Shown here: positions 1 through 64,000 of the stretch, piece after piece
Numbering within the stretch: position 1 is the stretch's first letter
How the letters are laid out: the number at the start of each line of letters is the position of its first letter
NCBI RefSeq assembly: GCF_000724625.1
Contig: NZ_CP007139.1
Coordinates: 1,612,001 to 1,676,000, forward strand
DNA: 64,000 nucleotides
Reading direction: 5' to 3'
DNA from: Fimbriimonas ginsengisoli Gsoil 348
Lineage (GTDB): Bacteria; Armatimonadota; Fimbriimonadia; Fimbriimonadales; Fimbriimonadaceae
Program-made: the position numbers and the translations under genes
The notes under the pieces: generated by a model
Database searches by the model: none
What the model saw: only the letters and a program-made list of their open reading frames with translations
Told to the model about the DNA's origin: nothing

Positions 1-2
1 AC

Positions 3-2237
3 GTGCTAAGAGAGAACCGGCCGATTCCTACCATCCTCGACCTCGACGTGAAGAGTGGCGTAGTGGCCGCGCCGCTGGTCTCGTACGGTTTCTGCGACTA
101 CCGGCTGGCGGGGCACGTGCGGTTCTCCCATGACGCGTCAATGGTCAGGCCGACGCCGTGGGAGCTGACGCTCCGCTCTCAGATCCGGCTTGACGCGGAT
201 GCGACGCCCGGTTCACCCGTCAGCGCGGCATCCAATTACATGTGGGCCCGGTACGGACACGCGAACTTCGGCAAGATCCTGCCTCAGACGATGCCGTTCG
301 CCGATTACGCCCGCCTCTGCTATCCGGCCGCGTTTCATGAGAAAGACACCGGCGGGTGGTTCGAGCACGACCTGAACGGCCATATCGTGGGCGGCCTCCC
401 GAGTGGCTGGGGGCTCGGAGAAGGTTGGGTGAGCTATCAGTGCTGGTTCAACCAGCTTCGCTCCGCTTGGGGGCTCCACTGGTGGGGAAAGCGGCTGGGG
501 GAGAAAGACTGGGTCGACAAGTCCGAGAAGATGCTGAACCTGGCGCTCGCCGCGCCGGGTCGGGGCGTGAGTCCGACCACTTACATGTCGCGGACGAAGA
601 CGTGGAAGGGCTCGCTCGTCTCACCCTCGTCAGAGTGCTACTACGACATTCCAAGCCTTGCTTGGAAGGGAATCTGGTTCCTGCGCTGGTTAAAGTTCGA
701 CGATTGTCCACACAGGGCGGAAGTGGAAAAGCGGGTGAAGGATATCCACAACCTGATGCTACGCGTTCAGCGCGCAGACGGCTCGTTCCCAAGTTGGTTG
801 ACGAGAGATCTGAAGGTCGTGCCCCTTCTGGATCGCTCGGCTCAGTCTGCCCTGCCCGCATGGTTCCTCAGCGAAGTTGTCGACTTCGAAATTGGACGGC
901 TCATCGAGCAGGCAAGGAGTGAGAAATCGAAGTCCGCTAATGGCCTTTCTGATGTTTACGTTGGCGCCCATGAGTCGGAACAATTAGAAGATGAATGCGA
1001 GCACGTGATTCGGGCCTCTACTTTCATTTACTCACAGGTCATTCCAAAGCATCTTTACTACGATTTCGAAACGTTCTTTTCCTGCTCCCCAAAAACATGT
1101 TTGCAAGCAGGGGGGATCATCGATGACCCTCGTATGTGGGACCCACATTCTTGGCAGCCTCCCCAAAATAACCTTTCGATGCAGTGGTCCGCGGAGGCGC
1201 TATTCCGGGCAAAGAGTTTTAGCGAACCTTATTTGAATTGCCTCTTGGGGGAAAAAGCGAAATATGTAGGAGGGTCGGTGGCACGTTCGCCGTTCTCGGC
1301 CTTGGCGATGACCGCCCTCGACACGATGAACCTCTACCAAACCGTCTGGCCGATCTCATACCGGAAGGTGGCCTACACGTACGGCGGGTTTGGAGTTCAG
1401 AACTCTGACGGCGAATACAACGACGCAAGACAGTCGCAGTTTGGCGCAACCCTCTGCGACTTCGGCGCCCAGCTAGATCGCCGAGATCTGTTTGAGCGCG
1501 GCGTCGCCGCCGTCCGCGCCTCTCTGACTCTGGTGAACAACCCGAACGATCCTTTCCACCTGTATCCAAACCCGAACTACCCGGTCGGACTAGAACCGGA
1601 GAACGACGGGCACGGCGGGACGGACGAGCAAAACGGGCGATCCGGGTTCGACTGGGCGGAGGGATCGGGTCTGGCGGGAGCCGCCGAGCTCCTCGACAAG
1701 TACGGCGAGATCTATCACGGCAACGGGTGGAGCGTCAAGATCGACGCGGTGCCCACAAAACCGGTTTCCCCCGCTCCACTCGTCGATCCGAGCTTTAGCT
1801 TCACGGACTGGAGAATGCCGGGTTGGGAAATCGAAGGGACGTTCCTGCACTGGCCTACGCAGTCCAAACGACGGAATTTCGGTTCGCGCTATGTTCCGCC
1901 TGGCGGCGGTGAAGTGCGAATACTGCCATTCATCGGTACTGCCGAGGACGGGCGCGGGGGGTTCGATGACACCTACACCGGCACGATGACCTCACCTAGG
2001 TTCTGCACGAAGCGAGGCGAGATCACACTGTTGGTCGGCGGCGGAAGCGGGAAAGATGTCGGGGTCGAGCTTCTTGACGATGAAGGAAAACAGGTGCAAC
2101 TCGCTCATGGCGGTAGTGACGAGATGATGCACTGGGTGACTTGGAAGGTCTCCGGATCGGGACCTTACCGGATCCGGATTTTCGATCGCGAGACAGGACC
2201 TTGGGGGCATATCAACGTGGGGTTTATCCAGACGTAG
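3..2237 (+). CDS. Putative secreted glycan-active protein, 5' partial
   Basis: The reading frame is open to the window edge, so the true start and any signal peptide probably lie upstream. The visible ~744 residues are rich in Trp, Tyr and Gly. An internal region (about residues 110-300) has stretches such as GLGEGWVSYQCWFNQL and RVQRADGSFPSWL that resemble the alpha/alpha barrel of six-hairpin glycosidases and polysaccharide lyases. The C-terminal ~150 residues look like a beta-sandwich of the kind that binds carbohydrate. No catalytic motif was recognised with certainty. It converges with a GH99-like glycoside hydrolase (14 bp 3' overlap), which fits a polysaccharide-degradation setting. 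The function is inferred from fold-like features and context only. Confidence 0.6.
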   Translation: MLRENRPIPTILDLDVKSGVVAAPLVSYGFCDYRLAGHVRFSHDASMVRPTPWELTLRSQIRLDADATPGSPVSAASNYMWARYGHANFGKILPQTMPFADYARLCYPAAFHEKDTGGWFEHDLNGHIVGGLPSGWGLGEGWVSYQCWFNQLRSAWGLHWWGKRLGEKDWVDKSEKMLNLALAAPGRGVSPTTYMSRTKTWKGSLVSPSSECYYDIPSLAWKGIWFLRWLKFDDCPHRAEVEKRVKDIHNLMLRVQRADGSFPSWLTRDLKVVPLLDRSAQSALPAWFLSEVVDFEIGRLIEQARSEKSKSANGLSDVYVGAHESEQLEDECEHVIRASTFIYSQVIPKHLYYDFETFFSCSPKTCLQAGGIIDDPRMWDPHSWQPPQNNLSMQWSAEALFRAKSFSEPYLNCLLGEKAKYVGGSVARSPFSALAMTALDTMNLYQTVWPISYRKVAYTYGGFGVQNSDGEYNDARQSQFGATLCDFGAQLDRRDLFERGVAAVRASLTLVNNPNDPFHLYPNPNYPVGLEPENDGHGGTDEQNGRSGFDWAEGSGLAGAAELLDKYGEIYHGNGWSVKIDAVPTKPVSPAPLVDPSFSFTDWRMPGWEIEGTFLHWPTQSKRRNFGSRYVPPGGGEVRILPFIGTAEDGRGGFDDTYTGTMTSPRFCTKRGEITLLVGGGSGKDVGVELLDDEGKQVQLAHGGSDEMMHWVTWKVSGSGPYRIRIFDRETGPWGHINVGFIQT

Positions 2238-3384
2238 CTTGGGCCAGGTTGGAATCTTTCTCGTACTGGTCGAGCGCCCTTCGCGCTTCGGTTAGCCGGT
2301 CTCTAAAGAGCATCTCCGATATCTTGGCAAGCTTTGCGTCGGCCGGATGCTTCTTTTGGAGCCGGTAGAGGCGGATCGGGAGGCGCAGGTCGGCGGCCCG
2401 GTAACGGCTGCGGTGAAGCCGCTGCGTGGTTTCGAGATCTCGATAGCCGAACTCGGCCGACGGCTCGATCATCGTTCCCTCCCCCCAGTCGTTCCATGTC
2501 GCGATTTGCGCGAACGGCGCCTTGCGGCTAAGGGCGTCCTTCAAGGTTCGCTCGTAGGTCGCGCCGTTCTGGTCGTCGATATTCCCCCAGGAGTCGTGAA
2601 TGCCGGCGTCTTTGTAGAAGTCGCGAAATCGCGGATAAGCGGCCGGGATGACGGCCGGCCAATCTTTGGCCCTATCGTAGAATGCGGCTCGTTCTTTCTG
2701 GCTCCCCTCCCATCCACCAGCCGGCAGCGGCCAGTCGTAGGCGCCGATCGCCGGTCCGCGTCGGTGGTGAAGCGTGAAAAGCGCCGGCTGAGGCGAGAGC
2801 CCTTCGAACAGAGAAGACCAATCTTCCGGCTTGTAATATTGAGGCCCGAACACGAGCAGCACCGGCTTGCCGTCGAGCTTCAGGTACGAGGGGGAACGAA
2901 ACCAGTGCTCCTGCAGCCACCGCATGAGCAGCTTGCCCTGGTCTACCGCTTGCTCCTTTTGGAACTTGCCAAATTTGATCAGGTTCGGCACGGTTTGATC
3001 CTCGTAAACGAGCGAGAACTTGAGCCCCGCCTTCTTGACCGCCGCGAACATTCGCTCTGTGTTTCGATGGTTGATCGCGTAGTCGTAAACGTTGAGGTTG
3101 CCGTACCAGTCGACGAAAACCCCATCGATCCCGGCGAATTTCAGCAGCAATGCGTGACACTCCAGCGCCTGCGGGTCGCCGGAGTCGTACAGCCCCATGA
3201 GCGGGTAGAAGTGGCTAGCCGCGGGCCGGCGTCCGTTTTGCTCCTTGTCTGGGTCGAGCTTCCCCATCGTCCAGTGCCACCCCCACTCCCGGCTTTCCGG
3301 CTTCGCCCCGTACCAAGGCATGTAGTGCGCCAACAACAGTGGCTTCGCCGGGGTGGTGAGAAGCGCCAAAACGGGGAAAAGCAT
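2224..3384 (-). CDS. Glycoside hydrolase family 99/71-like protein, secreted
   Basis: This 386-residue protein begins with a short hydrophobic leader (MLFPVLALLTTPAKP), so it is probably exported. A Met 7 codons upstream is possible, but this start puts the leader at the N-terminus. The N-terminal LAHYMPWYG, the GIDGVFVDWYG strand and the ATWNDWGEGTMIEPS segment are typical of GH99/GH71-like TIM barrels, which include endo-alpha-mannanases and related glucanases. The Asp and Glu of NDWGEG are the likely active-site acids by family analogy. The substrate cannot be told from sequence. Its 3' end overlaps the convergent plus-strand gene by 14 bp. No operon partner is visible. Confidence 0.72.
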   Translation of the reverse strand: MLFPVLALLTTPAKPLLLAHYMPWYGAKPESREWGWHWTMGKLDPDKEQNGRRPAASHFYPLMGLYDSGDPQALECHALLLKFAGIDGVFVDWYGNLNVYDYAINHRNTERMFAAVKKAGLKFSLVYEDQTVPNLIKFGKFQKEQAVDQGKLLMRWLQEHWFRSPSYLKLDGKPVLLVFGPQYYKPEDWSSLFEGLSPQPALFTLHHRRGPAIGAYDWPLPAGGWEGSQKERAAFYDRAKDWPAVIPAAYPRFRDFYKDAGIHDSWGNIDDQNGATYERTLKDALSRKAPFAQIATWNDWGEGTMIEPSAEFGYRDLETTQRLHRSRYRAADLRLPIRLYRLQKKHPADAKLAKISEMLFRDRLTEARRALDQYEKDSNLAQATSG

Positions 3385-3466
3385 GGCCGGAGTATCGTCC
3401 CTCACCGCTTCTTCCGGGGGCCGAACGGTATCGCGCCCGTCCAGCAGCCCCGTAGGAAGGGTATAG

Positions 3467-3511
3467 ACCGCTCTATATGAAGCGGTTTATATAAGGTGAG
3501 TATATCACCTT
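3467..3511. promoter_or_regulatory. Two adjacent inverted repeats upstream of MFS gene (candidate operators)
   Basis: Two dyads lie 60-100 bp before the start codon at 3569. The first is ACCGCT (3467-3472) with AGCGGT (3481-3486). The second is AAGGTGA (3493-3499), spacer GTATA, TCACCTT (3505-3511). They sit in a locally AT-rich patch that also contains TATATA-like sequence. This is typical placement for a TetR/PadR/GntR-type repressor of an efflux gene, but no regulator gene is adjacent. Confidence 0.4.
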
Positions 3512-3568
3512 CCGCGGCTCGCCACTAACTGCTAATCGCCAACGCCCCGATGCTATTCTCTAGGGTTC

Positions 3569-4813
3569 ATGAGTCCCACCCCCGAAACCCGCGATCCGTA
3601 CGCGGCGTTGCGGTTTCGCGATGTCCGGATGCTCATCGCCTCTGCGGCCCTTTCCGGGCTTGCCGGGCGTGGTTTGGCGGTAGTGATCGGCTTCCAGGTC
3701 TACGCCATCACCAAAGATCCGCTGGCGCTGGGGTTCCTGGGGTTGGTGGAGGCGATTCCGGCATTATCGCTGGTGCTGTACGGTGGGCATGTCGCGGACA
3801 ACCGAGACCGGCGGATGCTGGTCCTGTTAACCGGAACCGTTTCGGTCCTGTGCGCGCTGGCCTTTGCCGCGCTCTCATGGTGGATCGCCAAGCCGCCGGT
3901 TCTGGCTCTGTACGGAATCGTATTTGTGGCGGGAATCGCACGCGGTTTCGCTAACCCAGCCGGATCGGCATTCGAAGCCCAGGTTGTCCCGCGCGAAGTC
4001 TATGTCAACGCCTCCGCTTGGTCGAGCAGCGTCTGGCAGATGTCCGCGATCGCGGGACCGATGATGGCGGGTTTCGCCTTCGCCGGACTCGGGCCGGCCA
4101 GGACGTACCTCATCATCGCGGGTCTACAGATTCTTAGCTGGGGATGCGTCTACCAGGTCGCGAAGCGTCCGATTCCGGAGTCGCAGCCGCATGAATCGGT
4201 GTGGCTCAGCATTCGTGAGGGAATCCATTTTGTGGTCCACAACCAGTCGCTGGTCGGCTCGATGGCGCTGGATCTGTTCGCCGTCTTTTTCGGTGGGGCC
4301 ATTGCACTTCTGCCGATCTTTGCGACCGACATCCTGAAAGTCGGGCCGCAAGGGTTCGGGTTCCTGAACGCGGCGCCCTCCGTCGGCGCGCTTCTCGTGA
4401 TGCTCTGGACCACCCGGCACCCGCCGGTAAAGCGGGCTGGAGTCAACCTCTTGCTTTCCGTCGGGGCGTTTGGAATCTCGATGATCGTATTCGGCGTCTC
4501 GAAAAACTTCTATCTCTCGCTCTTAGCCTTGGCCGCAAGCGGCGGTTTCGACGGAGTAAATATGGTGATCCGGGGAGTGATCCTGCGGATGCTCACGCCG
4601 GAGCATCTGCGCGGACGGGTCGCCGCCGTGAGCTGGGTCTTCATCGGATCATCTAACGAGCTGGGCGCCATGGAGAGCGGAATTTTCGCCCGGCTGATGG
4701 GCACGGCTCGCTCGGTATGGGCGGGAGGTGTGCTGACCCTCTTGGTCGTCGCAGCAACGGCAAAGCTGGCGCCGGAGCTACGACGACTGTCCTTCGAGCC
4801 GAAAGAAGTGTAA
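3569..4813 (+). CDS. MFS transporter, EntS/DHA3-like
   Basis: This is a 414-residue polytopic membrane protein with about 12 hydrophobic segments. The N-terminal RDPYAALRFRDVRML followed by a loop ADNRDRRML after TM2 is the signature of the EntS/MefA-type (DHA3) branch of the major facilitator superfamily. A second-half loop, MLTPEHLRGRVAAVSWVF, is also typical. Members export siderophores, macrolides or other small molecules by proton antiport. The substrate cannot be predicted. The ATG at 3569 directly precedes the first amphipathic segment. Two palindromes upstream suggest local repression. A hairpin repeat begins at the stop codon and may end the transcript. Confidence 0.85.
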   Translation: MSPTPETRDPYAALRFRDVRMLIASAALSGLAGRGLAVVIGFQVYAITKDPLALGFLGLVEAIPALSLVLYGGHVADNRDRRMLVLLTGTVSVLCALAFAALSWWIAKPPVLALYGIVFVAGIARGFANPAGSAFEAQVVPREVYVNASAWSSSVWQMSAIAGPMMAGFAFAGLGPARTYLIIAGLQILSWGCVYQVAKRPIPESQPHESVWLSIREGIHFVVHNQSLVGSMALDLFAVFFGGAIALLPIFATDILKVGPQGFGFLNAAPSVGALLVMLWTTRHPPVKRAGVNLLLSVGAFGISMIVFGVSKNFYLSLLALAASGGFDGVNMVIRGVILRMLTPEHLRGRVAAVSWVFIGSSNELGAMESGIFARLMGTARSVWAGGVLTLLVVAATAKLAPELRRLSFEPKEV

Positions 4814-4972
4814 GGTGGCACGGGCTTCCAGCCCGTGTGTATCACGACCATCCTGGTCGTGTACACGTAGCATCGGCTCCCAGCTGATGAACCCCACGAC
4901 CATTCTGGTCGTGAAAGAACGCCACGGGCAGGATGCCCTTGGAACCCACTGGCTGGAAGCCAGTGCCACGGG
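4814..4972. repeat. Compound array of short hairpin modules between convergent genes
   Basis: Several short inverted repeats follow one another: CACGGGC-TTCCA-GCCCGTG, CACGACCA-TCC-TGGTCGTG, CATCGGCT-CCC-AGCTGATG, a second CACGACCA/TGGTCGTG pair, GGGCA-GGA-TGCCC and CACTGGCT-GGA-AGCCAGTG. Closely similar arrays occur at 46900-47003 and, inverted, at 63303-63352. It fills the gap between two convergent genes and could act as a bidirectional terminator or mRNA-stabilising element. The family is unnamed here. Confidence 0.8.
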
Positions 4973-6454
4973 CTACTCCCTGATCGTCCCGGCTGGCGCC
5001 TTCGGCGCGATCGCCTCGCGGTAGAAACCGGCGAGATCGTCGTGCAGCTTACGGCGGCTGGGAGTGTCGAGGTACATCATGTGGCCGGCCGGGTAGTAGC
5101 CGCGGTGGATGTTCGACTTGAGTCGCGGATCGAGCTCCATCTGGTTGATCGACTGCTCGACGGTACCGAGCGGACACGCGAAGTCGTAGTATCCCATCGC
5201 CACAAAGAGCTTGGTGTACGGGTTCTGGTGAAGCGCGTTCCGGAGCGACTCGCTGGTATCGAGCGCGCCGGAGCCAAAATTCCAGGAGTCGGTGAGCCCC
5301 TCCCCAAGCACGTAGTATTTGAGGTCGCTCTTAAAGCCAAGCTCGCCCCGAACGTAGTCGTTCATGCAGGAGACGAACGGGGGCGTGATGGCGCTGTTGG
5401 CCGCGTCGAAGTCCGGACCGGCGTCCGACCAAAGCCGGTCGAGGCCAACAAAGCGGGCATCGAGGCGACCAACGCTGTAGTGGTCGGCGCGTCGCAGCTC
5501 CTTGTAGAAGCTGTTGTCGCGGATGCGCAAATTCGTGTTCTCTAGATACGTTTCGCTGAGGCCGGTGTACCGCTGGAGCTTCTGGCGGATCGCCTTTCGT
5601 TTGTCTGGCGAAAGAGTATCGCCGCGGGTCAGCGCGGGCAGATACTCGTCGTAAACCCACGCTTGAACCTCCTTCACTACCTCGCCGACCGGCTTCTTTT
5701 CCAGATCCGCGGGAAGCTTGTGGTGGTACCAGGCGGCGGCGGAATAGGTGGGGAGGTAGAAAGCATACGGCTGATCGTTCGCCTTGCTGAAGTCGGCGGT
5801 GTTTCCGTTCAGGTATGGCGAAACCAAAATGAGGCCGTTGAGGCCGATTCCGTTGCCGTTCAGCCACTCGGCGAGACCAGCGCCTCGGATCCCTCCGTAG
5901 CTTTCTCCCAGGACGAAGACCGGCGAAAGCCACCGCTGCTCCTCCGTCAGATACATCCGGATGAACTCGCCGACGCTCCGGATATCTTCCTGCACGCCCC
6001 AGAATTTCTTTCCGTACTCCGGCTTCTCCGGCCGGCTGTAGCCGGTGCCCACCGGGTCGATCATGACAAGGTCCGTCTCCGGCAATAGCGATTCGTCGTT
6101 CGCCACCAGCTCATAAGGGGGCGGCGGCATCATCCCATCTGGCTCCATCTTCACGCGTTTGGGGCCGACGAACCCCAGATGTAGCCAGAGCGATGCCGAG
6201 CCGGGTCCTCCGTTGAAAACGAACGTCACCGGCCGCTTCGCGCCGCTCTCTTTCACCCGGTAAGCCGTGAAGAAAATCCGCCCTTCCGTCTCGCCTTGAT
6301 TGTTCCGAATCGGCATCGACCCCGCGGTAGTGGTGTAACTAAGCGCCTTACCGGCAAGAGTCGCGCTATGTTCGCGGCGAACCCAATTGGAGTCGACCGC
6401 CGGTGCGGCCGGAGTTTGAGCAAGAGCAAGGAGAGCGAGGAGCGGGACGGGCAT
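4973..6454 (-). CDS. Serine carboxypeptidase (peptidase family S10), secreted
   Basis: This 493-residue protein has an N-terminal hydrophobic signal (PVPLLALLALAQ). It shows the alpha/beta-hydrolase layout of S10 peptidases: NGGPGS at 81-86 (oxyanion region), GESYGG with nucleophile Ser185, YYDFACP with Asp424 and PAGHMMY with His458. The Ser/Asp/His order and spacing match the family. It should remove C-terminal residues from peptides in the periplasm or outside the cell, probably for peptide scavenging. Bacterial S10 proteins are common in Acidobacteria- and Planctomycetes-like soil bacteria. It is monocistronic as far as can be seen, with hairpin repeats on both sides. Confidence 0.9.
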   Translation of the reverse strand: MPVPLLALLALAQTPAAPAVDSNWVRREHSATLAGKALSYTTTAGSMPIRNNQGETEGRIFFTAYRVKESGAKRPVTFVFNGGPGSASLWLHLGFVGPKRVKMEPDGMMPPPPYELVANDESLLPETDLVMIDPVGTGYSRPEKPEYGKKFWGVQEDIRSVGEFIRMYLTEEQRWLSPVFVLGESYGGIRGAGLAEWLNGNGIGLNGLILVSPYLNGNTADFSKANDQPYAFYLPTYSAAAWYHHKLPADLEKKPVGEVVKEVQAWVYDEYLPALTRGDTLSPDKRKAIRQKLQRYTGLSETYLENTNLRIRDNSFYKELRRADHYSVGRLDARFVGLDRLWSDAGPDFDAANSAITPPFVSCMNDYVRGELGFKSDLKYYVLGEGLTDSWNFGSGALDTSESLRNALHQNPYTKLFVAMGYYDFACPLGTVEQSINQMELDPRLKSNIHRGYYPAGHMMYLDTPSRRKLHDDLAGFYREAIAPKAPAGTIRE

Positions 6455-6471
6455 AGCTGACCGGCAGTATA

Positions 6472-6555
6472 CGTAGCATCGCCTCCCAGGCGATGAACCA
6501 CCGTGGCACCGGGCGGCTCGCCCGTGGGTATCAGGGGCGGCCCGCCCCTGAAAAA
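6472..6555. repeat. Hairpin-module repeat
   Basis: It contains CATCGCCT-CCC-AGGCGATG, a GGGC-GGCTC-GCCC stem and CAGGGGC-GGCCC-GCCCCTG. Compared with the CATCGGCT/AGCCGATG version at 37710 and 47899, both arms of the first stem change together (GCT/AGC to CCT/AGG), so pairing is preserved. Confidence 0.7.
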
Positions 6556-6608
6556 AGCACGCCGGAACTAAGCAGGCGCTAGTGACGCCCTGGGTTTAGA
6601 AGCCGATC

Positions 6609-7127
6609 CTACACACTCACGCTACAGCCACACTCGAGCGCAAGTTCAAAAGGCGATTGAAGCTGCTTTCGTTCTTCTCGCCGGAAGTGCGAAGCCATGC
6701 CGGTTCGGGGGTCGAACACGACGACATCGAGAACTCCGTGGAGCAAATAGAAAGGCGGGCTTAGCTCCAGATCCTTTATCTCGGACCCCGGAGAAACGAT
6801 TTCCACGACCGCTTTTGGAATCGAGGTCGTCGCCGTCTGAGTAGGCGACGGCTCTTCGCAGAAGATCGAGATATCCGGACGGCGGATCGACCCATCGGGG
6901 AATCGTATCGACATATCTTGGTAGTGAAAACATCCGCAACCGCTTTCGTCGCCAGTCGTCTTGCGGACGGATTGGGAAACTCGCTCAGCGACAATCGCAT
7001 GAATCGGCGAGGGAAGAAACTCCCAAATCGGCAGCCCTTGGTGGATCTCAAGCTTGACGCCAGCTTCGTGGGCTTCGTCAATCACTTGCATCAGCTCGGC
7101 GTCCGATATCCCCATCATCGCTTCCAT
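6609..7127 (-). CDS. Uma2 family protein (DUF820, putative restriction-endonuclease-like)
   Basis: This is a 172-residue protein of the Uma2/DUF820 family, which has a PD-(D/E)XK-like nuclease fold. The family pattern is visible: LEIHQGLPIWEF near residue 26, the core FPDGSIRRPDISIF (about residues 75-88) and AVVEIVSPGSEIKDL (about 106-120) with the catalytic Asp, Glu and a downstream Lys. It ends ELALECGCSVSV. Uma2 proteins are abundant in Cyanobacteria, Planctomycetes and Armatimonadota, and their biological role is not established. A paralogue sharing the C-terminal ECGC tail is at 21537-22065, where it is frameshifted. Start choice between Met1 and Met4/Met5 is uncertain. Confidence 0.8.
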   Translation of the reverse strand: MEAMMGISDAELMQVIDEAHEAGVKLEIHQGLPIWEFLPSPIHAIVAERVSQSVRKTTGDESGCGCFHYQDMSIRFPDGSIRRPDISIFCEEPSPTQTATTSIPKAVVEIVSPGSEIKDLELSPPFYLLHGVLDVVVFDPRTGMASHFRREERKQLQSPFELALECGCSVSV

Positions 7128-7132
7128 GATAG

Positions 7133-7172
7133 CGCCGTAGCCGGAGGCATCGGCGAGGCGCCGACGCTACGG
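7133..7172. repeat. Short inverted-repeat element between divergent genes
   Basis: GCCGTAGC (7134-) and GCTACGGG near 7166-7173 flank a GGCGAGGCGCC core, resembling the other CGTAGC-bounded hairpin repeats. It lies between the divergent Uma2 and rimO starts. Confidence 0.45.
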
Positions 7173-7210
7173 GGGATGCTCTGGCCGCTACGGACGTCAT
7201 ACTTCACTTG

Positions 7211-8611
7211 ATGCCCGTGGTTTCTTCGTCGTCAAAGGTCCGGATCGTTACGCTCGGTTGCGCCAAGAATGAGGTGGATAGCGAGGAGATCGCGGGCGTC
7301 CTGCTCGGCGCTGGATACGACGTCGACGGCGCGGCCAAGAAGACGGCGCTGACGATTATCAACACCTGCGGCTTCCTCGAATCCGCAAAGGACGAGTCGG
7401 TCAAGGCGATCAAAGAAGCGGTTCGCGAGAAGCGAGCGGGGCGCACCGGCAAGGTCATCGTGGCGGGCTGTCTCGCCCAACGGCTCGGGCCGGAGCTCCA
7501 GCGACTTGCGCCGGGGGCGGACCTGTACATCGGCGTCGGGCAAATGGCCCGGTTCGCCGAGATTGCGCTGGAGGTTCAGCAGGCGCGCGAGGCAAACGTC
7601 GAGGTGACGGCGCCCCACCACCGATGGGCCGATGTTCAGACCCGCGCGAGGTCCGGCCGGCCGTGGAGCGCCTACCTCAAGATTTCGGAGGGGTGCGACC
7701 ACAAATGCACCTTCTGCACCATCCCATCGTTTCGCGGCGGACATCAGAGCAAGCCGATCGAGCGTGTCCTCGCCGAAGCGCAACACCTGGCAAGGACCGG
7801 AGCCCAAGAGATCAACCTGATTGCCCAGGATGTGACTCAGTACGGCTTCGATCTATACCGCGAGTTCACCCTGCCGAAGCTGCTCCGCGAGCTCAACGCC
7901 GTCGACGGGATCAAGTGGATCCGGCTGCTTTACTTCTATCCGAACCGCCTCACCGACGAAGTGATCGAGACGATGTCGTCGTGCGAGAAAGTGCTGCCCT
8001 ACATCGACATCCCGCTGCAGCACACCCACCCCGACACCCTTCGCCGGATGCACCGGCCGTGGGACGGCGAGCGATACCTACGACTCTTCGAAAAAGTACG
8101 GGCGGCGATGCCGCAGTGCGCGATTCGGACGACTTTCATCGTCGGCTTTCCGGGTGAAACTGATGCCGAGTTCCAGCACATGATCGATTTCACCCGCGAC
8201 GCCCGGCTCGACCGGGTCGGCGCCTTCATGTTCAGCAAGGAGCCCGGCACCCCGGCCCACGATCTCGAGAACCAGGTCGCACCGCGAATAAAGCAGGAGC
8301 GATACGACCGGCTCATGCGCCTCCAGCAAGGGATCTCGCTGGAGAAGAACGAGGCCTGGATCGGCCGCGATCTCCAAGTGTTGATCGAAGACAAACGCGA
8401 CGGCTGGCTCATCGGCCGCTCGCACCGCGACGCCCCGGAGATCGACGGTCTCGTTTTCGTCCAAGGCGAAGCGGAGCCGGGAAGCATCGTCACCGCCCGG
8501 GTGAACGGCGCGGAGCATTACGACTTATACGCGGAGATGACCCGCATTCCGGTCTCGGCAGCCCGAACGATGACTCCGCTTCGCATGGCTGGCCCGGCCA
8601 AGCCACTGTAG
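7211..8611 (+). CDS. rimO: Ribosomal protein S12 methylthiotransferase RimO
   Basis: This 466-residue radical-SAM methylthiotransferase adds a methylthio group to the conserved Asp of ribosomal protein S12. The N-terminal MTTase domain carries the auxiliary-cluster cysteines Cys17 (TLGCAKN), Cys53 (NTCGF) and Cys87 (AGCLAQ). The radical-SAM motif is CDHKCTFC with Cys162, Cys166 and Cys169. A TRAM-like domain follows near residues 390-450. TLGCAKN with the overall length distinguishes RimO from the tRNA enzyme MiaB. The ATG at 7211 gives a normal N-terminus; a TTG just before it is unlikely. The last ~20 residues are a short family-atypical extension. Confidence 0.95.
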   Translation: MPVVSSSSKVRIVTLGCAKNEVDSEEIAGVLLGAGYDVDGAAKKTALTIINTCGFLESAKDESVKAIKEAVREKRAGRTGKVIVAGCLAQRLGPELQRLAPGADLYIGVGQMARFAEIALEVQQAREANVEVTAPHHRWADVQTRARSGRPWSAYLKISEGCDHKCTFCTIPSFRGGHQSKPIERVLAEAQHLARTGAQEINLIAQDVTQYGFDLYREFTLPKLLRELNAVDGIKWIRLLYFYPNRLTDEVIETMSSCEKVLPYIDIPLQHTHPDTLRRMHRPWDGERYLRLFEKVRAAMPQCAIRTTFIVGFPGETDAEFQHMIDFTRDARLDRVGAFMFSKEPGTPAHDLENQVAPRIKQERYDRLMRLQQGISLEKNEAWIGRDLQVLIEDKRDGWLIGRSHRDAPEIDGLVFVQGEAEPGSIVTARVNGAEHYDLYAEMTRIPVSAARTMTPLRMAGPAKPL

Positions 8612-8667
8612 CCCCTCTCCCATGGGGGCAATGAAGGAGGGCGACTCTGCCCCCCTTCCCTCGCGGG

Positions 8668-11178
8668 TTACCTGAGCCAAACCGTTACGGTTCTGCCTTT
8701 GCGGACGCTGGCCGTGGGTAGGTCGGCGATAAGAACCCGTCCACGAGCATCGTTGCCGCCTTGAAGCGGAGCCCCGGGGCGACTCGTTCCCGACACGACC
8801 TGAAACTCCCGAGTCGGCCTGCCGTCGATCGAGACCTCGCGGACGTTGCCGTTAACCGGAAGGTTCAGCCGTACCCGCCACTTGCGAGAGGCCGGCATGT
8901 TTCTGAACGAACCGGAAGAGCCGCCGATCGTAAGCGTGATTTGGTTATCCTGCCGAGTTTGGGAGATCTCCGTTCGCTCCACCTTGTTTCGAAGGTATTC
9001 GTTGGAAGTTCCGTCGTCCTCCACGAGCTCGCGCCGCACGGTCCCGTTCCTATCGAGGGCGAACGCCTCGAGCGTCAGCGAGTCCCAGGGCTTCTCGCCC
9101 GTGTACTGCATCTCCGGCGCCAGGGTGATCAAGCCCCCGGCGCGAGCCCACATCGGGCATTGCCAAAGCGGAGCGCTTACGGAAACCGTTCGCGGTCCTT
9201 GGACGGTCTCCCCGGTATAGACCGAGCGCCACTGCCCCGGCGGGATCCAGACGTCTCGCTTCGTTTCGCCATCGGGACGGTCGCTCGGTGGAATCCAAGC
9301 CAGCTTGATCCGGGCGTTGCCGGTTCCTTCGTAGTACTCGAGGCGGATCGTGTGGCGGCTTCCCGCCTCTAACTGGACCTTGAACGAGTGCACCTCATTG
9401 TTCTGCGGCCGCCAGGCATCGACGACCTTGCGCCCATCGAACCAGAGCCGAATCCCGTCGTCCGAATGGGTCACGATCGTATAGGTCCCGGTCTTTGGCG
9501 CAGGCGCGGTCTCGCCGGTCCAGCGGGCGGAGAATCTGTCTTCCGGAACGCCAGCCGCCGGCGCTCCCTCCCCCCAGTCAAACGATAGTTGAGAATCGGT
9601 CCTTGTAAGGACCGGTTCCCCGGCCAACTCCACTCCCTTAAAGAACTCGGCTTTCAAGCCGCCTGTGGGAATCGGGGTTGCCGTCTCCGACTCGCTCGAT
9701 ATAATTGGGGCGACCAAGAGGTCACCGCCAAGCATGTACTGGTCGTTGTGCGCCGCTTCAGCATAGGTCGGCCACTCCAGATCGCAACGGCGCAGCAACG
9801 GCGTCCCGTCCTCATACGCCTGGTGGGCCGCTGAGTAGAGGGTCGGCATCAGACGATATCGGAGCCGCGCGTAGTCGGTCACGATCCGCTCGGCCTGGGG
9901 TCCGTACTCCCAGGGATATCTCGTCTCGCCACGGGTGCAATGGACGCGGGTCGTCGGGGAGAGACAGCCGTACTGAAGGTAGCGAACGTAAAGCTCTGGG
10001 GAGGGCTGGCCGACGTGCCCGCCCAGGTCCTCACCGAGGAACGGGGTAAGCGCGAGCACGCCCATGTCCACGCCGTTCTGCACTCCGCGCTGGAGGAATT
10101 CCCACTCCGCCCGCGTGTCGCCAGTCCACCACATCGGATACCGGTGTCCGGCGGGCTGCGGCGCGTAGCTCCGGTAACCGTTGTCGATCCCCTGGAAGTT
10201 GGTCATGATCAGCGGCCGTAGCTCGGGCCGGAAATCGAGGGTGATCGTGCGGTAAAGCCACTGCCCCCAAACCTCCTTGCGCAAGCCCGGAAGCGGCTCG
10301 CCAAGGCTGGTCGACCAGTTCCGGTCGTACCACCACACGTCGAGCCCCATCCCCAGCATCTTGGTGAGCCCCTTTCTTCGGTACTCCAGCTCCTTCGGCG
10401 AGAGCGGATCGGGCGAAACCGGATCCGGGTGGTCGTTAAACATCAACCGCACGTTCCGATCGTGAGCCTCGCGCATGAACCGGGGCATATCCGGGAAATA
10501 CTTCGACTCGACCTCGTATCCGTGCGAGCCGTTGATCCGCCAGTCGGTGTCCACCACGAACATGTCGAGCGGGATCCGCTTCTTCCGGTAGGTATCGATG
10601 ACGCCGAGCGCTTCCTGTTCGGTATAGGGATGGTAGCGGCTGTCGATGAAGCCGAGGGCGTACAGCGGCGGCTTCTCGGTCGGCCCGGTAAGGGCGAGAA
10701 AGTCGTGGCGCAGATTCTGGTAGTCGGTGGGGACGAAGACGTAAAGGTCGGTAGCGTTGTTGCCTCGGTCCCAGCCCTTGCCGGCTTGCACCAGGCGGGG
10801 ATAGTCGCTCATCGCCCACGTCTTCGGCATCTTTCCGGGCGCGGGTAGGAATTGGGACGGGACCGGCTCGTCTTTCGGCTGGTACAAAGTCTCGCCGCCC
10901 GGAGTGGTGACCTTGACCTCGCTCAGCGAGTGGGCGACCTTGGGGCAGCGGATGATGAAGCGCGGCGTCTTGATCTCGATTTCGTTGCCAGACGCCTTGC
11001 TCAGGAACCTCGGGCTCCCGATGTCGCGATTGACGACGTTGAACGTCGCACGGTCCTCAAACCCTTTCGGGCCCTTCTTCTCCAATCGGAAGAGCGACGG
11101 AGAGAGGATCTGAATCTTAATGTCGCCGCACTCCACCGCGACCGGGACGCGAGCGGCGAGGGCCAAATAACCGAACAT
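8668..11178 (-). CDS. Glycoside hydrolase family 31 (alpha-glucosidase/xylosidase-type) with inserted PA14 domain
   Basis: This is an 836-residue protein from the Met at 11178, which gives a hydrophobic start (MFGYLALAARVPVAV). An upstream Met would add 16 unlikely residues. The GH31 barrel is recognised from VVDTDWRINGSHGYE, from GLDVWWYDRNWS with the probable nucleophile Asp, and from WWTGDTRAEWEF with the probable acid/base Asp. A PA14-like domain (about residues 510-640, with THSDDGIRLWFDGRKVVD and LEYYEGTGNARIKL) is placed between the barrel and the C-terminal beta-sandwich, as in some GH31 xylosidases. It should cleave alpha-linked glucosides or xylosides from oligosaccharides. No clear partner genes flank it. 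Confidence 0.88.
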   Translation of the reverse strand: MFGYLALAARVPVAVECGDIKIQILSPSLFRLEKKGPKGFEDRATFNVVNRDIGSPRFLSKASGNEIEIKTPRFIIRCPKVAHSLSEVKVTTPGGETLYQPKDEPVPSQFLPAPGKMPKTWAMSDYPRLVQAGKGWDRGNNATDLYVFVPTDYQNLRHDFLALTGPTEKPPLYALGFIDSRYHPYTEQEALGVIDTYRKKRIPLDMFVVDTDWRINGSHGYEVESKYFPDMPRFMREAHDRNVRLMFNDHPDPVSPDPLSPKELEYRRKGLTKMLGMGLDVWWYDRNWSTSLGEPLPGLRKEVWGQWLYRTITLDFRPELRPLIMTNFQGIDNGYRSYAPQPAGHRYPMWWTGDTRAEWEFLQRGVQNGVDMGVLALTPFLGEDLGGHVGQPSPELYVRYLQYGCLSPTTRVHCTRGETRYPWEYGPQAERIVTDYARLRYRLMPTLYSAAHQAYEDGTPLLRRCDLEWPTYAEAAHNDQYMLGGDLLVAPIISSESETATPIPTGGLKAEFFKGVELAGEPVLTRTDSQLSFDWGEGAPAAGVPEDRFSARWTGETAPAPKTGTYTIVTHSDDGIRLWFDGRKVVDAWRPQNNEVHSFKVQLEAGSRHTIRLEYYEGTGNARIKLAWIPPSDRPDGETKRDVWIPPGQWRSVYTGETVQGPRTVSVSAPLWQCPMWARAGGLITLAPEMQYTGEKPWDSLTLEAFALDRNGTVRRELVEDDGTSNEYLRNKVERTEISQTRQDNQITLTIGGSSGSFRNMPASRKWRVRLNLPVNGNVREVSIDGRPTREFQVVSGTSRPGAPLQGGNDARGRVLIADLPTASVRKGRTVTVWLR

Positions 11179-11271
11179 GCCAACAGGATAACCTCTCGGT
11201 ATGGCCAACGCGCACGAGGGCAGCACTGGCCGTCGGAAGAATCCTTAACCATTGGCGAGCTAAACTGTCGC

Positions 11272-11595
11272 ATGCCCAAGAAGAGTTACGAGGCGACGTT
11301 TTACTATCAGGTGACCATCGTGCGAGAGGGGACGATCGAGATCGATGTGCCCGCGGGCGCTCCGGCGGATTACAACCCGTTCGACGGGAAAGAGATCGGC
11401 GAGGTGATCGACCAGTACGAGTCGAGCCTGGGCGAGCCGGAAATGATCGTCGACGACGAAAATCCTGAAGGGGAGCGGCTGATGGACGTGCTGCTTCACG
11501 ACCCCGAGTCCGGCGAGGTTGTCCGCGTCACCCGCCACGAGGGCGGCCCCAATCTCGTCGCGGCCGAAGTCGAGCTCGACGAAGACGAGGAGTAG
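11272..11595 (+). CDS. Hypothetical acidic protein
   Basis: This is a 107-residue cytosolic protein starting at the ATG at 11272 (MPKKSYEATFYYQV). The frame is open upstream but antisense to the GH31 gene, so this is the first sensible start. The protein is strongly acidic, ends in LDEDEE and has no Cys. The N-terminal half looks like a short beta-strand pair (ATFYYQVTIVREGTIEIDV). I do not recognise a family. It is divergent from the GH31 gene with about 90 bp between start codons. Confidence 0.6.
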   Translation: MPKKSYEATFYYQVTIVREGTIEIDVPAGAPADYNPFDGKEIGEVIDQYESSLGEPEMIVDDENPEGERLMDVLLHDPESGEVVRVTRHEGGPNLVAAEVELDEDEE

Positions 11596-11740
11596 CGCTA
11601 AGGTACGGCCGGCGATCACATTGAGGTAATCCCGGCCTTGCAGGCTGAGCATCCGGGATTCTTTCGTGAGGGCGATGGTCTCCGCCCGGCCGCGGCGGTT
11701 CGGTGTCGCGGCAGGCGCTTTAATTCCTATACTCAACGAG

Positions 11741-12931
11741 ATGCTCGTCGCCGCCATCGCCATTTCGACATTCCTTCGAGGCTCCGAGATCGACGCCAAG
11801 AAGCTTCAGGCGCTTGTCGAACGAGCGCGAAAGACAGACTCTTCGGCCCTGGTCGTCTACGCCGACGGCAAGAAGGTCGTGGTCGAAACCTTCGGATGGG
11901 CGGTAAAGCCGATCCACTGTATGTCGGCGACAAAATCGATCGTCTCTCTTGCCGTCGGCATTCTCATCGCGGAAGGGAAACTGGAGAGCGTCGACGTCCC
12001 GGTCAGCCGTTTCTACCCCGGCTACACCGGAGGCGGCAAGGAAGCGATCACGATTCGGCACCTCCTGACTCACTCTTCGGGAATTCGGGCGAATGAGACG
12101 ACGGAGGATATCTACTCGAGTTCGGACTTCGTCAAGAACGCCCTCGATGCTCCCTTGGCCGCGCCTCCCGGCACCGCATACTTCTACAACAATCGAGCGG
12201 TAAACCTTCTGGCGGGGGTCGTCGGCAAGGCGGCGGGAGAGCCTCTTGACCTCTTTCTCGACAAGCGGCTGTTCAAACCGCTGGGCATCGTCGATTACCA
12301 TTGGGCGAAAGATCCGGTCGGGAACCCGCAAGGGATGTCCGGCCTCGCCATCCTCCCCAACGACCTGGCCAAGATCGGCCTCATGTTGGCCGCCGGGGGT
12401 GTTTGGGAAGGAAAAACCGTCGTTCCCCAGGCCTGGATCGACGAATCCACCCGCGTGACCCCGCTCTCCGAGCAATGGGGCCAGCCAACCGGATTCCTCT
12501 GGTGGGGCGTGCCCACTAGTTGGAAGCTCTCCATCACCTACTACACCCTTCAGAGATGGAAACAGGAGGCCCCCGAGTCGATCGTGGAGCGCCTGAGGCC
12601 CCTCGAAAACCGGGTGTACGACAATCAGGCCACCGCCATCTCGGCGGTACGGAAGCTACTGGGACCGGGCCGCGACTTTCGCACCATGCTCCCCCTCCTG
12701 AAGTCCCTGGGCAATCCGCCCAGTGCCTACTCGCCCAAAGTAGATCGCGGCGACGCCGGCCCTTATCCCGGCTTTTACGCCCAGGGTTTTCTCGGGAACT
12801 ACCTTGTGGTCTTGCCTAAAGTAAACATCGTCGCCGTTCGGATGAACGCGGCCGATCCGAAGAAGAAAGGTCCGCTGGATCCATTCGACGACTTCGTCGA
12901 GAGTGTTCTGGCTCTTAAAGATGGGCTCTAA
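11741..12931 (+). CDS. Serine hydrolase of the class C beta-lactamase/PBP4* family, exported
   Basis: This 396-residue protein has a short hydrophobic N-terminus (MLVAAIAISTFL). The beta-lactamase-family nucleophile motif SxxK is SATK within CMSATKSIVSLAVG. The second motif YxN is YNN (YFYNNRAVN), and ITIRHLLTHSSGI is the usual sequence between them. Members act as esterases, D-aminopeptidases or penicillin-binding-like hydrolases, and true beta-lactamase activity is uncommon. The ATG at 11741 is preferred over a Met 25 codons upstream because it places the signal at the N-terminus. A related protein with a clearer third motif is at 60826-62229. Confidence 0.85.
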   Translation: MLVAAIAISTFLRGSEIDAKKLQALVERARKTDSSALVVYADGKKVVVETFGWAVKPIHCMSATKSIVSLAVGILIAEGKLESVDVPVSRFYPGYTGGGKEAITIRHLLTHSSGIRANETTEDIYSSSDFVKNALDAPLAAPPGTAYFYNNRAVNLLAGVVGKAAGEPLDLFLDKRLFKPLGIVDYHWAKDPVGNPQGMSGLAILPNDLAKIGLMLAAGGVWEGKTVVPQAWIDESTRVTPLSEQWGQPTGFLWWGVPTSWKLSITYYTLQRWKQEAPESIVERLRPLENRVYDNQATAISAVRKLLGPGRDFRTMLPLLKSLGNPPSAYSPKVDRGDAGPYPGFYAQGFLGNYLVVLPKVNIVAVRMNAADPKKKGPLDPFDDFVESVLALKDGL

Positions 12932-13018
12932 AGCCGGTGGCGTTCCCCGGCGACGGTATCGCACGGGTTCTCTCGCGGCAACGTGCTGAACACCTTGAAG
13001 TTCTAGGCGGCATATGGA

Positions 13019-13114
13019 GGGGCTCTGCGACCCTTTCAGGGTCGGGCAATGGGCGGTCCTTCTTTCCCGGGGTAGGAAACCCCGGGCTAATTTATGTGAC
13101 CTCTCCGAGGTCGG
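13019..13114 (+). repeat. ~95-bp structured interspersed repeat, copy A
   Basis: The order of elements is TCTGCGACCC-TTTCA-GGGTCG, then GGGCGGTCCTT, a CCCGGGG/CCCCGGG stem enclosing GGAAA, GGGCTAATTTATG and a closing CTCCGAGGTCGG. Copies with the same order are at 13281-13377 (inverted) and 20175-20272. The stretch 12932-13518 has no convincing gene; apparent short reading frames there are made of this repeat. Confidence 0.7.
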
Positions 13115-13280
13115 AACGGATGCAGCGTTTTACGGCGAAGCCGTGTAGCCGCAGGTTGGTTCGTACCTGCGGACAGCCCCGAATGGCCGACAAAGTTGCA
13201 CAAGAACATCCAAAGAATGAAGGTTGACGGTCTCTCGCGGACCGACACGGCTCATTTCCGGGATTCTCCCTTCCGGGCAT

Positions 13281-13377
13281 CCACCCTGGAAGGGTGCCAG
13301 AAATTAGCCCCGGGTTTCCTGCCCGGGGAACAAGGGCCGGCCCGAATCGACCCCGGAGGCGGTCGCAGACCCCCCAG
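13281..13377 (-). repeat. ~95-bp structured interspersed repeat, copy B (inverted)
   Basis: Read on the minus strand it gives GGTCTGCGACCG, then CTCCGGGGTCG, GGGCCGGCCCTTG, an CCCCGGG/CCCGGGG stem, GGAAAC, GGGGCTAATTTCTGG and CACCCTTCCAGGGTGG. This is the same order as copy A. Stem bases differ from copy A but remain paired. Confidence 0.65.
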
Positions 13378-13518
13378 ACTAGATCAAGGAGTCGTAGTCG
13401 CGGTGATTACCGATGAAGGACCAGACGCAATGTTGCCAAGGCGCCCGACGACGCAGATGCCAGTGCCGGACAACAGGACAGTCAAGATGTCAGATTGGTC
13501 CGTTTGAACCTAAAAGGA

Positions 13519-13878
13519 TGGTGGAGGCGGGGAGAGTTGAACTCCCTTCCAAAACCGTCGGCCTCTCAATTAACCACGAGCGTCTCCCCTGTACTTTATC
13601 TCGACGCCGCCCTCTGCCGGGGCCGCCTGGGCGGTCGTCCAGTCTGATTTATTTAGATCGGCTCGCTACAGACGGAAGCTTGCCAACCGATCCGGATTTT
13701 ATTAGACCCGTGAACGCTCCCTACCGGCTCGAGAACGACGGACCCGCTAGCCTAAATTAGGCAGCGAAGGCGTAGTTGTTATTCGCAGCTACTTTTTTTC
13801 CCGTTTTTTACGTGGCCAACGAGAATCCACGGCTCGCAACTAAGAGTCGATCCGGCTCTGTCGAACCCGTTCGCCCCC
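13519..13878 (-). ncRNA. ssrA: Transfer-messenger RNA (tmRNA)
   Basis: About 360 nt on the minus strand. The 5' end GGGGGCG pairs with CGCCTCC before the encoded 3' ACCA, with a G3-U pair as required for alanyl-tRNA synthetase. The T-arm is GTTCAACTC followed by the acceptor strand, and the 5' side has GGGTTCGACAGAG. The tag frame (13757-13789, minus) reads from GCT to TAA and encodes AANNNYAFAA, preceded by AGTA, the usual sequence before a resume codon. tmRNA with SmpB rescues stalled ribosomes and marks the nascent peptide for proteolysis. No smpB gene is in the window. A TAGAAT-like -10 lies about 17-22 nt upstream of the mature 5' end. Confidence 0.95.
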
Positions 13879-13916
13879 ATTTGACATCTCTATTCTACTC
13901 CGCCGGCGTCCCCCCC

Positions 13917-13976
13917 GTAACATCGGCTCCCCGCCGATGAGCCCAATGACGCTCATCGGCGGGGAGCCGATGCTAA
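13917..13976. repeat. Long palindromic hairpin repeat between tmRNA and lipoprotein gene
   Basis: Sequence around CATCGGCTCCCCGCCGATG is repeated in inverted form, giving a stem of about 19 bp (roughly 13921-13939 with 13953-13971) that also contains nested hairpins. It lies just after the stop codon of the minus-strand Ig-like gene and upstream of the tmRNA promoter, so it could be the lipoprotein gene's terminator. Confidence 0.7.
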
Positions 13977-13979
13977 TTT

Positions 13980-15548
13980 CTAGGGGAGCGCCTCCAGTTT
14001 CACGTTGTCCAGACCCCAGCTCTGGTTCGCCAAAGTGCGCGTCAACGCCGCGCCGAAGACGATCTGAGCGGTGGTGCCGGAGTGTGGAACGGTGAGCGTG
14101 ATCCTGTACACGGTGTCCTTGTACAGGATCGTTCCGGCAAACGGATAGCCCAACACGTTCGCCTCGAGCCGCCCGGTCCCCGGGGCGTTCGCGGCATTGT
14201 CGGGGTACGACTGCGTCTTACCGGTCACATTGGAGAAGCCGTAGTTGAACTTGCTAGTTCCGTCGAACGTGATATTGAGAAGGTCGTTCTCCCAGTCGCC
14301 GATCACGAACAGGTCGAACGTGAGCCGAAGGCTCGTATGCGGCGTTAGCCCGGTCAGAGACAACGTTGCGGTGTCGCTTCCGGACAGGCGGCCGAGGAAG
14401 ATTCGGCCGGTAGGGGAAGTTTCATTCTTGGTGGTCGGCGTCCAATCCGCTGGGATCCCGGTGTCGAAGTTGTAGGTCTTCACCGTCGGCGCGACCACAG
14501 TGATGGTGGCGGTCGCCGAGCTTCTTGGGTCGGCCGTACTCGTCACCACGACGCGGTAGGTTCCCGGAGAGTTGGGCGCCGTGAAAAGCCCGGCGGAGGT
14601 AACCGTTCCCCCATCGGGCGCAGTCCATGCCACCGCCTTGTTCTTGGGACCGGTTACGGTAGCGGTGAACGTTCGTTGAGTCCCGGTGACCATCGTGGTC
14701 GTCGTTGGCGAAACCGTGACGACGATGGCGCGTACCTGAACGCTGACGGTGGCCGACTTCGTCGGATCCTGAACGCTCTTGGCGGTCACGGTATATGTTC
14801 CCGCCGTCGACGGCGCGGTGTAGAGGCCGGTCGAGGTGATCGTTCCCTGCGAGGCGCTCCAGGTGACGTTGGTGTTCGTGGCGTTCGTTACGATGGCATC
14901 GAAGTCGATAGTCTCCGTGGTCCCCAGCACCGCGTTTTGCGGGGTTACGAACACCGTCAATTCGGTACCGCTTACGGTTACGGTGGTGCTGCCGCTGACA
15001 TCGGGCCGGGCAACGCTATGCGCAGTGATCGTGTAGACGCCGGCGGTATTCGGCGCGGTGAAGAAGCCGGTCGGCGTAATGGAGCCGCCGCTCGCCTCCC
15101 AAGTCACGCTCTGGTCGGCAACGCCGGTGACGGTAGCGGTAAAGCTTCGGCTCTGGCCCAAACCCAAAGTGGTGCCCGCGGGGGTTACGGCGACGACCAC
15201 ATCCCCGGTCGCTACCGTCACGGTGGCGATCGCCGAGACGCCAGGATCCGCCACGCTTGTAGCTCGAACGGTGTAGGTGCCGGTCGCGGCCGGAGCAGTG
15301 AACAGCCCCGAGTTTGAGATCGAACCGCCGGAAGCGGACCAGCTAACGCCCGTGCTTTCGGTTCCGGTCACCGTTGCCGTAAAGCTCTTGGTCGCGCCCG
15401 GCGCGACGGTTGCGGTGGTTGGGCTTATCGAGATCGAAATCCCGCCCGGGTTGTTAGTGCCACCCCCGCCTCCTCCTCCGCCGCATCCTAAAGACAGGAC
15501 GAGGGAGAGAAGGAGAAGAAACACCAAACCACAGACGCGCTTAGTCAC
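13980..15548 (-). CDS. Ig-like repeat surface lipoprotein
   Basis: This 522-residue protein has a lipoprotein-type signal ending at Cys22 (LVLSLGC), followed by a Gly run that would act as a flexible spacer. Four BIG2-like immunoglobulin repeats of about 85 residues follow (around 35-375), each with the pattern VTG-x-VSWSASGG-x-I-x-GLFTAP-x-GTYTV-x-A-x-S-x-DP. The C-terminal ~150 residues form a separate beta-rich, non-catalytic-looking domain (TYNFDTGIPADWTP onward). It is probably a cell-surface binding or adhesion protein. Translation appears to start at GTG. The repeats are similar in DNA as well, suggesting internal duplication. Confidence 0.85.
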   Translation of the reverse strand: MTKRVCGLVFLLLLSLVLSLGCGGGGGGGGTNNPGGISISISPTTATVAPGATKSFTATVTGTESTGVSWSASGGSISNSGLFTAPAATGTYTVRATSVADPGVSAIATVTVATGDVVVAVTPAGTTLGLGQSRSFTATVTGVADQSVTWEASGGSITPTGFFTAPNTAGVYTITAHSVARPDVSGSTTVTVSGTELTVFVTPQNAVLGTTETIDFDAIVTNATNTNVTWSASQGTITSTGLYTAPSTAGTYTVTAKSVQDPTKSATVSVQVRAIVVTVSPTTTTMVTGTQRTFTATVTGPKNKAVAWTAPDGGTVTSAGLFTAPNSPGTYRVVVTSTADPRSSATATITVVAPTVKTYNFDTGIPADWTPTTKNETSPTGRIFLGRLSGSDTATLSLTGLTPHTSLRLTFDLFVIGDWENDLLNITFDGTSKFNYGFSNVTGKTQSYPDNAANAPGTGRLEANVLGYPFAGTILYKDTVYRITLTVPHSGTTAQIVFGAALTRTLANQSWGLDNVKLEALP

Positions 15549-15650
15549 ATGAGCCTCCGGAGATACCTATCGATAGAGAGTGCGCTCGAAGCTCGAGAGT
15601 TCGCTTGAGCGCGTTAAGGCGGCGGACCTTCCGCTCGTTCTACCTCCGTA
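15549..15650. repeat. Imperfect ~100-bp direct repeat, left copy
   Basis: It starts ATGAGCCTCCG and shares with 17249-17345 the ordered blocks GAGAGTGCG, GTTCGC-TGA-CGC-TTA, GCGG-GGA and CTC-TTC. A small hairpin near its end is GCGGA/TCCGC here and GGGGA/TCCCC in the right copy, a compensatory change. The two copies bracket the DHA2 transporter gene. Confidence 0.55.
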
Positions 15651-15731
15651 ACGGCCCCGAGGCCACGATCGGCCAGCTCGGCCACAACGGGATTGCCGCC
15701 CATTAGCAGAGTTGGCGAATAATCGAATGAC

Positions 15732-17252
15732 TTGAATCACGGCCCCACCGCATGTGACAACGCCGTCATCCTCGCCTCGCATTCCAAGAACGCGGCGCGG
15801 CGGACAGGATCTTGGGCGTTGGCCGCCGCAATCCTCGGCTCCAGCATGGCCTTCATCGATGGAACCGCGGTCAACGTGGCGCTGCCGGCTATCCAGTCGG
15901 CGCTTCACGCCTCGGTAACCGAAATCCAGTGGCTGGTTGAGTCGTACACTTTGTTCCTGGCTGCCCTGCTCCTGACGGGCGGTTCGCTCGGTGACCTCTT
16001 CGGTCAGGCGAGAATCTTCGGCATCGGCGTCATCCTATTTACCGCCGCCTCCGTCTGGTGCGGTCTCTCACCGAACATTACCGATCTGATCGTTGCGCGA
16101 GCGGTTCAGGGGGTCGGCGGCGCGCTCCTCGTGCCCACAAGCTTGGCGTTGGTTAGCGTATCGTTCCCTCGCGAAGAGTTGGGCAACGCGATCGGCCTCT
16201 GGTCCGGACTTACCTCGATCGCCGCTGCGGCCGGGCCGGTTATCGGCGGCTTCCTCGCCCAGCATTTCTCGTGGCGGTGGGTGTTTTTTATCAATGTACC
16301 GATCGCCGTCGCCGTGCTGGCCATCGTCAAGTGGCGAGTCCCGGCATCCGCCCCGGCTGAGAATCGGCCGGCGATCGACTGGAGCGGAACGGTGTTGGCC
16401 ACGCTCGGCCTCGGGGGAGTCGTCTACGGTTTCTTGCAGTCGTCGGCCACCGCCGGCGTCGCCGGGGCCCTCGCACTCGCCGGGTTCGTGGTCGTCGAAT
16501 GGCGCGAGAGATCGCCGATGCTGCCGCTGACTCTGTTTAAATCGCTGGATTTCACCGGTACCGGTCTGCTCACGCTATTCCTTTACGGCGCCCTGAGCGG
16601 AGTGTTTTTCTTCTTGCCGCTGAACCTGGTCCAGGTGCAGGGGTACTCGGAGACGGCGGCCGGGGCGGCGCTGCTGCCGTTTATCGTTCTCGTCGGCACC
16701 CTTTCGCGCTGGTCGGGCCGCCTTCTGGATCGCTTTCCCGCACGGGCTCTGTTGACTGTCGGACCGCTGCTGGCGTCGGTCGGATTCGTCTTGTTCAGCA
16801 TGCCCGGGATCGGAGGTTCCTATTGGACGACGTTCTTCCCCGGCTGCCTCGTCCTTGGTTTCGGCATGGCAATCACCGTCGCCCCGTTGACCACGACCGT
16901 GATGAACTCGGTCGGCTCCGACCGCGCCGGAATCGCTTCAGGGGTGAACAACGCGCTTTCCCGAGTGGCGGGTCTGATCGCGATCGCGGGATTTGGCATC
17001 GTGATGACCTGGGTCTTCAATCGTCGCTTGGATTCCGACCCGAGCCTGTCGGCCGGGCAACGCGCCCAAATCGACCGTTCCAAGCTGGCCGCCGCCGCCA
17101 AATCAGGCCCTGAGGCAAACGCCGTGAAAGAGTCATTCGTCTCCGGCTTTCGCGCGGTCATGTGGGTCGGATTCGGGTTAGCCGTAATCGGAGCGGCCAG
17201 TTCTGCTCTACTCATCGGAAGGCAAAAACCACGGGTAGAAGGAGCAGAATGA
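15732..17252 (+). CDS. MFS transporter, DHA2 (EmrB/QacA) family
   Basis: This is a membrane protein of about 506 residues with some 14 hydrophobic segments, as usual for DHA2 drug:proton antiporters. Family motifs include AFIDGTAVNVALPAIQ in TM1 (motif D1) and the TM4-5 region AVQGVGGALLVPTSLALVS. The SGVNNALSRVAGLIAIAGF stretch in the second half is also typical. It probably exports toxic organic compounds. The start is assigned to TTG at 15732, which has only a weak ribosome-binding site; later starts in the first 25 codons are possible. Imperfect direct repeats lie on both sides of the gene. Confidence 0.85.
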   Translation: MNHGPTACDNAVILASHSKNAARRTGSWALAAAILGSSMAFIDGTAVNVALPAIQSALHASVTEIQWLVESYTLFLAALLLTGGSLGDLFGQARIFGIGVILFTAASVWCGLSPNITDLIVARAVQGVGGALLVPTSLALVSVSFPREELGNAIGLWSGLTSIAAAAGPVIGGFLAQHFSWRWVFFINVPIAVAVLAIVKWRVPASAPAENRPAIDWSGTVLATLGLGGVVYGFLQSSATAGVAGALALAGFVVVEWRERSPMLPLTLFKSLDFTGTGLLTLFLYGALSGVFFFLPLNLVQVQGYSETAAGAALLPFIVLVGTLSRWSGRLLDRFPARALLTVGPLLASVGFVLFSMPGIGGSYWTTFFPGCLVLGFGMAITVAPLTTTVMNSVGSDRAGIASGVNNALSRVAGLIAIAGFGIVMTWVFNRRLDSDPSLSAGQRAQIDRSKLAAAAKSGPEANAVKESFVSGFRAVMWVGFGLAVIGAASSALLIGRQKPRVEGAE

Positions 17253-17345
17253 GCCTCCGAACACCTCTGCATCGAGAGTGCGGACGAGACATTAGTGTTC
17301 GCCTGAACGCATTAGCGGGGGAAGTCCCCTCATTCCAGTTCTGTA
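17249..17345. repeat. Imperfect ~100-bp direct repeat, right copy
   Basis: It overlaps the stop codon of the DHA2 gene and matches the left copy at 15549-15650 in block order and orientation. It lies in the 163-bp gap before the calpain-like gene. Confidence 0.55.
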
Positions 17346-17415
17346 GCTCCACGTGGAATGCTTGCCGCTTCGCAGATGTTATTTACGTGTTCAACGGTTG
17401 ATAATGTAGGGCGTT

Positions 17416-18561
17416 ATGTTTATCGCGTGGATTGCCGGCCTGTGCCTTACGTCGACGGTTCATGCGGCGCAAAAGCCGCCGCCCGACCCCACCTTTGCCG
17501 AGGTGACGACGCGAGAGTTCGACAGGTGGGATGCCAACCACAACGGCATTCTCGAGAGCTCGGAAATCTGGAAAGCGTTCGAAGATCCGGCGAACAAGGA
17601 CGTCGCCGGCGCGGCCCTGGCGGCGATCGCCTACTGGTACTACACGGCGCCTTGGTTGCCGGATCACCCGAAATCGTTTTTCCAGAACTACCGTCCGCAG
17701 AAGTTTCCGCCGCTACCCAAGGACACGCCTCCGGCAGAGGCCGCGCGGATCCGGCGAGAGCGGGCGATGGCGGGACCGACATTGCAATGGGAGTACACCG
17801 CCGCCCTGTGGCGGCTCCGCCATGCGCCTACCTTCCTCTTCAGTCCGGAGGGCCCCAAGCTGAGCGACGTTCACGAGGGATGGGGGTACTGCTGGTTCAT
17901 CTCGCACGTCGGCGCCGTCGTCCACCGCGATCCGTACGAAATCAAGCAGATGATCCATGAGACCGACAAGGGGTACCACGTCACCTTCCCCGACGACGTC
18001 ACGGTCGACCTCCCGCCGCTGACCGACGCGCAGCGAGGAATCTACGACGTCAAGGTAGATAACGGCCTCTGGGTGCGCGTGCTCCGAATGGCTTTCTTTC
18101 GAAGACCTCCGGTGACCCTTCGCGGTCCAAAGGGAAACCTCTACCCGCACGTGGCCAAGGCGATGGAGGGATTGACCGGATTTGCCATGAAAGCGGTGCC
18201 TCTCGTCAACGATTACGCCAAAGTGGTACCCACCGAAAATCTCGACCGCCTCGCCACCGACGTACGGCGGCAACTAACGCAGACGCTCGCAGCAAAGAAA
18301 CTGGTGATCGTAGACTCTGGGCTGGTCCCTCTGCCCTTCGGCATGACCGGCAACCACAGCTACGCCGCCTTCAATTTCGATCCCGAGAACGACACGGTCA
18401 CCCTCTGGAACCCCTGGGGCGACACCTCCCGACCCCGGGCCGTCCCCGGCCGAGACCCCGACTATCCACGAACCGGCGGCGTCTTCACCGTTCCGCTCAA
18501 AGTGATGGTCAGGTCGTTCAAAGTCATGTACTTCGAATTGAACGACCTATACCGTCGGTGA
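17416..18561 (+). CDS. Calpain-like (C2 family) cysteine protease with EF-hand, secreted
   Basis: This 381-residue protein starts with a signal peptide (MFIAWIAGLCLTSTVHAAQ). Residues 36-50 form an EF-hand calcium loop (DANHNGILESSE). The papain-like calpain core follows: GYCWFISHVGAVV with nucleophile Cys159, then PYEIKQMIHETDKGYHVTF, then GNHSYAAFNF with His314 and LWNPWGD with Asn332. The Cys/His/Asn order and spacing match calpains. It is probably an extracytoplasmic protease that may be regulated by calcium. Bacterial calpain homologues are scattered. It is read in the same direction as the MFS gene upstream and abuts moeZ downstream, but no functional link is evident. Confidence 0.8.
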   Translation: MFIAWIAGLCLTSTVHAAQKPPPDPTFAEVTTREFDRWDANHNGILESSEIWKAFEDPANKDVAGAALAAIAYWYYTAPWLPDHPKSFFQNYRPQKFPPLPKDTPPAEAARIRRERAMAGPTLQWEYTAALWRLRHAPTFLFSPEGPKLSDVHEGWGYCWFISHVGAVVHRDPYEIKQMIHETDKGYHVTFPDDVTVDLPPLTDAQRGIYDVKVDNGLWVRVLRMAFFRRPPVTLRGPKGNLYPHVAKAMEGLTGFAMKAVPLVNDYAKVVPTENLDRLATDVRRQLTQTLAAKKLVIVDSGLVPLPFGMTGNHSYAAFNFDPENDTVTLWNPWGDTSRPRAVPGRDPDYPRTGGVFTVPLKVMVRSFKVMYFELNDLYRR

Positions 18562-18590
18562 GAGCGACACGCCTGTACACTGGAGGGGAC

Positions 18591-19700
18591 GTGCAGACGG
18601 AGTTGACGAACGAGGAGATGCTTCGGTATAGCCGGCATCTGATCTTGCCGGAGGTTGGCGTGCCGGGGCAGGAGAAGCTCAAGGCGGCGCGAGTGCTGCT
18701 CGTGGGCGCGGGTGGGCTGGGATCTCCGACGGCACTGTATTTGGCGGCGTCGGGAGTCGGGGTGCTGGGGATCGTCGACTTCGACGACGTCGATCTGACC
18801 AACCTGCATCGACAGGTGATCCATGGCACGTCGGACGTCGGGAGGAGCAAGCTGGACTCCGCCGCGGACGCCATTCAGGACGTCAACCCGAACGTGCATG
18901 TCGTGAAGCACCGGGCGATGCTCACGAGCGAGAACGCGCTGGAAATCATTCGCGAGTACGACTACGTCGTCGACGGCACCGACAACTTCCCGTCGCGCTA
19001 CCTGGTCAACGACGCCTGCGTGCTCTTGGGCAAGACCAACGTCTACGGTTCGATCTATCGGTTCGAGGGGCAGGCGACGGTTTTTTGCGCGCCGGGCGGA
19101 CCGTGCTACCGATGCCTCTATCCGGAGCCGCCCCCTCCCGGGATGGTGCCTAGCTGCGCGGAGGCGGGAGTGCTTGGAGTCTTGCCGGGAATCGTCGGAT
19201 TGATCCAGGCCACGGAGACCGTCAAGCTGATCCTCGGCGCCGGGGAACCGCTCGTCGGTCGACTCTTGCTGTACGAGGCGTTGGGGATGCGGTTCCGGGA
19301 GGTGCGCATCCGCCGCGACCCAGATTGTCCCGTCTGCGGCGAGCATCCTACGATCACCAAGCTCATCGACTACGAGCGTTTTTGTGGCCTACCCGGCCGG
19401 GACGAGACGATCGACGCCCAAACGCTCCAAGGCATGATCGAGCGGCACGAGCCGTTCACGCTGGTCGACGTCCGCGAGCCGGACGAGTACGAGGTGAACC
19501 GAATCGAAGGCTCAAAGCTGATCCCGCTGGGCGAACTGCCCGACCGACTGGACGAGCTGGATCGTACAAAGCAAACCGTCGTCTACTGCCAAGCCGGAAT
19601 CCGCGGAGCAAAAGCCCACGCGATCCTCCGAGACGCCGGCTTCGAAAACGTCCTCAATCTCCGCGGCGGAATCGGAGAGTGGGAACGTGACGTTTCCTAA
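18591..19700 (+). CDS. moeZ: MoeB/ThiF-like E1 adenylyltransferase fused to a rhodanese domain (MoeZ type)
   Basis: This is a 369-residue protein. The N-terminal E1-like domain (about 1-245) has LRYSRHLILPEVG, the nucleotide loop VLLVGAGGLGSP and DFDDVDLTNLHRQV. Zinc-binding CxxC pairs are CYRC and CPVC. The C-terminal rhodanese domain (about 265-369) has the active loop CQAGIRG. Such enzymes adenylate the C-terminal glycine of a ubiquitin-like sulfur carrier and then make a thiocarboxylate, in molybdopterin, thiamine or thio-modification pathways. A carrier ending in GG is encoded convergently just downstream. GTG 18591 is chosen for the GGAGGGG just upstream; TTG 18603 is an alternative. 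Confidence 0.9.
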   Translation: MQTELTNEEMLRYSRHLILPEVGVPGQEKLKAARVLLVGAGGLGSPTALYLAASGVGVLGIVDFDDVDLTNLHRQVIHGTSDVGRSKLDSAADAIQDVNPNVHVVKHRAMLTSENALEIIREYDYVVDGTDNFPSRYLVNDACVLLGKTNVYGSIYRFEGQATVFCAPGGPCYRCLYPEPPPPGMVPSCAEAGVLGVLPGIVGLIQATETVKLILGAGEPLVGRLLLYEALGMRFREVRIRRDPDCPVCGEHPTITKLIDYERFCGLPGRDETIDAQTLQGMIERHEPFTLVDVREPDEYEVNRIEGSKLIPLGELPDRLDELDRTKQTVVYCQAGIRGAKAHAILRDAGFENVLNLRGGIGEWERDVS

Positions 19701-19706
19701 CGTCCG

Positions 19707-19738
19707 ATCCCTCCAGACGCGCCGTCTGGCAGGGTCGC
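19707..19738. repeat. Hairpin module (GATCCCTCC...GGCAGGG type)
   Basis: It reads GATCCCTCC-AGAC-GCGC-CGTCT-GGCAGGG. A second copy at about 37758-37790 reads GATCCCTCC-CGAC-GCGC-CGTCG-GGCAGGG. The flanks and loop are identical and one stem pair is swapped with compensation. Confidence 0.6.
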
Positions 19739-19777
19739 TCCCGGCCACGAATGCCTGCTGACTATCATCGCCCACAC

Positions 19778-19835
19778 GTAGCCCGGGGATTTATCCCCGG
19801 GGGAGCCTTGAAACGGGGATAAATCCCCGGGCTAC
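19778..19835. terminator. Perfect 21-bp inverted repeat between convergent genes
   Basis: Positions 19778-19798 and 19815-19835 are exact reverse complements (outer ends GTAGCCCGGGG and CCCCGGGCTAC) with a 16-nt spacer. Each arm also contains the palindrome CCGGGGATTTATCCCCGG or part of it. It lies between the convergent moeZ and MoaD-like genes, so it may act as a two-way terminator. It lacks a U-tract and belongs to the interspersed hairpin repeats; a single arm recurs near 50375-50398. Confidence 0.55.
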
Positions 19836-19863
19836 GGGCAAAGACACAATTTGCGAATGACCA

Positions 19864-20163
19864 CTATCCGCCGGCGATAGCGCCGATGACGAGGAGCGGC
19901 TCTTGGCCCGCGGCGATCGGTTCCGGGAGCGGCTTCGTCATCGGTTCGAGCGAGATATCCTCGCCGCCGGCGAAGAAGCGGAGAAACGCGCGACGCTTCA
20001 GCGTCCCGTGGTCGCGAATCGTCCCCCGCAAAACCGGGTAGGCAACTTCGAGAGCGTCAAGCACCGAGGCCACGGTCACCGGGCCTGAGACGTCCAGTTG
20101 GACCTCTTGACCGGTGATGTTGCCCAAAGTTCTTAGGTGGTGGGGGAGGACGACTCTTATCAT
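19864..20163 (-). CDS. MoaD/ThiS-like sulfur carrier protein
   Basis: This 99-residue protein of ubiquitin fold ends in GAIAGG. The terminal di-glycine is the adenylation and thiocarboxylation site of sulfur carriers. It starts [15 protein letters not shown] and has the [21 protein letters not shown] strand-helix typical of MoaD-like proteins. The ATG at 20163 is the first start after the intergenic repeat; the frame is open further upstream, but that part is repeat sequence and antisense shadow. It is codirectional with the BNR-repeat gene (131 bp gap containing repeat copy C) and convergent with moeZ, a plausible activating enzyme. Confidence 0.82.
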
Positions 20164-20174
20164 GGGGTGCCTGA

Positions 20175-20272
20175 GGATTTCTGCGACCCCTTCCGGGTCG
20201 AGGAGGGTGGTGGCGTCCTTTCCAGGGGTATTCGCCACCCTGGCTAAGTTCTTGGCCCCTCCGGGGTCGGGA
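20175..20272 (+). repeat. ~95-bp structured interspersed repeat, copy C
   Basis: It has the same order as copies A and B: TCTGCGACCCC-TTCC-GGGTCG, then GGCGTCCTTTCC, a GGGTGGTGGCG/CGCCACCC stem, GGCTAAGTTCTTGG and CCCCTCCGGGGTCGG. It sits between two codirectional minus-strand genes and fills their gap. Confidence 0.65.
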
Positions 20273-20294
20273 GGGGCTGGTCGTTGAATCTTCG

Positions 20295-21461
20295 TTACGG
20301 CAGGGTCTGAACCTCGACCGACAGGACGGACGGGAAATGCTCGCCCACCGGGTTCCAGTTGTCGCCGCCATCTGGGGAGACGTAGACCTGGCCGCTGGTA
20401 GTTCCAAAGTAGATCCCGCAGTCGTCCAGCGAGTCCACCGCCATCGCGTCGCGGAGTACGTTCGCGTAGCAGTTCTCCTGTGGCAAGCCGTTGGTGAGCG
20501 CCTCCCACTCGTCTCCGCCCGTTCGGCTTCGGTAAACCCTCAGCTTCCCTTCGGGAACGTAGTGCTCCGAATCGCTCTTGATCGGAACCACGTACACCGT
20601 TTCCGGCTCGTGGGCGTGGACGTCGATCGGGAATCCGAAGTCGCTGGGAAGGTTGCCGCTTACCTCGCGCCAATTGTCGCCCCCGTCGTCGCTTCGCATC
20701 ACATCCCAGTGCTTCTGCATAAAGAGAGTGTTCGGATTGGAGGGGTGAAGGGCGATGCGGTGCACGCAGTGGCCCACCTCTGCCTCGGGATTCGGCATAA
20801 AGTTGGAGACCAACCCTTTGTTTGCCGTCTTCCACGTGATTCCGCCGTCGTCGGTTCGGAAGCACCCAGCGGCGGAGATCGCCACCCACATGCGGTCCGG
20901 CGCGGTCGGGTCGACAAGGATCGTATGGAGGCACATTCCACCCGCGCCGGGCTGCCAGTCCCCGCCGGTGGCGTGGGTGCGAAGGCCGGCAAGCTCGGCC
21001 CAGGTCTTGCCCCCGTCGGTGCTCTTGAAGAGAGCGGCGTCCTCGACTCCCGCGAGCACGGTGTTCGGGTCGCTTAGCGATGGCTCAAGATGCCAAACCC
21101 GCTTGAACTCCCACGGGTGGGGCGTCCCGTCGTACCACCGGTGCGTTCCCGCTACCCCCTCGTAAACGAATTTGTTGCTTTCTCCCTGCGGCCAGCCCTG
21201 AGGCGATTTCAGCTCTTCGGGAGAGCTGCCGGGAGGAGTCCAAGTAACGCCGCCGTCGTCCGATCGCTGGATAATCTGCCCGAACCAGCCGCTGGACTGA
21301 GAAGCGAAGATCCGGTTCGGATCGACCGGCGAGCCCTTGACATGGTAGATCTCCCATCCGCCGAAGTGCGGTCCCTCGATCTTCCAATCCTTGCGCTGCC
21401 CATCCGCAGTGCAGACAAACGCCCCTTTCTTGGTCCCAATCAATACTCTGACGCGGCTCAT
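20295..21461 (-). CDS. BNR/Asp-box repeat beta-propeller protein (sialidase-like fold)
   Basis: This is a 388-residue protein with at least five Asp-box repeats of the pattern S-x-DGG-x-TW (for example [48 protein letters not shown] and [12 protein letters not shown]). This predicts a beta-propeller like that of sialidases and photosystem assembly factors. No signal peptide is visible, so it is probably cytosolic. The start at 21461 has a good ribosome-binding site (GGAAGGTGA). Annotated relatives are often called exo-alpha-sialidase, but the catalytic Arg triad and Asp/Tyr/Glu set were not identified, so enzyme activity is unproven. Pairing with a MoaD-like gene suggests a shared role. Confidence 0.75.
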
Positions 21462-21536
21462 TCGTTCACCTTCCAACGTTGCTTGAAGCAGGATAGCAAG
21501 TCATAGTCGATCCGCGTAAGCGAAATTCGACAGGAT

Positions 21537-22065
21537 TTAGCGCGAAAACCGCGCGACCGCAAAACTAAACGTCGACAAGCAGCCGCACTCAAGCTGAACC
21601 GTGCGCCCAGGCTTGAAACGGCGATTTCCGTCGCTCCGGAAATGGTGAACGTCGTCGGTAAACGGGTCGTAGACCAGCACATCCTTCACCCCCCATCTCC
21701 AGATAGAACGGCGGACTGATCACGAGATCCTTCTGGCGTGATCGCTGGCTTACGATCTCCACCACGGCTTCGGGGACGAGGGTGATGAGCTCACGCCGCT
21801 CCGGCTCGCGGCCAAAGATGGAGAGGTCCGGCCGGCGAAGCGAATCATCCGGAAAGCGGATGCCAACGTCGATCGCTTCGAAGCAGCCACCGCCGGTTTC
21901 GGCCTTCGGGTCTGGACGAACGCTCTTGGCAATGTTCAGAAGCCGGCGTTGATGGTCGTAATTAGGCTGAAACTCCCAGAACGGCTGACCCGAGACCATC
22001 TCGAGACGAACGCCATCCTCGTCGGCCTCCTCGTACTGGGCCAACTCCGATTGAGAGAGCGTCAT
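21537..22065 (-). pseudogene. Uma2 family protein (DUF820) with a frameshift
   Basis: From ATG at 22065 the frame encodes a normal Uma2 protein (LEMVSGQPFWEF, FPDDSLRRPDLSIF, AVVEIVSQRSRQKDL) up to SPPFYLEMG. Just after that, a run of six G (minus strand, near 21690) shifts the frame. Dropping one G restores VKDVLVYDPFTDDV and a C-terminus containing VQLECGC that matches the tail of the intact paralogue at 6609-7127, ending at the TAA at 21537. Without the correction the protein would end at 21589 with an unrelated tail. This is either a real inactivating or phase-variable slip, or a sequencing error in a homopolymer. Confidence 0.8.
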
Positions 22066-22339
22066 GCTAAAAGCTTATCGTACTTCCGCCTCTCGGCCTC
22101 AAGTCTCTTGTCACCATTCCCTTATGCCTCTCTGTAGATGCCGCAATGTTCAGTGTCAGGCCCCGGGTCGCTACACCATAAAGCACCAGTCTCCTAGTCC
22201 GGCGAGGTGGCTTCAGCAATCAGTCCTTGCTTTACGAACCTGAGGTCGGAAGACCACCCCACCACGTCATGCACGTTTCTAGGATGAGGAGACGGTGGAG
22301 CAAGGTCAGGACCAAGCTCCCGCCTCCGGACGCCTAACC

Positions 22340-22475
22340 CCTCCGAGGTGCGTCCAAGCGCCCATCCTGAGCCAGCGCTGAAGGCGCGACATCCTACAGC
22401 CCAGGGTGGAGCGAAGCGAAACCCTGGGTAGTGGCCGACCAACATCCGAGCCCTGAAAGCGGCGACATCAACGTA
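22340..22475. repeat. Interspersed repeat (AGCGCTGAAGGCGC / CCCAGGGT...ACCCTGGG type)
   Basis: It contains AGCGCTGAAGGCGCGACATC, then CAGCCCAGGGT-GGAGCGAAGCGAA-ACCCTGGG, and a second GCCCTGAAAGCGGCGACATC box. This arrangement of paired GAAGG-GCGACATC boxes around a CCCAGGG hairpin resembles repeats common in Planctomycetes and Verrucomicrobia-like genomes. The surrounding 22066-22543 gap has no convincing gene. Confidence 0.5.
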
Positions 22476-22543
22476 ACAATATCGGAAGCCCCTAGAGCAA
22501 GGACAAGCCTTCCGGGCTCGCAAAACCTACCGCATGCCGGGAT

Positions 22544-23527
22544 CTAGACGGTTCCGAGAGCTTCCTTCACATACGCGACGTCGTCGTCGCTCAGGTATCG
22601 GCCCGCCGCGCCGGCGTTGGCGGTGGCCTGACGCTCGTTACGGAAGCCGGGGATGACGCAGGCGACGCGGGGCTGGGCGAGGATGTAGTTCAAGGCAACG
22701 GCGACAAGGTCCTCGGTCGATGAGCCGAAACGCTCCTTCAGCTTCGCCAGCTTTGGCTTCAGCTCGGCGATCGCCTCGGCGGAGAAAGCTCGGGAATTTT
22801 GCCGGTGATCGCCAGGCTCGAATTGTGGTGGGTTCGCCGGATCGAACTTGTCCAGAAGTCTCGCCTGCGCCAGAGGAGAGAAGGCGACAAAGGTGATCCC
22901 CGTCTCTTCCATCAGCTTGCTCACCCGAGAGCCCGGGCGGACGAACTGATCGTCCAGCGCATGCGCCCAGCTCTGGAAAACCGATGGGCGCACCCTGGGG
23001 GTAACTCGCTCGAAGTCGTCGGCCGAATAGGCGCTCTGCCCTTTGATCCGCACCTTCCCTTCTTCCACCAGCTTGTCCATCGTGGCGGCGGCATCGTCCA
23101 GGTACATATCTCCTTCGCCAAAGCTTCCGTGGTGAAAGTAGTACAAATCGATGTGATCGCGCTTCAAGTTGATGAGCGACTGCTCGCACTGGTGGCGGAT
23201 ATGAGCCGGCTCATAGGCATGGGCCGCGGTACCCGGAAAGTGGCCGACCTTGGTCGCGATCAGGTAATCGTTCGTCTTGAGCCCAAGCCGGTCGAAGACG
23301 CGGGCGAGCATCTGCTCCGCCCGGCCATTGCCGTAGACGTCGGCGTTGTCGAAGTGGTTGACTCCGGAATCGACGGCGATTTTGATCGCCTTCGTCACTT
23401 CGTCCTCATCCACGTTCGCCCAGCCGTTGGCGTTGCCGTTCACCCAGTTCAACCCGCCCATGGTCCAGCAGCCGAACCCGATCTCCGATGTAGTGACGCC
23501 CGTGCGTCCCAGCTCCCGTTGTTTCAT
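22544..23527 (-). CDS. Aldo/keto reductase
   Basis: This 327-residue protein starts at MKQRELGRTGVTTSEIGFG. It has the AKR catalytic tetrad pattern: FDNADVYG (Asp and Tyr), IATKVGH (Lys) and LYYFHHGS (His). C-terminal elements such as AVALNYILAQPRVACVIPGFRN form the NADPH-binding end of the TIM barrel. It should reduce aldehydes or ketones with NADPH; the substrate is unknown. Although the frame is open about 90 codons upstream, that part overlaps the divergent GNAT-CHY gene, so Met at 23527 is the start. Only 15 bp separate the two divergent start codons. Confidence 0.88.
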   Translation of the reverse strand: MKQRELGRTGVTTSEIGFGCWTMGGLNWVNGNANGWANVDEDEVTKAIKIAVDSGVNHFDNADVYGNGRAEQMLARVFDRLGLKTNDYLIATKVGHFPGTAAHAYEPAHIRHQCEQSLINLKRDHIDLYYFHHGSFGEGDMYLDDAAATMDKLVEEGKVRIKGQSAYSADDFERVTPRVRPSVFQSWAHALDDQFVRPGSRVSKLMEETGITFVAFSPLAQARLLDKFDPANPPQFEPGDHRQNSRAFSAEAIAELKPKLAKLKERFGSSTEDLVAVALNYILAQPRVACVIPGFRNERQATANAGAAGRYLSDDDVAYVKEALGTV

Positions 23528-23542
23528 CGAAAGGACGTTACC

Positions 23543-24346
23543 TTGGCGCTGATCCGAAGAGCCCGCCTCGGCGACGGAGGCCCCCTCTGCGACCTCTTCT
23601 TCCGGTCGGTCAATGTGCTCGGCGCGGGAGACTATTCGCCCGATCAGCTCGCAGCATGGACGAGTCGGATCAACCCGGAACGGCTCGAACGCCGCCTTCT
23701 TTCCACGGTCGCCTTCGTCGCGGAAGAAAACGGGCGCCCAGTCGGGTTCGGTTCGCTCGATCCCGCCCATGGCGAGCTCGACTTCCTCTACGTTCATCCA
23801 GAGTCCGCCGGTCGAGGCTTGGGCCGGCAGCTAGCGGAGGCGATCGAGGCGGAAGCCGCTCTCCGTGGGTTCTCCGAAGTACATCTAACCGCCTCGCTCA
23901 ACGCGGTATCGATCTACGAGCGGCTGGGCTACGGGCAACTGGAACGCTTCTCCAAGACGATCGACCGTGTCGAAGTGCCATGCGTCCGCATGTCGAAGCG
24001 GCTCCATCGCGAAAGGAACGTGCACGGAACCCTGGTGCGCGGATTAGCGGTTGGCTCCAAAACCGAATGTGCGCACTACCACTCCCAATTGGACGTGATC
24101 GCCATCCGGTTCAAGTGCTGCGGAGAGTTCTACCCGTGTTACCAGTGCCACACGGCCGTCTCCGATCATCCGGCGGTGCGATGGGGCAAGGACGATTTGG
24201 ATGCCGAAGCGATCCTCTGCGGCGCCTGCGGAACGCGCCTTTCGATCCGCGCCTATCTCGACTGCGCGTCGCGGTGCCCAGCCTGCGCCGCCTCCTTCAA
24301 CCCAGGTTGCGCCAACCACCACACACTTTACTTCTCATCCAAATGA
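23543..24346 (+). CDS. GNAT N-acetyltransferase fused to CHY zinc finger domain
   Basis: This 267-residue single-frame protein starts at TTG 23543 with AAAGGA seven bases upstream. Residues 1-150 form a GNAT domain: ALIRRARLGD, FLYVHPESAGRGLGRQLAEA (acetyl-CoA loop RGLGRQL) and the C-terminal LNAVSIYERLGYGQLERF. Residues 160-264 form a CHY zinc finger: CAHYH (176-180), CCGEFYPCYQCH (192-203), CGACG (226-230), CPAC (245-248) and CANHH (256-260), enough Cys/His for several zinc ions. CHY domains occur in eukaryotic Hot13 and ubiquitin ligases and in stand-alone bacterial proteins. The fusion to GNAT is unusual. The substrate is unknown. Confidence 0.82.
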   Translation: MALIRRARLGDGGPLCDLFFRSVNVLGAGDYSPDQLAAWTSRINPERLERRLLSTVAFVAEENGRPVGFGSLDPAHGELDFLYVHPESAGRGLGRQLAEAIEAEAALRGFSEVHLTASLNAVSIYERLGYGQLERFSKTIDRVEVPCVRMSKRLHRERNVHGTLVRGLAVGSKTECAHYHSQLDVIAIRFKCCGEFYPCYQCHTAVSDHPAVRWGKDDLDAEAILCGACGTRLSIRAYLDCASRCPACAASFNPGCANHHTLYFSSK

Positions 24347-24385
24347 AGCCAGTGACCGGAACCGCCTTTGGTTGGTCGGACCGGC

Positions 24386-24748
24386 CTAACTTACGGTTGG
24401 GACCTGCATAACGACCCGCTCGAGGGTGGCGACGGCGGCGGCGTGGGATCGTTCGTGGGTGATACTGACTTGGAGGCGGAGGCGCTTCCCGTCGTACTGG
24501 TGGGAATGGATCTGCACCCTCGGAGCCCCGAGGTGATCCTGAAGGATCTCGATGTCGTGCCAGCAAAGCGGCAGGCCGACCGCTTTGTAAACCGCCTCCT
24601 TGGCTGCCCATCGTCCCGCAACGCGGGCGGGGGTGGTGCAGAGAGCCCGTTCGGAATCGGTAAGAATTCGGTAGACGAACCTAGGGTTTTTCATCGCCCG
24701 GCGAATCCGTTCGATTTCGACGAGGTCGATTCCCAGTCCTACGATCAT
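24386..24748 (-). CDS. acpS: Holo-[acyl-carrier-protein] synthase
   Basis: This 120-residue protein is the usual length for AcpS. It moves the phosphopantetheine arm of CoA to acyl carrier protein for fatty-acid synthesis. The motifs are MIVGLGIDLVEIERI with the Mg-binding Asp, RWAAKEAVYKAVG with the catalytic Glu and Lys, and VSITHERSHAAAVA near the C-terminus. It lies 22 bp downstream of the anti-sigma gene on the same strand and could be co-transcribed with it, or use its own promoter. Confidence 0.93.
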   Translation of the reverse strand: MIVGLGIDLVEIERIRRAMKNPRFVYRILTDSERALCTTPARVAGRWAAKEAVYKAVGLPLCWHDIEILQDHLGAPRVQIHSHQYDGKRLRLQVSITHERSHAAAVATLERVVMQVPTVS

Positions 24749-24770
24749 AGCGACATCGTACCGAACTCGC

Positions 24771-25028
24771 CTACGCCTCTTCTCGCCAAGCTCCGGTCGC
24801 CAACCGCTCGGTGACCTCGGGATCGGGCACCCCTTCCTTCGATTCGCGAAGCTGGTCGATCGTCTCCGTTAATCGGTCTAAGAACCGCCCGCACCGTCCG
24901 CACTGAGCGGCATGGGAAACCGCGTACCAACGGGTGATTCCCTTTGCCGACCCGTCTGCCGCTCGCTGGAGAAACCCCTCCATATGACGGCAAGGCGGGC
25001 CTTCGGAATCATTTGAATGAAAAGTCAT
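24771..25028 (-). CDS. Putative zinc-finger anti-sigma factor
   Basis: This is an 85-residue protein whose ATG overlaps the stop of the upstream sigma factor gene (ATGA), implying translational coupling. It has the HxxxCxxC zinc anti-sigma motif as HAAQCGRC (about residues 40-47), followed by a helix (FLDRLTETIDQL). There is no membrane segment, so it would be a cytosolic, perhaps redox-sensing, anti-sigma factor of the ZAS type. A second Cys earlier (PPCRHM) could add a ligand. Assignment rests on the motif and the sigma-factor neighbour. Confidence 0.75.
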   Translation of the reverse strand: MTFHSNDSEGPPCRHMEGFLQRAADGSAKGITRWYAVSHAAQCGRCGRFLDRLTETIDQLRESKEGVPDPEVTERLATGAWREEA

Positions 25029-25597
25029 GAATTGTCTCCCGCCGCAGCCAAATTCGGCTCGGCAAAGTCGTGGCCCACGGCTCGCACGAGTCGCGAACGA
25101 AGAAGGCGACGCCCCCGAAAAAGCCGCGAGCGAATCGTCCCGACCGGAACGTCGATCGCGTCGGCGGCCTCTTCGTAGCTGAGCTCCTCGATGTCGCAGA
25201 GAGCGACCGCGATGCGGTATTCCTCGGGAAGCCGATCGAGCTCGCGGAGAATATCCTCGCCCACCGCGCGCCAGCTCACCTCTTTCCAAAAGCCGTCGTC
25301 GGACGGCTCGGCAACTTCGGCGAGCGCCGATTCCGGGCGAATGGCCCGGTGACGGATTCGCCCCAAATGTTCGTTCCTAAGTATCCGGATGAGCCAGCTT
25401 CGGGCGTATCGGCCATCGAACGACGCCCAACCCTTGGCCCCAAGAAGCAAGGTCTGCCCCACCAAATCCTCGGCGTCCGCCTCGTTGAGCACCAGCCGCC
25501 GTGCCACCCGGTACAAGACCGGGATCTCGGTAGAAACGACCTCTCCGAAAGAAAGCTTCTGCCGATGGCTACGGGGAAAGAAATCGCGAAGGGACAT
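25025..25597 (-). CDS. ECF-type RNA polymerase sigma factor
   Basis: This 190-residue sigma-70 family protein lacks regions 1 and 3. Region 2 covers about residues 20-85 (VARRLVLNEADAEDLVGQTLL, FDGRYARSWLIRILRNEHL). Region 4 covers about 115-175 (LPEEYRIAVALCDIEELSYEEAADAIDVPVGTIRSRL), the -35-recognising helix-turn-helix. The start MSLRDFFPRS at 25597 is preferred over an extension of 51 residues. It forms an operon with the zinc anti-sigma gene. Its regulon is unknown. Confidence 0.9.
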   Translation of the reverse strand: MSLRDFFPRSHRQKLSFGEVVSTEIPVLYRVARRLVLNEADAEDLVGQTLLLGAKGWASFDGRYARSWLIRILRNEHLGRIRHRAIRPESALAEVAEPSDDGFWKEVSWRAVGEDILRELDRLPEEYRIAVALCDIEELSYEEAADAIDVPVGTIRSRLFRGRRLLRSRLVRAVGHDFAEPNLAAAGDNS

Positions 25598-25753
25598 GGC
25601 TCCGTGCTTATCGTAACGCTTCGATTCGCACTCCCACGGAATGCCGCGTTTGGCAAGACGGTTCCAACCTTTTGCACCGCCGCATCTCTCCATCACCGCT
25701 CCGCGCATTTGGAGTGATTTTTTCGTTGATCCGGGTCGAGTAGCGGACAATGG

Positions 25754-26296
25754 ATGAACCGAATGTCAACCACAATCGACGAAGCTCAAAGGGATGAGAC
25801 CATCGCCGACCTCGTGTCCAGATCGGGCGATGGCCGGAGAACCTTCCGCGTTCTCGTGCTGCTTATCTCCGGGTTTGCGGTGCTCGCAATGGCGATCGTC
25901 ATGCTCCGCCCGTTACTCTGGCCGATGCCACTCGAGCAACAGGCGTCGAAGATCGTCCTCTTGCCCCCGGATGCCAAGGTCGCTCAAGTCGTTCCTTCGC
26001 GCTGGGAAGGCGACGGCAAAGTCATCTTCTCGCTGCCAGAGCCCAAGGGAGCCGGAAGTCGTCTGAAGGAAGTTTGGACCGCAGCCGGACACCCCTTGCC
26101 GGCGTCTGCGATCCGCCATCCCGGCCCCTGGGGCGTCGGCATCGTCGCGCCAATGCCGGCAATCTCCGGCCTTCCCGTTGCATCCAAGAACCGGCTTAGC
26201 TACAAAATGAGCTATCCCCCGGGCGAGGAGTCGGTTTCACTTACCTACGACCCCGTCCGGGGGCGCTATATCTATGAGCGCTCCTCGCCGCACTAA
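25754..26296 (+). CDS. Hypothetical membrane-anchored protein
   Basis: This is a 180-residue protein with a cytoplasmic N-terminus (~30 residues), one transmembrane helix (about 32-55, VLVLLISGFAVLAMAIVML) and a ~120-residue extracytoplasmic domain rich in Pro and Gly. I do not recognise the family. Its 3' end overlaps the next gene (metallophosphoesterase, start 26274) by 23 bp, so the two are probably co-translated. It is divergent from the ECF sigma factor operon (about 156 bp), so it might be a target of that sigma factor. Confidence 0.65.
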   Translation: MNRMSTTIDEAQRDETIADLVSRSGDGRRTFRVLVLLISGFAVLAMAIVMLRPLLWPMPLEQQASKIVLLPPDAKVAQVVPSRWEGDGKVIFSLPEPKGAGSRLKEVWTAAGHPLPASAIRHPGPWGVGIVAPMPAISGLPVASKNRLSYKMSYPPGEESVSLTYDPVRGRYIYERSSPH

Positions 26297-27107
26297 GCCC
26301 GCTCCGTCGCGTCGCGACTTCCTGAAGTATGCGGGGGCGGGCGCCGTCTGTTCCGTCCTCCCGTTCGGCTACAGCCAAGTCGACACCCGGTGGCTCAGCG
26401 TCGAAGAGGAGGAGATAAGACTCCCGCTTTGGGACGCCGACGGATTTAGAGCGGTTGTCCTTGCCGATGTCCATGCGAATAGCGCCGAGCAGGCGGAATT
26501 CGCCGAGATCGCGGCCAAGGCGGCGGTGAACGAGAAACCGGACGTCATCCTGATCCCCGGCGATCATCTCAACGCATCCGATTCGCGGCACCTTCGAAAT
26601 CTCAAGCGCTTTACCGACGCCTTCGCCGACGCCAAGTGTCCGGTTCTCGCCACCCTCGGCAATCACGACTATTCTTCCGGCGTTGAGAAGATCGTCCGGG
26701 CTTTCCACGACTCGCCGGTTCGACTGCTCCGGAACGAAATCGCCGAAGTCGGAGGCGTCTCGGTGGCCGGGTTAGACGACGCCCTGTACGGCAAACATCG
26801 GCCCGAAATTCTCTCGGATGACCGCCTCTCGAAATCCTTGCTCACGATGCTCCACGAGCCGGACTTCGTCGACGAGCTGCCCCGCCATGTGAGCCTTCAG
26901 GTAAGCGGGCACAGCCACGGCGGCCAAATCTGCCTACCTTTCGGCGTCGCACTCCATACCCCCCGAGGGGCTCAAAGGTACATCGACGGATTCTATCCGG
27001 AGGCGCCCATACCTGTCTTCGTGACTCGCGGGGTCGGTACCACCGGCGCCCGATACCGCCTCTTTTGCCGTCCCCAGGTGGCGGTGTTGACGTTGCGAGC
27101 AGCCTAG
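26274..27107 (+). CDS. TAT-exported metallophosphoesterase (YaeI/YkuE-like)
   Basis: This 277-residue protein has a twin-arginine-type N-terminus (SRRDFLKYAGAGAVCSVLPF). Calcineurin-like metallophosphoesterase motifs are in order: VVLADVHANS (D-x-H), LIPGDHLN (GD), LGNHDYSS (GNHD) and VSGHSHGGQICLPFG (GHSHGG). The set matches the dinuclear metal site of periplasmic YkuE/YaeI-type phosphatases, some of which act on lipid or UDP-sugar pyrophosphates. It is followed after 19 bp by a paralogue at 27127, and together with the 25754 gene forms a three-gene unit. Confidence 0.88.
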   Translation: MSAPRRTKPAPSRRDFLKYAGAGAVCSVLPFGYSQVDTRWLSVEEEEIRLPLWDADGFRAVVLADVHANSAEQAEFAEIAAKAAVNEKPDVILIPGDHLNASDSRHLRNLKRFTDAFADAKCPVLATLGNHDYSSGVEKIVRAFHDSPVRLLRNEIAEVGGVSVAGLDDALYGKHRPEILSDDRLSKSLLTMLHEPDFVDELPRHVSLQVSGHSHGGQICLPFGVALHTPRGAQRYIDGFYPEAPIPVFVTRGVGTTGARYRLFCRPQVAVLTLRAA

Positions 27108-27126
27108 CCGGGCGGTACCCTTAGGT

Positions 27127-27942
27127 ATGCGCTTTCGGGATCTCGCGCTAATTACGTTGGGCGTTGGCGCCGGGATGGCGATTTATGGCGCTTTGGTGGA
27201 GTCAAAGCGTCTCGTCTACGAGCGGAAGACGCTCCACCTCGAAGACTGGCCGGAAGAGTTGAACGGCTTTCGGATCGTTGTCGTTAGCGATCTTCATATC
27301 AGGGACAAATATTCGGTCGAGCTCGTCAAGAGGGCGTTTGAAATGGCCCTTGCCGAAGAGCCCGACATGCTGGTTCTGCCGGGCGACTTCGTCGACTACT
27401 GGAAGCCCGGAGTCGACGAAATGCTGCGGGAAGTGCTCGCCCCGCTCAAAGCCATGGAGGGGAGCGCCGTGGCGATCGCCGGCAACCATGACTACTGGTA
27501 CGGCGATATCGTGCGGCTGGCCGACGCCCTCGCCGAGGTCGATGTCCACTTCCTCAGGAACGAAATCTGGCGACACAAGGGGATCACCTGGGTCGGCCTC
27601 GACTCGGCGGTGCAAAAAATGGCCCGCCCAGAGGAAATCGTACTCGGCCCCGGCGATCGCCCCGCCATCGCCCTTTGGCACGAGCCGGACGCCATCGCCG
27701 GGTTGCCGAGAGGCATCGCCCTCCAAATCAGCGGCCACTCCCACGGCGGCCAATTCCGCTTCCCCGGCGGCTTCACCCCGATGCACTCCACCCTCGGCAA
27801 GAAGTACCCCTCCGGCTGGTATCCCGACGCCCCCACCCCCCTCTACGTAACCCGAGGCGTCGGCACCACCGGCCCCCCCACCCGCTTCAACTGCCCCCCC
27901 GAAATCAGCGTCCTCACGCTAAACAGCCCCACCAACCCATAA
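27127..27942 (+). CDS. Metallophosphoesterase, membrane-anchored (YaeI/YkuE-like)
   Basis: This 271-residue paralogue of the preceding gene has an N-terminal hydrophobic anchor (LALITLGVGAGMAIYGALV) instead of a TAT signal. The metal-binding motifs are VVVSDLHIRD, VLPGDFVDYW, IAGNHDYWYG and ISGHSHGGQFRFPGG. The tail PLYVTRGVGTTGPPTRFNCPPEI is shared with the paralogue (VFVTRGVGTTGARYRLFCRPQ). It is probably an extracytoplasmic phosphatase of the same pathway. A strong hairpin repeat begins about 11 bp after the stop. Confidence 0.88.
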   Translation: MRFRDLALITLGVGAGMAIYGALVESKRLVYERKTLHLEDWPEELNGFRIVVVSDLHIRDKYSVELVKRAFEMALAEEPDMLVLPGDFVDYWKPGVDEMLREVLAPLKAMEGSAVAIAGNHDYWYGDIVRLADALAEVDVHFLRNEIWRHKGITWVGLDSAVQKMARPEEIVLGPGDRPAIALWHEPDAIAGLPRGIALQISGHSHGGQFRFPGGFTPMHSTLGKKYPSGWYPDAPTPLYVTRGVGTTGPPTRFNCPPEISVLTLNSPTNP

Positions 27943-27953
27943 CCCCTCCGGAG

Positions 27954-28000
27954 CCCCCTCTCCCTCCTTCGGATGTATGTGCCGAACGAGGGAGAGGGGG
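27954..28000. repeat. GC-rich hairpin with conserved ATGTATGTG loop, copy 1 (possible terminator)
   Basis: The arm CCCCCTCTCCCTC-c-TTCGG pairs with CCGAA-c-GAGGGAGAGGGGG around the loop ATGTATGTG. It starts about 11 bp after a stop codon, is preceded by CGGAGC and followed by TTGGGGGTG. Copy 2 at 49405-49441 has the same loop, flanks and position after a stop codon but different stem bases. The rest of the 27943-28151 gap holds only other short repeats. Confidence 0.7.
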
Positions 28001-28151
28001 TTGGGGGTGAGGGAGTCCGGAAAGAGCCGGTCTGGAGACCAGCGGTCCTCCAGAACATCTGGCGTACCGAAAGTACACCAGGACAGCGGCTAGCCGCCCG
28101 TGCCACGCCCGTTGAGCGCCGATACCCTTCACCGCCGTCCATAATCCGTTC

Positions 28152-30944
28152 ATGCGCTCGTTCTTGAACCTGGAGCCGGAGGCGTTTGGGCTTTCGGCGG
28201 AGTTGTCGCGGGATCTGCGAACGCTCGACCGGCTGCTGGGGAAGGTCCTGACCGAGCAGGAAGGGGATCAGATGATCGACCTCGCCCGGAAGCTCTATTC
28301 CGAGAAAATCGATCCCGCCACCCTCTTCACCCAGATTCCCGAGCTGAAAGACCCGAACCGCCTTCGCGGCCTCGCCCGAGCCTTCACCCTTCTCTTCCAG
28401 CTCGCCAACACTGCCGAACAAAAGGAAATCGTCCGGGTCAACCGGGAGCGGCGCGGCGCGCGTCGGGAGTCGATCCGCGACGCGGTGAAGGAGCTGAAGC
28501 ACAAAGGCTTGGATGCCGAAGCCATTCAGGCTCTGATCGATCGAATCGAGATCACGCCGACCCTCACCGCCCATCCCACCGAAGCGAAGAGAAAGGTCGT
28601 CCTCGACAAACTCCAGAGCATCGCCCTTCTCCTCGCGGAAGACGATTCCGGCCCCCTCCTCACCTCCCCGCTCGATGTCGCGAACCGGGCGACCGAAGAG
28701 ATCGAGCGGACCCTCACCGAACTGTGGCAAACCGACGAGATGCGGGCGACCCGCCTCAGCGTGGGCGAAGAGGTCCGCAACGCGCTTTACTTCTTCGAGC
28801 GGACCATCATGGAGGTCGTCCCCTGGCTTCACGGCGACCTCGCCCGGGCGCTAGCCGAGGAGTTTCCGGGCCACGAGTTCCGGATTCCCACCTTCCTCAC
28901 CTACCGCTCCTGGGTCGGCGGCGACCGCGACGGTAACCCAAACGTCACCCCGGAGCTAACCTGGCAAACGCTGCTGGATCACCGGATCCAAGCGCTGGAA
29001 ACGTACCTCCCGCGGGTCGAGGCACTCCGTCGCGAACTCACCCAAAGCGTAAAGCTGGTCGGCGTCTCGCCGGAGCTGACGGCTTCCCTGGAAGCCGACC
29101 TCAAGCGCCTCCCCTATAAGCCGGAAGCGGTCCAGCGCTACTCGCAAGAGCCATACGTCCTCAAGCTCCTGGGCGTAGAGGAGCGGCTCCGGGAGACGCT
29201 GGCCCAAGCGCGCGCCCTCGCCGGCGGCCGCCGGGGGCAGTTCGAGAACCTCTTCGCCTCGCCTGACGAGCTGCTCGCCGATCTCAACCTGATCCAAACC
29301 AGCCTGAGAGCCAACCGGGCCGCGGAGATCGCCGACGAGGGAAGGCTCCCCCATCTCATTAGGCAGGTGGAGGCGTTCGGATTCCATCTGGCCACGCTCG
29401 ATCTTCGGCAACACAGCGACGAGCACGCTAAAGCGCTCGACGAGATCCTCGTCGCGGCCGGAGTGCTGCCCGCTGGAACGAACTACCGGGATCTCCCGGA
29501 GGCCGAAAAGATCGAGCTCCTCAAGGCCGAGCTCCGCAGCCCGCGCCCCCTGCTGCCGGTCGGTTACACCGGCTCCGAGACCTGCCGGCGAGTGCTCGAC
29601 GTGTTCCACGTAACACGCCGGGCGAGGGCGGAGCTAAGCGACCGCTCCATCGTCGCCTACGTCATCTCGATGACCCACGGAGTGAGCGACATGCTGGAGG
29701 TGCTCCTCTTCTGCAAGGAGGCCGGGCTCTTCCGCCTTCTCCCCGATGGAACCGTCGAAAGCGAGCTCGAGGTCGTCCCGCTGTTCGAGACCATCGAAGA
29801 CCTTCACGGCTCCGCCGACCTGATGAGGCAGCTTTTCTCCAACGAGAGCTACCGGCTCCACCTGGAGGCGAGAGGCGGGCGGCAAGAGATCATGCTCGGT
29901 TACAGCGACAGCAGCAAGGACGGCGGCTATCTCGCCGCGAACTGGGCGCTGCAGTGGACGCTGGCCGAGATCGCGAAGGTGAGCGAGGAGCTTCATATTC
30001 CGATTCGGCTCTTCCACGGCCGAGGCGGCACCGTCGGACGCGGTGGCGGACGCGCCAACAAGGCGATTCTCTCTCAACCCGCCGGTTCGTTCAGCGGCCG
30101 GATCCGGTTCACCGAACAGGGCGAGGTTATCAGTTTCCGCTACTCGCTCCCGCCGATCGCCCACCGCCACTTGGAGCAGATCGTAAGCGCGGTCCTCCTG
30201 GCCGCCGCCGGCGGTGGGAATGCAGACGCCGAGCGCCAGTACGGCGAGGTGATGGCCGAACTCGAGGAGACCTCCCGCGCCGCTTACCGGTCGCTGGTGT
30301 ACGACGATCCCGATTTCTGGGCGTTTTACACCCAGGCCACCCCCATCGAGCACATCTCGCTGCTTCCCATCGCATCTCGTCCTGTCTTTCGTCCCGGAAA
30401 GGCGCTCTCCGGAATCGAAGGTTTGCGAGCCATCCCGTGGAACTTCGCCTGGGTGCAAAGCCGGACCACCTTGGTCGGCTGGTACGGCATGGGGACCGCG
30501 CTCGAGAAGTATGTCAATTCCTCACCCGCCAACCTCGAGACCGTGCGCACGATGTACCGCGGGTGGCCGTTCTTCCGCACCGTGGTCGATAACGCCCAGC
30601 TCGAGCTGGTCCGCGCGCACATCCCTACCGCTCGCCTGTACGCCGCCCGCGTCGAGCCGAAGGAACTCGGCGACCGGATGGAGAGGACAATCGAAGAGGA
30701 GCACGCCCGCACCGAGCAGATGATCTTGCGAATCACCGGTCAAGAGCGGCTGTTGGAATCCGCCCGGGTCGTGCGGAGCACCGTGGAGTTCCGCAACCCG
30801 GCGGTTATGCCGCTCAGCGTCGTCCAAGTAGCGCTCATGGATGCGTGGGAAAGCCTTAGCGAAGAAGAGCAGGCCGGCGCCTGGCGGGAAGCGATGCTTC
30901 AGAGCATCGCCGGCATTGCGGCGGCGATGCAGAGCACGGGATAA
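28152..30944 (+). CDS. ppc: Phosphoenolpyruvate carboxylase
   Basis: This 930-residue enzyme carboxylates PEP with bicarbonate to oxaloacetate to refill the TCA cycle. Family motifs are LTAHPTEAKRK with catalytic His141, VGGDRDGNPNVT (about residue 255), GYSDSSKDGGY with the catalytic Lys (about residue 589) and FHGRGGTVGRGGG (about residue 621). The C-terminus carries LRITGQERLLE and an LRNP-like end, SVVQVALMDAW. The length is normal for bacterial PPC. No neighbouring gene is functionally linked; a hairpin-repeat cluster precedes it. Confidence 0.96.
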   Translation: MRSFLNLEPEAFGLSAELSRDLRTLDRLLGKVLTEQEGDQMIDLARKLYSEKIDPATLFTQIPELKDPNRLRGLARAFTLLFQLANTAEQKEIVRVNRERRGARRESIRDAVKELKHKGLDAEAIQALIDRIEITPTLTAHPTEAKRKVVLDKLQSIALLLAEDDSGPLLTSPLDVANRATEEIERTLTELWQTDEMRATRLSVGEEVRNALYFFERTIMEVVPWLHGDLARALAEEFPGHEFRIPTFLTYRSWVGGDRDGNPNVTPELTWQTLLDHRIQALETYLPRVEALRRELTQSVKLVGVSPELTASLEADLKRLPYKPEAVQRYSQEPYVLKLLGVEERLRETLAQARALAGGRRGQFENLFASPDELLADLNLIQTSLRANRAAEIADEGRLPHLIRQVEAFGFHLATLDLRQHSDEHAKALDEILVAAGVLPAGTNYRDLPEAEKIELLKAELRSPRPLLPVGYTGSETCRRVLDVFHVTRRARAELSDRSIVAYVISMTHGVSDMLEVLLFCKEAGLFRLLPDGTVESELEVVPLFETIEDLHGSADLMRQLFSNESYRLHLEARGGRQEIMLGYSDSSKDGGYLAANWALQWTLAEIAKVSEELHIPIRLFHGRGGTVGRGGGRANKAILSQPAGSFSGRIRFTEQGEVISFRYSLPPIAHRHLEQIVSAVLLAAAGGGNADAERQYGEVMAELEETSRAAYRSLVYDDPDFWAFYTQATPIEHISLLPIASRPVFRPGKALSGIEGLRAIPWNFAWVQSRTTLVGWYGMGTALEKYVNSSPANLETVRTMYRGWPFFRTVVDNAQLELVRAHIPTARLYAARVEPKELGDRMERTIEEEHARTEQMILRITGQERLLESARVVRSTVEFRNPAVMPLSVVQVALMDAWESLSEEEQAGAWREAMLQSIAGIAAAMQSTG

Positions 30945-30957
30945 GCCGCTTTCAATT

Positions 30958-31004
30958 CTCGGGCGGCCTGCCCGAGATACCCACGGGCGAGCTGCCCGTG
31001 CCAC
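30958..31004. repeat. Hairpin-module repeat between ppc and recX
   Basis: CTCGGGC-GGCCT-GCCCGAG is followed by CACGGGC-GAGCT-GCCCGTG. Both modules have the same core (CGGGC/GCCCG) with outer pairs swapped (CT/AG against CA/TG). Confidence 0.65.
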
Positions 31005-31043
31005 GTCGGTTGTGGCTTAGCCGTCAGAATAGATAAGAAACCG

Positions 31044-31502
31044 ATGCCCGATGAATATGAGGCTGCCCTTACTGCCGCGCTACGGCGGCTGCAGGCTTCC
31101 GACCGTTACGAGTCGGAGGTTCGCCGGGCGCTGTCAAAATATCCTTCGAGAACCGTCGATCGCGTAGTGGCCTACCTCCAAGAGAACCGCCTCCTCGACG
31201 ACGAGCGCACCACTCAAATGGTGGTCGAGTTCAATGAAGGACGCCGGGCGATCGGGGTGGAGAGGCTGCGCGCGACACTGGAGCAGCGCGGCGCTCCCGA
31301 CGAACTGATCGAAAACGCGGTGGCGGCCACCGCCCAGGGGGATGCGGAGCGCGCCGACCTGCTGCTAACGACGAAATTCCCCACACCGGTAGTACAAGAC
31401 CGGGCCAAAGCCGGTCGCTTCTTGTACGGCCGCGGATTTACCGAGGAGACGATCGAAGAAGCCTTGGAACGGCACTTCGGGTCTCCGCAATCAGAATTCT
31501 AG
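31044..31502 (+). CDS. recX: RecX family regulatory protein
   Basis: This 152-residue protein is made of three-helix RecX repeats. Visible family features are RRALSKYPSRTVDRVVAYLQENRLLDDERTT (the YxxxxVDxVVxYLxExxxLDD pattern) and GRFLYGRGFTEETIEEALE at the C-terminus. RecX binds RecA filaments and limits recombination and SOS activity. recA is not adjacent. It lies 7 bp upstream of rny and is probably co-transcribed with it. Confidence 0.85.
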   Translation: MPDEYEAALTAALRRLQASDRYESEVRRALSKYPSRTVDRVVAYLQENRLLDDERTTQMVVEFNEGRRAIGVERLRATLEQRGAPDELIENAVAATAQGDAERADLLLTTKFPTPVVQDRAKAGRFLYGRGFTEETIEEALERHFGSPQSEF

Positions 31503-31509
31503 GAAATAC

Positions 31510-33057
31510 ATGCTGCTGCATTACGTCGTCGCCGCGCTAATCGGGCTGGGGGTGGTCATCGTTACCTCCTTCGCCATCTACCTTGGATGGCTCAAACCGA
31601 TGTGGCTGGACGCGATCAAGCGGCGCGAGGAAGCCGAAGCGACCGAGCGACGGGCCCAGCAAGAGACCGAAGCGAGGCGCGACGCGGTACTGGCCGAAGC
31701 GAAGGAAGAGGCGAGCCGAATCCGCGCGCGAGCCGAGGAAGAGGCGAAAGAAAAGCTCTCCGCGCTGGGACGCACGGAGGACCGCCTTTGCATGAAGGAG
31801 GAAGGGCTCGAGGAGCGCCGACGCCTGCTCGAAGAGCGCGATGCCAACCTCCACCGAGAGGCGCGGATACTCGGCGAAAAGGAAGACTCCATCGAGAGGC
31901 GGATCCGTGCCATCGACGAGGAGTTCCAGCGAGTGGGCGCCCTCAACAAAACCCAGGCCCGCGACCTGTACCTTAAGCGGGTCGAAGCTGAATTCAAAGA
32001 CATCGGCCAGCGGCGGGCCAAAGAGGTAGAGCTAGCCGCCATCGCCGACGCCGAGCGCCGGGCTAAGAAGATCATCCTCGACGTGATGCAGCGGAATGTC
32101 GTGGACTACGTGACGGAAGCGACCCTCGCGGTCGTCGAGCTTCCGAGCGAGGACATGAAGGGACGCATCATCGGCCGGGAAGGGCGCAACATCCGCGCCT
32201 TCGAACAGGTGACCGGCGTCGACCTCATCATCGACGAAACCCCGGAGGCGGTCGTCATTAGCTGCTTCGATCCGGTGCGCCGAGAGACCGCCCGTCTCGC
32301 GCTGATGAACCTGATGGTCGATGGCCGAATCCACCCGGGAAGAATCGAGGAGCTCTACGAGAAAGCCACCGCCGAGGTAACGCGAACGATCCTCGACGCC
32401 GGTGAGCGCGCCGCCGAGCGAGCGAACGTCGTCGGTCTGCCGCCAAAGGTGATCGAGACGATGGGGCGGCTACGATTCCGCACCAGCTACGCCCAGAATG
32501 TCCTCGACCACAGCGTTGAGGTTTCCCGCCTGGCGGGCAGCCTGGCCGCCGAGCTGGGATTGAACACCGAGGTGGCGAAGCGGGCCGGACTGCTCCACGA
32601 TATCGGCAAGGCGTTAGGCCCTGAGTATGAGGGGCCGCACGCACTGACCGGCATGGAATTCCTGCGCGGGCAAAGCGAGAAAGACGCGATTCTGCACGCC
32701 GTCGGCGCGCACCACCACGAGATCGAACCGGAGTCGCCGGAGGCGATTTTGGTCATTCTCGCCGACACCATCTCTGCCGCCCGACCGGGCGCCCGGCGAG
32801 AAAACCTGGAGAACTACCTGAAGCGGCTCAACGCGCTCGAAGGGCTCGCGAACAGCTTCCCCGGAGTCGAGCGAAGCTACGCCGTTCAAGCCGGCCGGGA
32901 GATCCGCCTCATCGTCAAGCCGATGGAGGTCGACGATATGGCCGCCGCTCGGCTTGCGAACGAGGTCGCGAAACGGATCGAGAAAGACCTGGAATACCCC
33001 GGCCAGATCAAAGTCACCGTCATCCGCGAAATGCGCGTGCAGCAGGTGGCAAAGTAG
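31510..33057 (+). CDS. rny: Ribonuclease Y
   Basis: This is a 515-residue membrane-anchored endoribonuclease that starts mRNA turnover. Its parts are an N-terminal TM helix (LLHYVVAALIGLGVVIVTSF), a long coiled coil rich in Glu and Arg (about 35-200), a KH domain (MKGRIIGREGRNIRAFEQVTG, about 215-265) and an HD domain (AGLLHDIGKAL, about 365, and AVGAHHHEIEP). The C-terminal VTVIREMRVQQVAK is also typical. Length and order match RNase Y of other phyla. Confidence 0.96.
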   Translation: MLLHYVVAALIGLGVVIVTSFAIYLGWLKPMWLDAIKRREEAEATERRAQQETEARRDAVLAEAKEEASRIRARAEEEAKEKLSALGRTEDRLCMKEEGLEERRRLLEERDANLHREARILGEKEDSIERRIRAIDEEFQRVGALNKTQARDLYLKRVEAEFKDIGQRRAKEVELAAIADAERRAKKIILDVMQRNVVDYVTEATLAVVELPSEDMKGRIIGREGRNIRAFEQVTGVDLIIDETPEAVVISCFDPVRRETARLALMNLMVDGRIHPGRIEELYEKATAEVTRTILDAGERAAERANVVGLPPKVIETMGRLRFRTSYAQNVLDHSVEVSRLAGSLAAELGLNTEVAKRAGLLHDIGKALGPEYEGPHALTGMEFLRGQSEKDAILHAVGAHHHEIEPESPEAILVILADTISAARPGARRENLENYLKRLNALEGLANSFPGVERSYAVQAGREIRLIVKPMEVDDMAAARLANEVAKRIEKDLEYPGQIKVTVIREMRVQQVAK

Positions 33058-33072
33058 CCGCGCCCCGGAACC

Positions 33073-34509
33073 CTATTTCCCGGCGATCAAGATCCTAAGA
33101 TCCTCGATATCGAACTTCCGTGTGGCGAGTTGGATGTGGTCGCCCGGGCGCAGAGTGGTCGAACCTTGTGGCACGAAAGCACGCCCGTCTCGGGTGACGA
33201 GGACTAGGAGAGCGCTGTTTGGAAGGTTGAGATCGACCACCCTTCGGCCGGAGGCGGGAGAACTCTCGGTCAGATCCAGTTCCAAGACATTCGCCGGCGC
33301 CGTGCGGGGGCCGGATCCGCGCCTCGACGGCGCGATTACCTGAAGCCAAGCCGCCACCCTGCCAATCGTCGTCCCTTGGATAAGCACGGAAGTGAGCACC
33401 ACAAAGAAAACCACATCGAAAAGGCGATCCGCCTGCGGAACGCCCGCCGTCAACGGGATCGTGGCGAGGACGATCGGCACCGCGCCTCGCAGCCCCACCC
33501 AGCCCACAAAAAGCTTTTCACGAAAGGCGATCTTTCGGAACGGCAGCAGCGCCAGGAGAACCGCCAGCGGTCGAGCGACGAAGACGACGAATGCCGCCGT
33601 GGCAAGCCCGGCGCCGAAAATATACGGCAGCCGGCTTGGGAAAACCAATAACCCGAGGGTTAAGAACATCACCACTTGCACGAGCCAGGCGAGACCATCG
33701 TGAAATTGCTTGAGGCTCTCCTTGTGGAGAAATCCCAGGCTGCCGAGGACCACGCCGGCGGCGTAAACGGCGAGGAATCCGTTGCCATGCACGGCGTGAG
33801 CGCCAAAGTAGACGAGCAGCACGAAGCCGATCGTCAGTACCGGATACAGACCGTCGTAGTCGAGCTGCACCCGGTTGATGATCCATACTGCCGCGCGTCC
33901 GCCAAGGATGCCAAACAAGGCGCCCACTCCCATTTCGATGAGAAACGCGGGGATCAGGCTCGCGGGGCTCGCTTTGGAGCCGGTCAAGATCCCAGTGATG
34001 GCGATGGTGAGGAAGACTGCCATCGGGTCGTTGCTCCCCGATTCCATCTCCAAGAGCGGGGCGAGCCGGTGCTGCAGGCGAAGCCCGCGTCCCCGCAGCA
34101 CGGCGAATAAGGCCGAAGCGTCGGTCGAGGAGACGATCGCCCCGAGCAGCAGTCCCACCAACGGCGGCCACCCAAGCACCTTCCACGCGAATCCGCCCAC
34201 CGCGAGGGTGCTGACGGCCACGCCGACGGTGGCAAGCGTGAGACCGGGAGCCAGGACCGGGCGGATCGTTCGCCAGTCGGTGTCCAGCCCGCCCGAGAAA
34301 AGGATGAAGATCAGCGCGACGGTGCCGAGATCGCGGGCGAGGGCCGGGTCGTTGAAGGCGATTCCTCCCGGACCGTCGCTACCCGCCAACATGCCGACGC
34401 CGAGGAACAACACCAGCACCGGGATCCCCAGCCGGCTGGAGGCCTTGCTCGCGAGTACGCTCAGCAGCAGAAGCGCCGAGCCGACCAGCATGCCGGTTTC
34501 GAACGACAC
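33073..34509 (-). CDS. Cation/proton antiporter, CPA1 NhaP2-like, with RCK-C domain
   Basis: This is a 478-residue membrane protein with about 12 hydrophobic segments (residues 1-390) containing the CPA1 signature: LFSGGLDTDW, GAIVSSTDASALFAVL (the ion-binding TDAS region) and LEMESGSNDPMAVFLT (the conserved ND). A C-terminal RCK_C/TrkA-C domain (about 405-478, VVDLNLPNSALLVLVTRDG) suggests nucleotide or ion gating. By family it exchanges K+ or Na+ for protons for pH and turgor homeostasis. It is 45 bp downstream of the DUF885 gene on the same strand and may be co-transcribed. Confidence 0.9.
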   Translation of the reverse strand: MSFETGMLVGSALLLLSVLASKASSRLGIPVLVLFLGVGMLAGSDGPGGIAFNDPALARDLGTVALIFILFSGGLDTDWRTIRPVLAPGLTLATVGVAVSTLAVGGFAWKVLGWPPLVGLLLGAIVSSTDASALFAVLRGRGLRLQHRLAPLLEMESGSNDPMAVFLTIAITGILTGSKASPASLIPAFLIEMGVGALFGILGGRAAVWIINRVQLDYDGLYPVLTIGFVLLVYFGAHAVHGNGFLAVYAAGVVLGSLGFLHKESLKQFHDGLAWLVQVVMFLTLGLLVFPSRLPYIFGAGLATAAFVVFVARPLAVLLALLPFRKIAFREKLFVGWVGLRGAVPIVLATIPLTAGVPQADRLFDVVFFVVLTSVLIQGTTIGRVAAWLQVIAPSRRGSGPRTAPANVLELDLTESSPASGRRVVDLNLPNSALLVLVTRDGRAFVPQGSTTLRPGDHIQLATRKFDIEDLRILIAGK

Positions 34510-34554
34510 CCCATCAGTAAACCTGGGAGGAGGGGGCGTGGTCGGGGCGATCCT

Positions 34555-36294
34555 TCAGTTGGTAGGAGCGAATCTCCAAGTGGCTTGCTTATCCTTCTCC
34601 AGCGGAGCCCCGGTCAGCGTCACCCGGACGAGGTCGATCGGGATGGGGCCGGTGTGCAAAACCGCGTCGTGAAATTGCTTGATCGTCATCTTGCCGCTGT
34701 CAACGAGGTCGTGCTTTAGCGACATGAGCTGAAGGCCGCCGAGCATGTAGGCGGCTTGGTAAAGCGGCGAGTAGTTTCCCGCGAACGATCGGCGAACCTC
34801 GGCGAGAGCGTTCTCCCGCTCGTGACCGACCTTGTCGACGAGCATGTCCACGCATTGCTGGGGCGTCATCTTTCCGAGGTGAAACGACAGCGAGAAGGTG
34901 ATCCGCGCACAACGGTGCATTCTCCAGAAGAGCATGCCGATCTTTTGCTCCGGCGTCTGGGCGAAGCCGAGATTCCAGAGCAGCATCTCCCAATAGAGCG
35001 CCCACCCTTCCACGTAGAACGGAGTGTAGAAGTTTTGTCGATGCGGATTGTACCGATCGGCCATGAACCCCTGGAGGTGGTGGCCGGGAATCAGCTCGTG
35101 GTGAACGGTAGCGCGGGCGAAGTACCGGTTGTTTCCGCGCAGGCTCATCAGCTTTGCCTCGTGGGCCATCGTGTTGGTGGGGAAGCTCACCTGGATCGTC
35201 TCGCCGCCCAAGAAGAACGGGTTTTGGAGCTGCGCCTCTGGCGACATCATTTCCATTCGCCAAGTCTCTTTGGCAAGCGGCGGGATCGTGACGAGGTCGC
35301 GCTTCTCCACGAAGTCGATCGCTTCCAGAGCGAGTTCGCGGATGAGAGCGGGTTGTTTGCCGGGCTCCACGTATTGCTGCTTTACGTGCTCTAGCGCCTT
35401 ATGCCAGTCATCGCCGTACCCTAACTCTCGGGACGCCTTTTTCATTTCCGCAAGGCACCAGTCGTACTGCTTGTCGGCGATGGCGATCAGCTCTTCCGGC
35501 GTGTAGGGGATCCGCTCGAACTCCAGATCCGCGAGTAACGCCTCTCGTCCGATCGGGAAGCCGATGATGGTGGTCTTGTCGTCGGCCTTGATTGCGACAA
35601 TGCGTTCCCGGACAAAGTTGACGTAATCGTCGAGGGCGGCGAGCACCGCCTTATGGGGCGCCTCGTTCCACCAGCCGAAGCTCGGATCGTAGCCGTTGTA
35701 AAACCCGTACCAATGCTCAAAGCTCCGACGTACCTCGCCCAGCGTTTGCAGGGCGCGGTTCGCGGAGCTGCGGCTGACGACGATTTTTGCGTTCGCCGGA
35801 GCCTTGTCGACTCCGTTCGTGACGGCGAGATCTCCGTGCTCGAGCTCGCCTTCCAGTCGTTTCTTGGCGTCGGCGATCGTCTTCGACAGCTCGTTCAGCT
35901 TGGTCGCGGTGGCAGGGGAATCGATCGGCTCCATCCGCCGCCGGGCCAGCTCGAGATCGAGGATCGTGTTCGCGAAAGGTAGAAGGGGCGCCATTTGGCG
36001 CTTGTACTCAACCGCTGCGTCCAGGGTCCTCAGCTCGTGCCGGAGCATCTCCTCCAAAAGCACGTAGTCGACCTTTCCATCTTGGTCGAGCTGACCATAG
36101 TCGATCCGACCCAGCGTTCCGAGCTCCTCGTTATAGAACTTCCGGAAACGGTCTGCCCGTACCTGCGAGGCGGCAACGGGGTAAGCGCGCTCCAAACTGT
36201 CGCGATCGGCGGCGAAGCGATTGATGACCGCCGGCATGTCGATGGCGGGAGCGAATGAAGTGACCATGGCGGCGAGAGCGAAGAGCGGAATCAT
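34555..36294 (-). CDS. DUF885 family secreted protein (putative metallopeptidase)
   Basis: This is a 579-residue protein with a signal peptide (MIPLFALAAMVTSFAPA). The DUF885 signature HHELIPGHHLQGF near residue 400 contains a His-Glu-x-x-x-x-His arrangement that is taken as a zinc-binding, peptidase-like site. Flanking family sequences are RATVHHEL, FYTPFYVEGWALYWEML and LMSLKHDLVD. Members are predicted exported peptidases, but few have been tested. The N-terminal half is helical. It is upstream of and codirectional with the antiporter gene. Confidence 0.85.
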   Translation of the reverse strand: MIPLFALAAMVTSFAPAIDMPAVINRFAADRDSLERAYPVAASQVRADRFRKFYNEELGTLGRIDYGQLDQDGKVDYVLLEEMLRHELRTLDAAVEYKRQMAPLLPFANTILDLELARRRMEPIDSPATATKLNELSKTIADAKKRLEGELEHGDLAVTNGVDKAPANAKIVVSRSSANRALQTLGEVRRSFEHWYGFYNGYDPSFGWWNEAPHKAVLAALDDYVNFVRERIVAIKADDKTTIIGFPIGREALLADLEFERIPYTPEELIAIADKQYDWCLAEMKKASRELGYGDDWHKALEHVKQQYVEPGKQPALIRELALEAIDFVEKRDLVTIPPLAKETWRMEMMSPEAQLQNPFFLGGETIQVSFPTNTMAHEAKLMSLRGNNRYFARATVHHELIPGHHLQGFMADRYNPHRQNFYTPFYVEGWALYWEMLLWNLGFAQTPEQKIGMLFWRMHRCARITFSLSFHLGKMTPQQCVDMLVDKVGHERENALAEVRRSFAGNYSPLYQAAYMLGGLQLMSLKHDLVDSGKMTIKQFHDAVLHTGPIPIDLVRVTLTGAPLEKDKQATWRFAPTN

Positions 36295-36337
36295 GATGCG
36301 TGGGCGAATCGATTTAATATTAAACGATTTGCCCGCG

Positions 36338-37651
36338 CTAGGAGATCTTTACGATCTCGTCATAGTCTTTCCGGCGAGTGGTCGTCCGCGGTACGCCACC
36401 GTTATCCACCCCATCGGCTCCCACGCTGTAAAGCGTGAACCCGTCTCCCTCCACGCGATAGCCGAAAGGCTTTCGGCTGAACGGATCGCTGGCGGTCATC
36501 CAAGCGCTAGGCAGCGCGGCCGGGAACTTGCCGGTCTTTAGGCGCTCTTGCAGGAGGCGAAGCTCCGTGTCGGTCTGCCGGCGTCGCATCTCCATCCGGG
36601 CGAGCCCCTCACCGAGCACGCTCACGTGCGGGAAGCGGACCAAGGCCGGCATATTCTCCGGCGATTTATCTGCCTGCACCTTGTTTTCCATGTCTCCGCC
36701 CACCTGTTTGATCTGTTCCCACCGTTCCGGATCGGAGGGGAGCGCTTTGTAGGTTTCGCGGCAAGCGTGGAGCAACTTCGCCTTCATCAGTTGTCGCTCG
36801 TCGGAGGTGATAACGGAATCTTCCACTCCCTTGTCGGCCGGAGGCGTGTTGCCTCCCTCGAACTCTTGAATCGATTGAGCCTTATCGATTGCGGAAATTC
36901 CCATCACCGTCTCCCCAAGCAAGGGACGGCGAGGATCGGAAAGAGGTGAAAAATGAGCGTTCGTCTCTTGGGCCGCGATCAGGAATGCGCCGTCGTTTCG
37001 GTTTCGCTGAATCACCCGAGCGAACATCCGCTGAGTATTCGTCTCGCAGAAGTTTCGGGCCGCGAATGCGATCATTGTCGGCTCCTCTCCGATGTGGTAG
37101 CCAACCTTCTCGGCCGAAGCGATCTCCGCTAGAGCCCCTCGCCAGTCTCCTCGCTCACTCTTCTGCCACGCATCGAACGCTAGCGCCTGGGCGAGCTTCT
37201 TCAGCCGGCTAACTTCCGGAAAGCCAAGCTTGTGGGCATCCGCCCACGGCTGAGGAAAGGCGCAGTGCGGAAGCGCCGCCGCTTCCGCCGTTGCCTTAAG
37301 CGCCGGGGTGACGATCGGCAGTACCGCAACCGCGGCTTCGATGCTCTTCGGCGATGCGTCTTCGAAGCTGCCGTCTTGGATCGCAACGAGTCCATGCCGA
37401 AGATCGGCGTCTTGCCTGATCAGCTCGATGATTTTGAGGTAGCCGGGAGCCGCGTTTTGGTTGGAAGGAACGGAAAGCTTACTTTCCAACTCCGCCGCCG
37501 AAACCGGCAGCCCCAGCCCCTTCGCCGAATCCAACTCCTCGTCCAAGCTCAGCGTGTGATTCCCCAACCGTCCCCGAACCACAAACGCGCACAGGAGCAG
37601 CGCCGCGACGCCCAGTACCAGGGAGAACAAAGCCTTGGGAGAACGATTCAT
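36338..37651 (-). CDS. Membrane-anchored protein with pseudopilin-like C-terminus, paralogue of 50919-52226
   Basis: This 437-residue protein has an N-terminal TM anchor (ALFSLVLGVAALLLCAFVV) and a helical middle region. The C-terminal segment is DPFSRKPFGYR followed by TLYSVGADGVDNGG. This tail resembles the calcium-binding C-terminus of type II secretion major pseudopilins (GspG: DPWG..., YSLGADG...GG) without the pilin N-terminus. The paralogue at 50919-52226 has the same layout: TM anchor, GLPV then PPELRALL, DPFGNGPLKY and IYSVGLDGKDDGG. Similar proteins are common in Planctomycetes-like genomes; the function is unknown. An ATG 5 codons upstream is also possible. Open frame further upstream is shadow of the argF region. 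Confidence 0.75.
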   Translation of the reverse strand: MNRSPKALFSLVLGVAALLLCAFVVRGRLGNHTLSLDEELDSAKGLGLPVSAAELESKLSVPSNQNAAPGYLKIIELIRQDADLRHGLVAIQDGSFEDASPKSIEAAVAVLPIVTPALKATAEAAALPHCAFPQPWADAHKLGFPEVSRLKKLAQALAFDAWQKSERGDWRGALAEIASAEKVGYHIGEEPTMIAFAARNFCETNTQRMFARVIQRNRNDGAFLIAAQETNAHFSPLSDPRRPLLGETVMGISAIDKAQSIQEFEGGNTPPADKGVEDSVITSDERQLMKAKLLHACRETYKALPSDPERWEQIKQVGGDMENKVQADKSPENMPALVRFPHVSVLGEGLARMEMRRRQTDTELRLLQERLKTGKFPAALPSAWMTASDPFSRKPFGYRVEGDGFTLYSVGADGVDNGGVPRTTTRRKDYDEIVKIS

Positions 37652-37706
37652 AGAAAACTCTCTCATCCAACTTATCACCCTCCGGGCAATCGGTGGTCTC
37701 TTTTCG

Positions 37707-37842
37707 CAGCATCGGCTCCCAGCCGACGAACCTCTCGAAGGAAGTCCCGTTCTTGTCGATCCCTCCCGACGCGCCGTCGGGCAGGGATCGCCAGCCGAGC
37801 CGATGAGCTTTCCGTTCATCGGCTGGGAGCCGAGGCTACGGG
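37707..37842. repeat. Cluster of hairpin modules between minus-strand genes
   Basis: It contains CATCGGCT-CCC-AGCCGA, a GATCCCTCC-CGAC-GCGC-CGTCG-GGCAGGG module that mirrors the one at 19707, and a final CATCGGCT-GGG-AGCCGA inverted copy. It fills the gap between the argDF stop and the start of the downstream gene, so it is in the 3' untranslated region of argDF. Confidence 0.7.
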
Positions 37843-39957
37843 CTACAAACCCATGATCTTCTGCAACAGCGCCTTCTGCGCGTGGAGGCGGTTCTCGGCT
37901 TGGTCGTCGGTGCGGCTCTGCGGACCGTCGATGACGTCCGCCGTAACCTCGAAGCCGCGGCGGGCCGGAAGGCAGTGGAGGAAGATGGCGTCTTTTTCCG
38001 CCATCGACATCAGCCGGCCATTCACCTGGTACGGCTCGAACACCTTCAGGCGGTGCTCCTGCTCGTGCTCGTCGCCCATGGATACCCAAACGTCCGTGTA
38101 CACCACGTGGGCGCCGGCAACCCCTTCTTCGAGGTTGGTCGTCTGCCGAACCCCTTCGATTGGCTCCAGGCGGAAGTTCTCGGGGCCGCAGATGGTGAAC
38201 GGATAGCCGAGGCGCGTCGCCAGCTTGGCGAGCGAGCGGGCGACGTTGTTTCCGTCGCCGACGTAGGTGATCTTCACCTTGTCCTGGCCGAAAACCTCCC
38301 GGATCGTCTGCATATCGGCTAGGGCCTGGCAAGGATGCTCCCACTCCGTGAGGGCGTTGACGACGGGCACGGTGGCATGCTCGGCAAGCTCCACGATGTC
38401 GCGCTGCCAATAGAGGCGGGCCACGATGAGGCTGCACCAACGGGAGAGGTTGCTGGCGACATCCTTGATCGGCTCTCGTTGACCCATTGCGATCGAATCT
38501 TTTCCGAGGTGGAGAGGATGCCCGCCAAGCTCTCGGATCGCGGTTTCGAATGAGACTCGGGTTCGAAGCGATTGCTTCTCGAACACCATTGCGACGGTTC
38601 GCCCCTCTACCGCCTGAATGACCGACGGGGCGAGCGCGCGGCGCTGCTTGCTGTAAGCGGCGAGGTCCAGCACCTCTTCTAGCTGCCCGTCCGTCATGTC
38701 GTCGATCGACAAGAAGTCGTGAGCCGGCTTGACGGCCGTCGACGTCCGGGTCGAAATCGGCGTCAGCGCCGGCGTTTCCACTCCCATTGCCTCGGCCAAG
38801 ATACCGATCGCCTTGGCGATCTGCTCCTCGGTGACGATGAGCGGCGGCACGAATCGAAGATTAAGCTCGTCGGTCGCGTTGATAATCAGCTTTCGGTCGA
38901 AGCAGGCACGAACGATGTCTCTCGCCACCGGCTTGTCCAAAACCGCGCCGAGCATCAGCCCCTTTCCTCGGACTTCGACCACTCCGGGCAGTTTTGCGAG
39001 CGCGTCCCTTAAGAAACCGCCCACCCTCTCCGCATTCTCAAGAAGGTCTTGGTGGTCCAAAGTGTCGATCACGGCCAGCGCGGCGGCGCAGACCAAGGGG
39101 TTGCCCCCGAATGTGGTGCCGTGGTCACCGGGTTCGAGAACGGAGGTCGCCTTCTGGGCGACGACGACCGCGCCGATCGGCAAGCCGCCCCCAAGGCCCT
39201 TCGCCAAAATGAGCACGTCGGGTCGGACCCCGTGGTGTTGGAAGGTGAACCACTTTCCGCTCCGCCCCATGCCGCACTGAACCTCGTCGAGGATAAGTAG
39301 CGCGTCGTGCTCTCGGCACAGCCGCTCGGCTTCCTGGAGGTATTCGGTCGAGAGGTCCAGGATTCCCCCCTCGCCCATGATCGGCTCGAGAAGGACCGCC
39401 GCCGTTTTGTGGCTGAAGGCGTCTCGAAGCTCTTGGAGATCGTCGGCGGTTACGTGGACGAAGCCGGGGACGAGCGGCTCGAACGGACGTTGGTATTTGC
39501 GCTGCCCGGTTGCCGAGAGCGCGCCCATCGTTCGCCCGTGGAACGAGCGATGAAGGGTGATGATCTGGTAGTCGCCGTCCGGACGCTTCTTGTTTCCGTG
39601 CTTCTTGGCGATCTTCAGGGCCGCTTCGTTGGCGGTCGCCCCGTCGTTGGCGAAGAAGACCCGCTCCATGCCGCTGATCTCCGTCAGCCGCTTGGCGAGC
39701 TGCGCCTGGGGGGCCGTGAGAAGGAGATTGCTGGTGTGGATGAGCTGCTGCGCCTGACGGGTGATCGCGGCGACCACGGCCGGATGGCAATGGCCAAGCT
39801 GGCAGACCGCGATGCCGGCAAGCATATCCAGGTACTCGTTCCCCCGGTTATCCCAGAGGGAGCAGCCCGCGCCTTGCACGAAGAGTGCCGGCATTCGGTT
39901 GTAGGTGTGCAGCACGAACTCGTCGTCGGCCGTCTTGATCGAATCGTATTTCAACAT
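37843..39957 (-). CDS. Bifunctional fusion: acetylornithine aminotransferase (ArgD) - ornithine carbamoyltransferase (ArgF)
   Basis: This is a 704-residue single-frame protein. Residues 1-395 are a complete class-III PLP aminotransferase of the ArgD type: AGIAVCQLGHCHP, FFANDGATANEAALKIA, SFHGRTMGALSATGQ, LILDEVQCGMGRSG and the PLP lysine Lys253 in LAKGLGGGLPIG. A linker (about 396-412, Thr/Pro-rich) leads to a complete carbamoyltransferase (413-704) with SLRTR (463-467, carbamoyl-phosphate loop), HPCQALADMQT (541-), DVWVSMG (622-628, ornithine loop) and HCLPARRG (661-). The SMG and HCLPA motifs favour true ornithine over acetylornithine carbamoyltransferase. Both enzymes serve arginine synthesis, but the deacylation step lies between them. 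No other arg gene is adjacent. Confidence 0.9.
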   Translation of the reverse strand: MLKYDSIKTADDEFVLHTYNRMPALFVQGAGCSLWDNRGNEYLDMLAGIAVCQLGHCHPAVVAAITRQAQQLIHTSNLLLTAPQAQLAKRLTEISGMERVFFANDGATANEAALKIAKKHGNKKRPDGDYQIITLHRSFHGRTMGALSATGQRKYQRPFEPLVPGFVHVTADDLQELRDAFSHKTAAVLLEPIMGEGGILDLSTEYLQEAERLCREHDALLILDEVQCGMGRSGKWFTFQHHGVRPDVLILAKGLGGGLPIGAVVVAQKATSVLEPGDHGTTFGGNPLVCAAALAVIDTLDHQDLLENAERVGGFLRDALAKLPGVVEVRGKGLMLGAVLDKPVARDIVRACFDRKLIINATDELNLRFVPPLIVTEEQIAKAIGILAEAMGVETPALTPISTRTSTAVKPAHDFLSIDDMTDGQLEEVLDLAAYSKQRRALAPSVIQAVEGRTVAMVFEKQSLRTRVSFETAIRELGGHPLHLGKDSIAMGQREPIKDVASNLSRWCSLIVARLYWQRDIVELAEHATVPVVNALTEWEHPCQALADMQTIREVFGQDKVKITYVGDGNNVARSLAKLATRLGYPFTICGPENFRLEPIEGVRQTTNLEEGVAGAHVVYTDVWVSMGDEHEQEHRLKVFEPYQVNGRLMSMAEKDAIFLHCLPARRGFEVTADVIDGPQSRTDDQAENRLHAQKALLQKIMGL

Positions 39958-40238
39958 TTTCTGGTTCTGCGAAGGTGGTTTGGGTCAGTGAGGAGCCAGG
40001 TTGCCTTTAATTCCCGGCACTGACCTCCGAAGATCGACAACTAAAAGTGAAAAGGGGAGCGGGGTTGAAGCAGCTTCGCTTCGAAGGGATGAGGGGCCCG
40101 GCTCCCCTAGATACGGCGCGCAGAACGACGGGCCGCGCGCCACGGGCGCGGTCCAAAAACTCGGTCCAGATTGGCAAAATAGCCCACCACCGTAATGTGA
40201 CGTTACCCCATGCACAATGTGGCAGTGGGAATGCAACC

Positions 40239-40267
40239 TTGCGAAATCGCTCTGCGTTGACTATAAT
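40239..40267 (+). promoter_or_regulatory. Sigma-70-type promoter for small lipoprotein gene
   Basis: TTGCGA (40239-40244), a 17-bp spacer and consensus TATAAT (40262-40267) predict a start near 40274, leaving a 5' leader of about 95 nt. The rest of the 39958-40369 gap shows no gene; it also holds the upstream region of the divergent argDF gene. Confidence 0.65.
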
Positions 40268-40369
40268 GGCGAAGCGTATCGGCTCACACTTGGTGGATTT
40301 TCCACCGAACGTGAACTCGCGGTTCGCACGAATCGTCCCTTCGGGGACAGCACTCAGGAGGTGTGATTT

Positions 40370-40546
40370 ATGTCTAAGAAGATTTTTGCGCTCGTCATGG
40401 TGATCAGCGTTTTCGGAGCTTTCCTTGCTGGTTGCAGCAAGAAGGAAGATGATGCGGCGGGAGCCACTGCCGGCACTGCTACGGCTGGCGCGGCAACCGC
40501 GGGTACGGCTACGGCCGGAACCACGGGCGACACGAAGACCCCGTAA
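40370..40546 (+). CDS. Small Ala/Thr/Gly-rich lipoprotein
   Basis: This is a 58-residue protein with a classic lipoprotein signal (MSKKIFALVMVISVFGAFLAGC, lipobox LAGC). Only about 37 residues remain after the Cys: charged SKKEDD and then repeats of ATAGT-type sequence ending TGDTKTP. The start codon follows a strong AGGAGG site. It has its own consensus-like promoter and a strong terminator, so it is a complete monocistronic unit and probably well expressed. It may be a cell-envelope spacer or decoration protein. The leader of the cytochrome lipoprotein at 48939 has a similar low-complexity stretch, but no homology is claimed. Confidence 0.75.
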   Translation: MSKKIFALVMVISVFGAFLAGCSKKEDDAAGATAGTATAGAATAGTATAGTTGDTKTP

Positions 40547-40573
40547 TCAACGCTGCTCATTTAGCGAGCCTCA

Positions 40574-40606
40574 AACGCCCGATCGGACTTGTCCGATCGG
40601 GCGTTT
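40574..40606 (+). terminator. Rho-independent terminator
   Basis: A nearly perfect stem of 15 bp (from AACGCCCGATCGGAC, loop TT, GTCCGATCGGGCGTT) is followed by a short T-run (GTTTT). It lies 28 bp after the small lipoprotein stop. The stem is symmetrical, so it may also help end the convergent M48 protease transcript, although that gene's stop lies beyond it. Confidence 0.9.
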
Positions 40607-40675
40607 TGGGTTGTGGGGGAGGTGGAGAAGCGCGAGGCGTAAGGCGCGATCCTTCACGCCTCGCGCTCCCGCCCC

Positions 40676-41542
40676 CTACCTCCCCGCCGGCTCCTTCGGC
40701 GCTCCCTCGTACTTCCCTTCCATGATCAGGTCGTAGGCGCCGCTGAGGTACCAGCGCTCCAGGTCCTGGGCTCTCGCCACCGGCATCGGGTGAGTGAAAT
40801 ACTTGCCGCCCATCATAAAGATCAGCACCTTGCCGATCTGGTCAAGCGGATCTGCGTCCTGGTAGGCGCGCGCCTGCTCCATAAACGCTTCGACGCTCTC
40901 CTCGTTGGCGTACCGGTTGAAGCCCGCGGTCATCGCCAGCAAGCCGCCCAGCCCTTCGTCGATCGACTGGGAAGCCAGCAAACCCGCCCGGTCGGCGCTG
41001 TATTCGGCCTGACGCATCCACTCGTAGAAGGCGAGGATCATCGCGTAAGTCGCCACGTCGCTGGTGCCGAGCGTTCGCCTACCGAGAAGGTCGAGCAAGG
41101 GGATCAGTACGCTTCCTACGGAGAAATAAAGGACGTGCTCCGCCTTGATGTGTCCAAGTTCATGGCCGATCAAGTAATACAATTGCTCGTCGGTCATGTT
41201 GTTGACGATGCCGCTGTACAAGGTGATGTAGGGGCGTTCGACGCCGCCCGCGAAGGCATTCGCCTGCGCTTCGTTCGCCAGATAAAGCTCCGGCTCTGGC
41301 ATGTCGAGCACTCGGCACGACTCCTGGAGGATGCCGTAAAGCGTCGGATATTGCCGAGGCCCGCAACGGACCGAGCGGCTCATGTTCATGCAGTACATCC
41401 AGCGATCGAAACCGAGCTCGTAGAACTTGGAGATCACCATCGGAAGGAGCGGTACGCGCTTGAGCTTGTCCAACGCCCACCGGTCGGCGTCGGACACAAA
41501 GGCGTCGGCAGTAATGCCGGTCAGAATCTTTCTCTCGGCCAT
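40676..41542 (-). CDS. M48 family metalloprotease
   Basis: This is a 288-residue protein with the gluzincin motif HELGH (residues 127-131) within YYLIGHELGHIKAEH. A third zinc ligand, Glu, is likely in RQAEYSADRAGL. A hydrophobic stretch follows the motif (VLYFSVGSVLIPLLDLLG), and a second segment (YAMILAFYEWM) may cross or dip into the membrane. It lacks the N-terminal membrane pair of HtpX and resembles the shorter M48 peptidases of environmental bacteria. No signal peptide is seen. Role: membrane-associated proteolysis, target unknown. Confidence 0.88.
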   Translation of the reverse strand: MAERKILTGITADAFVSDADRWALDKLKRVPLLPMVISKFYELGFDRWMYCMNMSRSVRCGPRQYPTLYGILQESCRVLDMPEPELYLANEAQANAFAGGVERPYITLYSGIVNNMTDEQLYYLIGHELGHIKAEHVLYFSVGSVLIPLLDLLGRRTLGTSDVATYAMILAFYEWMRQAEYSADRAGLLASQSIDEGLGGLLAMTAGFNRYANEESVEAFMEQARAYQDADPLDQIGKVLIFMMGGKYFTHPMPVARAQDLERWYLSGAYDLIMEGKYEGAPKEPAGR

Positions 41543-41711
41543 GGTTTCTAAGGGTACGCCAGATCCCGCCCTGGGTTTCGCCCGAAGGTCTTCTTTCTTA
41601 TTTGGGGTTAGAGCTCCGTGGAGCCTCGGGCGGCCCGACCGGGCATCGTCTAGTCCGAAAAGAACCTTCGATCTTCGGTTGAAGTCGTGTCCGACCTACG
41701 GGCGTGATCCG

Positions 41712-41894
41712 ATGTGTGTCCCAGGCTTTTCCACCTGCGACCCAAGAAACGCTATGCTGATTCATGAGTTCGCGCACGTCTGCAACTGCGTCGCGGGGCC
41801 GCCACCGAACCAGGACGACCATCAGAAGGCTTTTAACGCTTTCGGCTCCTGTGTCGTGAGCGGGGTAGGCCGCAAGGAGTCTTGGTGGCGATGA
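41712..41894 (+). pseudogene. Possible remnant of an HExxH zinc-peptidase domain
   Basis: About 60 residues contain RNAMLIHEFAHVCNC, an HExxH motif in a Cys-rich setting, followed by HQKAFNAFGSC. This resembles the C-terminal metallopeptidase domains found in Rhs-type and other polymorphic secreted proteins. The preceding sequence in frame (from about 41427) is antisense to the M48 gene and looks non-coding, so a real N-terminal part is missing. Its TGA overlaps the ATG of the next gene (ATGA at 41891). Evidence is the motif alone, and chance is possible. Confidence 0.3.
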
Positions 41895-42829
41895 TCGCAT
41901 TATCTCTCGTCAAACTGCTTCTCGCGATCCAAACTGGACATGTTTCGGAGATCTATGATCAAAGGCTTGATCTCCAAATCGACGCGTCGAAGAGGTTCGA
42001 AGCGAAGAAGGATTGGATTCAGATTCCGATCCTCCTGTGGAACCGGTCAGGATCAAAGCTTCGGTTTTATCAGCCCATTGAGGATCTGACACTCGATTGG
42101 CTTGTGGAAGATCCAGCGCCTGTTAAGTCGGAGGATCCTACTTCGTGGATCATTTCGGATCCAAGTGTAGAGCTGTGGCGGGTGTTTGATTTCATGCCGG
42201 GGAAATCCTTCCCCTGGATCACACCAATTTATCCTGGGACTCTCGGCTTGCGAGTAGGAACGAGCAAACTGGCAACTCTCCGCTATCGGGGGTATTTCGC
42301 AGATGAACTCGTTCACCAGTTCTGGAATAAAAGGGTCTGGCCAGGAGCAGCCATAGGCGACACGCTCCTCGTCAGTCTCCACGAAGATGGGTATAGCGTC
42401 TCGCGAGAATGGTGGAAGCAGCCGGATTGGCATCGACTGTCTCTGCTCGCGGGCTTCCATCTGGTCGTGCAGCGACGGCCCACCGAACCGTACTACCGGC
42501 CGGGCATTAAGATTGTTGGGCCGAAAGCCCGGGTGAGGCAAGTCCGGCGCTTGCAAGATCTAGCTGGGATCGTCACTATCCACACCGAGGAGGAGGCGTT
42601 GAACTTCGTTCGATTGAGAAGCCGGCCCGCCACATTTCGGCTGTTCGAGCCACCACTCTTGCTGGACGCGGACAAAGTGCCGAAGGCCTCGGTTTCTCGC
42701 TCAGGAGAGGGCTTCCGAGTGATTCGGCAATTATTCCTCTTTGACGACAAAGGCAGGATCGGAACTTATCGTAAAATTGAAGAGACTGTTGGTCCGCATG
42801 GCGAATATGAATGCACTGCTCGGATGTAG
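41891..42829 (+). CDS. Hypothetical secreted protein
   Basis: This is a protein of about 312 residues with a hydrophobic leader (MIALSLVKLLLAIQTG). ATG 41891 is used here. GTG at 41885 is equally possible and is better spaced from AAGGAG at 41873. The body is rich in aromatic residues and Arg (LDWLVEDPAP, VELWRVFDFMPGKSFPW, YSVSREWWKQPDWHRL) and is probably a beta-rich exported domain. I recognise no family. Base composition is visibly less GC-rich than the neighbours, suggesting recent acquisition. The start overlaps the stop of the HExxH fragment upstream. Confidence 0.6.
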   Translation: MIALSLVKLLLAIQTGHVSEIYDQRLDLQIDASKRFEAKKDWIQIPILLWNRSGSKLRFYQPIEDLTLDWLVEDPAPVKSEDPTSWIISDPSVELWRVFDFMPGKSFPWITPIYPGTLGLRVGTSKLATLRYRGYFADELVHQFWNKRVWPGAAIGDTLLVSLHEDGYSVSREWWKQPDWHRLSLLAGFHLVVQRRPTEPYYRPGIKIVGPKARVRQVRRLQDLAGIVTIHTEEEALNFVRLRSRPATFRLFEPPLLLDADKVPKASVSRSGEGFRVIRQLFLFDDKGRIGTYRKIEETVGPHGEYECTARM

Positions 42830-42924
42830 TCCCGGTTGCGGCAGCCCCCTATATGCGAAGTTCGGTGACTCAGACAGTCCTACACGGCGCTCTCGCGGCA
42901 CGAGTCCGGCCTTCGGGTGGTGGG

Positions 42925-43092
42925 TCAGTTTGACTTAGCGTAGTAAGGCGTAAGTTGACTCGCCCACTCGTCGGGGTCGTCCTTCTTTGAGATGATCGTC
43001 ACCTGGCTGTCCACGCAAACGAGGAGAAGAGGGCACACGCCCAAGCTCTGCCTGCACGGCAAAAGGGCGACGAGGCAGGCGGTGCATATCAC
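42925..43092 (-). CDS. Possible small secreted or membrane peptide
   Basis: This is a GTG-started frame of 55 residues: hydrophobic, Cys-containing N-terminus (ICTACLVALLPC), a second hydrophobic run (VCPLLLVCVDSQVTIIS) and a polar tail ending WASQLTPYYAKSN. The tail composition looks protein-like, while the overlapping longer frame (42935-43177) is Arg-rich and looks non-coding. There is no clear ribosome-binding site, so this is tentative. Confidence 0.25.
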   Translation of the reverse strand: MICTACLVALLPCRQSLGVCPLLLVCVDSQVTIISKKDDPDEWASQLTPYYAKSN

Positions 43093-43134
43093 TTTCGTGG
43101 CAGGTCAGTCCCAGCCTCAGTGGTAGCCTCAGGT

Positions 43135-43368
43135 TCATCGGTAGTGTCCTGATTTGAATTTGTTTGGCGCTCTCCAAGCAGGCTTGCCGTGTTTGCGCGT
43201 CTTCGCCACCTGCACGGCTCCGGCCACGATTAAGGCGAGACCTGCGGACAAAGTTAAAAAGCTCGCAGGACGAAAATCTAGTGCCGAGGCTCTTGGTTCA
43301 AGGGACCCATAAGTGACCAAAAGACAGAGCAGGCCTAGCGCAAGGCAAAAGAACGTTGTAACCCTCAT
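43135..43368 (-). CDS. Small membrane protein, hypothetical
   Basis: This is a 77-residue protein with two predicted membrane helices (TFFCLALGLLCLLVTYG and FLTLSAGLALIVAGAVQVA) and a basic C-terminal tail (KTRKHGKPAWRAPNKFK). The positive-inside pattern would place the tail in the cytoplasm. No family is recognised. It lies in the same accessory patch as the gene at 41891. The 334-bp gap after its start (43369-43702) shows only a 7-bp-arm hairpin, GGCGCAA-AAC-TTGCGCC, near 43437-43453. Confidence 0.45.
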   Translation of the reverse strand: MRVTTFFCLALGLLCLLVTYGSLEPRASALDFRPASFLTLSAGLALIVAGAVQVAKTRKHGKPAWRAPNKFKSGHYR

Positions 43369-43702
43369 CGGGCCTCGACTGCAATAGCGAGCGCTCGGCC
43401 TCCACTTGCCACGACGCGTTCGGTTTGTGAAGCACGGCGCAAAACTTGCGCCCTTTCATTCGTTCATTGTCCGACGGCTTCGACCTGACCCCTACCTAAA
43501 AGCCAATTTAGAACCTAACGTGAATCGAACACGAGCTCAGAGATGAACGGGTCGCCATCGGGAACCCAACATCGCCAACGTCCCCTTCCGGAACTGCTAA
43601 CCGCTAACTTTCTCATGCCAAAAAGACCCAATTTCCCTACCGGGTTGCAACCCCAACTCGTAGGCTCTGTATTGGGGGAGATAGGCGTGGAGGCCTTGGA
43701 CA

Positions 43703-44206
43703 ATGACCATCGGTGACGTTTTTTCGATCGTTGCGGCGATCTTCGGGATATTTCTAACGAGTTGGGCGACGGTGGTAGGCGTCGCGCTGCTCACCCCGGC
43801 GGCGGCCGAACGAGCACGCCGAGCGATCGAGGAGCCTAAGAGGGCGCTCTGGCGCGGCTTCTCCATTTTGCTGCCCGGAATTATTTTGAGCATCGGGTTG
43901 CTGGGCTCGCCGCTCCCGCTCGCGAAGGGCTTGGGCTGGCTTGTCACTCTTGCTTGGCTGGCTCTCGGAGCGATCGGCGCTTCCGGTCTCGCCCAGGCAG
44001 CGGGGCGGCGAATCCAGGATCTCGATCCCACCATGTCCGCCTACCCCGCGATCTGCCGCGGCGCGGCGTACGTCGTCGGCGCGTCCATCCTGCCCGTCCT
44101 CGGATGGTTCGGTTTTGGACCGCTCCTCTTCATGGCCGCGATCGGCGCGGGTTGGAAAGCGGTCGTCCGGCCGCGAGCGCAAATCGAAGCCGGCGAGGCC
44201 GCGTGA
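43703..44206 (+). CDS. Hypothetical integral membrane protein
   Basis: This is a 167-residue protein with about four hydrophobic helices (VFSIVAAIFGIFLTSWATVVG, GFSILLPGIILSIGLLGSP, LGWLVTLAWLALGAIGASG and a C-terminal pair around VVGASILPVLGWFGFG). A charged loop AAAERARRAIEEPKR follows the first helix. No family is recognised. It ends 1 bp before the DUF1800 gene, so it is probably the first gene of that operon and may help anchor or export the pair. Confidence 0.7.
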   Translation: MTIGDVFSIVAAIFGIFLTSWATVVGVALLTPAAAERARRAIEEPKRALWRGFSILLPGIILSIGLLGSPLPLAKGLGWLVTLAWLALGAIGASGLAQAAGRRIQDLDPTMSAYPAICRGAAYVVGASILPVLGWFGFGPLLFMAAIGAGWKAVVRPRAQIEAGEAA

Positions 44207-44207
44207 C

Positions 44208-45599
44208 ATGCTCTCCCGCCGCGAGCTAATCGGGCTAGGCGCCGCCGCCGGACTGGCGAGCGGCTGCGCGCCGCTCGCGGCGCGGTTGCGCCATAAGGCT
44301 CCGCTCGACGCGTTCGCGCTTCCGGCGGGACCGACAGAGCCTGCGGTGCGGCTCTTCGGCCGCGCCGGCTTCGGCCACCGCCCGGGCGACCTCCAGGCAT
44401 ACGCGGCGGACGGCCACGAAAAGACCGTCGAGCGGCTGCTCCACGCCGACGCCCCGGAAGACCCGACTCTGATCGCCCAAATCTCGCGGCTCGAGGCGTT
44501 CCGAATGAACGCCGACGAAATGGAGGACCTGCACCGTGAAGAGGTCGTCCGTCAGCTTCAACAGGGCGCGTTCTTGCGCTCGGTCTACGGCGCGAATCCG
44601 CTCAAGGAACGGATGGTCGACTTCTGGACCAACCATTTCAACATCTACGGTCCCAAAGAAACCTGCGCCTGGCGCAAGGGGAGCGACGAGGACCATGTCA
44701 TTCGCGAGAACGCGCTCGGCAGCTTCCCCAAGATGCTCGAGATGAGCGCCCGGAGCCCCGCCATGCTCGCCTATCTCGACAACGAGCGAAACGTGAGCGG
44801 CCACGCGAACGAGAATTACGCCCGCGAGCTGATGGAGCTCCACACGCTCGGCGTGGACGGCGGCTATACCCAGCGCGATATCCAGGAGGTCGCCCGCTGC
44901 TTCACGGGATGGATGGTCGAGGAACGGTTCCTGCGCCGTAAGGGGACCTTCCGGTTTGACCCCGACCGGCACGATAACGGCCGGAAGATGGTGCTCGGAC
45001 ATGTCATCCCGGCGGGCGGCGGCGAGGCGGACGCGCAAACGGTGCTCGCCATCGTCTCTCGACACCCTTCGACGGCAAAGTTTCTGGCGAAGAAGCTATC
45101 GCTCTACTTCCTCGGCGAACGGCATCCGCGGGTGGAGGGAGAGGTTGCGGAGGCGTACGGCAAGACCGGGGGCGACATTCGCGCGATGCTACGCCCAATC
45201 CTATTCTCTCCCGCGCTCCTGGAAGGATCGCCGATCTTGAAGCGTCCGCTCGACCTCGTCGCCTCAGCTCTGCGAGCGCTGGATGCGTCGACCGACGGCA
45301 GCCGCCCGATCCAGGAACACCTCAATGCGATGGGGCAAGCGGCGTGCCAGTGGCCGATGCCGGATGGATACCCGGTGAAGCCGACCGCCTGGTCCGGGTC
45401 GATGCTTCCCCGATGGAATTTCGCATTCGCCCTCGCGGAAGGTCGAATCCGCGGAACGACGCTTGAACGCGCGGACCTCTCGAAATCCGTTCAAGTAGAG
45501 GCGCTGCTCGGCAAAAAGCCGGACGCGGAGCTCCTGCAGGCAGTGGAGCGGGACGGCCTGGGCGTCGCTCTAGCATCCCCGGAGTTTCAATGGCGATAA
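44208..45599 (+). CDS. DUF1800 domain-containing protein
   Basis: This 463-residue protein starts MLSRRELIGLGAAAGLASGC, a twin-arginine-like signal with a Cys that may be lipidated. DUF1800 hallmarks are FGRAGFGHRPGD, LKERMVDFWTNHFNIY, NENYARELMELHTLGVDGGYTQ and VARCFTGW. DUF1800 and DUF1501 proteins are encoded together in many Planctomycetes-, Verrucomicrobia- and Armatimonadota-like bacteria; their function is not known. Its stop overlaps the DUF1501 start by 10 bp, implying coupling. Confidence 0.9.
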   Translation: MLSRRELIGLGAAAGLASGCAPLAARLRHKAPLDAFALPAGPTEPAVRLFGRAGFGHRPGDLQAYAADGHEKTVERLLHADAPEDPTLIAQISRLEAFRMNADEMEDLHREEVVRQLQQGAFLRSVYGANPLKERMVDFWTNHFNIYGPKETCAWRKGSDEDHVIRENALGSFPKMLEMSARSPAMLAYLDNERNVSGHANENYARELMELHTLGVDGGYTQRDIQEVARCFTGWMVEERFLRRKGTFRFDPDRHDNGRKMVLGHVIPAGGGEADAQTVLAIVSRHPSTAKFLAKKLSLYFLGERHPRVEGEVAEAYGKTGGDIRAMLRPILFSPALLEGSPILKRPLDLVASALRALDASTDGSRPIQEHLNAMGQAACQWPMPDGYPVKPTAWSGSMLPRWNFAFALAEGRIRGTTLERADLSKSVQVEALLGKKPDAELLQAVERDGLGVALASPEFQWR

Positions 45600-46867
45600 C
45601 CGATTGGCAAACGTGTGACGGCGCCGGCCTGGCGCCCGGACGGCGGGACGAAGCCGCGGTAGGCGTCAGCCGTCGCGGGCTGATGGTCGGGCTCTCGATC
45701 GGTTTGATGGGTTGGGCCACGCGCCAGTCGGCGCTGGCGCAGGTCAGCGTGGGGCCGCGCAACGCCGACCGAAACGTCGTGGTGGTGGTCTTTCTGCGGG
45801 GCGGCGCGGACGGGTTGAGCCTGTTGGTGCCGTATGCCGACGACACCTATTATCGGCTACGTCCGGTCCTTTCCGTTCCAAAGGAGAAAGTCCACCGCCT
45901 CGACGGCTTCTTCGGCCTCCATCCTTCGCTGGCGAGCCTGGAACCGCTCTTCCATTCCGGACAGCTCGCCCCGCTCCACGCCGTCGGCTCCGACGATCAG
46001 ACCCGCTCGCATTTCGAGGCGATGAACACCATGGAGCGGGGCGTCGCCCGCCGCGATGGACCGCAGTCGGGATGGGTGACGCGCTACCTCGAGGCGTCCG
46101 AACCCGAAAACCCGTCGCCCCTGAGGGCGGTCGCCCTCGGTTACACCACTCCAACGTCGCTGGTCGGGGCGACGAACGCCACGACGCTATCCTCACTGAG
46201 CGATTACCGGCTTGACGCGCCCGAATCGGCCCGCCACTCGCTAGAGTCGATGTACGGCCGTGGGAGCGATCTCGTGTCCCACGCGGGACGCGAGACGCTA
46301 GATGTCCTCCGGACCATGGAGAGGATCGACGCCGCCCACTACAAACCTTCCAACTCCGCCAAGTATCCGGACAGCGATCTCGGCCTGGGCCTGAAACAGG
46401 TCGCGTGCCTGGTGCGGGCGAACGTCGGCTTGGAGGTCGCGTGCCTCGATAAAGGGGGCTGGGATACGCATTTTGGGCAGGGCGTGACCGCGGGGCTGCT
46501 GCCGCTGTTGTTGGACGACCTCGGCAAATCGCTCGCCGCGTTCGCTCAAGACCTCGGTCCGGAATCGACGCGGGTAACCACGATCGTGATGACCGAATTC
46601 GGACGCAGGATCGAAGAAAACGCCAGCCTGGGTACCGATCATGGTCACGGCAGCGCCATGTTCCTCATGGGCGGGGGCGTGAGAGGTGGGCAAGTCCACG
46701 CCAAGTGGCCCGGCCTCGACCACCCCGTCGGCCCCGGCGACCTGGCCGTCACCACCGACTACCGAGACGTCCTCTCCGAGGTTCTGTCATCGCGAATGGG
46801 TCTCCGGAACCCGAGCGACGTTTTTGCGGGTTACGAGGGATCGAAGCTTGGGATTGTCGGCGCGTAG
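45590..46867 (+). CDS. DUF1501 domain-containing protein
   Basis: This is a 425-residue protein with a TAT-like signal (SRRGLMVGLSIGLMGWATRQSALA). The DUF1501 core resembles the alkaline phosphatase/sulfatase fold: VVVFLRGGADGLSLLVPY at the N-terminus, DDQTRSHFEAMNTMERG, CLDKGGWDTHFGQG, VTTIVMTEFGRRIEEN and GTDHGHGSAMFLMGGGV with potential metal-binding Asp and His. It is probably an exported partner of the DUF1800 protein. Substrate and reaction are unknown. A hairpin-module array follows the stop. Confidence 0.9.
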   Translation: MAITDWQTCDGAGLAPGRRDEAAVGVSRRGLMVGLSIGLMGWATRQSALAQVSVGPRNADRNVVVVVFLRGGADGLSLLVPYADDTYYRLRPVLSVPKEKVHRLDGFFGLHPSLASLEPLFHSGQLAPLHAVGSDDQTRSHFEAMNTMERGVARRDGPQSGWVTRYLEASEPENPSPLRAVALGYTTPTSLVGATNATTLSSLSDYRLDAPESARHSLESMYGRGSDLVSHAGRETLDVLRTMERIDAAHYKPSNSAKYPDSDLGLGLKQVACLVRANVGLEVACLDKGGWDTHFGQGVTAGLLPLLLDDLGKSLAAFAQDLGPESTRVTTIVMTEFGRRIEENASLGTDHGHGSAMFLMGGGVRGGQVHAKWPGLDHPVGPGDLAVTTDYRDVLSEVLSSRMGLRNPSDVFAGYEGSKLGIVGA

Positions 46868-46899
46868 CGGACCGCTGCTCTCCAGAGCGGCCTCCCCGA

Positions 46900-47003
46900 T
46901 GGCACGGGCTTCCAGCCCGTGTGTATCACGACCATCCTGGTCGGGTGAGTGGGGCCAGGGGCAGGATGCCCCTGGGACCCACTGGCTGGAAGCCAGTGCC
47001 ACT
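46900..47003. repeat. Compound hairpin-module array
   Basis: It contains GGCACGGGC-TTCCA-GCCCGTG, then TGTAT and CACGACCA-TCC-TGGTCG, followed by CAGGGGCA-GGA-TGCCCCTG and CACTGGCT-GGA-AGCCAGTGCCAC. It is nearly identical in order to 4814-4972 but lacks the middle modules, and the GGGGCA/TGCCCC stem is changed on both arms. It lies between convergent genes. Confidence 0.8.
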
Positions 47004-47006
47004 TGC

Positions 47007-47864
47007 CTACAGGCCGGCTTGGGCGAACGCTTTGTCGACGGCTTGTTTGACCGTCTTCAGCCGCACCTCGTCGGAAGGGAGGTCGTTGAGCGGGGGGTAG
47101 AACGGTTCGCAGGCGACCGGGCCGGCGAAGCCGATCTCATCGAGGGTTTTCAAGAAGCCGGCGATGTCGATGACCCCGGAGGCGGCGGGAAGGCGGCGGT
47201 CGCCGTCGATCTGCTCATCCTCGGTTCGCCCTTCGGCCGCGTCGTTTAGGTGGACGTAGACGATCTGCTCCGGGCGGAGCTTCTTCAGGTCGTCAATCGT
47301 GCCGTGGGAGGTGTACCAATGAAAGGAATCGAGGAGCAGCCCGACATTCGGGCCGATCTGGCGACCCATTTCCAGCATTCCTTCCGCCGTGTAGATAAAA
47401 GGATGCGTAAACCGGTCGCGTAGGGTTTTGGGGCCGACGAACTCGAGGCCGATCGAGACGCCATGCTCGCCAAGAATCTCCGCGATCGGGTGGAACCGAT
47501 CTACGTGGAATTTCAGGTTTTCGTCGAACGGGCGGTCGTTATCGGCGGGCATGATCCAGGTGGCACACCGGGTGCAGCCGAGTTCGGACGCGGCCTTTGC
47601 GAGTCGCGGAAGCCCTTTGAGGCTCTCCTGCCATTTCGATTCTTCCCCGCGCCAATCGACCGGAACCCCGAAGACCGCGGGGACGATATCGGCGGCGTCG
47701 AACTTCCCTCTGGCCACCTCCGCGCCCATGTCGGCGATTTCGGAGATGTTGAACTCCAGCCCCTCGTAACCTCCCAGCTTGGCCGCCGCCAAACCGGCGT
47801 CTAGGTTCTCCGTCCGCACTCCGATGTTTCCCGCCGATAACGTCTTAATCACGCCTGCGAGCAT
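47007..47864 (-). CDS. Sugar phosphate isomerase/epimerase (xylose isomerase-like TIM barrel)
   Basis: This is a 285-residue AP-endonuclease-2/xylose-isomerase-like TIM barrel. Visible features are GYEGLEFNISEIADM, GVSIGLEFVGPKTLRD (with a metal-binding Glu), VGLLLDSFHWYTSHG (Asp and His), IVYVHLNDA (His) and GPVACEPFYPPLND (Glu) at the C-terminus. The E/D/H/E series matches metal-dependent isomerases such as inosose isomerases and tagatose epimerases. The substrate is unknown. The protein starts MLAGVIKTLSAGN, with no signal peptide, so it is cytosolic. Confidence 0.88.
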   Translation of the reverse strand: MLAGVIKTLSAGNIGVRTENLDAGLAAAKLGGYEGLEFNISEIADMGAEVARGKFDAADIVPAVFGVPVDWRGEESKWQESLKGLPRLAKAASELGCTRCATWIMPADNDRPFDENLKFHVDRFHPIAEILGEHGVSIGLEFVGPKTLRDRFTHPFIYTAEGMLEMGRQIGPNVGLLLDSFHWYTSHGTIDDLKKLRPEQIVYVHLNDAAEGRTEDEQIDGDRRLPAASGVIDIAGFLKTLDEIGFAGPVACEPFYPPLNDLPSDEVRLKTVKQAVDKAFAQAGL

Positions 47865-47896
47865 ACGCGGAAACTTCTTCTAAAATCCTCGCCAAG

Positions 47897-47919
47897 TAGC
47901 ATCGGCTCCCAGCCGATGA
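47897..47919. repeat. Hairpin module CATCGGCT-CCC-AGCCGATG
   Basis: A single module preceded by GTAG lies between the divergent TIM-barrel and DUF1460 genes, identical to modules at 37710 and close to that at 4871. It could overlap the promoters of the two genes. Confidence 0.6.
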
Positions 47920-47978
47920 GCCGATCGCTCGCCAGCGAAAGTGATCTCGCACCTACAGGCTCTGCGCTAATCTAAAAC

Positions 47979-48884
47979 ATGACTCGACGAGAACTGTTAC
48001 GGAGCGCCGGGTTCGGCATCTTCGGACTCGCAGGCGGATCTTCCATCGCCGGCATGCTCCAGGAGCCCGAATCGTTCAAGGGGAAAAAGACGTTCGACCG
48101 GATCGTGGCAAAGGCGGCCGCCGACGGGTGGGCCAAGCTGCCGATCGGTGAGCTGATGGGGAAGATTGCCCGCGAGTTGGAGGGTATTCCGTACGTCGGC
48201 TATACGATCGAGCTCTCCAAGGACCGCGAGATGTGCGCCGTCGACTTTACCGGCCTCGACTGCGTGACGTTCTTCGAGAACACCCTGGACCTTGCGCGAA
48301 TGATCAAGCGTGGGCGTCACCGCCCCGAGGACCTCATGGCCGAAGTGACGTTCACCCGGTACCGGAATGGGCGACTGGGCGACTACACGAGCCGGCTCCA
48401 CTACACCACCGACTGGTTCTACGACAACGAACGCAAAGGGGTGGTGAAGATCCTAACCCCGGAATTGCCGGGCGCCGAACCGTTTACCCAAAAGGTGGGA
48501 TACATGACCGAGCACCCGGAGAGCTACCGCCAACTTGCCGCTCATCCGGAGCTGGTACCGAAGATCGGAGCGTTCGAAGCGAAAATCAACGCTCGGAGCC
48601 TCACTTACCTGCCGATGGACCGTCTGGCGGAGGCAGAAACATTGCTGAAGACCGGCGACATCGTGGGGGTCTGCACCACGGCGGAGGGGCTTGACATTGC
48701 GCACACCGGGCTTGTGTACAAGGACGAGCAGGGGGTGGCCCACTTCATGGACGCGTCGTCGGCCAAGAGCCGGATGAAGGTGACGCTCGAAGGGCGGATC
48801 AGCGAGTCGCTTAACTGGTCCAAAAAGCTGACCGGGGTGATGATCGCACGCCCATTGGAACTCAAACGCGGCCCGCGCGACTAA
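47979..48884 (+). CDS. DUF1460 family amidase-like protein, TAT-exported
   Basis: This is a 301-residue protein with a twin-arginine-like signal (TRRELLRSAGFGIFGLAGG). DUF1460 proteins have an NlpC/P60-like papain fold and are related to N-acetylmuramoyl-L-alanine amidases acting on muropeptides. The nucleophile is probably Cys95 in FTGLDCVTFFEN, and the His lies in GLDIAHTGLVY (about residue 243). TFTRYRNGRLGDYTSRLHY and ARSLTYLP are also family sequences. It probably trims or recycles peptidoglycan fragments in the periplasm. Confidence 0.85.
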   Translation: MTRRELLRSAGFGIFGLAGGSSIAGMLQEPESFKGKKTFDRIVAKAAADGWAKLPIGELMGKIARELEGIPYVGYTIELSKDREMCAVDFTGLDCVTFFENTLDLARMIKRGRHRPEDLMAEVTFTRYRNGRLGDYTSRLHYTTDWFYDNERKGVVKILTPELPGAEPFTQKVGYMTEHPESYRQLAAHPELVPKIGAFEAKINARSLTYLPMDRLAEAETLLKTGDIVGVCTTAEGLDIAHTGLVYKDEQGVAHFMDASSAKSRMKVTLEGRISESLNWSKKLTGVMIARPLELKRGPRD

Positions 48885-48938
48885 AAATTACTTGATCAAT
48901 CAAACAGATAGTATGATGATCTTCTCGGTAATGCACTC

Positions 48939-49397
48939 ATGAGAAAGCTTTTACTTTTCTGCGCCGCATGCGCGTTACTCGCCGTCGGCTGCTCCAGCAA
49001 GGACGCCACCACCGCCGACGCCACGACGACCGGCGGCACGACCGCGACCACCACCCCTCCGGCAAAGACCCCAGCCGACACCAGCACTCCAAGCGCGCCC
49101 CCTGCGGGCGGAGCGACCGGCTACCCCGCCGTCCAAGCGATCTTCACCAAAAACTGCGCCGGCTGCCACGGCGGCCCCAAGGGTAAGGCCGGAATCGATT
49201 TGACCTCGTACGAAGGCGTGATGAAGGGCGGCGCCGAGGGCCCGATCGTAAAAGCCGGGGATCCGGAAGGAAGCGTTCTCGTTCAGGCGTTGCACGGAAC
49301 CGGTGGCAAGAAGCAAATGCCTCCGAAGGGCGCGCTTCCCGCCGACGACATCAAAACCGTCGAATCCTGGATCAAAGACGGCGCCAAGAAAGCCTAG
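48939..49397 (+). CDS. Cytochrome c-domain lipoprotein (planctomycete type)
   Basis: This is a 152-residue lipoprotein with signal RKLLLFCAACALLAVGC and a Thr/Pro/Ala-rich linker of about 45 residues. The single heme c domain has the CxxCH motif as NCAGCHGG and a distal Met in KKQMPPKG. The short spacing and PLVKAGDPEGS-like stretch (PIVKAGDPEGSVLVQALHG) match planctomycete-type cytochrome c domains. It is probably an outer-membrane or periplasmic electron carrier. A possible promoter upstream has TATGAT (48912-48917), with TTGATCAA before it at shorter than ideal spacing. Confidence 0.87.
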   Translation: MRKLLLFCAACALLAVGCSSKDATTADATTTGGTTATTTPPAKTPADTSTPSAPPAGGATGYPAVQAIFTKNCAGCHGGPKGKAGIDLTSYEGVMKGGAEGPIVKAGDPEGSVLVQALHGTGGKKQMPPKGALPADDIKTVESWIKDGAKKA

Positions 49398-49404
49398 TCC
49401 GGAG

Positions 49405-49441
49405 CCCCCTCCTCGTCGATGTATGTGCGATGAGGAGGGGG
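49405..49441. repeat. GC-rich hairpin with conserved ATGTATGTG loop, copy 2 (possible terminator)
   Basis: CCCCCTCCTCGTCG pairs with CGATGAGGAGGGGG around ATGTATGTG, with one G-T. It is preceded by CCGGAGC directly after the cytochrome stop and followed by TTGGGGGTGG. It shares loop, flanks and position with 27954-28000. Confidence 0.7.
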
Positions 49442-49535
49442 TTGGGGGTGGAGAATTCCGAGCCCATGCTTGATGTTTGATGGGCGATGCCTGCAAAGCG
49501 TGGGTCCTTGTTTTGCTACCTTAGCCGCGAGGAAT

Positions 49536-50207
49536 TCATGAGCGGCTTTGGTTTCCGTTCGCCTTCTTCTTCCGGTGGCGAACCACCTCGAAGATGACCG
49601 GGATCACGGAGAAGGCGAGGATCACGAGAATGCCGATCTCGAAGTGATCGCGTACGATCGGGATGTTTCCGAACAGGTGCCCGGCGAAGACGCACACGCC
49701 TACCCAAAGCACCGCGCCGCCGACCGACCAAGCGGTAAACGTGCGGTACGGCATGCTGCTCATCCCCGCCACGAAGGGCGCCAACGCTCGGACGATCGGC
49801 ACGAACCGGGCGAGGAGCACGGTTTTCGATCCGTGCTTCTCATAGAACTCGTGCGTCGTCCGGAGATGCGACGGCTTGAAGAGCTTCGACTTCTCGTTCT
49901 TGAATAGATGGCTGCCAAAGTACCGCCCGATCTGATAGTTCAACTGGTCGCCGAGGATGGCAGCCGCCGCTAGCAAGGGGAAAATGATCCAGACGTTGAA
50001 CGCGGGTGGCTCGACCTGCCCTTTTACCACACTCGAAACCGAGAAGATCCCAAGCATAAAGAGCAAGGAATCGCCCGGCAGAAACGGCACGACGATGAGG
50101 CCGGTTTCGGCAAAGATGATGGCGAACAAAATGCCGTAAGCCCCGGCGCCGTAGTGCGGCACGAGGTCCCGAACGTTTTTGTCCAGGTGGATGAGGAAGT
50201 CGATCAT
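49536..50207 (-). CDS. DedA family membrane protein (SNARE-associated/VTT domain)
   Basis: This is a 223-residue protein with about five hydrophobic segments. DedA hallmarks are FAETGLIVVPFLPGDSLLFMLG near the N-terminus, GDQLNYQIGRYFG, and the conserved amphipathic FYEKHGSKTVLLARFVPIVRALAPFVAGM with its Arg residues. DedA proteins support lipid flipping (undecaprenyl phosphate or phosphatidyl lipids) and membrane homeostasis. The C-terminus is basic (RHRKKKANG). It is monocistronic. Confidence 0.93.
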   Translation of the reverse strand: MIDFLIHLDKNVRDLVPHYGAGAYGILFAIIFAETGLIVVPFLPGDSLLFMLGIFSVSSVVKGQVEPPAFNVWIIFPLLAAAAILGDQLNYQIGRYFGSHLFKNEKSKLFKPSHLRTTHEFYEKHGSKTVLLARFVPIVRALAPFVAGMSSMPYRTFTAWSVGGAVLWVGVCVFAGHLFGNIPIVRDHFEIGILVILAFSVIPVIFEVVRHRKKKANGNQSRS

Positions 50208-50363
50208 AGGGTGCCGTCTAGGTTCGAAGAAGGTACCCGAGCAACCCGCGCCAGGTTGGTCCCGGTTTTATCCACCCTCGGCGGAGGATCTTTGCCGAGT
50301 ATCAAAGGAAGAGCGATTGCGACTCCGCTTGCATAGCACCGCCCCGGCGACGATCATGGCGAT

Positions 50364-50400
50364 AAGCCTTGAACCGGGGATAAATCCCCGGGCTACGGGT
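50364..50400. repeat. Hairpin repeat arm (GGGGATAAATCCCCGGGCTAC type)
   Basis: It matches one arm, with flanks GCCTTGAA, of the inverted repeat at 19778-19835. The CCGGGGATAAATCCCCGG core forms its own hairpin. The rest of the 50208-50481 gap shows nothing else. Confidence 0.6.
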
Positions 50401-50481
50401 GAGCCTATTTTGTTGATGACCGTAAGATGAAAACCAACCGCTCGACTCAGGTTCAATCATTTGGGCCAGCCCCGCCGCACC

Positions 50482-50943
50482 ATGTCCTTCACGTTCCTAG
50501 ACCCCGGTCTCTTGGTCGATCGCGAGCTTGAGCTGCGGCTTCGCAAGACGTCGCCGGGGAACCCGGCGGGGCCGTGGGCTCCGGCTTATCACTTCGATAT
50601 GGTGCTGTCACTCACCGAGACGAAGGTGGGGAACATCGACTTGCGTATCGGCGACCTCCCAGGGCTCGTGCTGTACGGCGGACACATCGGATATACGGTA
50701 GATCGAGGGCACCGGGGGCATCGTTACGCGGCCCGAGCGGTGCGTCTGCTTTTGGAACTCGCGCGCCGCCACGGCATGACCACCTTGTGGATCACTTGCA
50801 ACCCGGACAACATGGCGTCGCGCCGGACATGCGAGCTCGCCGGAGGCGAATTTGTCGAGATCGTCGATCTGCCGACCGACAACGACATGTATCTCGAAGG
50901 AGAAAAGCAGAAGTGCCGCTACCGCTTTAGGTTGGACGGATAG
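50482..50943 (+). CDS. GNAT family N-acetyltransferase
   Basis: This is a 153-residue protein from the ATG at 50482 (MSFTFLDPGLLVDRELEL); a TTG 7 codons earlier is less likely. The GNAT core includes HIGYTVDRGHRGHRYAARAVRLLLELARRHG, which carries the acetyl-CoA loop (RGHRGHRYA), followed by TLWITCNPDNMASRRTCELAGGEFVE, typical of ribosomal-protein or small-molecule acetyltransferases. The substrate is unknown. It converges with the gene at 50919 with a 25-bp 3' overlap. Confidence 0.83.
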   Translation: MSFTFLDPGLLVDRELELRLRKTSPGNPAGPWAPAYHFDMVLSLTETKVGNIDLRIGDLPGLVLYGGHIGYTVDRGHRGHRYAARAVRLLLELARRHGMTTLWITCNPDNMASRRTCELAGGEFVEIVDLPTDNDMYLEGEKQKCRYRFRLDG

Positions 50944-52226
50944 GGCAGTTCGATTCCCAAATCGCGTTTGCGGTCGCCGCCATCGTCTTTCCCGTCGAGC
51001 CCGACGGAATAGATTCGCAGGTTTCCTCCGGGCGAGGCATATTTGAGTGGGCCGTTTCCAAACGGGTCCCGAGACTCTCGCGACGCGGGATCGGGGCGTA
51101 CCAGCCCTTTAGCGAACGTCAGACCGGCCTTGAGAACGCGGCGCTGAGCGATGGCGGTCGCGAATGGATGATCGTTCGTGTCGGTGAATAAGGAAATCTG
51201 GTCGTAGAGGAAGCGGGCAGGACCCGACGCATCTGCGATCGCCTTCTTAGCTTGCTCGGCCGCCGCCTCGATGCCACTTACGTCGTCGGGGTCCTTTGGA
51301 AGGGCTTCGTAATAGGTGCGCCAGAACTTCAGCAGGGTCGCCTCGTTTGCCTGACGAACCCAGGTCAGACGAAGGGATCGAAACCTGGCTTCGTCGACAT
51401 TAGTGATTCCCATTGACGTTAGAAACTCGGTTTCCTTGCCGCCCAAGACCTCGCAGGTCCGGTGAGAAAGGACGAACTCACCCGCCACATTCGGTCGCAG
51501 GTCCGTAGGAGTTCCCAGATCCTTGAGAACCTTGGAAAGTCCGGCGACGACCGACGGTTCCCTAGAATGTCTCTCGAGAACCCGAAGAGACGCATCCAGT
51601 ACCTGCCGCTCGATCGAAGCGTGGATGACGGCGGAGACGACCAGGGGATCTTCTCCCAGGTGGCGCGCCATATGCGCGGCAGTCTCGAGCCGTCGAATGC
51701 CGGTATCGACATCGCCGCCGTCGATCCTCGTCACACCGTCGATGGCCAAGTCCACGGCGAGAGCTCGGAAGGGGGCCAGGTCGGGAAGTAGGAGCAGAAT
51801 TCCTTGCTCATACGCTCGCCCATAATTCAGATGGTCGCATGCCGCACCCGCCTCCGCTCTCGCAAATGCGGGACCAAGAAGCGCCAAATTCCGCCGAAGG
51901 TCGGACGCTTGCTTTGAAGTCAAAGTGCGATTAAACGCCTTGTCCGCGAGAGCCTGAGCATCCGTCAGCGGCCTCGGCGACCCCGGAGAGGTTTTCGTAG
52001 CGCTAATCGCGTTCAGGTAATCCGAGGCGGCGTTGGTGCCAGGCTTGGCGTCGAGAAGCGCCCGAAGCTCGGGGGGAGTGACGGGAAGGCCGTCCGCCCG
52101 CGCTCGATCGACTTCCCGCTGAATCGCCGCTCCCGCACCGCCAAATGGGCTGCGAGACCACGCGACCCAAGCCGCTCCGAGCGTAAGACCGGTCAGAACC
52201 CATAGTAGCCAACGCCGCTGTTTCAT
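50919..52226 (-). CDS. Membrane-anchored protein with pseudopilin-like C-terminus, paralogue of 36338-37651
   Basis: This is a 435-residue protein with an N-terminal TM anchor (LLWVLTGLTLGAAWVAW), a helical middle and a C-terminal DPFGNGPLKYASPGGN followed by LRIYSVGLDGKDDGG. The tail is like the GspG pseudopilin C-terminus. Its paralogue 14 kb away shares the layout and the motifs GLPV, ELRALL-like, DPF and YSVG-DG-GG. It may be a substrate-like or structural periplasmic protein; function unknown. No secretion genes are nearby. Confidence 0.75.
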   Translation of the reverse strand: MKQRRWLLWVLTGLTLGAAWVAWSRSPFGGAGAAIQREVDRARADGLPVTPPELRALLDAKPGTNAASDYLNAISATKTSPGSPRPLTDAQALADKAFNRTLTSKQASDLRRNLALLGPAFARAEAGAACDHLNYGRAYEQGILLLLPDLAPFRALAVDLAIDGVTRIDGGDVDTGIRRLETAAHMARHLGEDPLVVSAVIHASIERQVLDASLRVLERHSREPSVVAGLSKVLKDLGTPTDLRPNVAGEFVLSHRTCEVLGGKETEFLTSMGITNVDEARFRSLRLTWVRQANEATLLKFWRTYYEALPKDPDDVSGIEAAAEQAKKAIADASGPARFLYDQISLFTDTNDHPFATAIAQRRVLKAGLTFAKGLVRPDPASRESRDPFGNGPLKYASPGGNLRIYSVGLDGKDDGGDRKRDLGIELPYPSNLKR

Positions 52227-52387
52227 AGTTGATCTCTCTTTAATATAGGACTACGGGTATCTGGTTGTGTCCAGTTGCGGGTTGGCTAGTCGAAGTAGAT
52301 GGCTCAAGACCCGGCTCAGAGCAGCTTAATATGCGCCTTGGCTAGTTTCTTGGGTGAATCCGTCGATTGACCGAAAAATATGGTGTT

Positions 52388-52420
52388 CATTCGCTATTCG
52401 CGAATCACGAATAGCGAATG
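52388..52420. promoter_or_regulatory. Perfect 13-bp inverted repeat, candidate operator of the HTH/nucleotidyltransferase pair
   Basis: CATTCGCTATTCG (52388-52400) and CGAATAGCGAATG (52408-52420) are exact inverted repeats with a 7-bp spacer CGAATCA. TATACT (52424-52429) just after the palindrome can be a -10 box. This is the layout expected for autoregulation by the HTH protein encoded immediately downstream. The flanking gap (52227-52387) shows nothing else. Confidence 0.65.
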
Positions 52421-52954
52421 AGCTATACTAGAGGCGTGCTGGATTCCGCAGACATGTACGTACTGCTCAAAGTCGCATCGCTGCGAGGACAGGATGACTG
52501 GTCTCAGGGCCTCCTAGCCGCTGAAATCGGGGTGAGCTCCTCTACCGTGAACCGTGCGCTCAAGAGGGCGGCGGAAGTGAAGCTCTACCAACCAGCACGC
52601 AAGAAGATGAACCTGCGATCCCTTGAGGAGGCGCTTGTGCACGGCGCAAAGTACTTTATGGCGCCGAAGCGAGGCGGGGAGGTGCGGGGGACTCCCACGG
52701 CATGGGCGGCTCCGCCTCTCAACGAGGAGATCGCGTCGTCCGATGCGTTGCCTCCCGTCTGGCCCAACCCGATTGGCGAGGCGCGGGGACTGTCCGTTGA
52801 GCCCCTGCACCCAAGCGCACCGAAGGTCGCGCTAAGAGATCCGAACTTTTACGCCGTGCTCGCCCTCGTGGACGCGCTACGCATGGGTGACAACCGGGAG
52901 CGCATTCTCGCGCAGAAGGAATTGCACCGACTCTTCGCGCCGAGTGAGGACTGA
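52418..52954 (+). CDS. Helix-turn-helix protein, probable antitoxin/regulator
   Basis: This is a 178-residue protein whose N-terminal ~70 residues form a winged-helix-like DNA-binding domain (VLLKVASLRGQDDWSQGLLAAEIGVSSSTVNRALKRAAEVKLYQPARK, with the recognition helix SSSTVNRALKRA). The C-terminal part has a Pro-rich linker and a helical tail (FYAVLALVDALRMGDNRERILAQKELHRLF). The nucleotidyltransferase gene starts 1 bp after its stop, as in AbiE-like toxin-antitoxin pairs. If TATACT at 52424 is the -10 box, GTG 52436 or ATG 52454 would be the start. The role is inferred from context. Confidence 0.7.
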   Translation: MSYTRGVLDSADMYVLLKVASLRGQDDWSQGLLAAEIGVSSSTVNRALKRAAEVKLYQPARKKMNLRSLEEALVHGAKYFMAPKRGGEVRGTPTAWAAPPLNEEIASSDALPPVWPNPIGEARGLSVEPLHPSAPKVALRDPNFYAVLALVDALRMGDNRERILAQKELHRLFAPSED

Positions 52955-52955
52955 G

Positions 52956-53651
52956 ATGCGAGCCTTGCCGCCAATCGAGTTGCTCAACCAAGCCGCCGAG
53001 CGCCTTGGCGACCTTTGCCAAGAGGTGGTTTTCCTCGGCGGCGCCGTGGTCGGGTTGTTGCTGACGGAGAAGGGTGCACTGCCGCCTCGAGTAACCAAAG
53101 ACGTCGATGTGGCGATCGAAGTGGGCGCAAGTATCCTGGATTTGCACGCGCTCGACCGCCGGCTCTTGGATCTTGGGTTCAGGAACGACATGGAGGGTCC
53201 CACGTGCCGCTATCTACACGGGATCGCCGTAATCGACGTGATCCCCGTCAACCCCGAGATCACCATTGGGGTGAATTCCTGGTATCCCCTCGCCATCGCT
53301 ACCGCGTGGTCGCACGTCTTAGATAACAACATCCCGGTCAAAGTGATCGACCCCGTGTGTTTTCTTGGCACAAAGATGACCGCCTTCCGTTCACCGTCCC
53401 GGGAATACCACGACGACATATTCCTCAGCCGAGACTTCAGCGACATGGTTCGCGTCATTGATGGCAGGGCGACGATCGTCGCCGAAACGTTGGACGCCGA
53501 TGGCGAATTGCGCGCTTTTCTCAAGGAACAGTTTGGCGCCATCCTCGAGAGCGACTACCTCGAAGAAGCCATCCAAAACTATGTCGAGCCAGGGCGCGAG
53601 GACCTTGTACTCGAGCGGATCCGGGGTCTTGCTGGCGAGGATGCAACCTAA
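52956..53651 (+). CDS. Nucleotidyltransferase, AbiEii/AbiGii-toxin-like
   Basis: This is a 231-residue protein with the DNA polymerase-beta-type nucleotidyltransferase signature: FLGGAVVGLLL (GG at 28-29) followed by RVTKDVDVAIEV with the metal-binding Asp49 and Asp51. A third acid is likely in the VIDVIPVN strand. The fold, size and partner HTH gene match type IV (AbiE-like) toxins that block growth by modifying nucleotides or RNA. ATG 52956 follows a GAGGACTGAG ribosome-binding site and sits 1 bp beyond the antitoxin stop. Substrate unproven; it could also be a housekeeping nucleotidyltransferase. Confidence 0.75.
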   Translation: MRALPPIELLNQAAERLGDLCQEVVFLGGAVVGLLLTEKGALPPRVTKDVDVAIEVGASILDLHALDRRLLDLGFRNDMEGPTCRYLHGIAVIDVIPVNPEITIGVNSWYPLAIATAWSHVLDNNIPVKVIDPVCFLGTKMTAFRSPSREYHDDIFLSRDFSDMVRVIDGRATIVAETLDADGELRAFLKEQFGAILESDYLEEAIQNYVEPGREDLVLERIRGLAGEDAT

Positions 53652-53982
53652 CACGAGAGGTGAGCCGATCAAGTCCAGCTAGAGTCTTTTGACGCCGTTT
53701 CGACGCACCCGATCTGCTGCACTCTTGAGCCCTCGCCGCCATCTCGCGGCCGTCCTGCCCAGAATTCCGATATCCACCCGAGGACGCAGGCAACGCCTTT
53801 CGCATTGAGCGAGTCAAATCTCGTTCCATGGCGGCTTCTTGCCGGACGGGGAGGGACCGATAACAAGGGACAGCCTTTCGGACTCGATTCGTTCTTCGAC
53901 AAATATCCCTCGTTCGCGGGAATAAATCGATGGCGTGCCGTGTCTTGCACATGCCCCGGAACCGGGGATCAAGGAGCAAGGG

Positions 53983-55197
53983 ATGGACGTTCAAGGATTA
54001 CTCGACGAAGACGGCATCGATCGCCGTGGCTTTCTCAAGTGCATGGCATGGGCCGGGACAGGGATGCTGTTCACCGTCCAAGGTGGAATTCTGAAATCTC
54101 AGCCGCTAATGTCGCTGTTCGGGAGCGACCCCGAGGCGGAGGCGGCAATTCGGAAGGCGACCTTTAGCTTCGTTCAGATCAGCGACAGTCATATCGGCTT
54201 CAGCAAGCAAGCGAATAAGGATGTGGTCGGAACGTTGCAGGCGGCGGTCGAGCGGATCAATCTCGGTCCCGCGCCGGATTTGCTTCTCCACACCGGCGAC
54301 CTCAGCCACCTTTCAAAGCCCGAGGAGTTCGACACCCTCGATCAGGTGCTTAAGGGCGTGCGAACCACCGACCGATTCTTCGTCCCGGGCGAGCACGACG
54401 TTCTCGAAGATGGAGGGAAGCTTTTCCGGGAGCGGTACGGCAGACAGGCGAAGGGGGAAGGATGGTACAGCTTCGACCACAAGGGCGTACACTTTGTGGC
54501 GCTGGTCAACGTTCTCAACCTTAAAGCCGGGGGCTTCGGAAGTTTAGGAGAGGAGCAGCTTTCCTGGCTTCGCGACGACGTGCGCAACTTGCGTAGCAGC
54601 ACGCCGATCGTCGTTTTCGCGCACGTTCCGCTTTGGACGGTGTATCCGGAATGGGGATGGGGAACCGACGATGGCGGCCGCGCGCTAGAGATATTGAAGC
54701 GCTTCGGCTCGGTCACCGTGCTCAATGGGCATATCCACCAGACGATGCAGAAAGTCGAGGGGAACGTCACCTTCCATACCGCGATGTCTACCGCCTTCCC
54801 GCAACCGAAGCCAGGAAGCGCGCCCTCCCCGGGGCCGATGACGGTGCCGGCCGGAGAGTTGAAGGGTCTCCTCGGCGTCACCACGGTTCAGTACCGACAG
54901 GGGCAATCGAGCCTGGCGATCGTGGACAGTTCGCTCGCGGCGGCGGGCCAAGATCAAAAAGTCTCCATCGATAACTTCAGCTTTTCCCCCGCGACGCTAA
55001 CCGTCGAGCGCGGAACTCGAGTTACGTGGACGAATCGAGACGATATTCCTCACACGGTGGTCGACCAAAAGGGCGGATTTAAGTCGAAGGTGTTGGACAC
55101 CAACGACTCTTATTCGCACACGTTCGACCGGGCTGGGGAGGTCGCCTATTTCTGTTCGATTCACCCGCATATGACCGGGAAGGTGATCGTCCACTGA
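53983..55197 (+). CDS. TAT-exported metallophosphoesterase fused to a cupredoxin domain
   Basis: This is a 404-residue protein with start at ATG 53983 behind AAGGAG. The N-terminal DRRGFLKCMAWAGTGMLF is a twin-arginine signal. The phosphoesterase (about 45-300) has QISDSHIGF, HTGDLSH, PGEHDVLED, AHVPLWT and LNGHIHQ. The N of the usual GNHD is replaced by E (GEHD), an atypical metal ligand. The C-terminal ~90 residues form a cupredoxin: WTNRDDIPHTVV (His), then YFCSIHPHMTGKVIVH with Cys, His and Met ligands for a type 1 copper site. Gap 53652-53982 upstream shows no gene. It heads an apparent operon with a sigma and anti-sigma gene. Confidence 0.9.
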   Translation: MDVQGLLDEDGIDRRGFLKCMAWAGTGMLFTVQGGILKSQPLMSLFGSDPEAEAAIRKATFSFVQISDSHIGFSKQANKDVVGTLQAAVERINLGPAPDLLLHTGDLSHLSKPEEFDTLDQVLKGVRTTDRFFVPGEHDVLEDGGKLFRERYGRQAKGEGWYSFDHKGVHFVALVNVLNLKAGGFGSLGEEQLSWLRDDVRNLRSSTPIVVFAHVPLWTVYPEWGWGTDDGGRALEILKRFGSVTVLNGHIHQTMQKVEGNVTFHTAMSTAFPQPKPGSAPSPGPMTVPAGELKGLLGVTTVQYRQGQSSLAIVDSSLAAAGQDQKVSIDNFSFSPATLTVERGTRVTWTNRDDIPHTVVDQKGGFKSKVLDTNDSYSHTFDRAGEVAYFCSIHPHMTGKVIVH

Positions 55198-55221
55198 GGG
55201 AGTCGATGACAAGGAGACCGC

Positions 55222-55746
55222 TTGTTTAGGCGGTCGGAAGCGGAACGGTATCGAGAGATCGTAGACCCAAATCTCGACGCCGCCTACGGGCTCGCCTTCT
55301 GGCTGTTGAACGACCATCACGACGCTGAGGATGCCGTGCAAAGCGCGGCCCTTAGCGCCTACCAGCACCTTGGGCAACTCCGAGGCGAGGATGGGCGGCG
55401 CTGGTTTCTTAAGATCGTCCGGAACACATGTATGAACGAGATCCGCAGACAGGCATCGCGAAGCCGATTCGAGGTCGATGTCGACACCGACGTCGCCGAT
55501 CCGTCGTCAGGCGACGCCGAGGCGGTGGTCCTCCTTCGGTACGACGCGGAGAGGCTGCGTAAGGCGATCGAGTCGTTGCCGCCACCCTTGCGCGAGGTGA
55601 TCGTTCTGCGCGAGTTCGAGGAGATGACGTACCGCGACATCGCCGAGATCACGGGAACGGTCGCCGGCACGGTGATGTCCCGGCTCTCGCGAGCCCGGAA
55701 CCGGCTTCTCGGCCTGCTCCAAGATGAGGTGATCCATGACCTGTAA
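55222..55746 (+). CDS. ECF-type RNA polymerase sigma factor
   Basis: This is a 174-residue sigma factor with region 2 (about 18-80: AYGLAFWLLNDHHDAEDAVQSAALSA) and region 4 (about 113-165: LPPPLREVIVLREFEEMTYRDIAEITGTVAGTVMSRLSRARNRLL). It starts at TTG 55222 behind AAGGAG, 24 bp after the phosphoesterase-cupredoxin gene, and its stop overlaps the ATG of the anti-sigma gene (ATGAC). By analogy the sigma factor may respond to periplasmic copper, redox or phosphate stress sensed by the anti-sigma factor; this is inference. Confidence 0.9.
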   Translation: MFRRSEAERYREIVDPNLDAAYGLAFWLLNDHHDAEDAVQSAALSAYQHLGQLRGEDGRRWFLKIVRNTCMNEIRRQASRSRFEVDVDTDVADPSSGDAEAVVLLRYDAERLRKAIESLPPPLREVIVLREFEEMTYRDIAEITGTVAGTVMSRLSRARNRLLGLLQDEVIHDL

Positions 55747-56446
55747 CGACGCCAAATCTCATCTCAGCGCCTATCTCGACGGTGAGTTGGACGCCGCCAG
55801 CACAAGTCAAGTGCGCGGCCACTTAGCCGACTGCGAAGGCTGCAGGATGGAGCAAGCACGGTTGGAGGGGCTGATCGGCGCGATCCGCACCCAGGTCCCC
55901 CGGCCGGTCGCATCCGGCACACTTCGAGCGAGGGTAGCTCCCCAGCCTCGAAAGAACCCTATCTGGCTGACCGCCGGGGGCTCGCTGGCTCTTGGACTGG
56001 CGCTTGGCGTGGCCCTCATGTGGCCTCGTCGAACCGACGATGCTTTGGTTGCCAGCCTAGTGGATGGCCACGTTCGGTCGCTCATGGCGAGCCACCTGTT
56101 CGACGTTGCCTCGACGGATCGGCACACCGTGAAACCGTGGTTTCTTGGCAAGATCGACTTCGCACCGGCCGTCCCCGACTTGGCGCGAGATGGTTTTCCG
56201 TTAATCGGCGGTCGGCTCGATTACCTGGGCGGACGTCCTGCCGCAGGCCTGGTCTACCGGCGAAACGCCCACATCATCAACGTATTCGCCCTCCCCCACT
56301 CGCCGGCTACCCCGCCGCCCTCGTCGGTGAGAGGGTTTCACTTGGCAATGTGGCGGTTAGGGGATGTCGATTATTGGGCGGTATCGGACGTGGAAGCGAG
56401 CGAACTGGCGACCTTCGCGAAGCGATTTGAGGCTTCGGCCCGATAG
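55736..56446 (+). CDS. Membrane-bound anti-sigma factor with zinc-finger (zf-HC2) domain
   Basis: This is a 236-residue protein whose N-terminus has the zf-HC2 pattern (MTCNDAKSHLSAYLDGEL, then HLADCEGCRME: H-x3-C-x2-C). A TM helix follows (about 85-102, GGSLALGLALGVALMW). The ~130-residue periplasmic part contains PWFLGKIDFAPAVPDL and LDYLGGRPAAGLVYR, which resemble family anti-sigma sensor domains. It overlaps the sigma factor gene, so the pair is probably co-translated. The signal that releases the sigma factor is unknown. Confidence 0.88.
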   Translation: MTCNDAKSHLSAYLDGELDAASTSQVRGHLADCEGCRMEQARLEGLIGAIRTQVPRPVASGTLRARVAPQPRKNPIWLTAGGSLALGLALGVALMWPRRTDDALVASLVDGHVRSLMASHLFDVASTDRHTVKPWFLGKIDFAPAVPDLARDGFPLIGGRLDYLGGRPAAGLVYRRNAHIINVFALPHSPATPPPSSVRGFHLAMWRLGDVDYWAVSDVEASELATFAKRFEASAR

Positions 56447-56475
56447 AGTTTCGGTGGATGAACGAAAGGTTCTTA

Positions 56476-56498
56476 CTCGGGCGGGCCGCCCGTGCGAC
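56476..56498. repeat. Hairpin module CGGGCGG-GCCGCCCG
   Basis: A single palindromic module in the short gap between two convergent genes, like the GGGC/GCCC modules at 6520-6555 and 30958-31004. Confidence 0.5.
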
Positions 56499-56500
56499 TT

Positions 56501-57436
56501 CTAGGCAAGGGGCGGTACGGAGCGGGTTCCGGCCAAACCCATCAGAGCGGCGATGCGCGCCTCGACGTCCGGGTGGGTACTCAGCAGATCGTTCGTGTGG
56601 ATCAGCTTAAGCGGGTTCACGATGTACATGTGCTGGGTAGCTCGATTGGCCACTTGCAGCGGGTCCGGATCGGAGGCGATCTTGCGCAACGCCCGCGCAA
56701 GCCCCTCTGGGTAGCGCGTCAGCTCCGCGGCCGAGGCATCCGCGAGATACTCCCGCTTTCGGCTGACCGCCAGCTCGAGGAGACCGGCAAAAATCGGGGC
56801 GACGATCGAGAGGACGAAGCCGACGATCATGAATATCGACGCCAGCGAGTTGTCGTCCCGATCGCGATCGCGCCGGCTTCCGCCGCCGAACCACTGCATG
56901 CGAACGAACAAATCGGCCAACAACGGGATCAGCCCGGCGACGACCGTGACGGTCGTCATAAATTTGATGTCGTCGTTCCGAATATGCGACATCTCATGGG
57001 CCATGACCCCCTGCAACTCGTCGCGATCCAGCTTTTGAAGCAAGCCGGTGGTAACCGCGATCGACGCTTCCTCGGGGTTTCGCCCGGTTGCGAACGCGTT
57101 GGGCGACGCGTCGTCGATCACGTACACCTTTGGCTTGGGGATCCCCGCCGCGATCGCCATTTCTTCGACCACGTTGTTCAGAACCTGATCTTCCGCTTGA
57201 GTGGCTTCCCGCGCCCGTGAAATGCTCAAGATGATGTTCGAGCCGGAGCGGTTGGAGACCCACGCCATGATCAGGCCGAGCAAAGCCGCGCCTCCGGCGC
57301 CCAGATACCATTGGCGCGGCGCGTAAGTCCCGGCGATCGCCGCGCCGAGCGCGGTTAGCAGGACGATGATGATGAACGCGAGCAGAATGCTGCCGCGACG
57401 GTTCGCCTGAATCTGCTCCTGCAGCGTCTTCTTCAT
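56501..57436 (-). CDS. htpX: Protease HtpX homologue (M48B)
   Basis: This is a 311-residue membrane zinc protease. Two N-terminal TM helices (IIIVLLTALGAAIAG and LGAGGAALLGLIMAWVS) precede the conserved ASPNAFATGR and the zinc motif HEMSH (147-151). Further hydrophobic segments and REYLADASAAELT, containing the third ligand Glu, follow. HtpX degrades damaged membrane proteins alongside FtsH. A charged DRDRDD loop in the middle is lineage-specific. No regulator is adjacent. Confidence 0.93.
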   Translation of the reverse strand: MKKTLQEQIQANRRGSILLAFIIIVLLTALGAAIAGTYAPRQWYLGAGGAALLGLIMAWVSNRSGSNIILSISRAREATQAEDQVLNNVVEEMAIAAGIPKPKVYVIDDASPNAFATGRNPEEASIAVTTGLLQKLDRDELQGVMAHEMSHIRNDDIKFMTTVTVVAGLIPLLADLFVRMQWFGGGSRRDRDRDDNSLASIFMIVGFVLSIVAPIFAGLLELAVSRKREYLADASAAELTRYPEGLARALRKIASDPDPLQVANRATQHMYIVNPLKLIHTNDLLSTHPDVEARIAALMGLAGTRSVPPLA

Positions 57437-57494
57437 CGGTCTCGCTTAAGGGTACGCGATCCAAGCCACCCGAGATTCACCTGAGAACAAGAAC

Positions 57495-58550
57495 CTACGC
57501 CTTCGTCGGCTCGGGATCGCCCCGGTGCCGCATCTTATCCGCATACAGCGCCAGATCCGCCACCCGCTGCATGTCGTCCGCGCAGTCGTCGCGATGAATC
57601 AGACCCATCGACGCGCTAACGGCGCCGATCTCGTCAACCATCACATTTAAACATTCCCGAAGCCTCGGCCCGATCCGTTCCGCGGTCGTCCGGGTGGCTT
57701 GCGGCAAGATCACCGCAAACTCGTCGCCACCGATACGGGCCACCAGGTCCGAGTCGCGAACCGTCCTCGCCAACGCCTTAGCGATCTCGACCAGCGCGTG
57801 ATCCCCCGCCATGTGCCCGTAAGTGTCGTTGATCCCCTTCATGTCGTCGACGTCGATCAACGCGAGAGCGAACGGTTCCAAACTCCTCTGGGCGGCATCC
57901 AGGGCGCTTTCGAAGGCACGGCGATTCGGCAAGCCGGTGAGCGCGTCGGTGTGAGCCAACGCTTTCATCCGTTCGACCTCTTCGGCGAGGCGCGCCCGGG
58001 TGCGGTGCTCTTCCGTCACGTCGGCGATCACGTCTACGCTGCCACCCCCCAAGATCTCCGACGTCGCACGGTGTACCACCGCCCGCTTGCGACCATGCCC
58101 CAGCGTCCGAAACTCCGCTTCGAACCGCTGGCCCACGCCTTGCGGAGTCATCCAATCGGAAAAGTGGGTGCCGACCATCGCGTCGGCGGAGGTGCCGAGC
58201 CATTCGGCCAAGCAATCGGTCGCCTCGATGATCCGCCCATCGCGGCCCAGCCGCCACAACGAGGGAGTCAGAAGCCGGGTCAGAAAAGCCTGCCGCAAGC
58301 CGCTGGACGGCACGATGGCGATGGCGCACCGCCCATCCGCCATCGGAGCCCCCCTAAAATGAAGCCATCCCCCTTCCAAGAGGGGCATTTCCGCCCGGAA
58401 CGGAACGCGCCGGGCGATCTCCGGCCCAAGCCAGCTCACATCCATCGCCGGCTGGTCGCTGGGCACCGACTCCAATACCTGCGCCCCCTCGTCGACCACG
58501 AGCATGCGCACCGAAAGGGTCCTCAGTAGTTCCAGGGTGTCGATGAACAT
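57495..58550 (-). CDS. PAS-GGDEF diguanylate cyclase
   Basis: This is a 351-residue protein with a poorly conserved N-terminal sensory region (about 1-85), a PAS-like domain (about 90-205, around RDGRIIEATDCLAEWLGTSADAM) and a GGDEF domain (about 215-345). The active motif is intact GGDEF (IGGDEFAV, about residue 275). RxxD is found exactly five residues before it (RDSD), which forms the inhibitory I-site, so the enzyme should make c-di-GMP with product feedback. It is just upstream of metG's 3' end on the same strand. Confidence 0.9.
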   Translation of the reverse strand: MFIDTLELLRTLSVRMLVVDEGAQVLESVPSDQPAMDVSWLGPEIARRVPFRAEMPLLEGGWLHFRGAPMADGRCAIAIVPSSGLRQAFLTRLLTPSLWRLGRDGRIIEATDCLAEWLGTSADAMVGTHFSDWMTPQGVGQRFEAEFRTLGHGRKRAVVHRATSEILGGGSVDVIADVTEEHRTRARLAEEVERMKALAHTDALTGLPNRRAFESALDAAQRSLEPFALALIDVDDMKGINDTYGHMAGDHALVEIAKALARTVRDSDLVARIGGDEFAVILPQATRTTAERIGPRLRECLNVMVDEIGAVSASMGLIHRDDCADDMQRVADLALYADKMRHRGDPEPTKA

Positions 58551-58566
58551 GGCTTGGGTGGCGGGA

Positions 58567-60504
58567 CTACTTTACGTTCGTCCCTTCGGGGGCCTCCCGA
58601 TCCGGCTGAAGCAGGATCGCCCCTCCCTCGGAATCCGTGGCGGCGAGCAGCATCCCCTGGCTTTCTACGCCGCGTAGCTTGGCCGGCTTCAGGTTTGTAC
58701 AGACAACCACCTGCCGCCCGATAAGGTCTTCCGCGCCGTAATTCTTCCGAATCCCGGCGACGATTTGGCGACGCTCGTCGCCGATGACGACCTGAAGCTT
58801 CATCAGTTTGTCGGAACCCTCTAGCGGCTCGGCCTCGAAGACCCGGCCGATGCGGAGCTGAACCTTGACGAAATCTTCAATCCCGATCTCAGGCGCTGCC
58901 TTTGGTTGGGCGACTGGCGGCGTGGATGGCTTGGATTCCACATTCTTTGGCTCCACTCGCTTCGCATCCTCCTTTTTTGTGAGTTCCAGCCTTGGAAAGA
59001 TCGGACGTGGAGTTTGCAGGATCGTTCCCGCAGGGAGGGATTCGTCCCGCCCAATAGAGTCCCAAGTCCTAGTCGGTTCGAGATTGAGCTGGCTAGCGAT
59101 CGCATCCGCTGCCGAGGGGATCGTCGGCCGGACCAAACCCTCGCACGCTCGAAGGCATAGAAGCATCGACTTCATCACCGATCCAAGGGCTGGATCGTTC
59201 GATTTCGAAAGCGCCCACGGCGCGCGGGTGTCGATGTACTTGTTCAGGAACCTCACCAGGCCCCAAGCCGCTTCCACGGCGCGCCCGATCTCGCAGGCAT
59301 CCATCGCCACGGCGTACGCCTGCTTGGCGGTTTCGATCGCTTCGATCGCCTCCGGTTCAGGAGCCGCATCGGGGACCTCGCCCCCTACGAACTTCTGGGC
59401 CATCGCCAGCGACCGGTTCAGCGCATTGCCGAGGTCGTTGGCGAGGTCGGTGTTGTATCGCTGGTCGAAATCCTCATAGGTGAAGGTGGAATCCGATTCC
59501 AGCGGGAAAGTAGCCGTGAGGTAGTGCCGCAATACGTCGACGGCAAGGTCTTGAGAGATCCCGGCCTTGGCGGCGAACTCAGTGGCCAACTCGATCGGCC
59601 GGACGACGTTCCCTTTCGACTTGGAAATCTTCTCTCCGCCGAGCAGAACCCACCCATGGGCGGCGACCGTATCGAACAACGGGAGGCCGACACCCATCAG
59701 CATCGCGGGCCAGAGCGTCGCGTGGAACCGGGTGAGGATATCTTTGCCTACCCACTGCACGCGCGCCGGCCATCGATCTTCCCATCCCGCATCCGGCCAC
59801 CCGGTCGCGGTGACGTAGTTGATGACGGCATCGAACCAGACATAGATCACCTTATCGGGCTCGTCCGGCACGGCGATGCCCCAGCCGGGATTCCGGCGGG
59901 TAATCGACACGTCCCGAAGGCCTTGCTTGATAAAGCTCACCACCTCGTTCTTTCGGTTCTCCGGGCGGATGAACCCAGGGTTCGCCTCGATATGACGCAA
60001 AATTGCGTCTCCAAACGCCGAAAGCCGAAAGAAGTAGTTGTCTTCGCTAACCCAGCGAACCGGATTTCCATCCGGGCTCTTCCCGTCGACCAGGTCCTCT
60101 TCTCGGAAATACGTCTCGGTGGAAACGTCGTACCATCCCTCGTACTTCCCAAGATAAACGTGGCCGGCTTCGCGCAGCCGTCGGAAGAGCTCTTGGGACG
60201 CGCGGATGTGGCGCGGCTCGGAGGTCCGAACGAACTCGTCGTACGAGATCTTGACCGCATCGAAGACGGAGCGGAAGCGGTCGGCGATCTCGGCGACGAA
60301 CTCGTGGGGATCTCGTCCGGCGGCTTGAGCGGCTTCTTGAATCTTTAAGCCGTTCTCATCCGTACCCACCTGCAGGAAGACATCCTCACCACGCATCCGC
60401 AGATACCGAGCCGTCACATCCCCCGAAAGATCGGTGAGGATATTTCCGATGTGCGGCACGCTGTTGACGTACGGTATGGCGGTACAGATGGTGGTTTTTG
60501 GCAT
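58567..60504 (-). CDS. metG: Methionyl-tRNA synthetase
   Basis: This is a 645-residue class I synthetase. HIGN (18-21) and KISKS (within GGEKISKSKGNVV, about residue 297) are the ATP-binding signatures. IVVWFDAVINYVT-type sequence appears as VIYVWFDAVINYV. A C-terminal ~105-residue tRNA-binding domain (IGIEDFVKVQLRIGRVFEAEPLEGSDKLMKL) matches the Met/Tyr/EMAP type. The N-terminal zinc-knuckle cysteines of the MetG1 type are not seen, so it looks like the MetG2 type. It is an essential gene, with the GGDEF gene 17 bp downstream. Confidence 0.96.
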   Translation of the reverse strand: MPKTTICTAIPYVNSVPHIGNILTDLSGDVTARYLRMRGEDVFLQVGTDENGLKIQEAAQAAGRDPHEFVAEIADRFRSVFDAVKISYDEFVRTSEPRHIRASQELFRRLREAGHVYLGKYEGWYDVSTETYFREEDLVDGKSPDGNPVRWVSEDNYFFRLSAFGDAILRHIEANPGFIRPENRKNEVVSFIKQGLRDVSITRRNPGWGIAVPDEPDKVIYVWFDAVINYVTATGWPDAGWEDRWPARVQWVGKDILTRFHATLWPAMLMGVGLPLFDTVAAHGWVLLGGEKISKSKGNVVRPIELATEFAAKAGISQDLAVDVLRHYLTATFPLESDSTFTYEDFDQRYNTDLANDLGNALNRSLAMAQKFVGGEVPDAAPEPEAIEAIETAKQAYAVAMDACEIGRAVEAAWGLVRFLNKYIDTRAPWALSKSNDPALGSVMKSMLLCLRACEGLVRPTIPSAADAIASQLNLEPTRTWDSIGRDESLPAGTILQTPRPIFPRLELTKKEDAKRVEPKNVESKPSTPPVAQPKAAPEIGIEDFVKVQLRIGRVFEAEPLEGSDKLMKLQVVIGDERRQIVAGIRKNYGAEDLIGRQVVVCTNLKPAKLRGVESQGMLLAATDSEGGAILLQPDREAPEGTNVK

Positions 60505-60825
60505 GAAGCTAGATTTTACTGTCCTGCCCGACCGGTTCCTCGTCTAGCGCTGCAAGGCAACGCTTGTTCGATTGCGCAATGGGCTATTTCGCGCCTCGTG
60601 CGGTTATCTTCATGGAACTGTGACCCATGCGCAACCCTCCTTCGCCAAGAATTGGCGGTTTGGTCGAAAAAGATTACTGGTAAAAATACGTAAGTGATAT
60701 GCCCACAGGTTCATTCCGTTTGAATTCAGCGGGTGGCTCGAAATATCTACGGAGCCTTTGCCCCTGGAAGAAAGCCTCGCGACGAGGCGGAGAATTGTGC
60801 GTTAGGCCCCCGCTCGAACAGTGTT
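60505..60825. other. Intergenic region with no gene seen
   Basis: A 321-bp gap between the metG start and the serine hydrolase stop, both on the minus strand. It is locally AT-richer near 60660-60720 and probably holds the metG promoter. No convincing reading frame, RNA gene or repeat was recognised. Confidence 0.5.
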
Positions 60826-62229
60826 TCAATATCGCGTATTTAGCGTAACGAAATAAGCCAGCGCGTTTCCCATCCTCTCACCCTTTTCGCGCTTTGAAAC
60901 CGTCACCGCAGCCCCCTCGAGACGCTCGGTGCTTTGAAGCTTGAGCTCGAGGTGAATCCGGTAAGGCCGGCGTCCGGCATCCTCGGTTCCAATGTCCCCG
61001 TCAAACACGCCGAGCAGACGGCCTTCGCGAAGTTGGACCTCTTCGACCGCATGCGAGGAACCGTCCAAAGTCGCGGTCGCCGAATGGGGACCGGTGATAT
61101 CGAGCTCGAGCCGCCGGTTACCGGCGTAGGTCTCGATACTCCCGTTCCATTTCCGCGCCCACTCTGGCGGTACTGACTGGATCGGCGAGACGAGGCCTTC
61201 AGATTCCGCCGCGAGGCGTGCTCGAAACTCGGGTGAAACCGCGGCCAGCGCTTCGTCGGCGGCGCGGTTGGCGAGCGGACTTTCGCCGTTGGTGAGCACG
61301 GCAATCACCAGATCCAGGGACGGGACGAGCCTTAGAATTGTCGACACACCGCCCATAGAACCGGTATGGCCGACGGTTCGGTATCCGAGGCGGTCCTCGT
61401 TAACCGCCCAGCCGAACCCATATCCCCGATCGCCTTCGATTTGAACCGTCGCCCGCTGCATCTCGTTCAGCGCGGCGAAAGAAAGGAGCGAGGGACCATT
61501 CCCAAGATGGAACCGCCCGAAGGCGAGTAGGTCTTCGACGCTGGAAAACGCCGCCGACCCTCCTGGGTGATCGAAGTCATAGTCGGGATAGGCCCATCCT
61601 TCCGGGCTATATCTCGTCGCCGCCGAGTGGGTCGCTCCGATCGACGAGCCGGCCATCCCCAGCGGCAAGAACACCTCATCTCGCATGAATTCCGCGTAGG
61701 ATCGGCCGGAGATCCGCTCGACAAGATAGTCGAGAAGGCCATATCCGAGGTTGGAATAATGGTGCCTCTCCCCCGGCGTCGAAAAGAGCTTCCCGTACCG
61801 GCGGATCGTCTCGTCCATGGCCGGCGGCCGATACGGCTCGTCGGCATAGAAGAACTGATAGTGCAGCGGCAACCCCGCCGAGTGGTTTGCCACCCGGCGA
61901 ACCGTGGCCGCTTCCGCGTCCCCCACCTTCCCTTCCACCTTGGCGTCTCCCAGGTAACGATTGATCGGCGCATCCAGATCGACGAGCCCTCCTTCGGCCA
62001 GCAGCACCACCGCCGTCGCCGTCATCGGCTTGGTGATCGAAGCAAGCGAGTAGGGAGTGAAAGGAAAAGCGGCGCGAGCGGCCCCCTTGTCGGCGACGCC
62101 GGCCGCGCCAAGGAGAAGCGTTTCGTCGCCACGGGCGATTCCGTAGGCGATCGAAGGCAAAGCGACGGGATCGATGGCGGCCCGTAGCCGCAACTCGAAC
62201 TCGGCAAGGGACGTGGGAAGATCGCTCAC
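60826..62229 (-). CDS. Serine hydrolase of the class C beta-lactamase family
   Basis: This is a 467-residue protein with SxxK as SITK (LASITKPMTATAVV), YxN as YSN (HHYSNLGYGLLDYLV) and the third motif HTG (TVGHTGSMGGVST), all three in the order of beta-lactamase-family esterases and DD-peptidase-like enzymes. ANHSAGLPLHY is the usual loop between the first two. A C-terminal ~110-residue beta domain follows (about 350-467). No signal peptide is obvious, so it may be cytosolic or use a different export path. It is divergent from the gene at 62264 with 34 bp between starts. Confidence 0.85.
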   Translation of the reverse strand: MSDLPTSLAEFELRLRAAIDPVALPSIAYGIARGDETLLLGAAGVADKGAARAAFPFTPYSLASITKPMTATAVVLLAEGGLVDLDAPINRYLGDAKVEGKVGDAEAATVRRVANHSAGLPLHYQFFYADEPYRPPAMDETIRRYGKLFSTPGERHHYSNLGYGLLDYLVERISGRSYAEFMRDEVFLPLGMAGSSIGATHSAATRYSPEGWAYPDYDFDHPGGSAAFSSVEDLLAFGRFHLGNGPSLLSFAALNEMQRATVQIEGDRGYGFGWAVNEDRLGYRTVGHTGSMGGVSTILRLVPSLDLVIAVLTNGESPLANRAADEALAAVSPEFRARLAAESEGLVSPIQSVPPEWARKWNGSIETYAGNRRLELDITGPHSATATLDGSSHAVEEVQLREGRLLGVFDGDIGTEDAGRRPYRIHLELKLQSTERLEGAAVTVSKREKGERMGNALAYFVTLNTRY

Positions 62230-62263
62230 GTTCGCAGTATCGCGGATCGGTCAATATTATCGC

Positions 62264-63265
62264 GTGACCGACTCTACGCGCATCGAGACCGGGTTTATCG
62301 AATGGCTGCGAGAATCCGACTGGCAAAACGCTTACGCGGAGTTCCTTCTCGAATTCTTCAGCGAGTTCGCCGAGCTCACCGGCCAGGACGTGTTCCAGGT
62401 CATCCCTAGCCTGCCTGAAGAGGTTGCCGCCGAAGCGCTCGCCTGCGCCCTCGACCAGTTCGCCACCGAGTCGTACGAAGAGTTCACTGGAAAGAAGGAG
62501 ACTCCCATCGACGCATTCCTCTTCGAGTGCGGCGACCAGTACGAAACTGCGGAAGTCGACTACCTGGTCGCCCTACGATCTTCGAAGCCTGACCTTTACG
62601 ATGTCGTGGAGCTTGACGAGGAAAGCGTCGTTCTCAAGTCCCTTTTGGACCCTGCGGCGGCGACTGTAAAGGTCGCCGAGCCGCTCGGGATGTCGCCGGA
62701 TCCTGGCGACGCTGTGTTCGCCCGCGTGATCGAAGAGGGAGATATCCGCCGCTTTACTCAGGGGGTGGTGGTTCTGTCTTCTCAGAGCCGGACCGAAGTG
62801 GTCGAAATGTTCGAAGCGGCAGTTAAGGACTACCTCAAGGAGCTACCGAAGCTGATCCGCAAGGATCCACAACAGCTTCGCGCCGCCCGGTCCGCGGTTC
62901 GACAGGGACTCTCCGCGATCGTCGTCGCCCTGTGGATCGACGAGATGGATACCACGTTCGACACGTCGGGCATCCTCAAATACGCCTATCAGATCCTCGT
63001 CCCGGTGCCGGAGATTGAAGAGGCGCTCGACCGGGTGATGGAGCGGAGTCCAGAGCCGGGGGTGCAGGCCTGGGCGGCCATTAACGACACCCAGATGCTG
63101 GCCGTAGTGACGATCGAGGAGGAGATGCTCCTCTTCGCCGTCCCTGATGAGGACACCGCCACGATCATTCACGAGCGGCTCCAGAACCTTCTCGGCGACC
63201 GAATCGGCGAGCAGGTCGCGCTGGCCGACTTCGAAGACGAAGACGACGATCTTCCTGCCGAATAG
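62264..63265 (+). CDS. Hypothetical acidic protein
   Basis: This is a 333-residue protein from GTG 62264 (VTDSTRIETGFIEWLRESD); upstream frame is antisense to the serine hydrolase. It is strongly acidic, contains few Cys and ends EDEDDDLPAE. It looks mostly helical, with a middle beta-rich segment (GDAVFARVIEEGDIRRFTQGVVVLSS). I do not recognise a family. It may be a stress- or housekeeping-related cytosolic protein. The 34-bp spacing to the divergent neighbour suggests that overlapping promoters control both. Confidence 0.55.
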   Translation: MTDSTRIETGFIEWLRESDWQNAYAEFLLEFFSEFAELTGQDVFQVIPSLPEEVAAEALACALDQFATESYEEFTGKKETPIDAFLFECGDQYETAEVDYLVALRSSKPDLYDVVELDEESVVLKSLLDPAAATVKVAEPLGMSPDPGDAVFARVIEEGDIRRFTQGVVVLSSQSRTEVVEMFEAAVKDYLKELPKLIRKDPQQLRAARSAVRQGLSAIVVALWIDEMDTTFDTSGILKYAYQILVPVPEIEEALDRVMERSPEPGVQAWAAINDTQMLAVVTIEEEMLLFAVPDEDTATIIHERLQNLLGDRIGEQVALADFEDEDDDLPAE

Positions 63266-63302
63266 GTTTAACCTATCGGGGCTGTGCAGGCGCTTAAGGG
63301 AT

Positions 63303-63352
63303 TCACACGACCAGGATGGTCGTGATACACATGGGCTGGAAGCCCATGCCAC
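63303..63352. repeat. Compound hairpin-module repeat (inverted orientation)
   Basis: CACGACCA-GGA-TGGTCGTG, then TACAC and CATGGGCT-GGA-AGCCCATG. This is the reverse of the module pair at 4819-4861 and 46903-46943, with the first stem base changed from CACGGGC to CATGGGC and both arms altered together. It occupies the gap before the NCS1 gene. Confidence 0.7.
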
Positions 63353-63373
63353 CGGTTGGCCGGCTTTTCTTAG

Positions 63374-64000
63374 ATGAGCGACCTTAAATTAGAGAATCTC
63401 GACCTTCGTCCAACGACGGACGAACAGCGCACCTGGACTTGGGTGCACTACGCGGCGCTCTGGGTGGGAATGGCGCACTGCGTGCCGACCTGGCTGATGG
63501 CGGGAAGCCTGATCGCGCTCGGCCTCACGTGGTGGCAAGTCATCGGGATCATGGCTCTGGGCAACCTGATCGTGCTCGTCCCGGTGGTCATGAACTCACA
63601 CGCAGGAACCCGCTACGGCATCCCGTTTCCAGTCCTCGCCCGCGCCTCCTTCGGAACTCGCGGCGCGAACATCCCGGCGCTTTTTCGCGGATTGGTGGCG
63701 GTCGGCTGGTTCGGAATCCAAGTGCATATCGGCGGAGGAGCCCTCCTTTCGCTCGTCGAGTACGTGGTACCCGGCGTCGCGAAACTGAACGACACCGAGT
63801 TCCTCAGTCAGGGGCTGGCTAACTGGATCTCCTTCGGGGTCTTTCTCTGGCTGAACCTGGTGGTGCTTCGCCGGGGCATGGAGCGGCTCAAGAAGTTCGA
63901 GCTATGGGCCGCGCCGCTCGTGCTTCTTTTTTCGTTCGCCCTCTGCATCTGGGCCGTGATGGCCGCCGGCGGCGTTGGTCCGGTCGTGAACGCCCCGCAT
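63374..64000 (+). CDS. NCS1 family nucleobase/cation symporter, 3' partial
   Basis: The first 209 residues of a membrane transporter run off the window end without a stop. The start MSDLKLENLDLRPTTDEQRTWTWVHYAALW and the TM-helix pattern (GMAHCVPTWLMAGSLIALGLTWWQ, NLIVLVPVVMNSHAGTRYGIPFPVLARASFG) are typical of the NCS1 (purine, cytosine, allantoin or hydantoin) transporters. The motif NSHAGTRYGIPFPVLARASFG is a strong family signature. It should import a nucleobase or ureide with Na+ or H+. Partner catabolic genes are presumably beyond the window. Confidence 0.9.
   Translation, partial: MSDLKLENLDLRPTTDEQRTWTWVHYAALWVGMAHCVPTWLMAGSLIALGLTWWQVIGIMALGNLIVLVPVVMNSHAGTRYGIPFPVLARASFGTRGANIPALFRGLVAVGWFGIQVHIGGGALLSLVEYVVPGVAKLNDTEFLSQGLANWISFGVFLWLNLVVLRRGMERLKKFELWAAPLVLLFSFALCIWAVMAAGGVGPVVNAPH

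What the first reader, a model, noticed from the sequence alone, without database searches (positions are those of the whole stretch)
37843..39957. ArgD-ArgF fusion: aminotransferase and carbamoyltransferase of arginine synthesis in one polypeptide
One uninterrupted frame of 704 codons encodes a complete PLP aminotransferase (Lys253) followed by a complete carbamoyltransferase (SLRTR 463-467, DVWVSMG 622-628, HCLPA 661-665) with only a ~17-residue linker. The SMG and HCLPA motifs fit ornithine as substrate, yet ArgD makes N-acetylornithine, so a deacylase (ArgE or ArgJ) must act between the two fused activities. The fusion could therefore form a complex with ArgE/ArgJ, or the aminotransferase half could act on another substrate. 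I know of no described fusion of these two.
Basis: partly seen in the sequence, partly recalled or inferred. Interest (0 to 1): 0.85.

Follow-up and report, generated by a model that had tools for sequence, protein, structure and literature searches.

The report
Fused arginine-synthesis enzyme, ArgD plus ArgF
In one family of bacteria, two enzymes of arginine synthesis that do not act one after the other (acetylornithine aminotransferase and ornithine carbamoyltransferase) are permanently joined in one protein, a fusion I found no earlier description of and that raises the question why enzymes separated by a middle step are tied together.

Summary
The fusion is real. A 704-codon frame on the minus strand (39957-37843) encodes a complete ArgD-type aminotransferase, a linker of about 19 residues and a complete ornithine carbamoyltransferase (OTC), each above NCBIfam's curated cut-offs. 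It is no assembly accident: 31 of 85 genomes of the same family carry it, 30 with an open frame. Both halves are under strong purifying selection and keep their catalytic residues; the linkers do not align. The window's genome has no other OTC. It has argB, and argC beside argJ, so ArgJ is the likely deacylase between the two fused steps. Within the family, fusion and ArgJ occur together (30 genomes; 1 fusion without ArgJ, 2 ArgJ without fusion). N-acetylornithine carbamoyltransferase (AOTC), which would make the two steps consecutive, is in 34 genomes, none with fusion or ArgJ. The fusion arose once in this family; a second fusion occurs in another family of the phylum; losses of one half are seen. 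Many other bacteria have argD and argF in one frame with a single stop between. I found no description in the held literature. New variant of a known kind (fused arginine enzymes). Activities, channelling and an ArgJ complex are untested.

The parts
37843..39957 (-). ArgD-OTC fusion gene, 704 codons, ATG to TAG
   Evidence: open in 30 genomes of the family
38788..39903 (-). acetylornithine aminotransferase half (residues 19-390, PF00202; NF002874 equivalog above cut-off)
   Evidence: closest solved relative acetylornithine aminotransferase 2ord, 405 bits
39199..39201 (-). PLP-binding lysine K253, invariant in 31 aligned fusions
39634..39645 (-). PLP-loop residues 105-108 (DGAT; CGAT in most relatives) in place of S/T-G-x-E found in the other ArgDs compared
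38728..38784 (-). linker, residues 392-410, not conserved in sequence, about 15-21 residues in relatives; partly low model confidence
38296..38718 (-). OTC carbamoyl-phosphate domain (residues 414-554, PF02729)
37861..38280 (-). OTC ornithine-binding domain (residues 560-699, PF00185)
38557..38571 (-). SLRTR carbamoyl-phosphate motif (463-467)
38074..38082 (-). SMG ornithine-loop motif (626-628), invariant in the fusions
37963..37977 (-). HCLPA motif (661-665), invariant in the fusions

Best explanation
It is a bifunctional arginine-synthesis enzyme. The N-terminal half (ArgD) turns N-acetylglutamate semialdehyde into N-acetylornithine. ArgJ, a separate protein, moves the acetyl group to glutamate and frees ornithine. 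The C-terminal half (OTC) carbamoylates ornithine to citrulline. Most likely the fusion arose once in the ancestor of this family group and is kept because it fixes equal amounts of two enzymes that flank ArgJ in one tethered assembly. Shown here: the open frame, intact catalytic residues, purifying selection, no other OTC in the genome, and the tie to ArgJ. Inferred: both activities, fixed stoichiometry as the benefit, and the assembly form. From general knowledge ArgD is a dimer and OTC a trimer, so a D3-like hexamer or a larger network is expected.
For: Both halves pass curated family cut-offs. Catalytic residues are invariant or nearly so in 31 fusions. dN/dS is about 0.01-0.11 in both halves while the linker is freer. 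In this genome there is no second OTC, only a hit that sits before a dihydroorotase-like gene and reads as pyrB; argB is at 3221002; argJ lies beside argC. The second strong class-III aminotransferase scores best as putrescine aminotransferase and is below the argD cut-offs. In the family, 30 of 31 fusion genomes have ArgJ against 2 of 54 others. AOTC is in 34 genomes, with neither fusion nor ArgJ in any. Each half traces one origin in the trees.
Against: No activity has been measured. The two enzymes are not consecutive, so simple substrate channelling between the halves cannot be the reason. The second, separate fusion (G011, G014) is in genomes in which no ArgJ was found, so ArgJ is not a general requirement for such fusions. 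All family fusions carry an unusual PLP loop whose effect is unknown. Genomes G101, G121 and G129 keep only one half. The sister family f3 has argD and OTC far apart, so joining by simple loss of a stop between neighbours is not shown for this lineage.
Confidence: 0.85

Rival explanations
1. The fusion is a neutral by-product: the two genes became joined in one frame, both enzymes tolerate the tether, and it persists without advantage. (This rivals only the benefit claimed in the best explanation, not the two activities.)
For: Many bacteria have argD and argF in one frame with exactly one stop between. The linker is unconserved. A second fusion arose elsewhere in the phylum. Lineages can drop either half.
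Against: No genome was seen in which the fusion had split back into two linked genes; it has persisted while the halves diverged to 55-80% identity. The sister family f3 does not have the genes adjacent.
Confidence: 0.35
2. The aminotransferase half works mainly as ornithine delta-aminotransferase, making ornithine directly for the OTC half, so that the fused steps are consecutive.
For: It would make the fusion consecutive. The PLP loop differs from the other ArgDs compared. Related genomes carry free OTC close to argG-like, argH-like and divergent aminotransferase genes, without ArgJ.
Against: The half scores 484 bits on the argD equivalog and only 327 on Orn_aminotrans, below its cut-off of 378. 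Fusion genomes keep ArgJ, which needs N-acetylornithine. It groups with ArgDs in the tree.
Confidence: 0.06
3. The carbamoyltransferase half acts on N-acetylornithine (AOTC), making the two steps consecutive.
For: AOTC is common in the same family.
Against: SMG and HCLPA motifs are invariant; TIGR00658 and NF001986 are above cut-off; the window genome gave no AOTC match at E 1e-60, whereas complete AOTCs in relatives score 306-402 bits; fusion genomes have ArgJ, AOTC genomes do not.
Confidence: 0.03
4. Artefact or dead gene: a lost stop or an assembly error joins two genes that are really separate, or the fusion is a pseudogene.
For: One metagenome-assembled relative (G086) has a TAG inside the OTC half and no ArgJ was found in it.
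Against: Open frame in 30 genomes, low dN/dS, no second OTC in the genome.
Confidence: 0.01

Closest known systems
Free ArgD (acetylornithine aminotransferase, e.g. PDB 2ord) and free anabolic OTC (ArgF, e.g. PDB 1a1s)
   Same: Full-length similarity of each half, curated cut-offs passed, catalytic residues kept
   Different: Here both are in one chain; the PLP loop S/T-G-x-E is C/D-G-A/T-T/S/G in every fusion of the family
ArgH(A), argininosuccinate lyase fused to an N-acetylglutamate synthase domain (PMC1382215)
   Same: A natural fusion of two non-consecutive arginine-synthesis enzymes, thought to come from tightly packed arg genes
   Different: Different enzymes; there first and last step, here the steps on either side of ArgJ
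Bifunctional N-acetylglutamate synthase-kinase of Xanthomonas campestris (PMC1865377)
   Same: Fused arginine enzymes in one polypeptide
   Different: Those two steps are consecutive
argD-argF gene pairs in one frame (in Betaproteobacteria, Rhodobacterales, Caulobacterales, Planctomycetota, some genomes of the window's own phylum)
   Same: Same gene order and often one stop codon between the frames
   Different: Separate proteins

Membership tests
Acetylornithine aminotransferase (ArgD) | Score above the curated cut-off of an argD model | tested here: met
   NF002874 484 bits, cut-off 457; TIGR00707 470, cut-off 410
Acetylornithine aminotransferase (ArgD) | PLP lysine, DEVQ aspartate and glutamine, FHGRT arginine, threonine of the GTTFGGN loop | tested here: met
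   K253, D224, Q227, R142, T282 invariant in 31 fusions
Acetylornithine aminotransferase (ArgD) | S/T-G-x-E sequence in the PLP loop (conserved in the set compared here; not an official criterion of the family) | tested here: inconclusive
   The sequence itself is absent: E108 is T/S/G in all fusions of the family and in G121/G129, E in all the other rows; whether it is needed for ArgD function is unknown
Acetylornithine aminotransferase (ArgD) | Transamination of N-acetylornithine | not testable with these tools
   needs an assay
Ornithine carbamoyltransferase (OTC, ArgF) | Score above TIGR00658 and NF001986 cut-offs | tested here: met
   328 (281) and 362 (306) bits
Ornithine carbamoyltransferase (OTC, ArgF) | SxRTR, HPxQ, DxxxSMG, HCLP motifs | tested here: met
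Ornithine carbamoyltransferase (OTC, ArgF) | Carbamoylation of ornithine | not testable with these tools
   needs an assay
N-acetylornithine carbamoyltransferase (AOTC) | Score above NF003384 cut-off (288) | tested here: not met
   No match in the window genome at E 1e-60; 34 other genomes of the order are over the cut-off
Ornithine aminotransferase (OAT) | Score above TIGR01885 cut-off (378) | tested here: not met
   327 bits

The most novel reading that the evidence does not exclude
The fusion is the scaffold of an arginine metabolon: the ArgD dimer and OTC trimer of the fused chain build a hexameric cage or network that docks ArgJ between the halves and passes N-acetylornithine and ornithine from site to site, with the changed PLP loop tuned to this assembly. 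This would explain why fusion and ArgJ are gained and lost together and never occur with AOTC.
Probability: 0.12. Interest if true: 0.7.

Novelty: new variant of a known kind. Interest (0 to 1): 0.45.

Why it matters
Fusions are usually explained by channelling between consecutive enzymes. Here the joined enzymes are separated by a third, free enzyme, and the same bacterial family offers natural controls: relatives with AOTC, in which the two steps would be consecutive and are not fused, and relatives that keep only one half. That makes the question what enzyme fusion is good for testable. It also warns annotators: a best-hit method would call only one of the two functions and report the other as missing.

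Tried and rejected
A deep alignment with free OTC rows misplaced about 100 residues of each OTC row, so the fold used ArgD rows only; the ArgD half folds with high confidence, the OTC half is poor for lack of rows and is not used as evidence, and part of the linker is low-confidence. Internal start for a free OTC: one weak GTG with a GAGG upstream in this gene, not conserved in relatives, so not a general mechanism. Named loci in other phyla that matched the whole query turned out to be separate genes. A scan of another phylum could not be started. Literature searches for a described ArgD-ArgF fusion found none.

Full report
What is there. The frame at 37843-39957 is on the minus strand and encodes 704 residues. 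Pfam gives Aminotran_3 at 19-390, OTCace_N at 414-554 and OTCace at 560-699. NCBIfam places the first half above the argD equivalog cut-off (NF002874, 484 bits against 457) and the second above the OTC cut-offs (TIGR00658, 328 against 281; NF001986, 362 against 306). The closest solved relatives are acetylornithine aminotransferase 2ord (405 bits) and OTC 1a1s (255 bits). The genome is one contig of 5,231,762 bases, which matches the size of Fimbriimonas ginsengisoli Gsoil 348 (5.23 Mb, PMC4072686); that identity is an inference. The main text of that genome paper has no mention of argD, argF or fusion.

It is not an artefact. A search of 291 genomes of the phylum found the full-length fusion at 59% identity or more in 31 genomes of the same family, the window's included. 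In 29 of the 30 loci examined the frame runs open through both halves; in G086, a draft assembly, one TAG stands in the OTC half where the window has a tryptophan codon. G135, without a locus, is reported with an open frame of 719 aa. Pairwise dN/dS between fusions is about 0.01-0.11 in both halves (some dS are saturated), and catalytic residues are invariant (29 rows of the family plus two of the second fusion). Linkers are about 15-21 residues and not alignable (the 33 in one locus is an effect of a shortened hit).

The rest of the pathway. The window genome has two carbamoyltransferase genes, the fusion and one that sits before a dihydroorotase-like gene and reads as pyrB. argB is at 3221002 (248 bits, cut-off 151). 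argJ is at 2278602-2279792, directly downstream of an argC-like gene. Of the other class-III aminotransferases, the strongest scores best as putrescine aminotransferase, below the argD cut-offs; another lies by hem genes (by reading). DapE/ArgE-type M20 proteins exist but none reaches the curated cut-off. The simplest reading is the ArgJ pathway, with the fusion supplying the steps before and after ArgJ.

Two pathway types in one family. Among 85 genomes of the family: fusion 31, ArgJ 32, both 30. The exceptions are G086 (fusion with internal stop, no ArgJ found, 89% complete) and G085 and G102 (ArgJ but no fusion found; 94% and 68% complete). AOTC (NF003384) is in 34 genomes of the family (33 over the cut-off), and none of these has the fusion or ArgJ. 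In G083 the AOTC gene lies between an ArgD-like and an ArgB-like gene, after argR-, carA- and argC-like genes (by reading except AOTC); in G080, G121 and G129 an M20 gene lies next to AOTC. So where the two steps would be consecutive the enzymes are separate, and where they are not consecutive they are fused. Fisher tests give p of 2e-19 (fusion with ArgJ) and 8e-10 (fusion against AOTC), but genomes are related, so these are not independent events and the p-values overstate the case.

History. Trees of each half group the family's fusions together with full support. A second fusion, 727-734 aa and about 46% identical, is in G011 and G014 of another family and groups apart; no ArgJ was found there, and its deacylase is not identified. 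Free aminotransferases of G121 and G129, which have AOTC, branch inside the fusion clade and share its PLP-loop signature; G121's sits behind the same nucleotidyltransferase-like gene as the fusion does in G087 and G079. G101 has at that place only an OTC 70% identical to the fused one. These look like losses of one half after fusion; for G101 the order of events is not resolved. The related family f3 has free argD and free OTC at distant places, with ArgJ. Elsewhere argD and argF often lie in one frame with a single stop between them (this sample is biased towards such pairs because the search rewards matches across both). Loss of one stop is thus an easy route to fusion, but it is not shown to be the route taken here.

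An odd feature. In every fusion of the family, and in G121 and G129, the PLP loop reads C/D-G-A/T-T/S/G, where all other ArgD-like rows compared, including f3 and the second fusion, have S or T (C in one) and E. Its effect is unknown. It could be neutral or could change substrate use; the ArgD score and the retention of ArgJ speak for an ordinary ArgD.

What it does. I expect both activities with ArgJ acting between, tethered at equal amounts. From general knowledge ArgD is a dimer and OTC a trimer, so six chains in a D3-like assembly, or a network, would satisfy both. Direct channelling between the halves cannot serve the pathway unless ArgJ joins the assembly. Whether the fusion is selected for dosage, assembly or nothing at all is open; I give the neutral account about one chance in three.

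Novelty. The held open-access library has no paper that I could find describing this fusion; subscription papers and protein databases were not searched. Fused arginine enzymes are known, also non-consecutive ones (ArgH(A), PMC1382215), so I call it a new variant of a known kind.

Noticed in passing
L132 969-3173 (-) and L133 1318-3501 (+): A second ArgD-OTC fusion (734 and 727 aa, about 46% identical) in another family of the phylum, grouping apart from the first; no ArgJ found in either genome.
   Followed up: partly
L139 4528-10074: AOTC-type arginine cluster in a same-genus relative without fusion or ArgJ: argR-, carA-, argC-, argD-like genes, AOTC, argB-like gene.
   Followed up: partly
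L154, L155, L156: Free OTC near argG- and argH-like genes and a divergent class-III aminotransferase, in genomes without ArgJ: possibly arginine made from ornithine via an ornithine aminotransferase.
   Followed up: no
L018 3049-3051: Draft-genome relative G086 has a TAG in the OTC half where the window has a tryptophan codon, and no ArgJ was found: decay of the pathway or an assembly error.
   Followed up: partly
window 39634-39645 (-), residues 105-108: PLP-loop S/T-G-x-E replaced by C/D-G-A/T-T/S/G in all fusions of the family and in two secondarily free aminotransferases.
   Followed up: partly
L047 8600-9976 (-): ArgJ of the window genome matches its family in two stretches with about 28 residues between, while in most relatives one stretch covers it: a possible insertion.
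   Followed up: no

Follow-up and report, generated by a model that had tools for sequence, protein, structure and literature searches.

What is a copper domain doing on an exported phosphoesterase whose gene is directly followed by genes for a sigma factor and its anti-sigma factor; does it sense a signal for the switch, or does it serve the enzyme that the switch controls? This question is raised by a locus of Fimbriimonas ginsengisoli Gsoil 348, an organism whose genome is one contig of 5,231,762 bases, and we address it here with a computational analysis of the window, i.e. the whole stretch of 64,000 nucleotides presented above, and of related loci in other genomes.

The locus

Open reading frames and Pfam analysis of the window place three genes on the forward strand at 53983–56446 and confirm the arrangement described in an earlier note on this DNA: a Tat-type metallophosphoesterase (MPE) with a C-terminal cupredoxin, followed by an ECF sigma factor and then by a zf-HC2 anti-sigma factor. 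The features, in window coordinates, are as follows.

53918–53945, +: ECF26-type promoter, GGGAATA at 53918–53924 and GTCT at 53942–53945 (pattern search; consensus from the accessible part of PMC6180224)
53971–53976, +: ribosome-binding site AAGGAG of the MPE gene (sequence reading)
53983–55197, +: Tat-type MPE–cupredoxin fusion, 404 aa, ATG at 53983, stop at 55197 (ORF, Pfam)
54022–54066, +: twin-arginine signal core RRGFLKCMAWAGTGM, residues 14–28 (sequence reading)
54166–54741, +: phosphoesterase domain, residues 62–253 (Pfam, profile alignment, fold match)
54391–54393, +: Glu137 of GEHD, replacing a metal-ligand Asn (alignment)
54949–55194, +: amicyanin-like cupredoxin domain, residues 323–404, with His357, Cys391, His394 and Met397 (Pfam, fold match)
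55222–55746, +: ECF sigma factor, 174 aa, TTG start (Pfam Sigma70_r2, Sigma70_r4_2)
55736–56446, +: zf-HC2 membrane anti-sigma factor, 236 aa (Pfam, model)
55742–55846, +: zf-HC2 domain, anti-sigma residues 3–37 (Pfam)
56138–56443, +: RseB/MucB-C-like periplasmic domain, anti-sigma residues 135–236 (by fold only)

The anti-sigma gene overlaps the ECF gene by 11 bases. An alternative start in the same frame as the MPE gene, GTG at 53935, would fall within the promoter, whereas AAGGAG precedes the ATG at 53983. The next gene downstream, for an M48 protease (56501–57436), is convergent to the operon.

Distribution and gene order

Of 201 sampled genomes of the phylum, six have an MPE match at E ≤ 1e-30. 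One of the six matches is a 150-aa MPE fragment; the others, the window and four further loci, each have an intact MPE together with the ECF and anti-sigma genes. The MPE was not found in any of the eight same-genus genomes listed in this sample. A scan of genome contigs for relatives gave at least 540 confirmed MPE relatives, of which the best 80 were used; this is an unfair sample, preselected by the peptide patterns FLKCMAW or WGWGTDD and ranked in a manner that favors full coverage. With the window included, and with one duplicate (L029, identical to L011) and one fragment locus (L015) dropped, 84 loci were tallied (hereafter, the best-80 set). Among the relatives' loci, L016 comes from Fimbriimonadaceae and L018 from Fimbriimonas.

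Around the MPE genes of the best-80 set, an ECF gene is present in 70 of the 84 loci and an anti-sigma gene in 67, many of the loci lying on short contigs. Where at least 2.5 kb is available on both sides, both genes are present in 47 of 53 loci, and the six that lack the ECF, the anti-sigma factor or both are L028, L030, L031, L041, L044 and L079; gene order in relatives, which the earlier note had listed as a check, supports the pairing. MPE, cupredoxin, ECF and anti-sigma factor make up a module that is conserved across Armatimonadota, Acidobacteriota, Gemmatimonadota, Verrucomicrobiota and Alphaproteobacteria, with different gene orientations across these five phyla. All four parts are also present in a plasmid locus of Caballeronia (L099), and the actinobacterial relatives lack an ECF of the window type. 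Genes with a redox connection recur nearby in the best-80 set; for example, 27 of the 84 loci have a member of a BLAST cluster represented by DUF2231 and 15 a member of a cluster represented by DUF420, one locus has DUF2231 joined to cytochrome c (L014), and another has c-type cytochrome reading frames (L013). Among the ten genes searched with Pfam around the window operon, none of the DUF2231, DUF420 or cytochrome c type is directly beside it.

The MPE–cupredoxin protein

Pfam places Metallophos (PF00149, E 1.2e-13, over the cut-off) at residues 62–253 of the window protein and Copper-bind at residues 326–403 (E 1.6e-10; Cupredoxin_1, E 2.3e-10). An AlphaFold model has a mean pLDDT of 76.4, with residues 1–25, 70–76, 268–287 and 300–321 below 50; its phosphoesterase part matches GpdQ (Z 15.2 over 203 residues, 3.2 Å), and its cupredoxin part matches cupredoxins over about 80 residues with Z of 12.5–15.9 among the matches listed, of which that to an N. 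maritimus cupredoxin scores 15.9 and that to amicyanin about 14. In the best-80 set the motifs DSH, GD, GEHD and GHxHQ are kept in 83 of 83 MPEs and [AG]HxP in 82. By its metal motifs and modeled fold, the window MPE is a calcineurin-like metallophosphoesterase, for which hydrolysis of phosphoesters is predicted.

The GEHD that had been reported in place of GNHD is indeed there, and in a profile alignment Glu137 falls on the Asn of GNHD in GpdQ. Judged by alignment, GEHD is a trait of the whole family of MPE relatives; GNHD occurs in 0 of the 83 best-80 sequences, and GEHD is kept as well in a 22-row alignment with members from Streptomyces, Mycobacteroides, Burkholderia and Caballeronia. Since all 83 have GEHD, and since it aligns with a ligand Asn of GpdQ, an altered metal ligand set is plausible, and it might affect the choice of metal, as the earlier note had suggested.

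The Tat-type signal proposed earlier agrees with a twin-arginine motif, RRGFLK, at residues 14–19. Just behind it, C20, M21 and W23 are invariant in 68 rows, a figure biased by the preselection of loci with FLKCMAW or WGWGTDD; the Cys of this region is replaced in two actinobacterial MPEs. The type 1 copper ligand set is complete, as had been claimed, with His357, Cys391, His394 and Met397, and the pattern PH...C-x2-H-x2-M is kept in 78 of 80 cupredoxins of the best-80 loci, the two exceptions being one reading frame broken at an unknown base and one that ends at a contig end. The domain is therefore classed, by ligands and fold, as a type 1 copper cupredoxin that is predicted to bind copper. 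A type 1 site with the complete C-x2-H-x2-M is characteristic of electron carriers.

An ECF26-type promoter

Which promoter might the sigma factor read? Upstream of the MPE gene, at 53918–53945, lies GGGAATAAATCGATGGCGTGCCGTGTCT, which closely resembles the printed promoter of the SMc01418-rpoE1 operon. In the accessible part of PMC6180224, the ECF26 sigmas of S. meliloti are given a -35 of GGAATA and a -10 of GT, and the ECF26 promoter also appears as -35 GGAAT and -10 CGTC in the portion of PMC6527743 available to us. By its -35 GGAATA and -10 GT(C), the element upstream of the MPE gene reads as an ECF26-type promoter.

The element is not confined to the window. GGAATA-N15-19-GT[CTA] stands upstream of 67 of 79 MPE genes in the best-80 set, whereas 200 first-order resamplings gave 0.6 on average and 3 at most; the -35 part of this pattern is the published one and the -10 part was relaxed after the listed sites had been seen, so the count is not blind, and the loci share ancestry, which makes promoter counts non-independent. 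GGAATA by itself is found in 71 of the 79 MPE upstream regions of that set, the spacing is 17 in 55 upstream regions and 16 in 12, and 38 of 71 ECF upstream regions also have GGAATA, mostly where the ECF gene is divergent (best-80 set). A stricter first pattern, GGAAT[AT]-N14-18-CGTNT, matched only 4 of 86 MPE upstream regions and was set aside. Because an ECF26-type promoter precedes the window MPE gene and these 67 others, the ECF probably transcribes its own operon. A regulon wider than the operon was not seen in a search of the window genome with GGGAATA-N16-18-GTCT, which gave three matches, the operon promoter among them, and three for a reversed control.

The sigma factor and its anti-sigma factor

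A tree of 78 ECF rows sorts the MPE-linked ECFs mostly by the phylum of the host; the alphaproteobacterial ones are, though, interspersed with ECFs that have no MPE, and the window ECF groups with three other Armatimonadota ECFs (support 94/85, not starred). The sole ECF26 reference compared, S. meliloti RpoE6, scores 94 bits against the ECF profile and sits on a long branch, and another ECF of the window genome scores 104 bits. The module has the partner layout of ECF26-like systems, with an N-terminal anti-sigma domain, a membrane segment and a periplasmic C-terminal domain; S. meliloti EcfR6 gave no match to the module's anti-sigma profile.

The window anti-sigma factor has a zf-HC2 domain (PF13490, E 3.9e-12) with HxxxCxxC present, and by eye one hydrophobic segment near residues 75–97. 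Among the 67 anti-sigma factors of the best-80 set, HxxxCxxC is found in 58 and missing in nine, and a motif like HTVKPW is found in 61; in an alignment of 30 anti-sigma factors, the best-kept columns are mostly in the C-terminal half. What might this half be? In the anti-sigma model (pLDDT 89.3), Foldseek ranks 1–9 are all RseB/MucB (E 6e-3 to 3e-2), and residues 218–315 of RseB match with a VIA Z of 8.4 over 94 residues at 2.9 Å. Such a Z is close to noise, and a T. maritima protein that is unrelated scores similarly (Z 8.1). For the N-terminal part, the matches are RslA (Z 7.0) and ChrR (Z 4.2). A search of the window genome at E ≤ 1 gave no match to the family PF17188 (MucB_RseB_C), nor does this family appear for the 30 anti-sigma factors, where 25 of 29 families were listed. 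The periplasmic domain thus resembles the C-terminal domain of RseB/MucB in its predicted fold only. RseB/MucB regulates the response to envelope stress; RseB binds RseA, and cleavage of RseA needs this contact to be disrupted, proposedly by LPS, according to the available part of a review (PMC8103513).

A proposed mechanism and its alternatives

We propose, with a probability of roughly 0.55, that the locus is a self-amplifying envelope-response operon that makes a Tat-exported MPE with an electron-carrying copper domain, and that the cupredoxin is not the sensor. The domains, the gene order and the promoter element are observed; a modeled fold supplies the RseB-like domain. At rest, the ECF would be held by a single-pass anti-sigma factor that joins a cytoplasmic zf-HC2 domain and an RseB/MucB-C-like periplasmic domain in one chain. 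A signal in the envelope would act on the periplasmic domain, after which the anti-sigma factor would probably be lost by proteolysis. The freed ECF would read the GGAATA/GTCT promoter and transcribe the operon, its own gene and that of the anti-sigma factor included, and the additional MPE–cupredoxin, ECF and anti-sigma factor would amount to positive feedback with a built-in brake. The product would be a GpdQ-like dimetal phosphoesterase, exported by Tat, acting on phosphoesters and joined to a type 1 copper domain whose most likely role is electron transfer, to or from either the enzyme or the respiratory chain. In other words, the copper is more likely there for electron transfer by the product than for sensing, and the redox neighbors of other loci fit this view.

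A bolder reading, which we hold as speculative and rather unlikely, makes the MPE fold itself a redox enzyme; Glu137 would make the dimetal site a carboxylate-bridged redox site, with electrons passing between this site and the type 1 copper of the same protein, the phosphoesterase fold would feed the respiratory chain or need electrons for its activity, and the ECF would be inhibited by an RseA–RseB-like chimera. If true, such an exchange between copper and a dimetal site would connect phosphoester chemistry with respiration in an unusual way.

The earlier note had taken the locus for a copper- or redox-responsive circuit, in which the cupredoxin or the zinc finger senses and passes the signal to the anti-sigma factor. 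One half of that proposal stands: a linked regulatory circuit of ECF, anti-sigma factor and MPE is supported at the sequence level because gene order is conserved and an ECF26-type promoter lies upstream of the MPE. The copper or redox signal is not supported, because the periplasmic domain of the anti-sigma factor, where a sensor would be expected to reside, is RseB/MucB-like in its modeled fold, and nothing that links the cupredoxin to sensing was found in the analyses of the locus, its relatives and the folds. The complete copper ligand set, the HxxxCxxC of the window protein and of 58 of 67 anti-sigma factors, the redox neighbors of other loci and one plasmid MPE that adjoins annotated chromate resistance genes speak for sensing, but HxxxCxxC is missing from the other nine of 67, and three of 84 loci have an MPE and no adjacent cupredoxin (best-80 set); we judge this explanation improbable.

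Equally improbable, in our estimate, is a response to sulfur, in which the signal would be sulfite or a related oxyanion, as for RpoE4, and the MPE would act on a sulfur compound or a sulfo-ester, with the cupredoxin accepting the electrons. The promoter is of the type used by sulfite-responsive ECF26 sigmas, and in Mycobacteroides a molybdopterin oxidoreductase of the sulfite oxidase type is encoded near the MPE pair. However, no sulfite oxidase gene was recognized by Pfam among ten genes beside the window module, some S. meliloti ECF26 sigmas do not respond to sulfite (accessible part of PMC3511301), and grouping with ECF26 by sequence is uncertain, with RpoE6 at 94 bits and another ECF of the window genome at 104.

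Could the cupredoxin instead store copper or hand it over, with the MPE being a copper enzyme or maturing another cuproprotein? The two parts are paired and predicted to be exported, and DUF420 genes are found in 15 of 84 best-80 loci, but the window site is a complete C-x2-H-x2-M of the electron-carrier type, and no copper transporter family was found among the ten neighbor representatives checked, so that copper handling seems distinctly remote. That the genes are neighbors by chance without a functional link is very hard to credit; six of 53 best-80 loci lack the ECF or the anti-sigma factor and the MPE is absent from the eight same-genus genomes listed, but both are kept in 47 of the 53, in five phyla and in different orientations, and the promoter element precedes 67 of 79 MPE genes.

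Relation to known systems

By analogy, we regard the operon as an ECF-controlled exported redox enzyme system like that of RpoE4, sorT and azu2 in S. meliloti, with another enzyme. As described in the available parts of PMC6180224 and PMC3511301, RpoE4 drives sorT, a cytochrome c and the pseudoazurin azu2 from the ECF26 promoter type. Both systems (there RpoE4–EcfR4 with sorT, sorU and azu2) have an ECF, a single-pass anti-sigma factor and a promoter with GGAATA and a -10 GT, and both would make an exported enzyme with a redox partner, there a cytochrome c and a cupredoxin. The S. meliloti enzyme is a sulfite dehydrogenase, whereas ours is an MPE, and its cupredoxin is a separate pseudoazurin; the two sigma/anti-sigma sets are compared by description.

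The MPE shares its fold over about 190–205 residues (Z 13–15) and its dimetal motifs with GpdQ of Enterobacter aerogenes and with Rv0805 (class III-type); unlike these, it has a Tat-type signal, GEHD rather than GNHD, a WGWGTDD stretch and a fused or paired cupredoxin. The cupredoxin has the fold and C-x2-H-x2-M loop of amicyanin and the N. maritimus purple cupredoxin, but it is fused to, or encoded beside, an MPE. Like RseA–RseB and MucA–MucB, the anti-sigma factor would combine a cytoplasmic anti-sigma part, one membrane segment and a modeled periplasmic fold like that of RseB-C; unlike them, it is one chain, with a small RseB-like domain only and a zf-HC2 N-terminus, and unlike RseB/MucB it gave no sequence match to MucB_RseB_C in the searches above. 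In Bacillus subtilis, too, an MPE (UpsH) is under an ECF (SigM), there during envelope stress, but UpsH faces the cytoplasm and has no copper domain described in the accessible part of PMC11898649. Bradyrhizobium EcfQ/EcfF was considered as a model and dropped, the available part of PMC3420878 having nothing on a phosphoesterase or copper.

Our literature search, which reached few of the subscription journals and stopped short of the ECF reclassification, found no publication on the MPE–cupredoxin–ECF module and none on GEHD in metallophosphoesterases, and it met metallophosphoesterases together with cupredoxins in plant proteins only. The accessible text of the F. ginsengisoli genome paper (PMC4072686) remarks on sigma factors and on copper, neither remark being about this locus, and the available parts of PMC8999054 and PMC10880074 hold nothing on the module. 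The parts are of known kinds; as far as we have checked, their combination is undescribed, i.e. an MPE whose ligand motif carries an invariant Glu, a type 1 copper domain fused to it or paired with it, an ECF26-type circuit and an RseB-like anti-sigma factor. The ECF26-type promoter upstream of MPE genes is new here. The operon is kept in at least five phyla, and the sequence lets one name its enzyme, its copper partner, its promoter and its switch, which makes the function of a widespread MPE–cupredoxin pair directly testable. An anti-sigma factor with an RseB-like domain, if true, would be a one-chain form of an envelope-stress sensor.

Fused and split forms

In the best-80 set, the cupredoxin is fused to the MPE in 29 of 84 loci, is encoded by a separate adjacent gene in 52 and has no adjacent gene in three (L013, L070 and L089). 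On a tree of the MPE domain with 87 rows, the fused/split label changes seven times, against a mean of 23.6 for shuffled labels, and at least three of the seven changes are forced by starred branches; MPE and cupredoxin have therefore been joined or separated several times. In many split loci, the two reading frames are in one frame with only a stop between them. Readthrough of this stop was considered and rejected: the stops are mixed (TAA, TAG and TGA), by eye, the cupredoxin reading frames mostly begin with a signal-like N-terminus of their own, and same-frame pairs were favored by ranking on one tblastn segment. The cupredoxin gene comes first and the MPE gene second in Streptomyces and Mycobacteroides.

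Conservation of the Tat signal core

Within the signal peptide of the Tat-type metallophosphoesterase (MPE), one short element stands out:
window 54022-54066, Tat signal core RR-x3-L-x-C-M-x-W

Its conservation in alignment A2 is unusually high for a signal peptide, which is in part a bias of the search, given that the peptide pattern FLKCMAW was used to find the loci. The Cys of this core is invariant across the 68 rows of the same alignment; there are also two actinobacterial proteins that do not have it.

Variation in the switch and its neighbourhood

The zinc finger motif HxxxCxxC is missing from the anti-sigmas of nine loci, which still match the anti-sigma profile (L036, L049, L051, L054, L057, L058, L064, L078 and L094). 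Six alphaproteobacterial plasmid loci (L106-L111) carry an ECF sigma factor and an anti-sigma of the module's kind, yet the stretch is without an MPE, and in L106, L107 and L109 a GGAATA/GTC site lies a short distance upstream of the ECF gene; the ECF/anti-sigma switch may therefore serve outputs other than the MPE.

In loci other than the window, membrane proteins of two families, DUF2231 and DUF420, recur close to the module:
L093, 7359-7817
L014, 4778-5611, a membrane protein fused with cytochrome c
L034, 7198-7716
These proteins may be electron partners.

Beside the window operon, and convergent with it, lies a protease gene:
window 56501-57436, minus strand, HtpX-like M48 protease
HExxH is absent from all ORFs of more than 150 aa in the compared loci L011, L016, L017 and L018, the downstream flank of the last being short.

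Two further plasmids carry MPE genes:
L097, 787-6181, plasmid of Mycobacteroides abscessus, a gene run that includes an MPE and a cupredoxin
L098, 46-5918, Burkholderia vietnamiensis plasmid pBVIE03, MPE of the window protein's family
The module's ECF, anti-sigma and cupredoxin were not found within the pBVIE03 stretch, where the MPE has genes annotated for chromate resistance and transport nearby, together with one for a cytochrome c assembly protein. The Mycobacteroides run also holds a distant ECF, with a Rieske protein gene immediately 3' of it, and a molybdopterin oxidoreductase.
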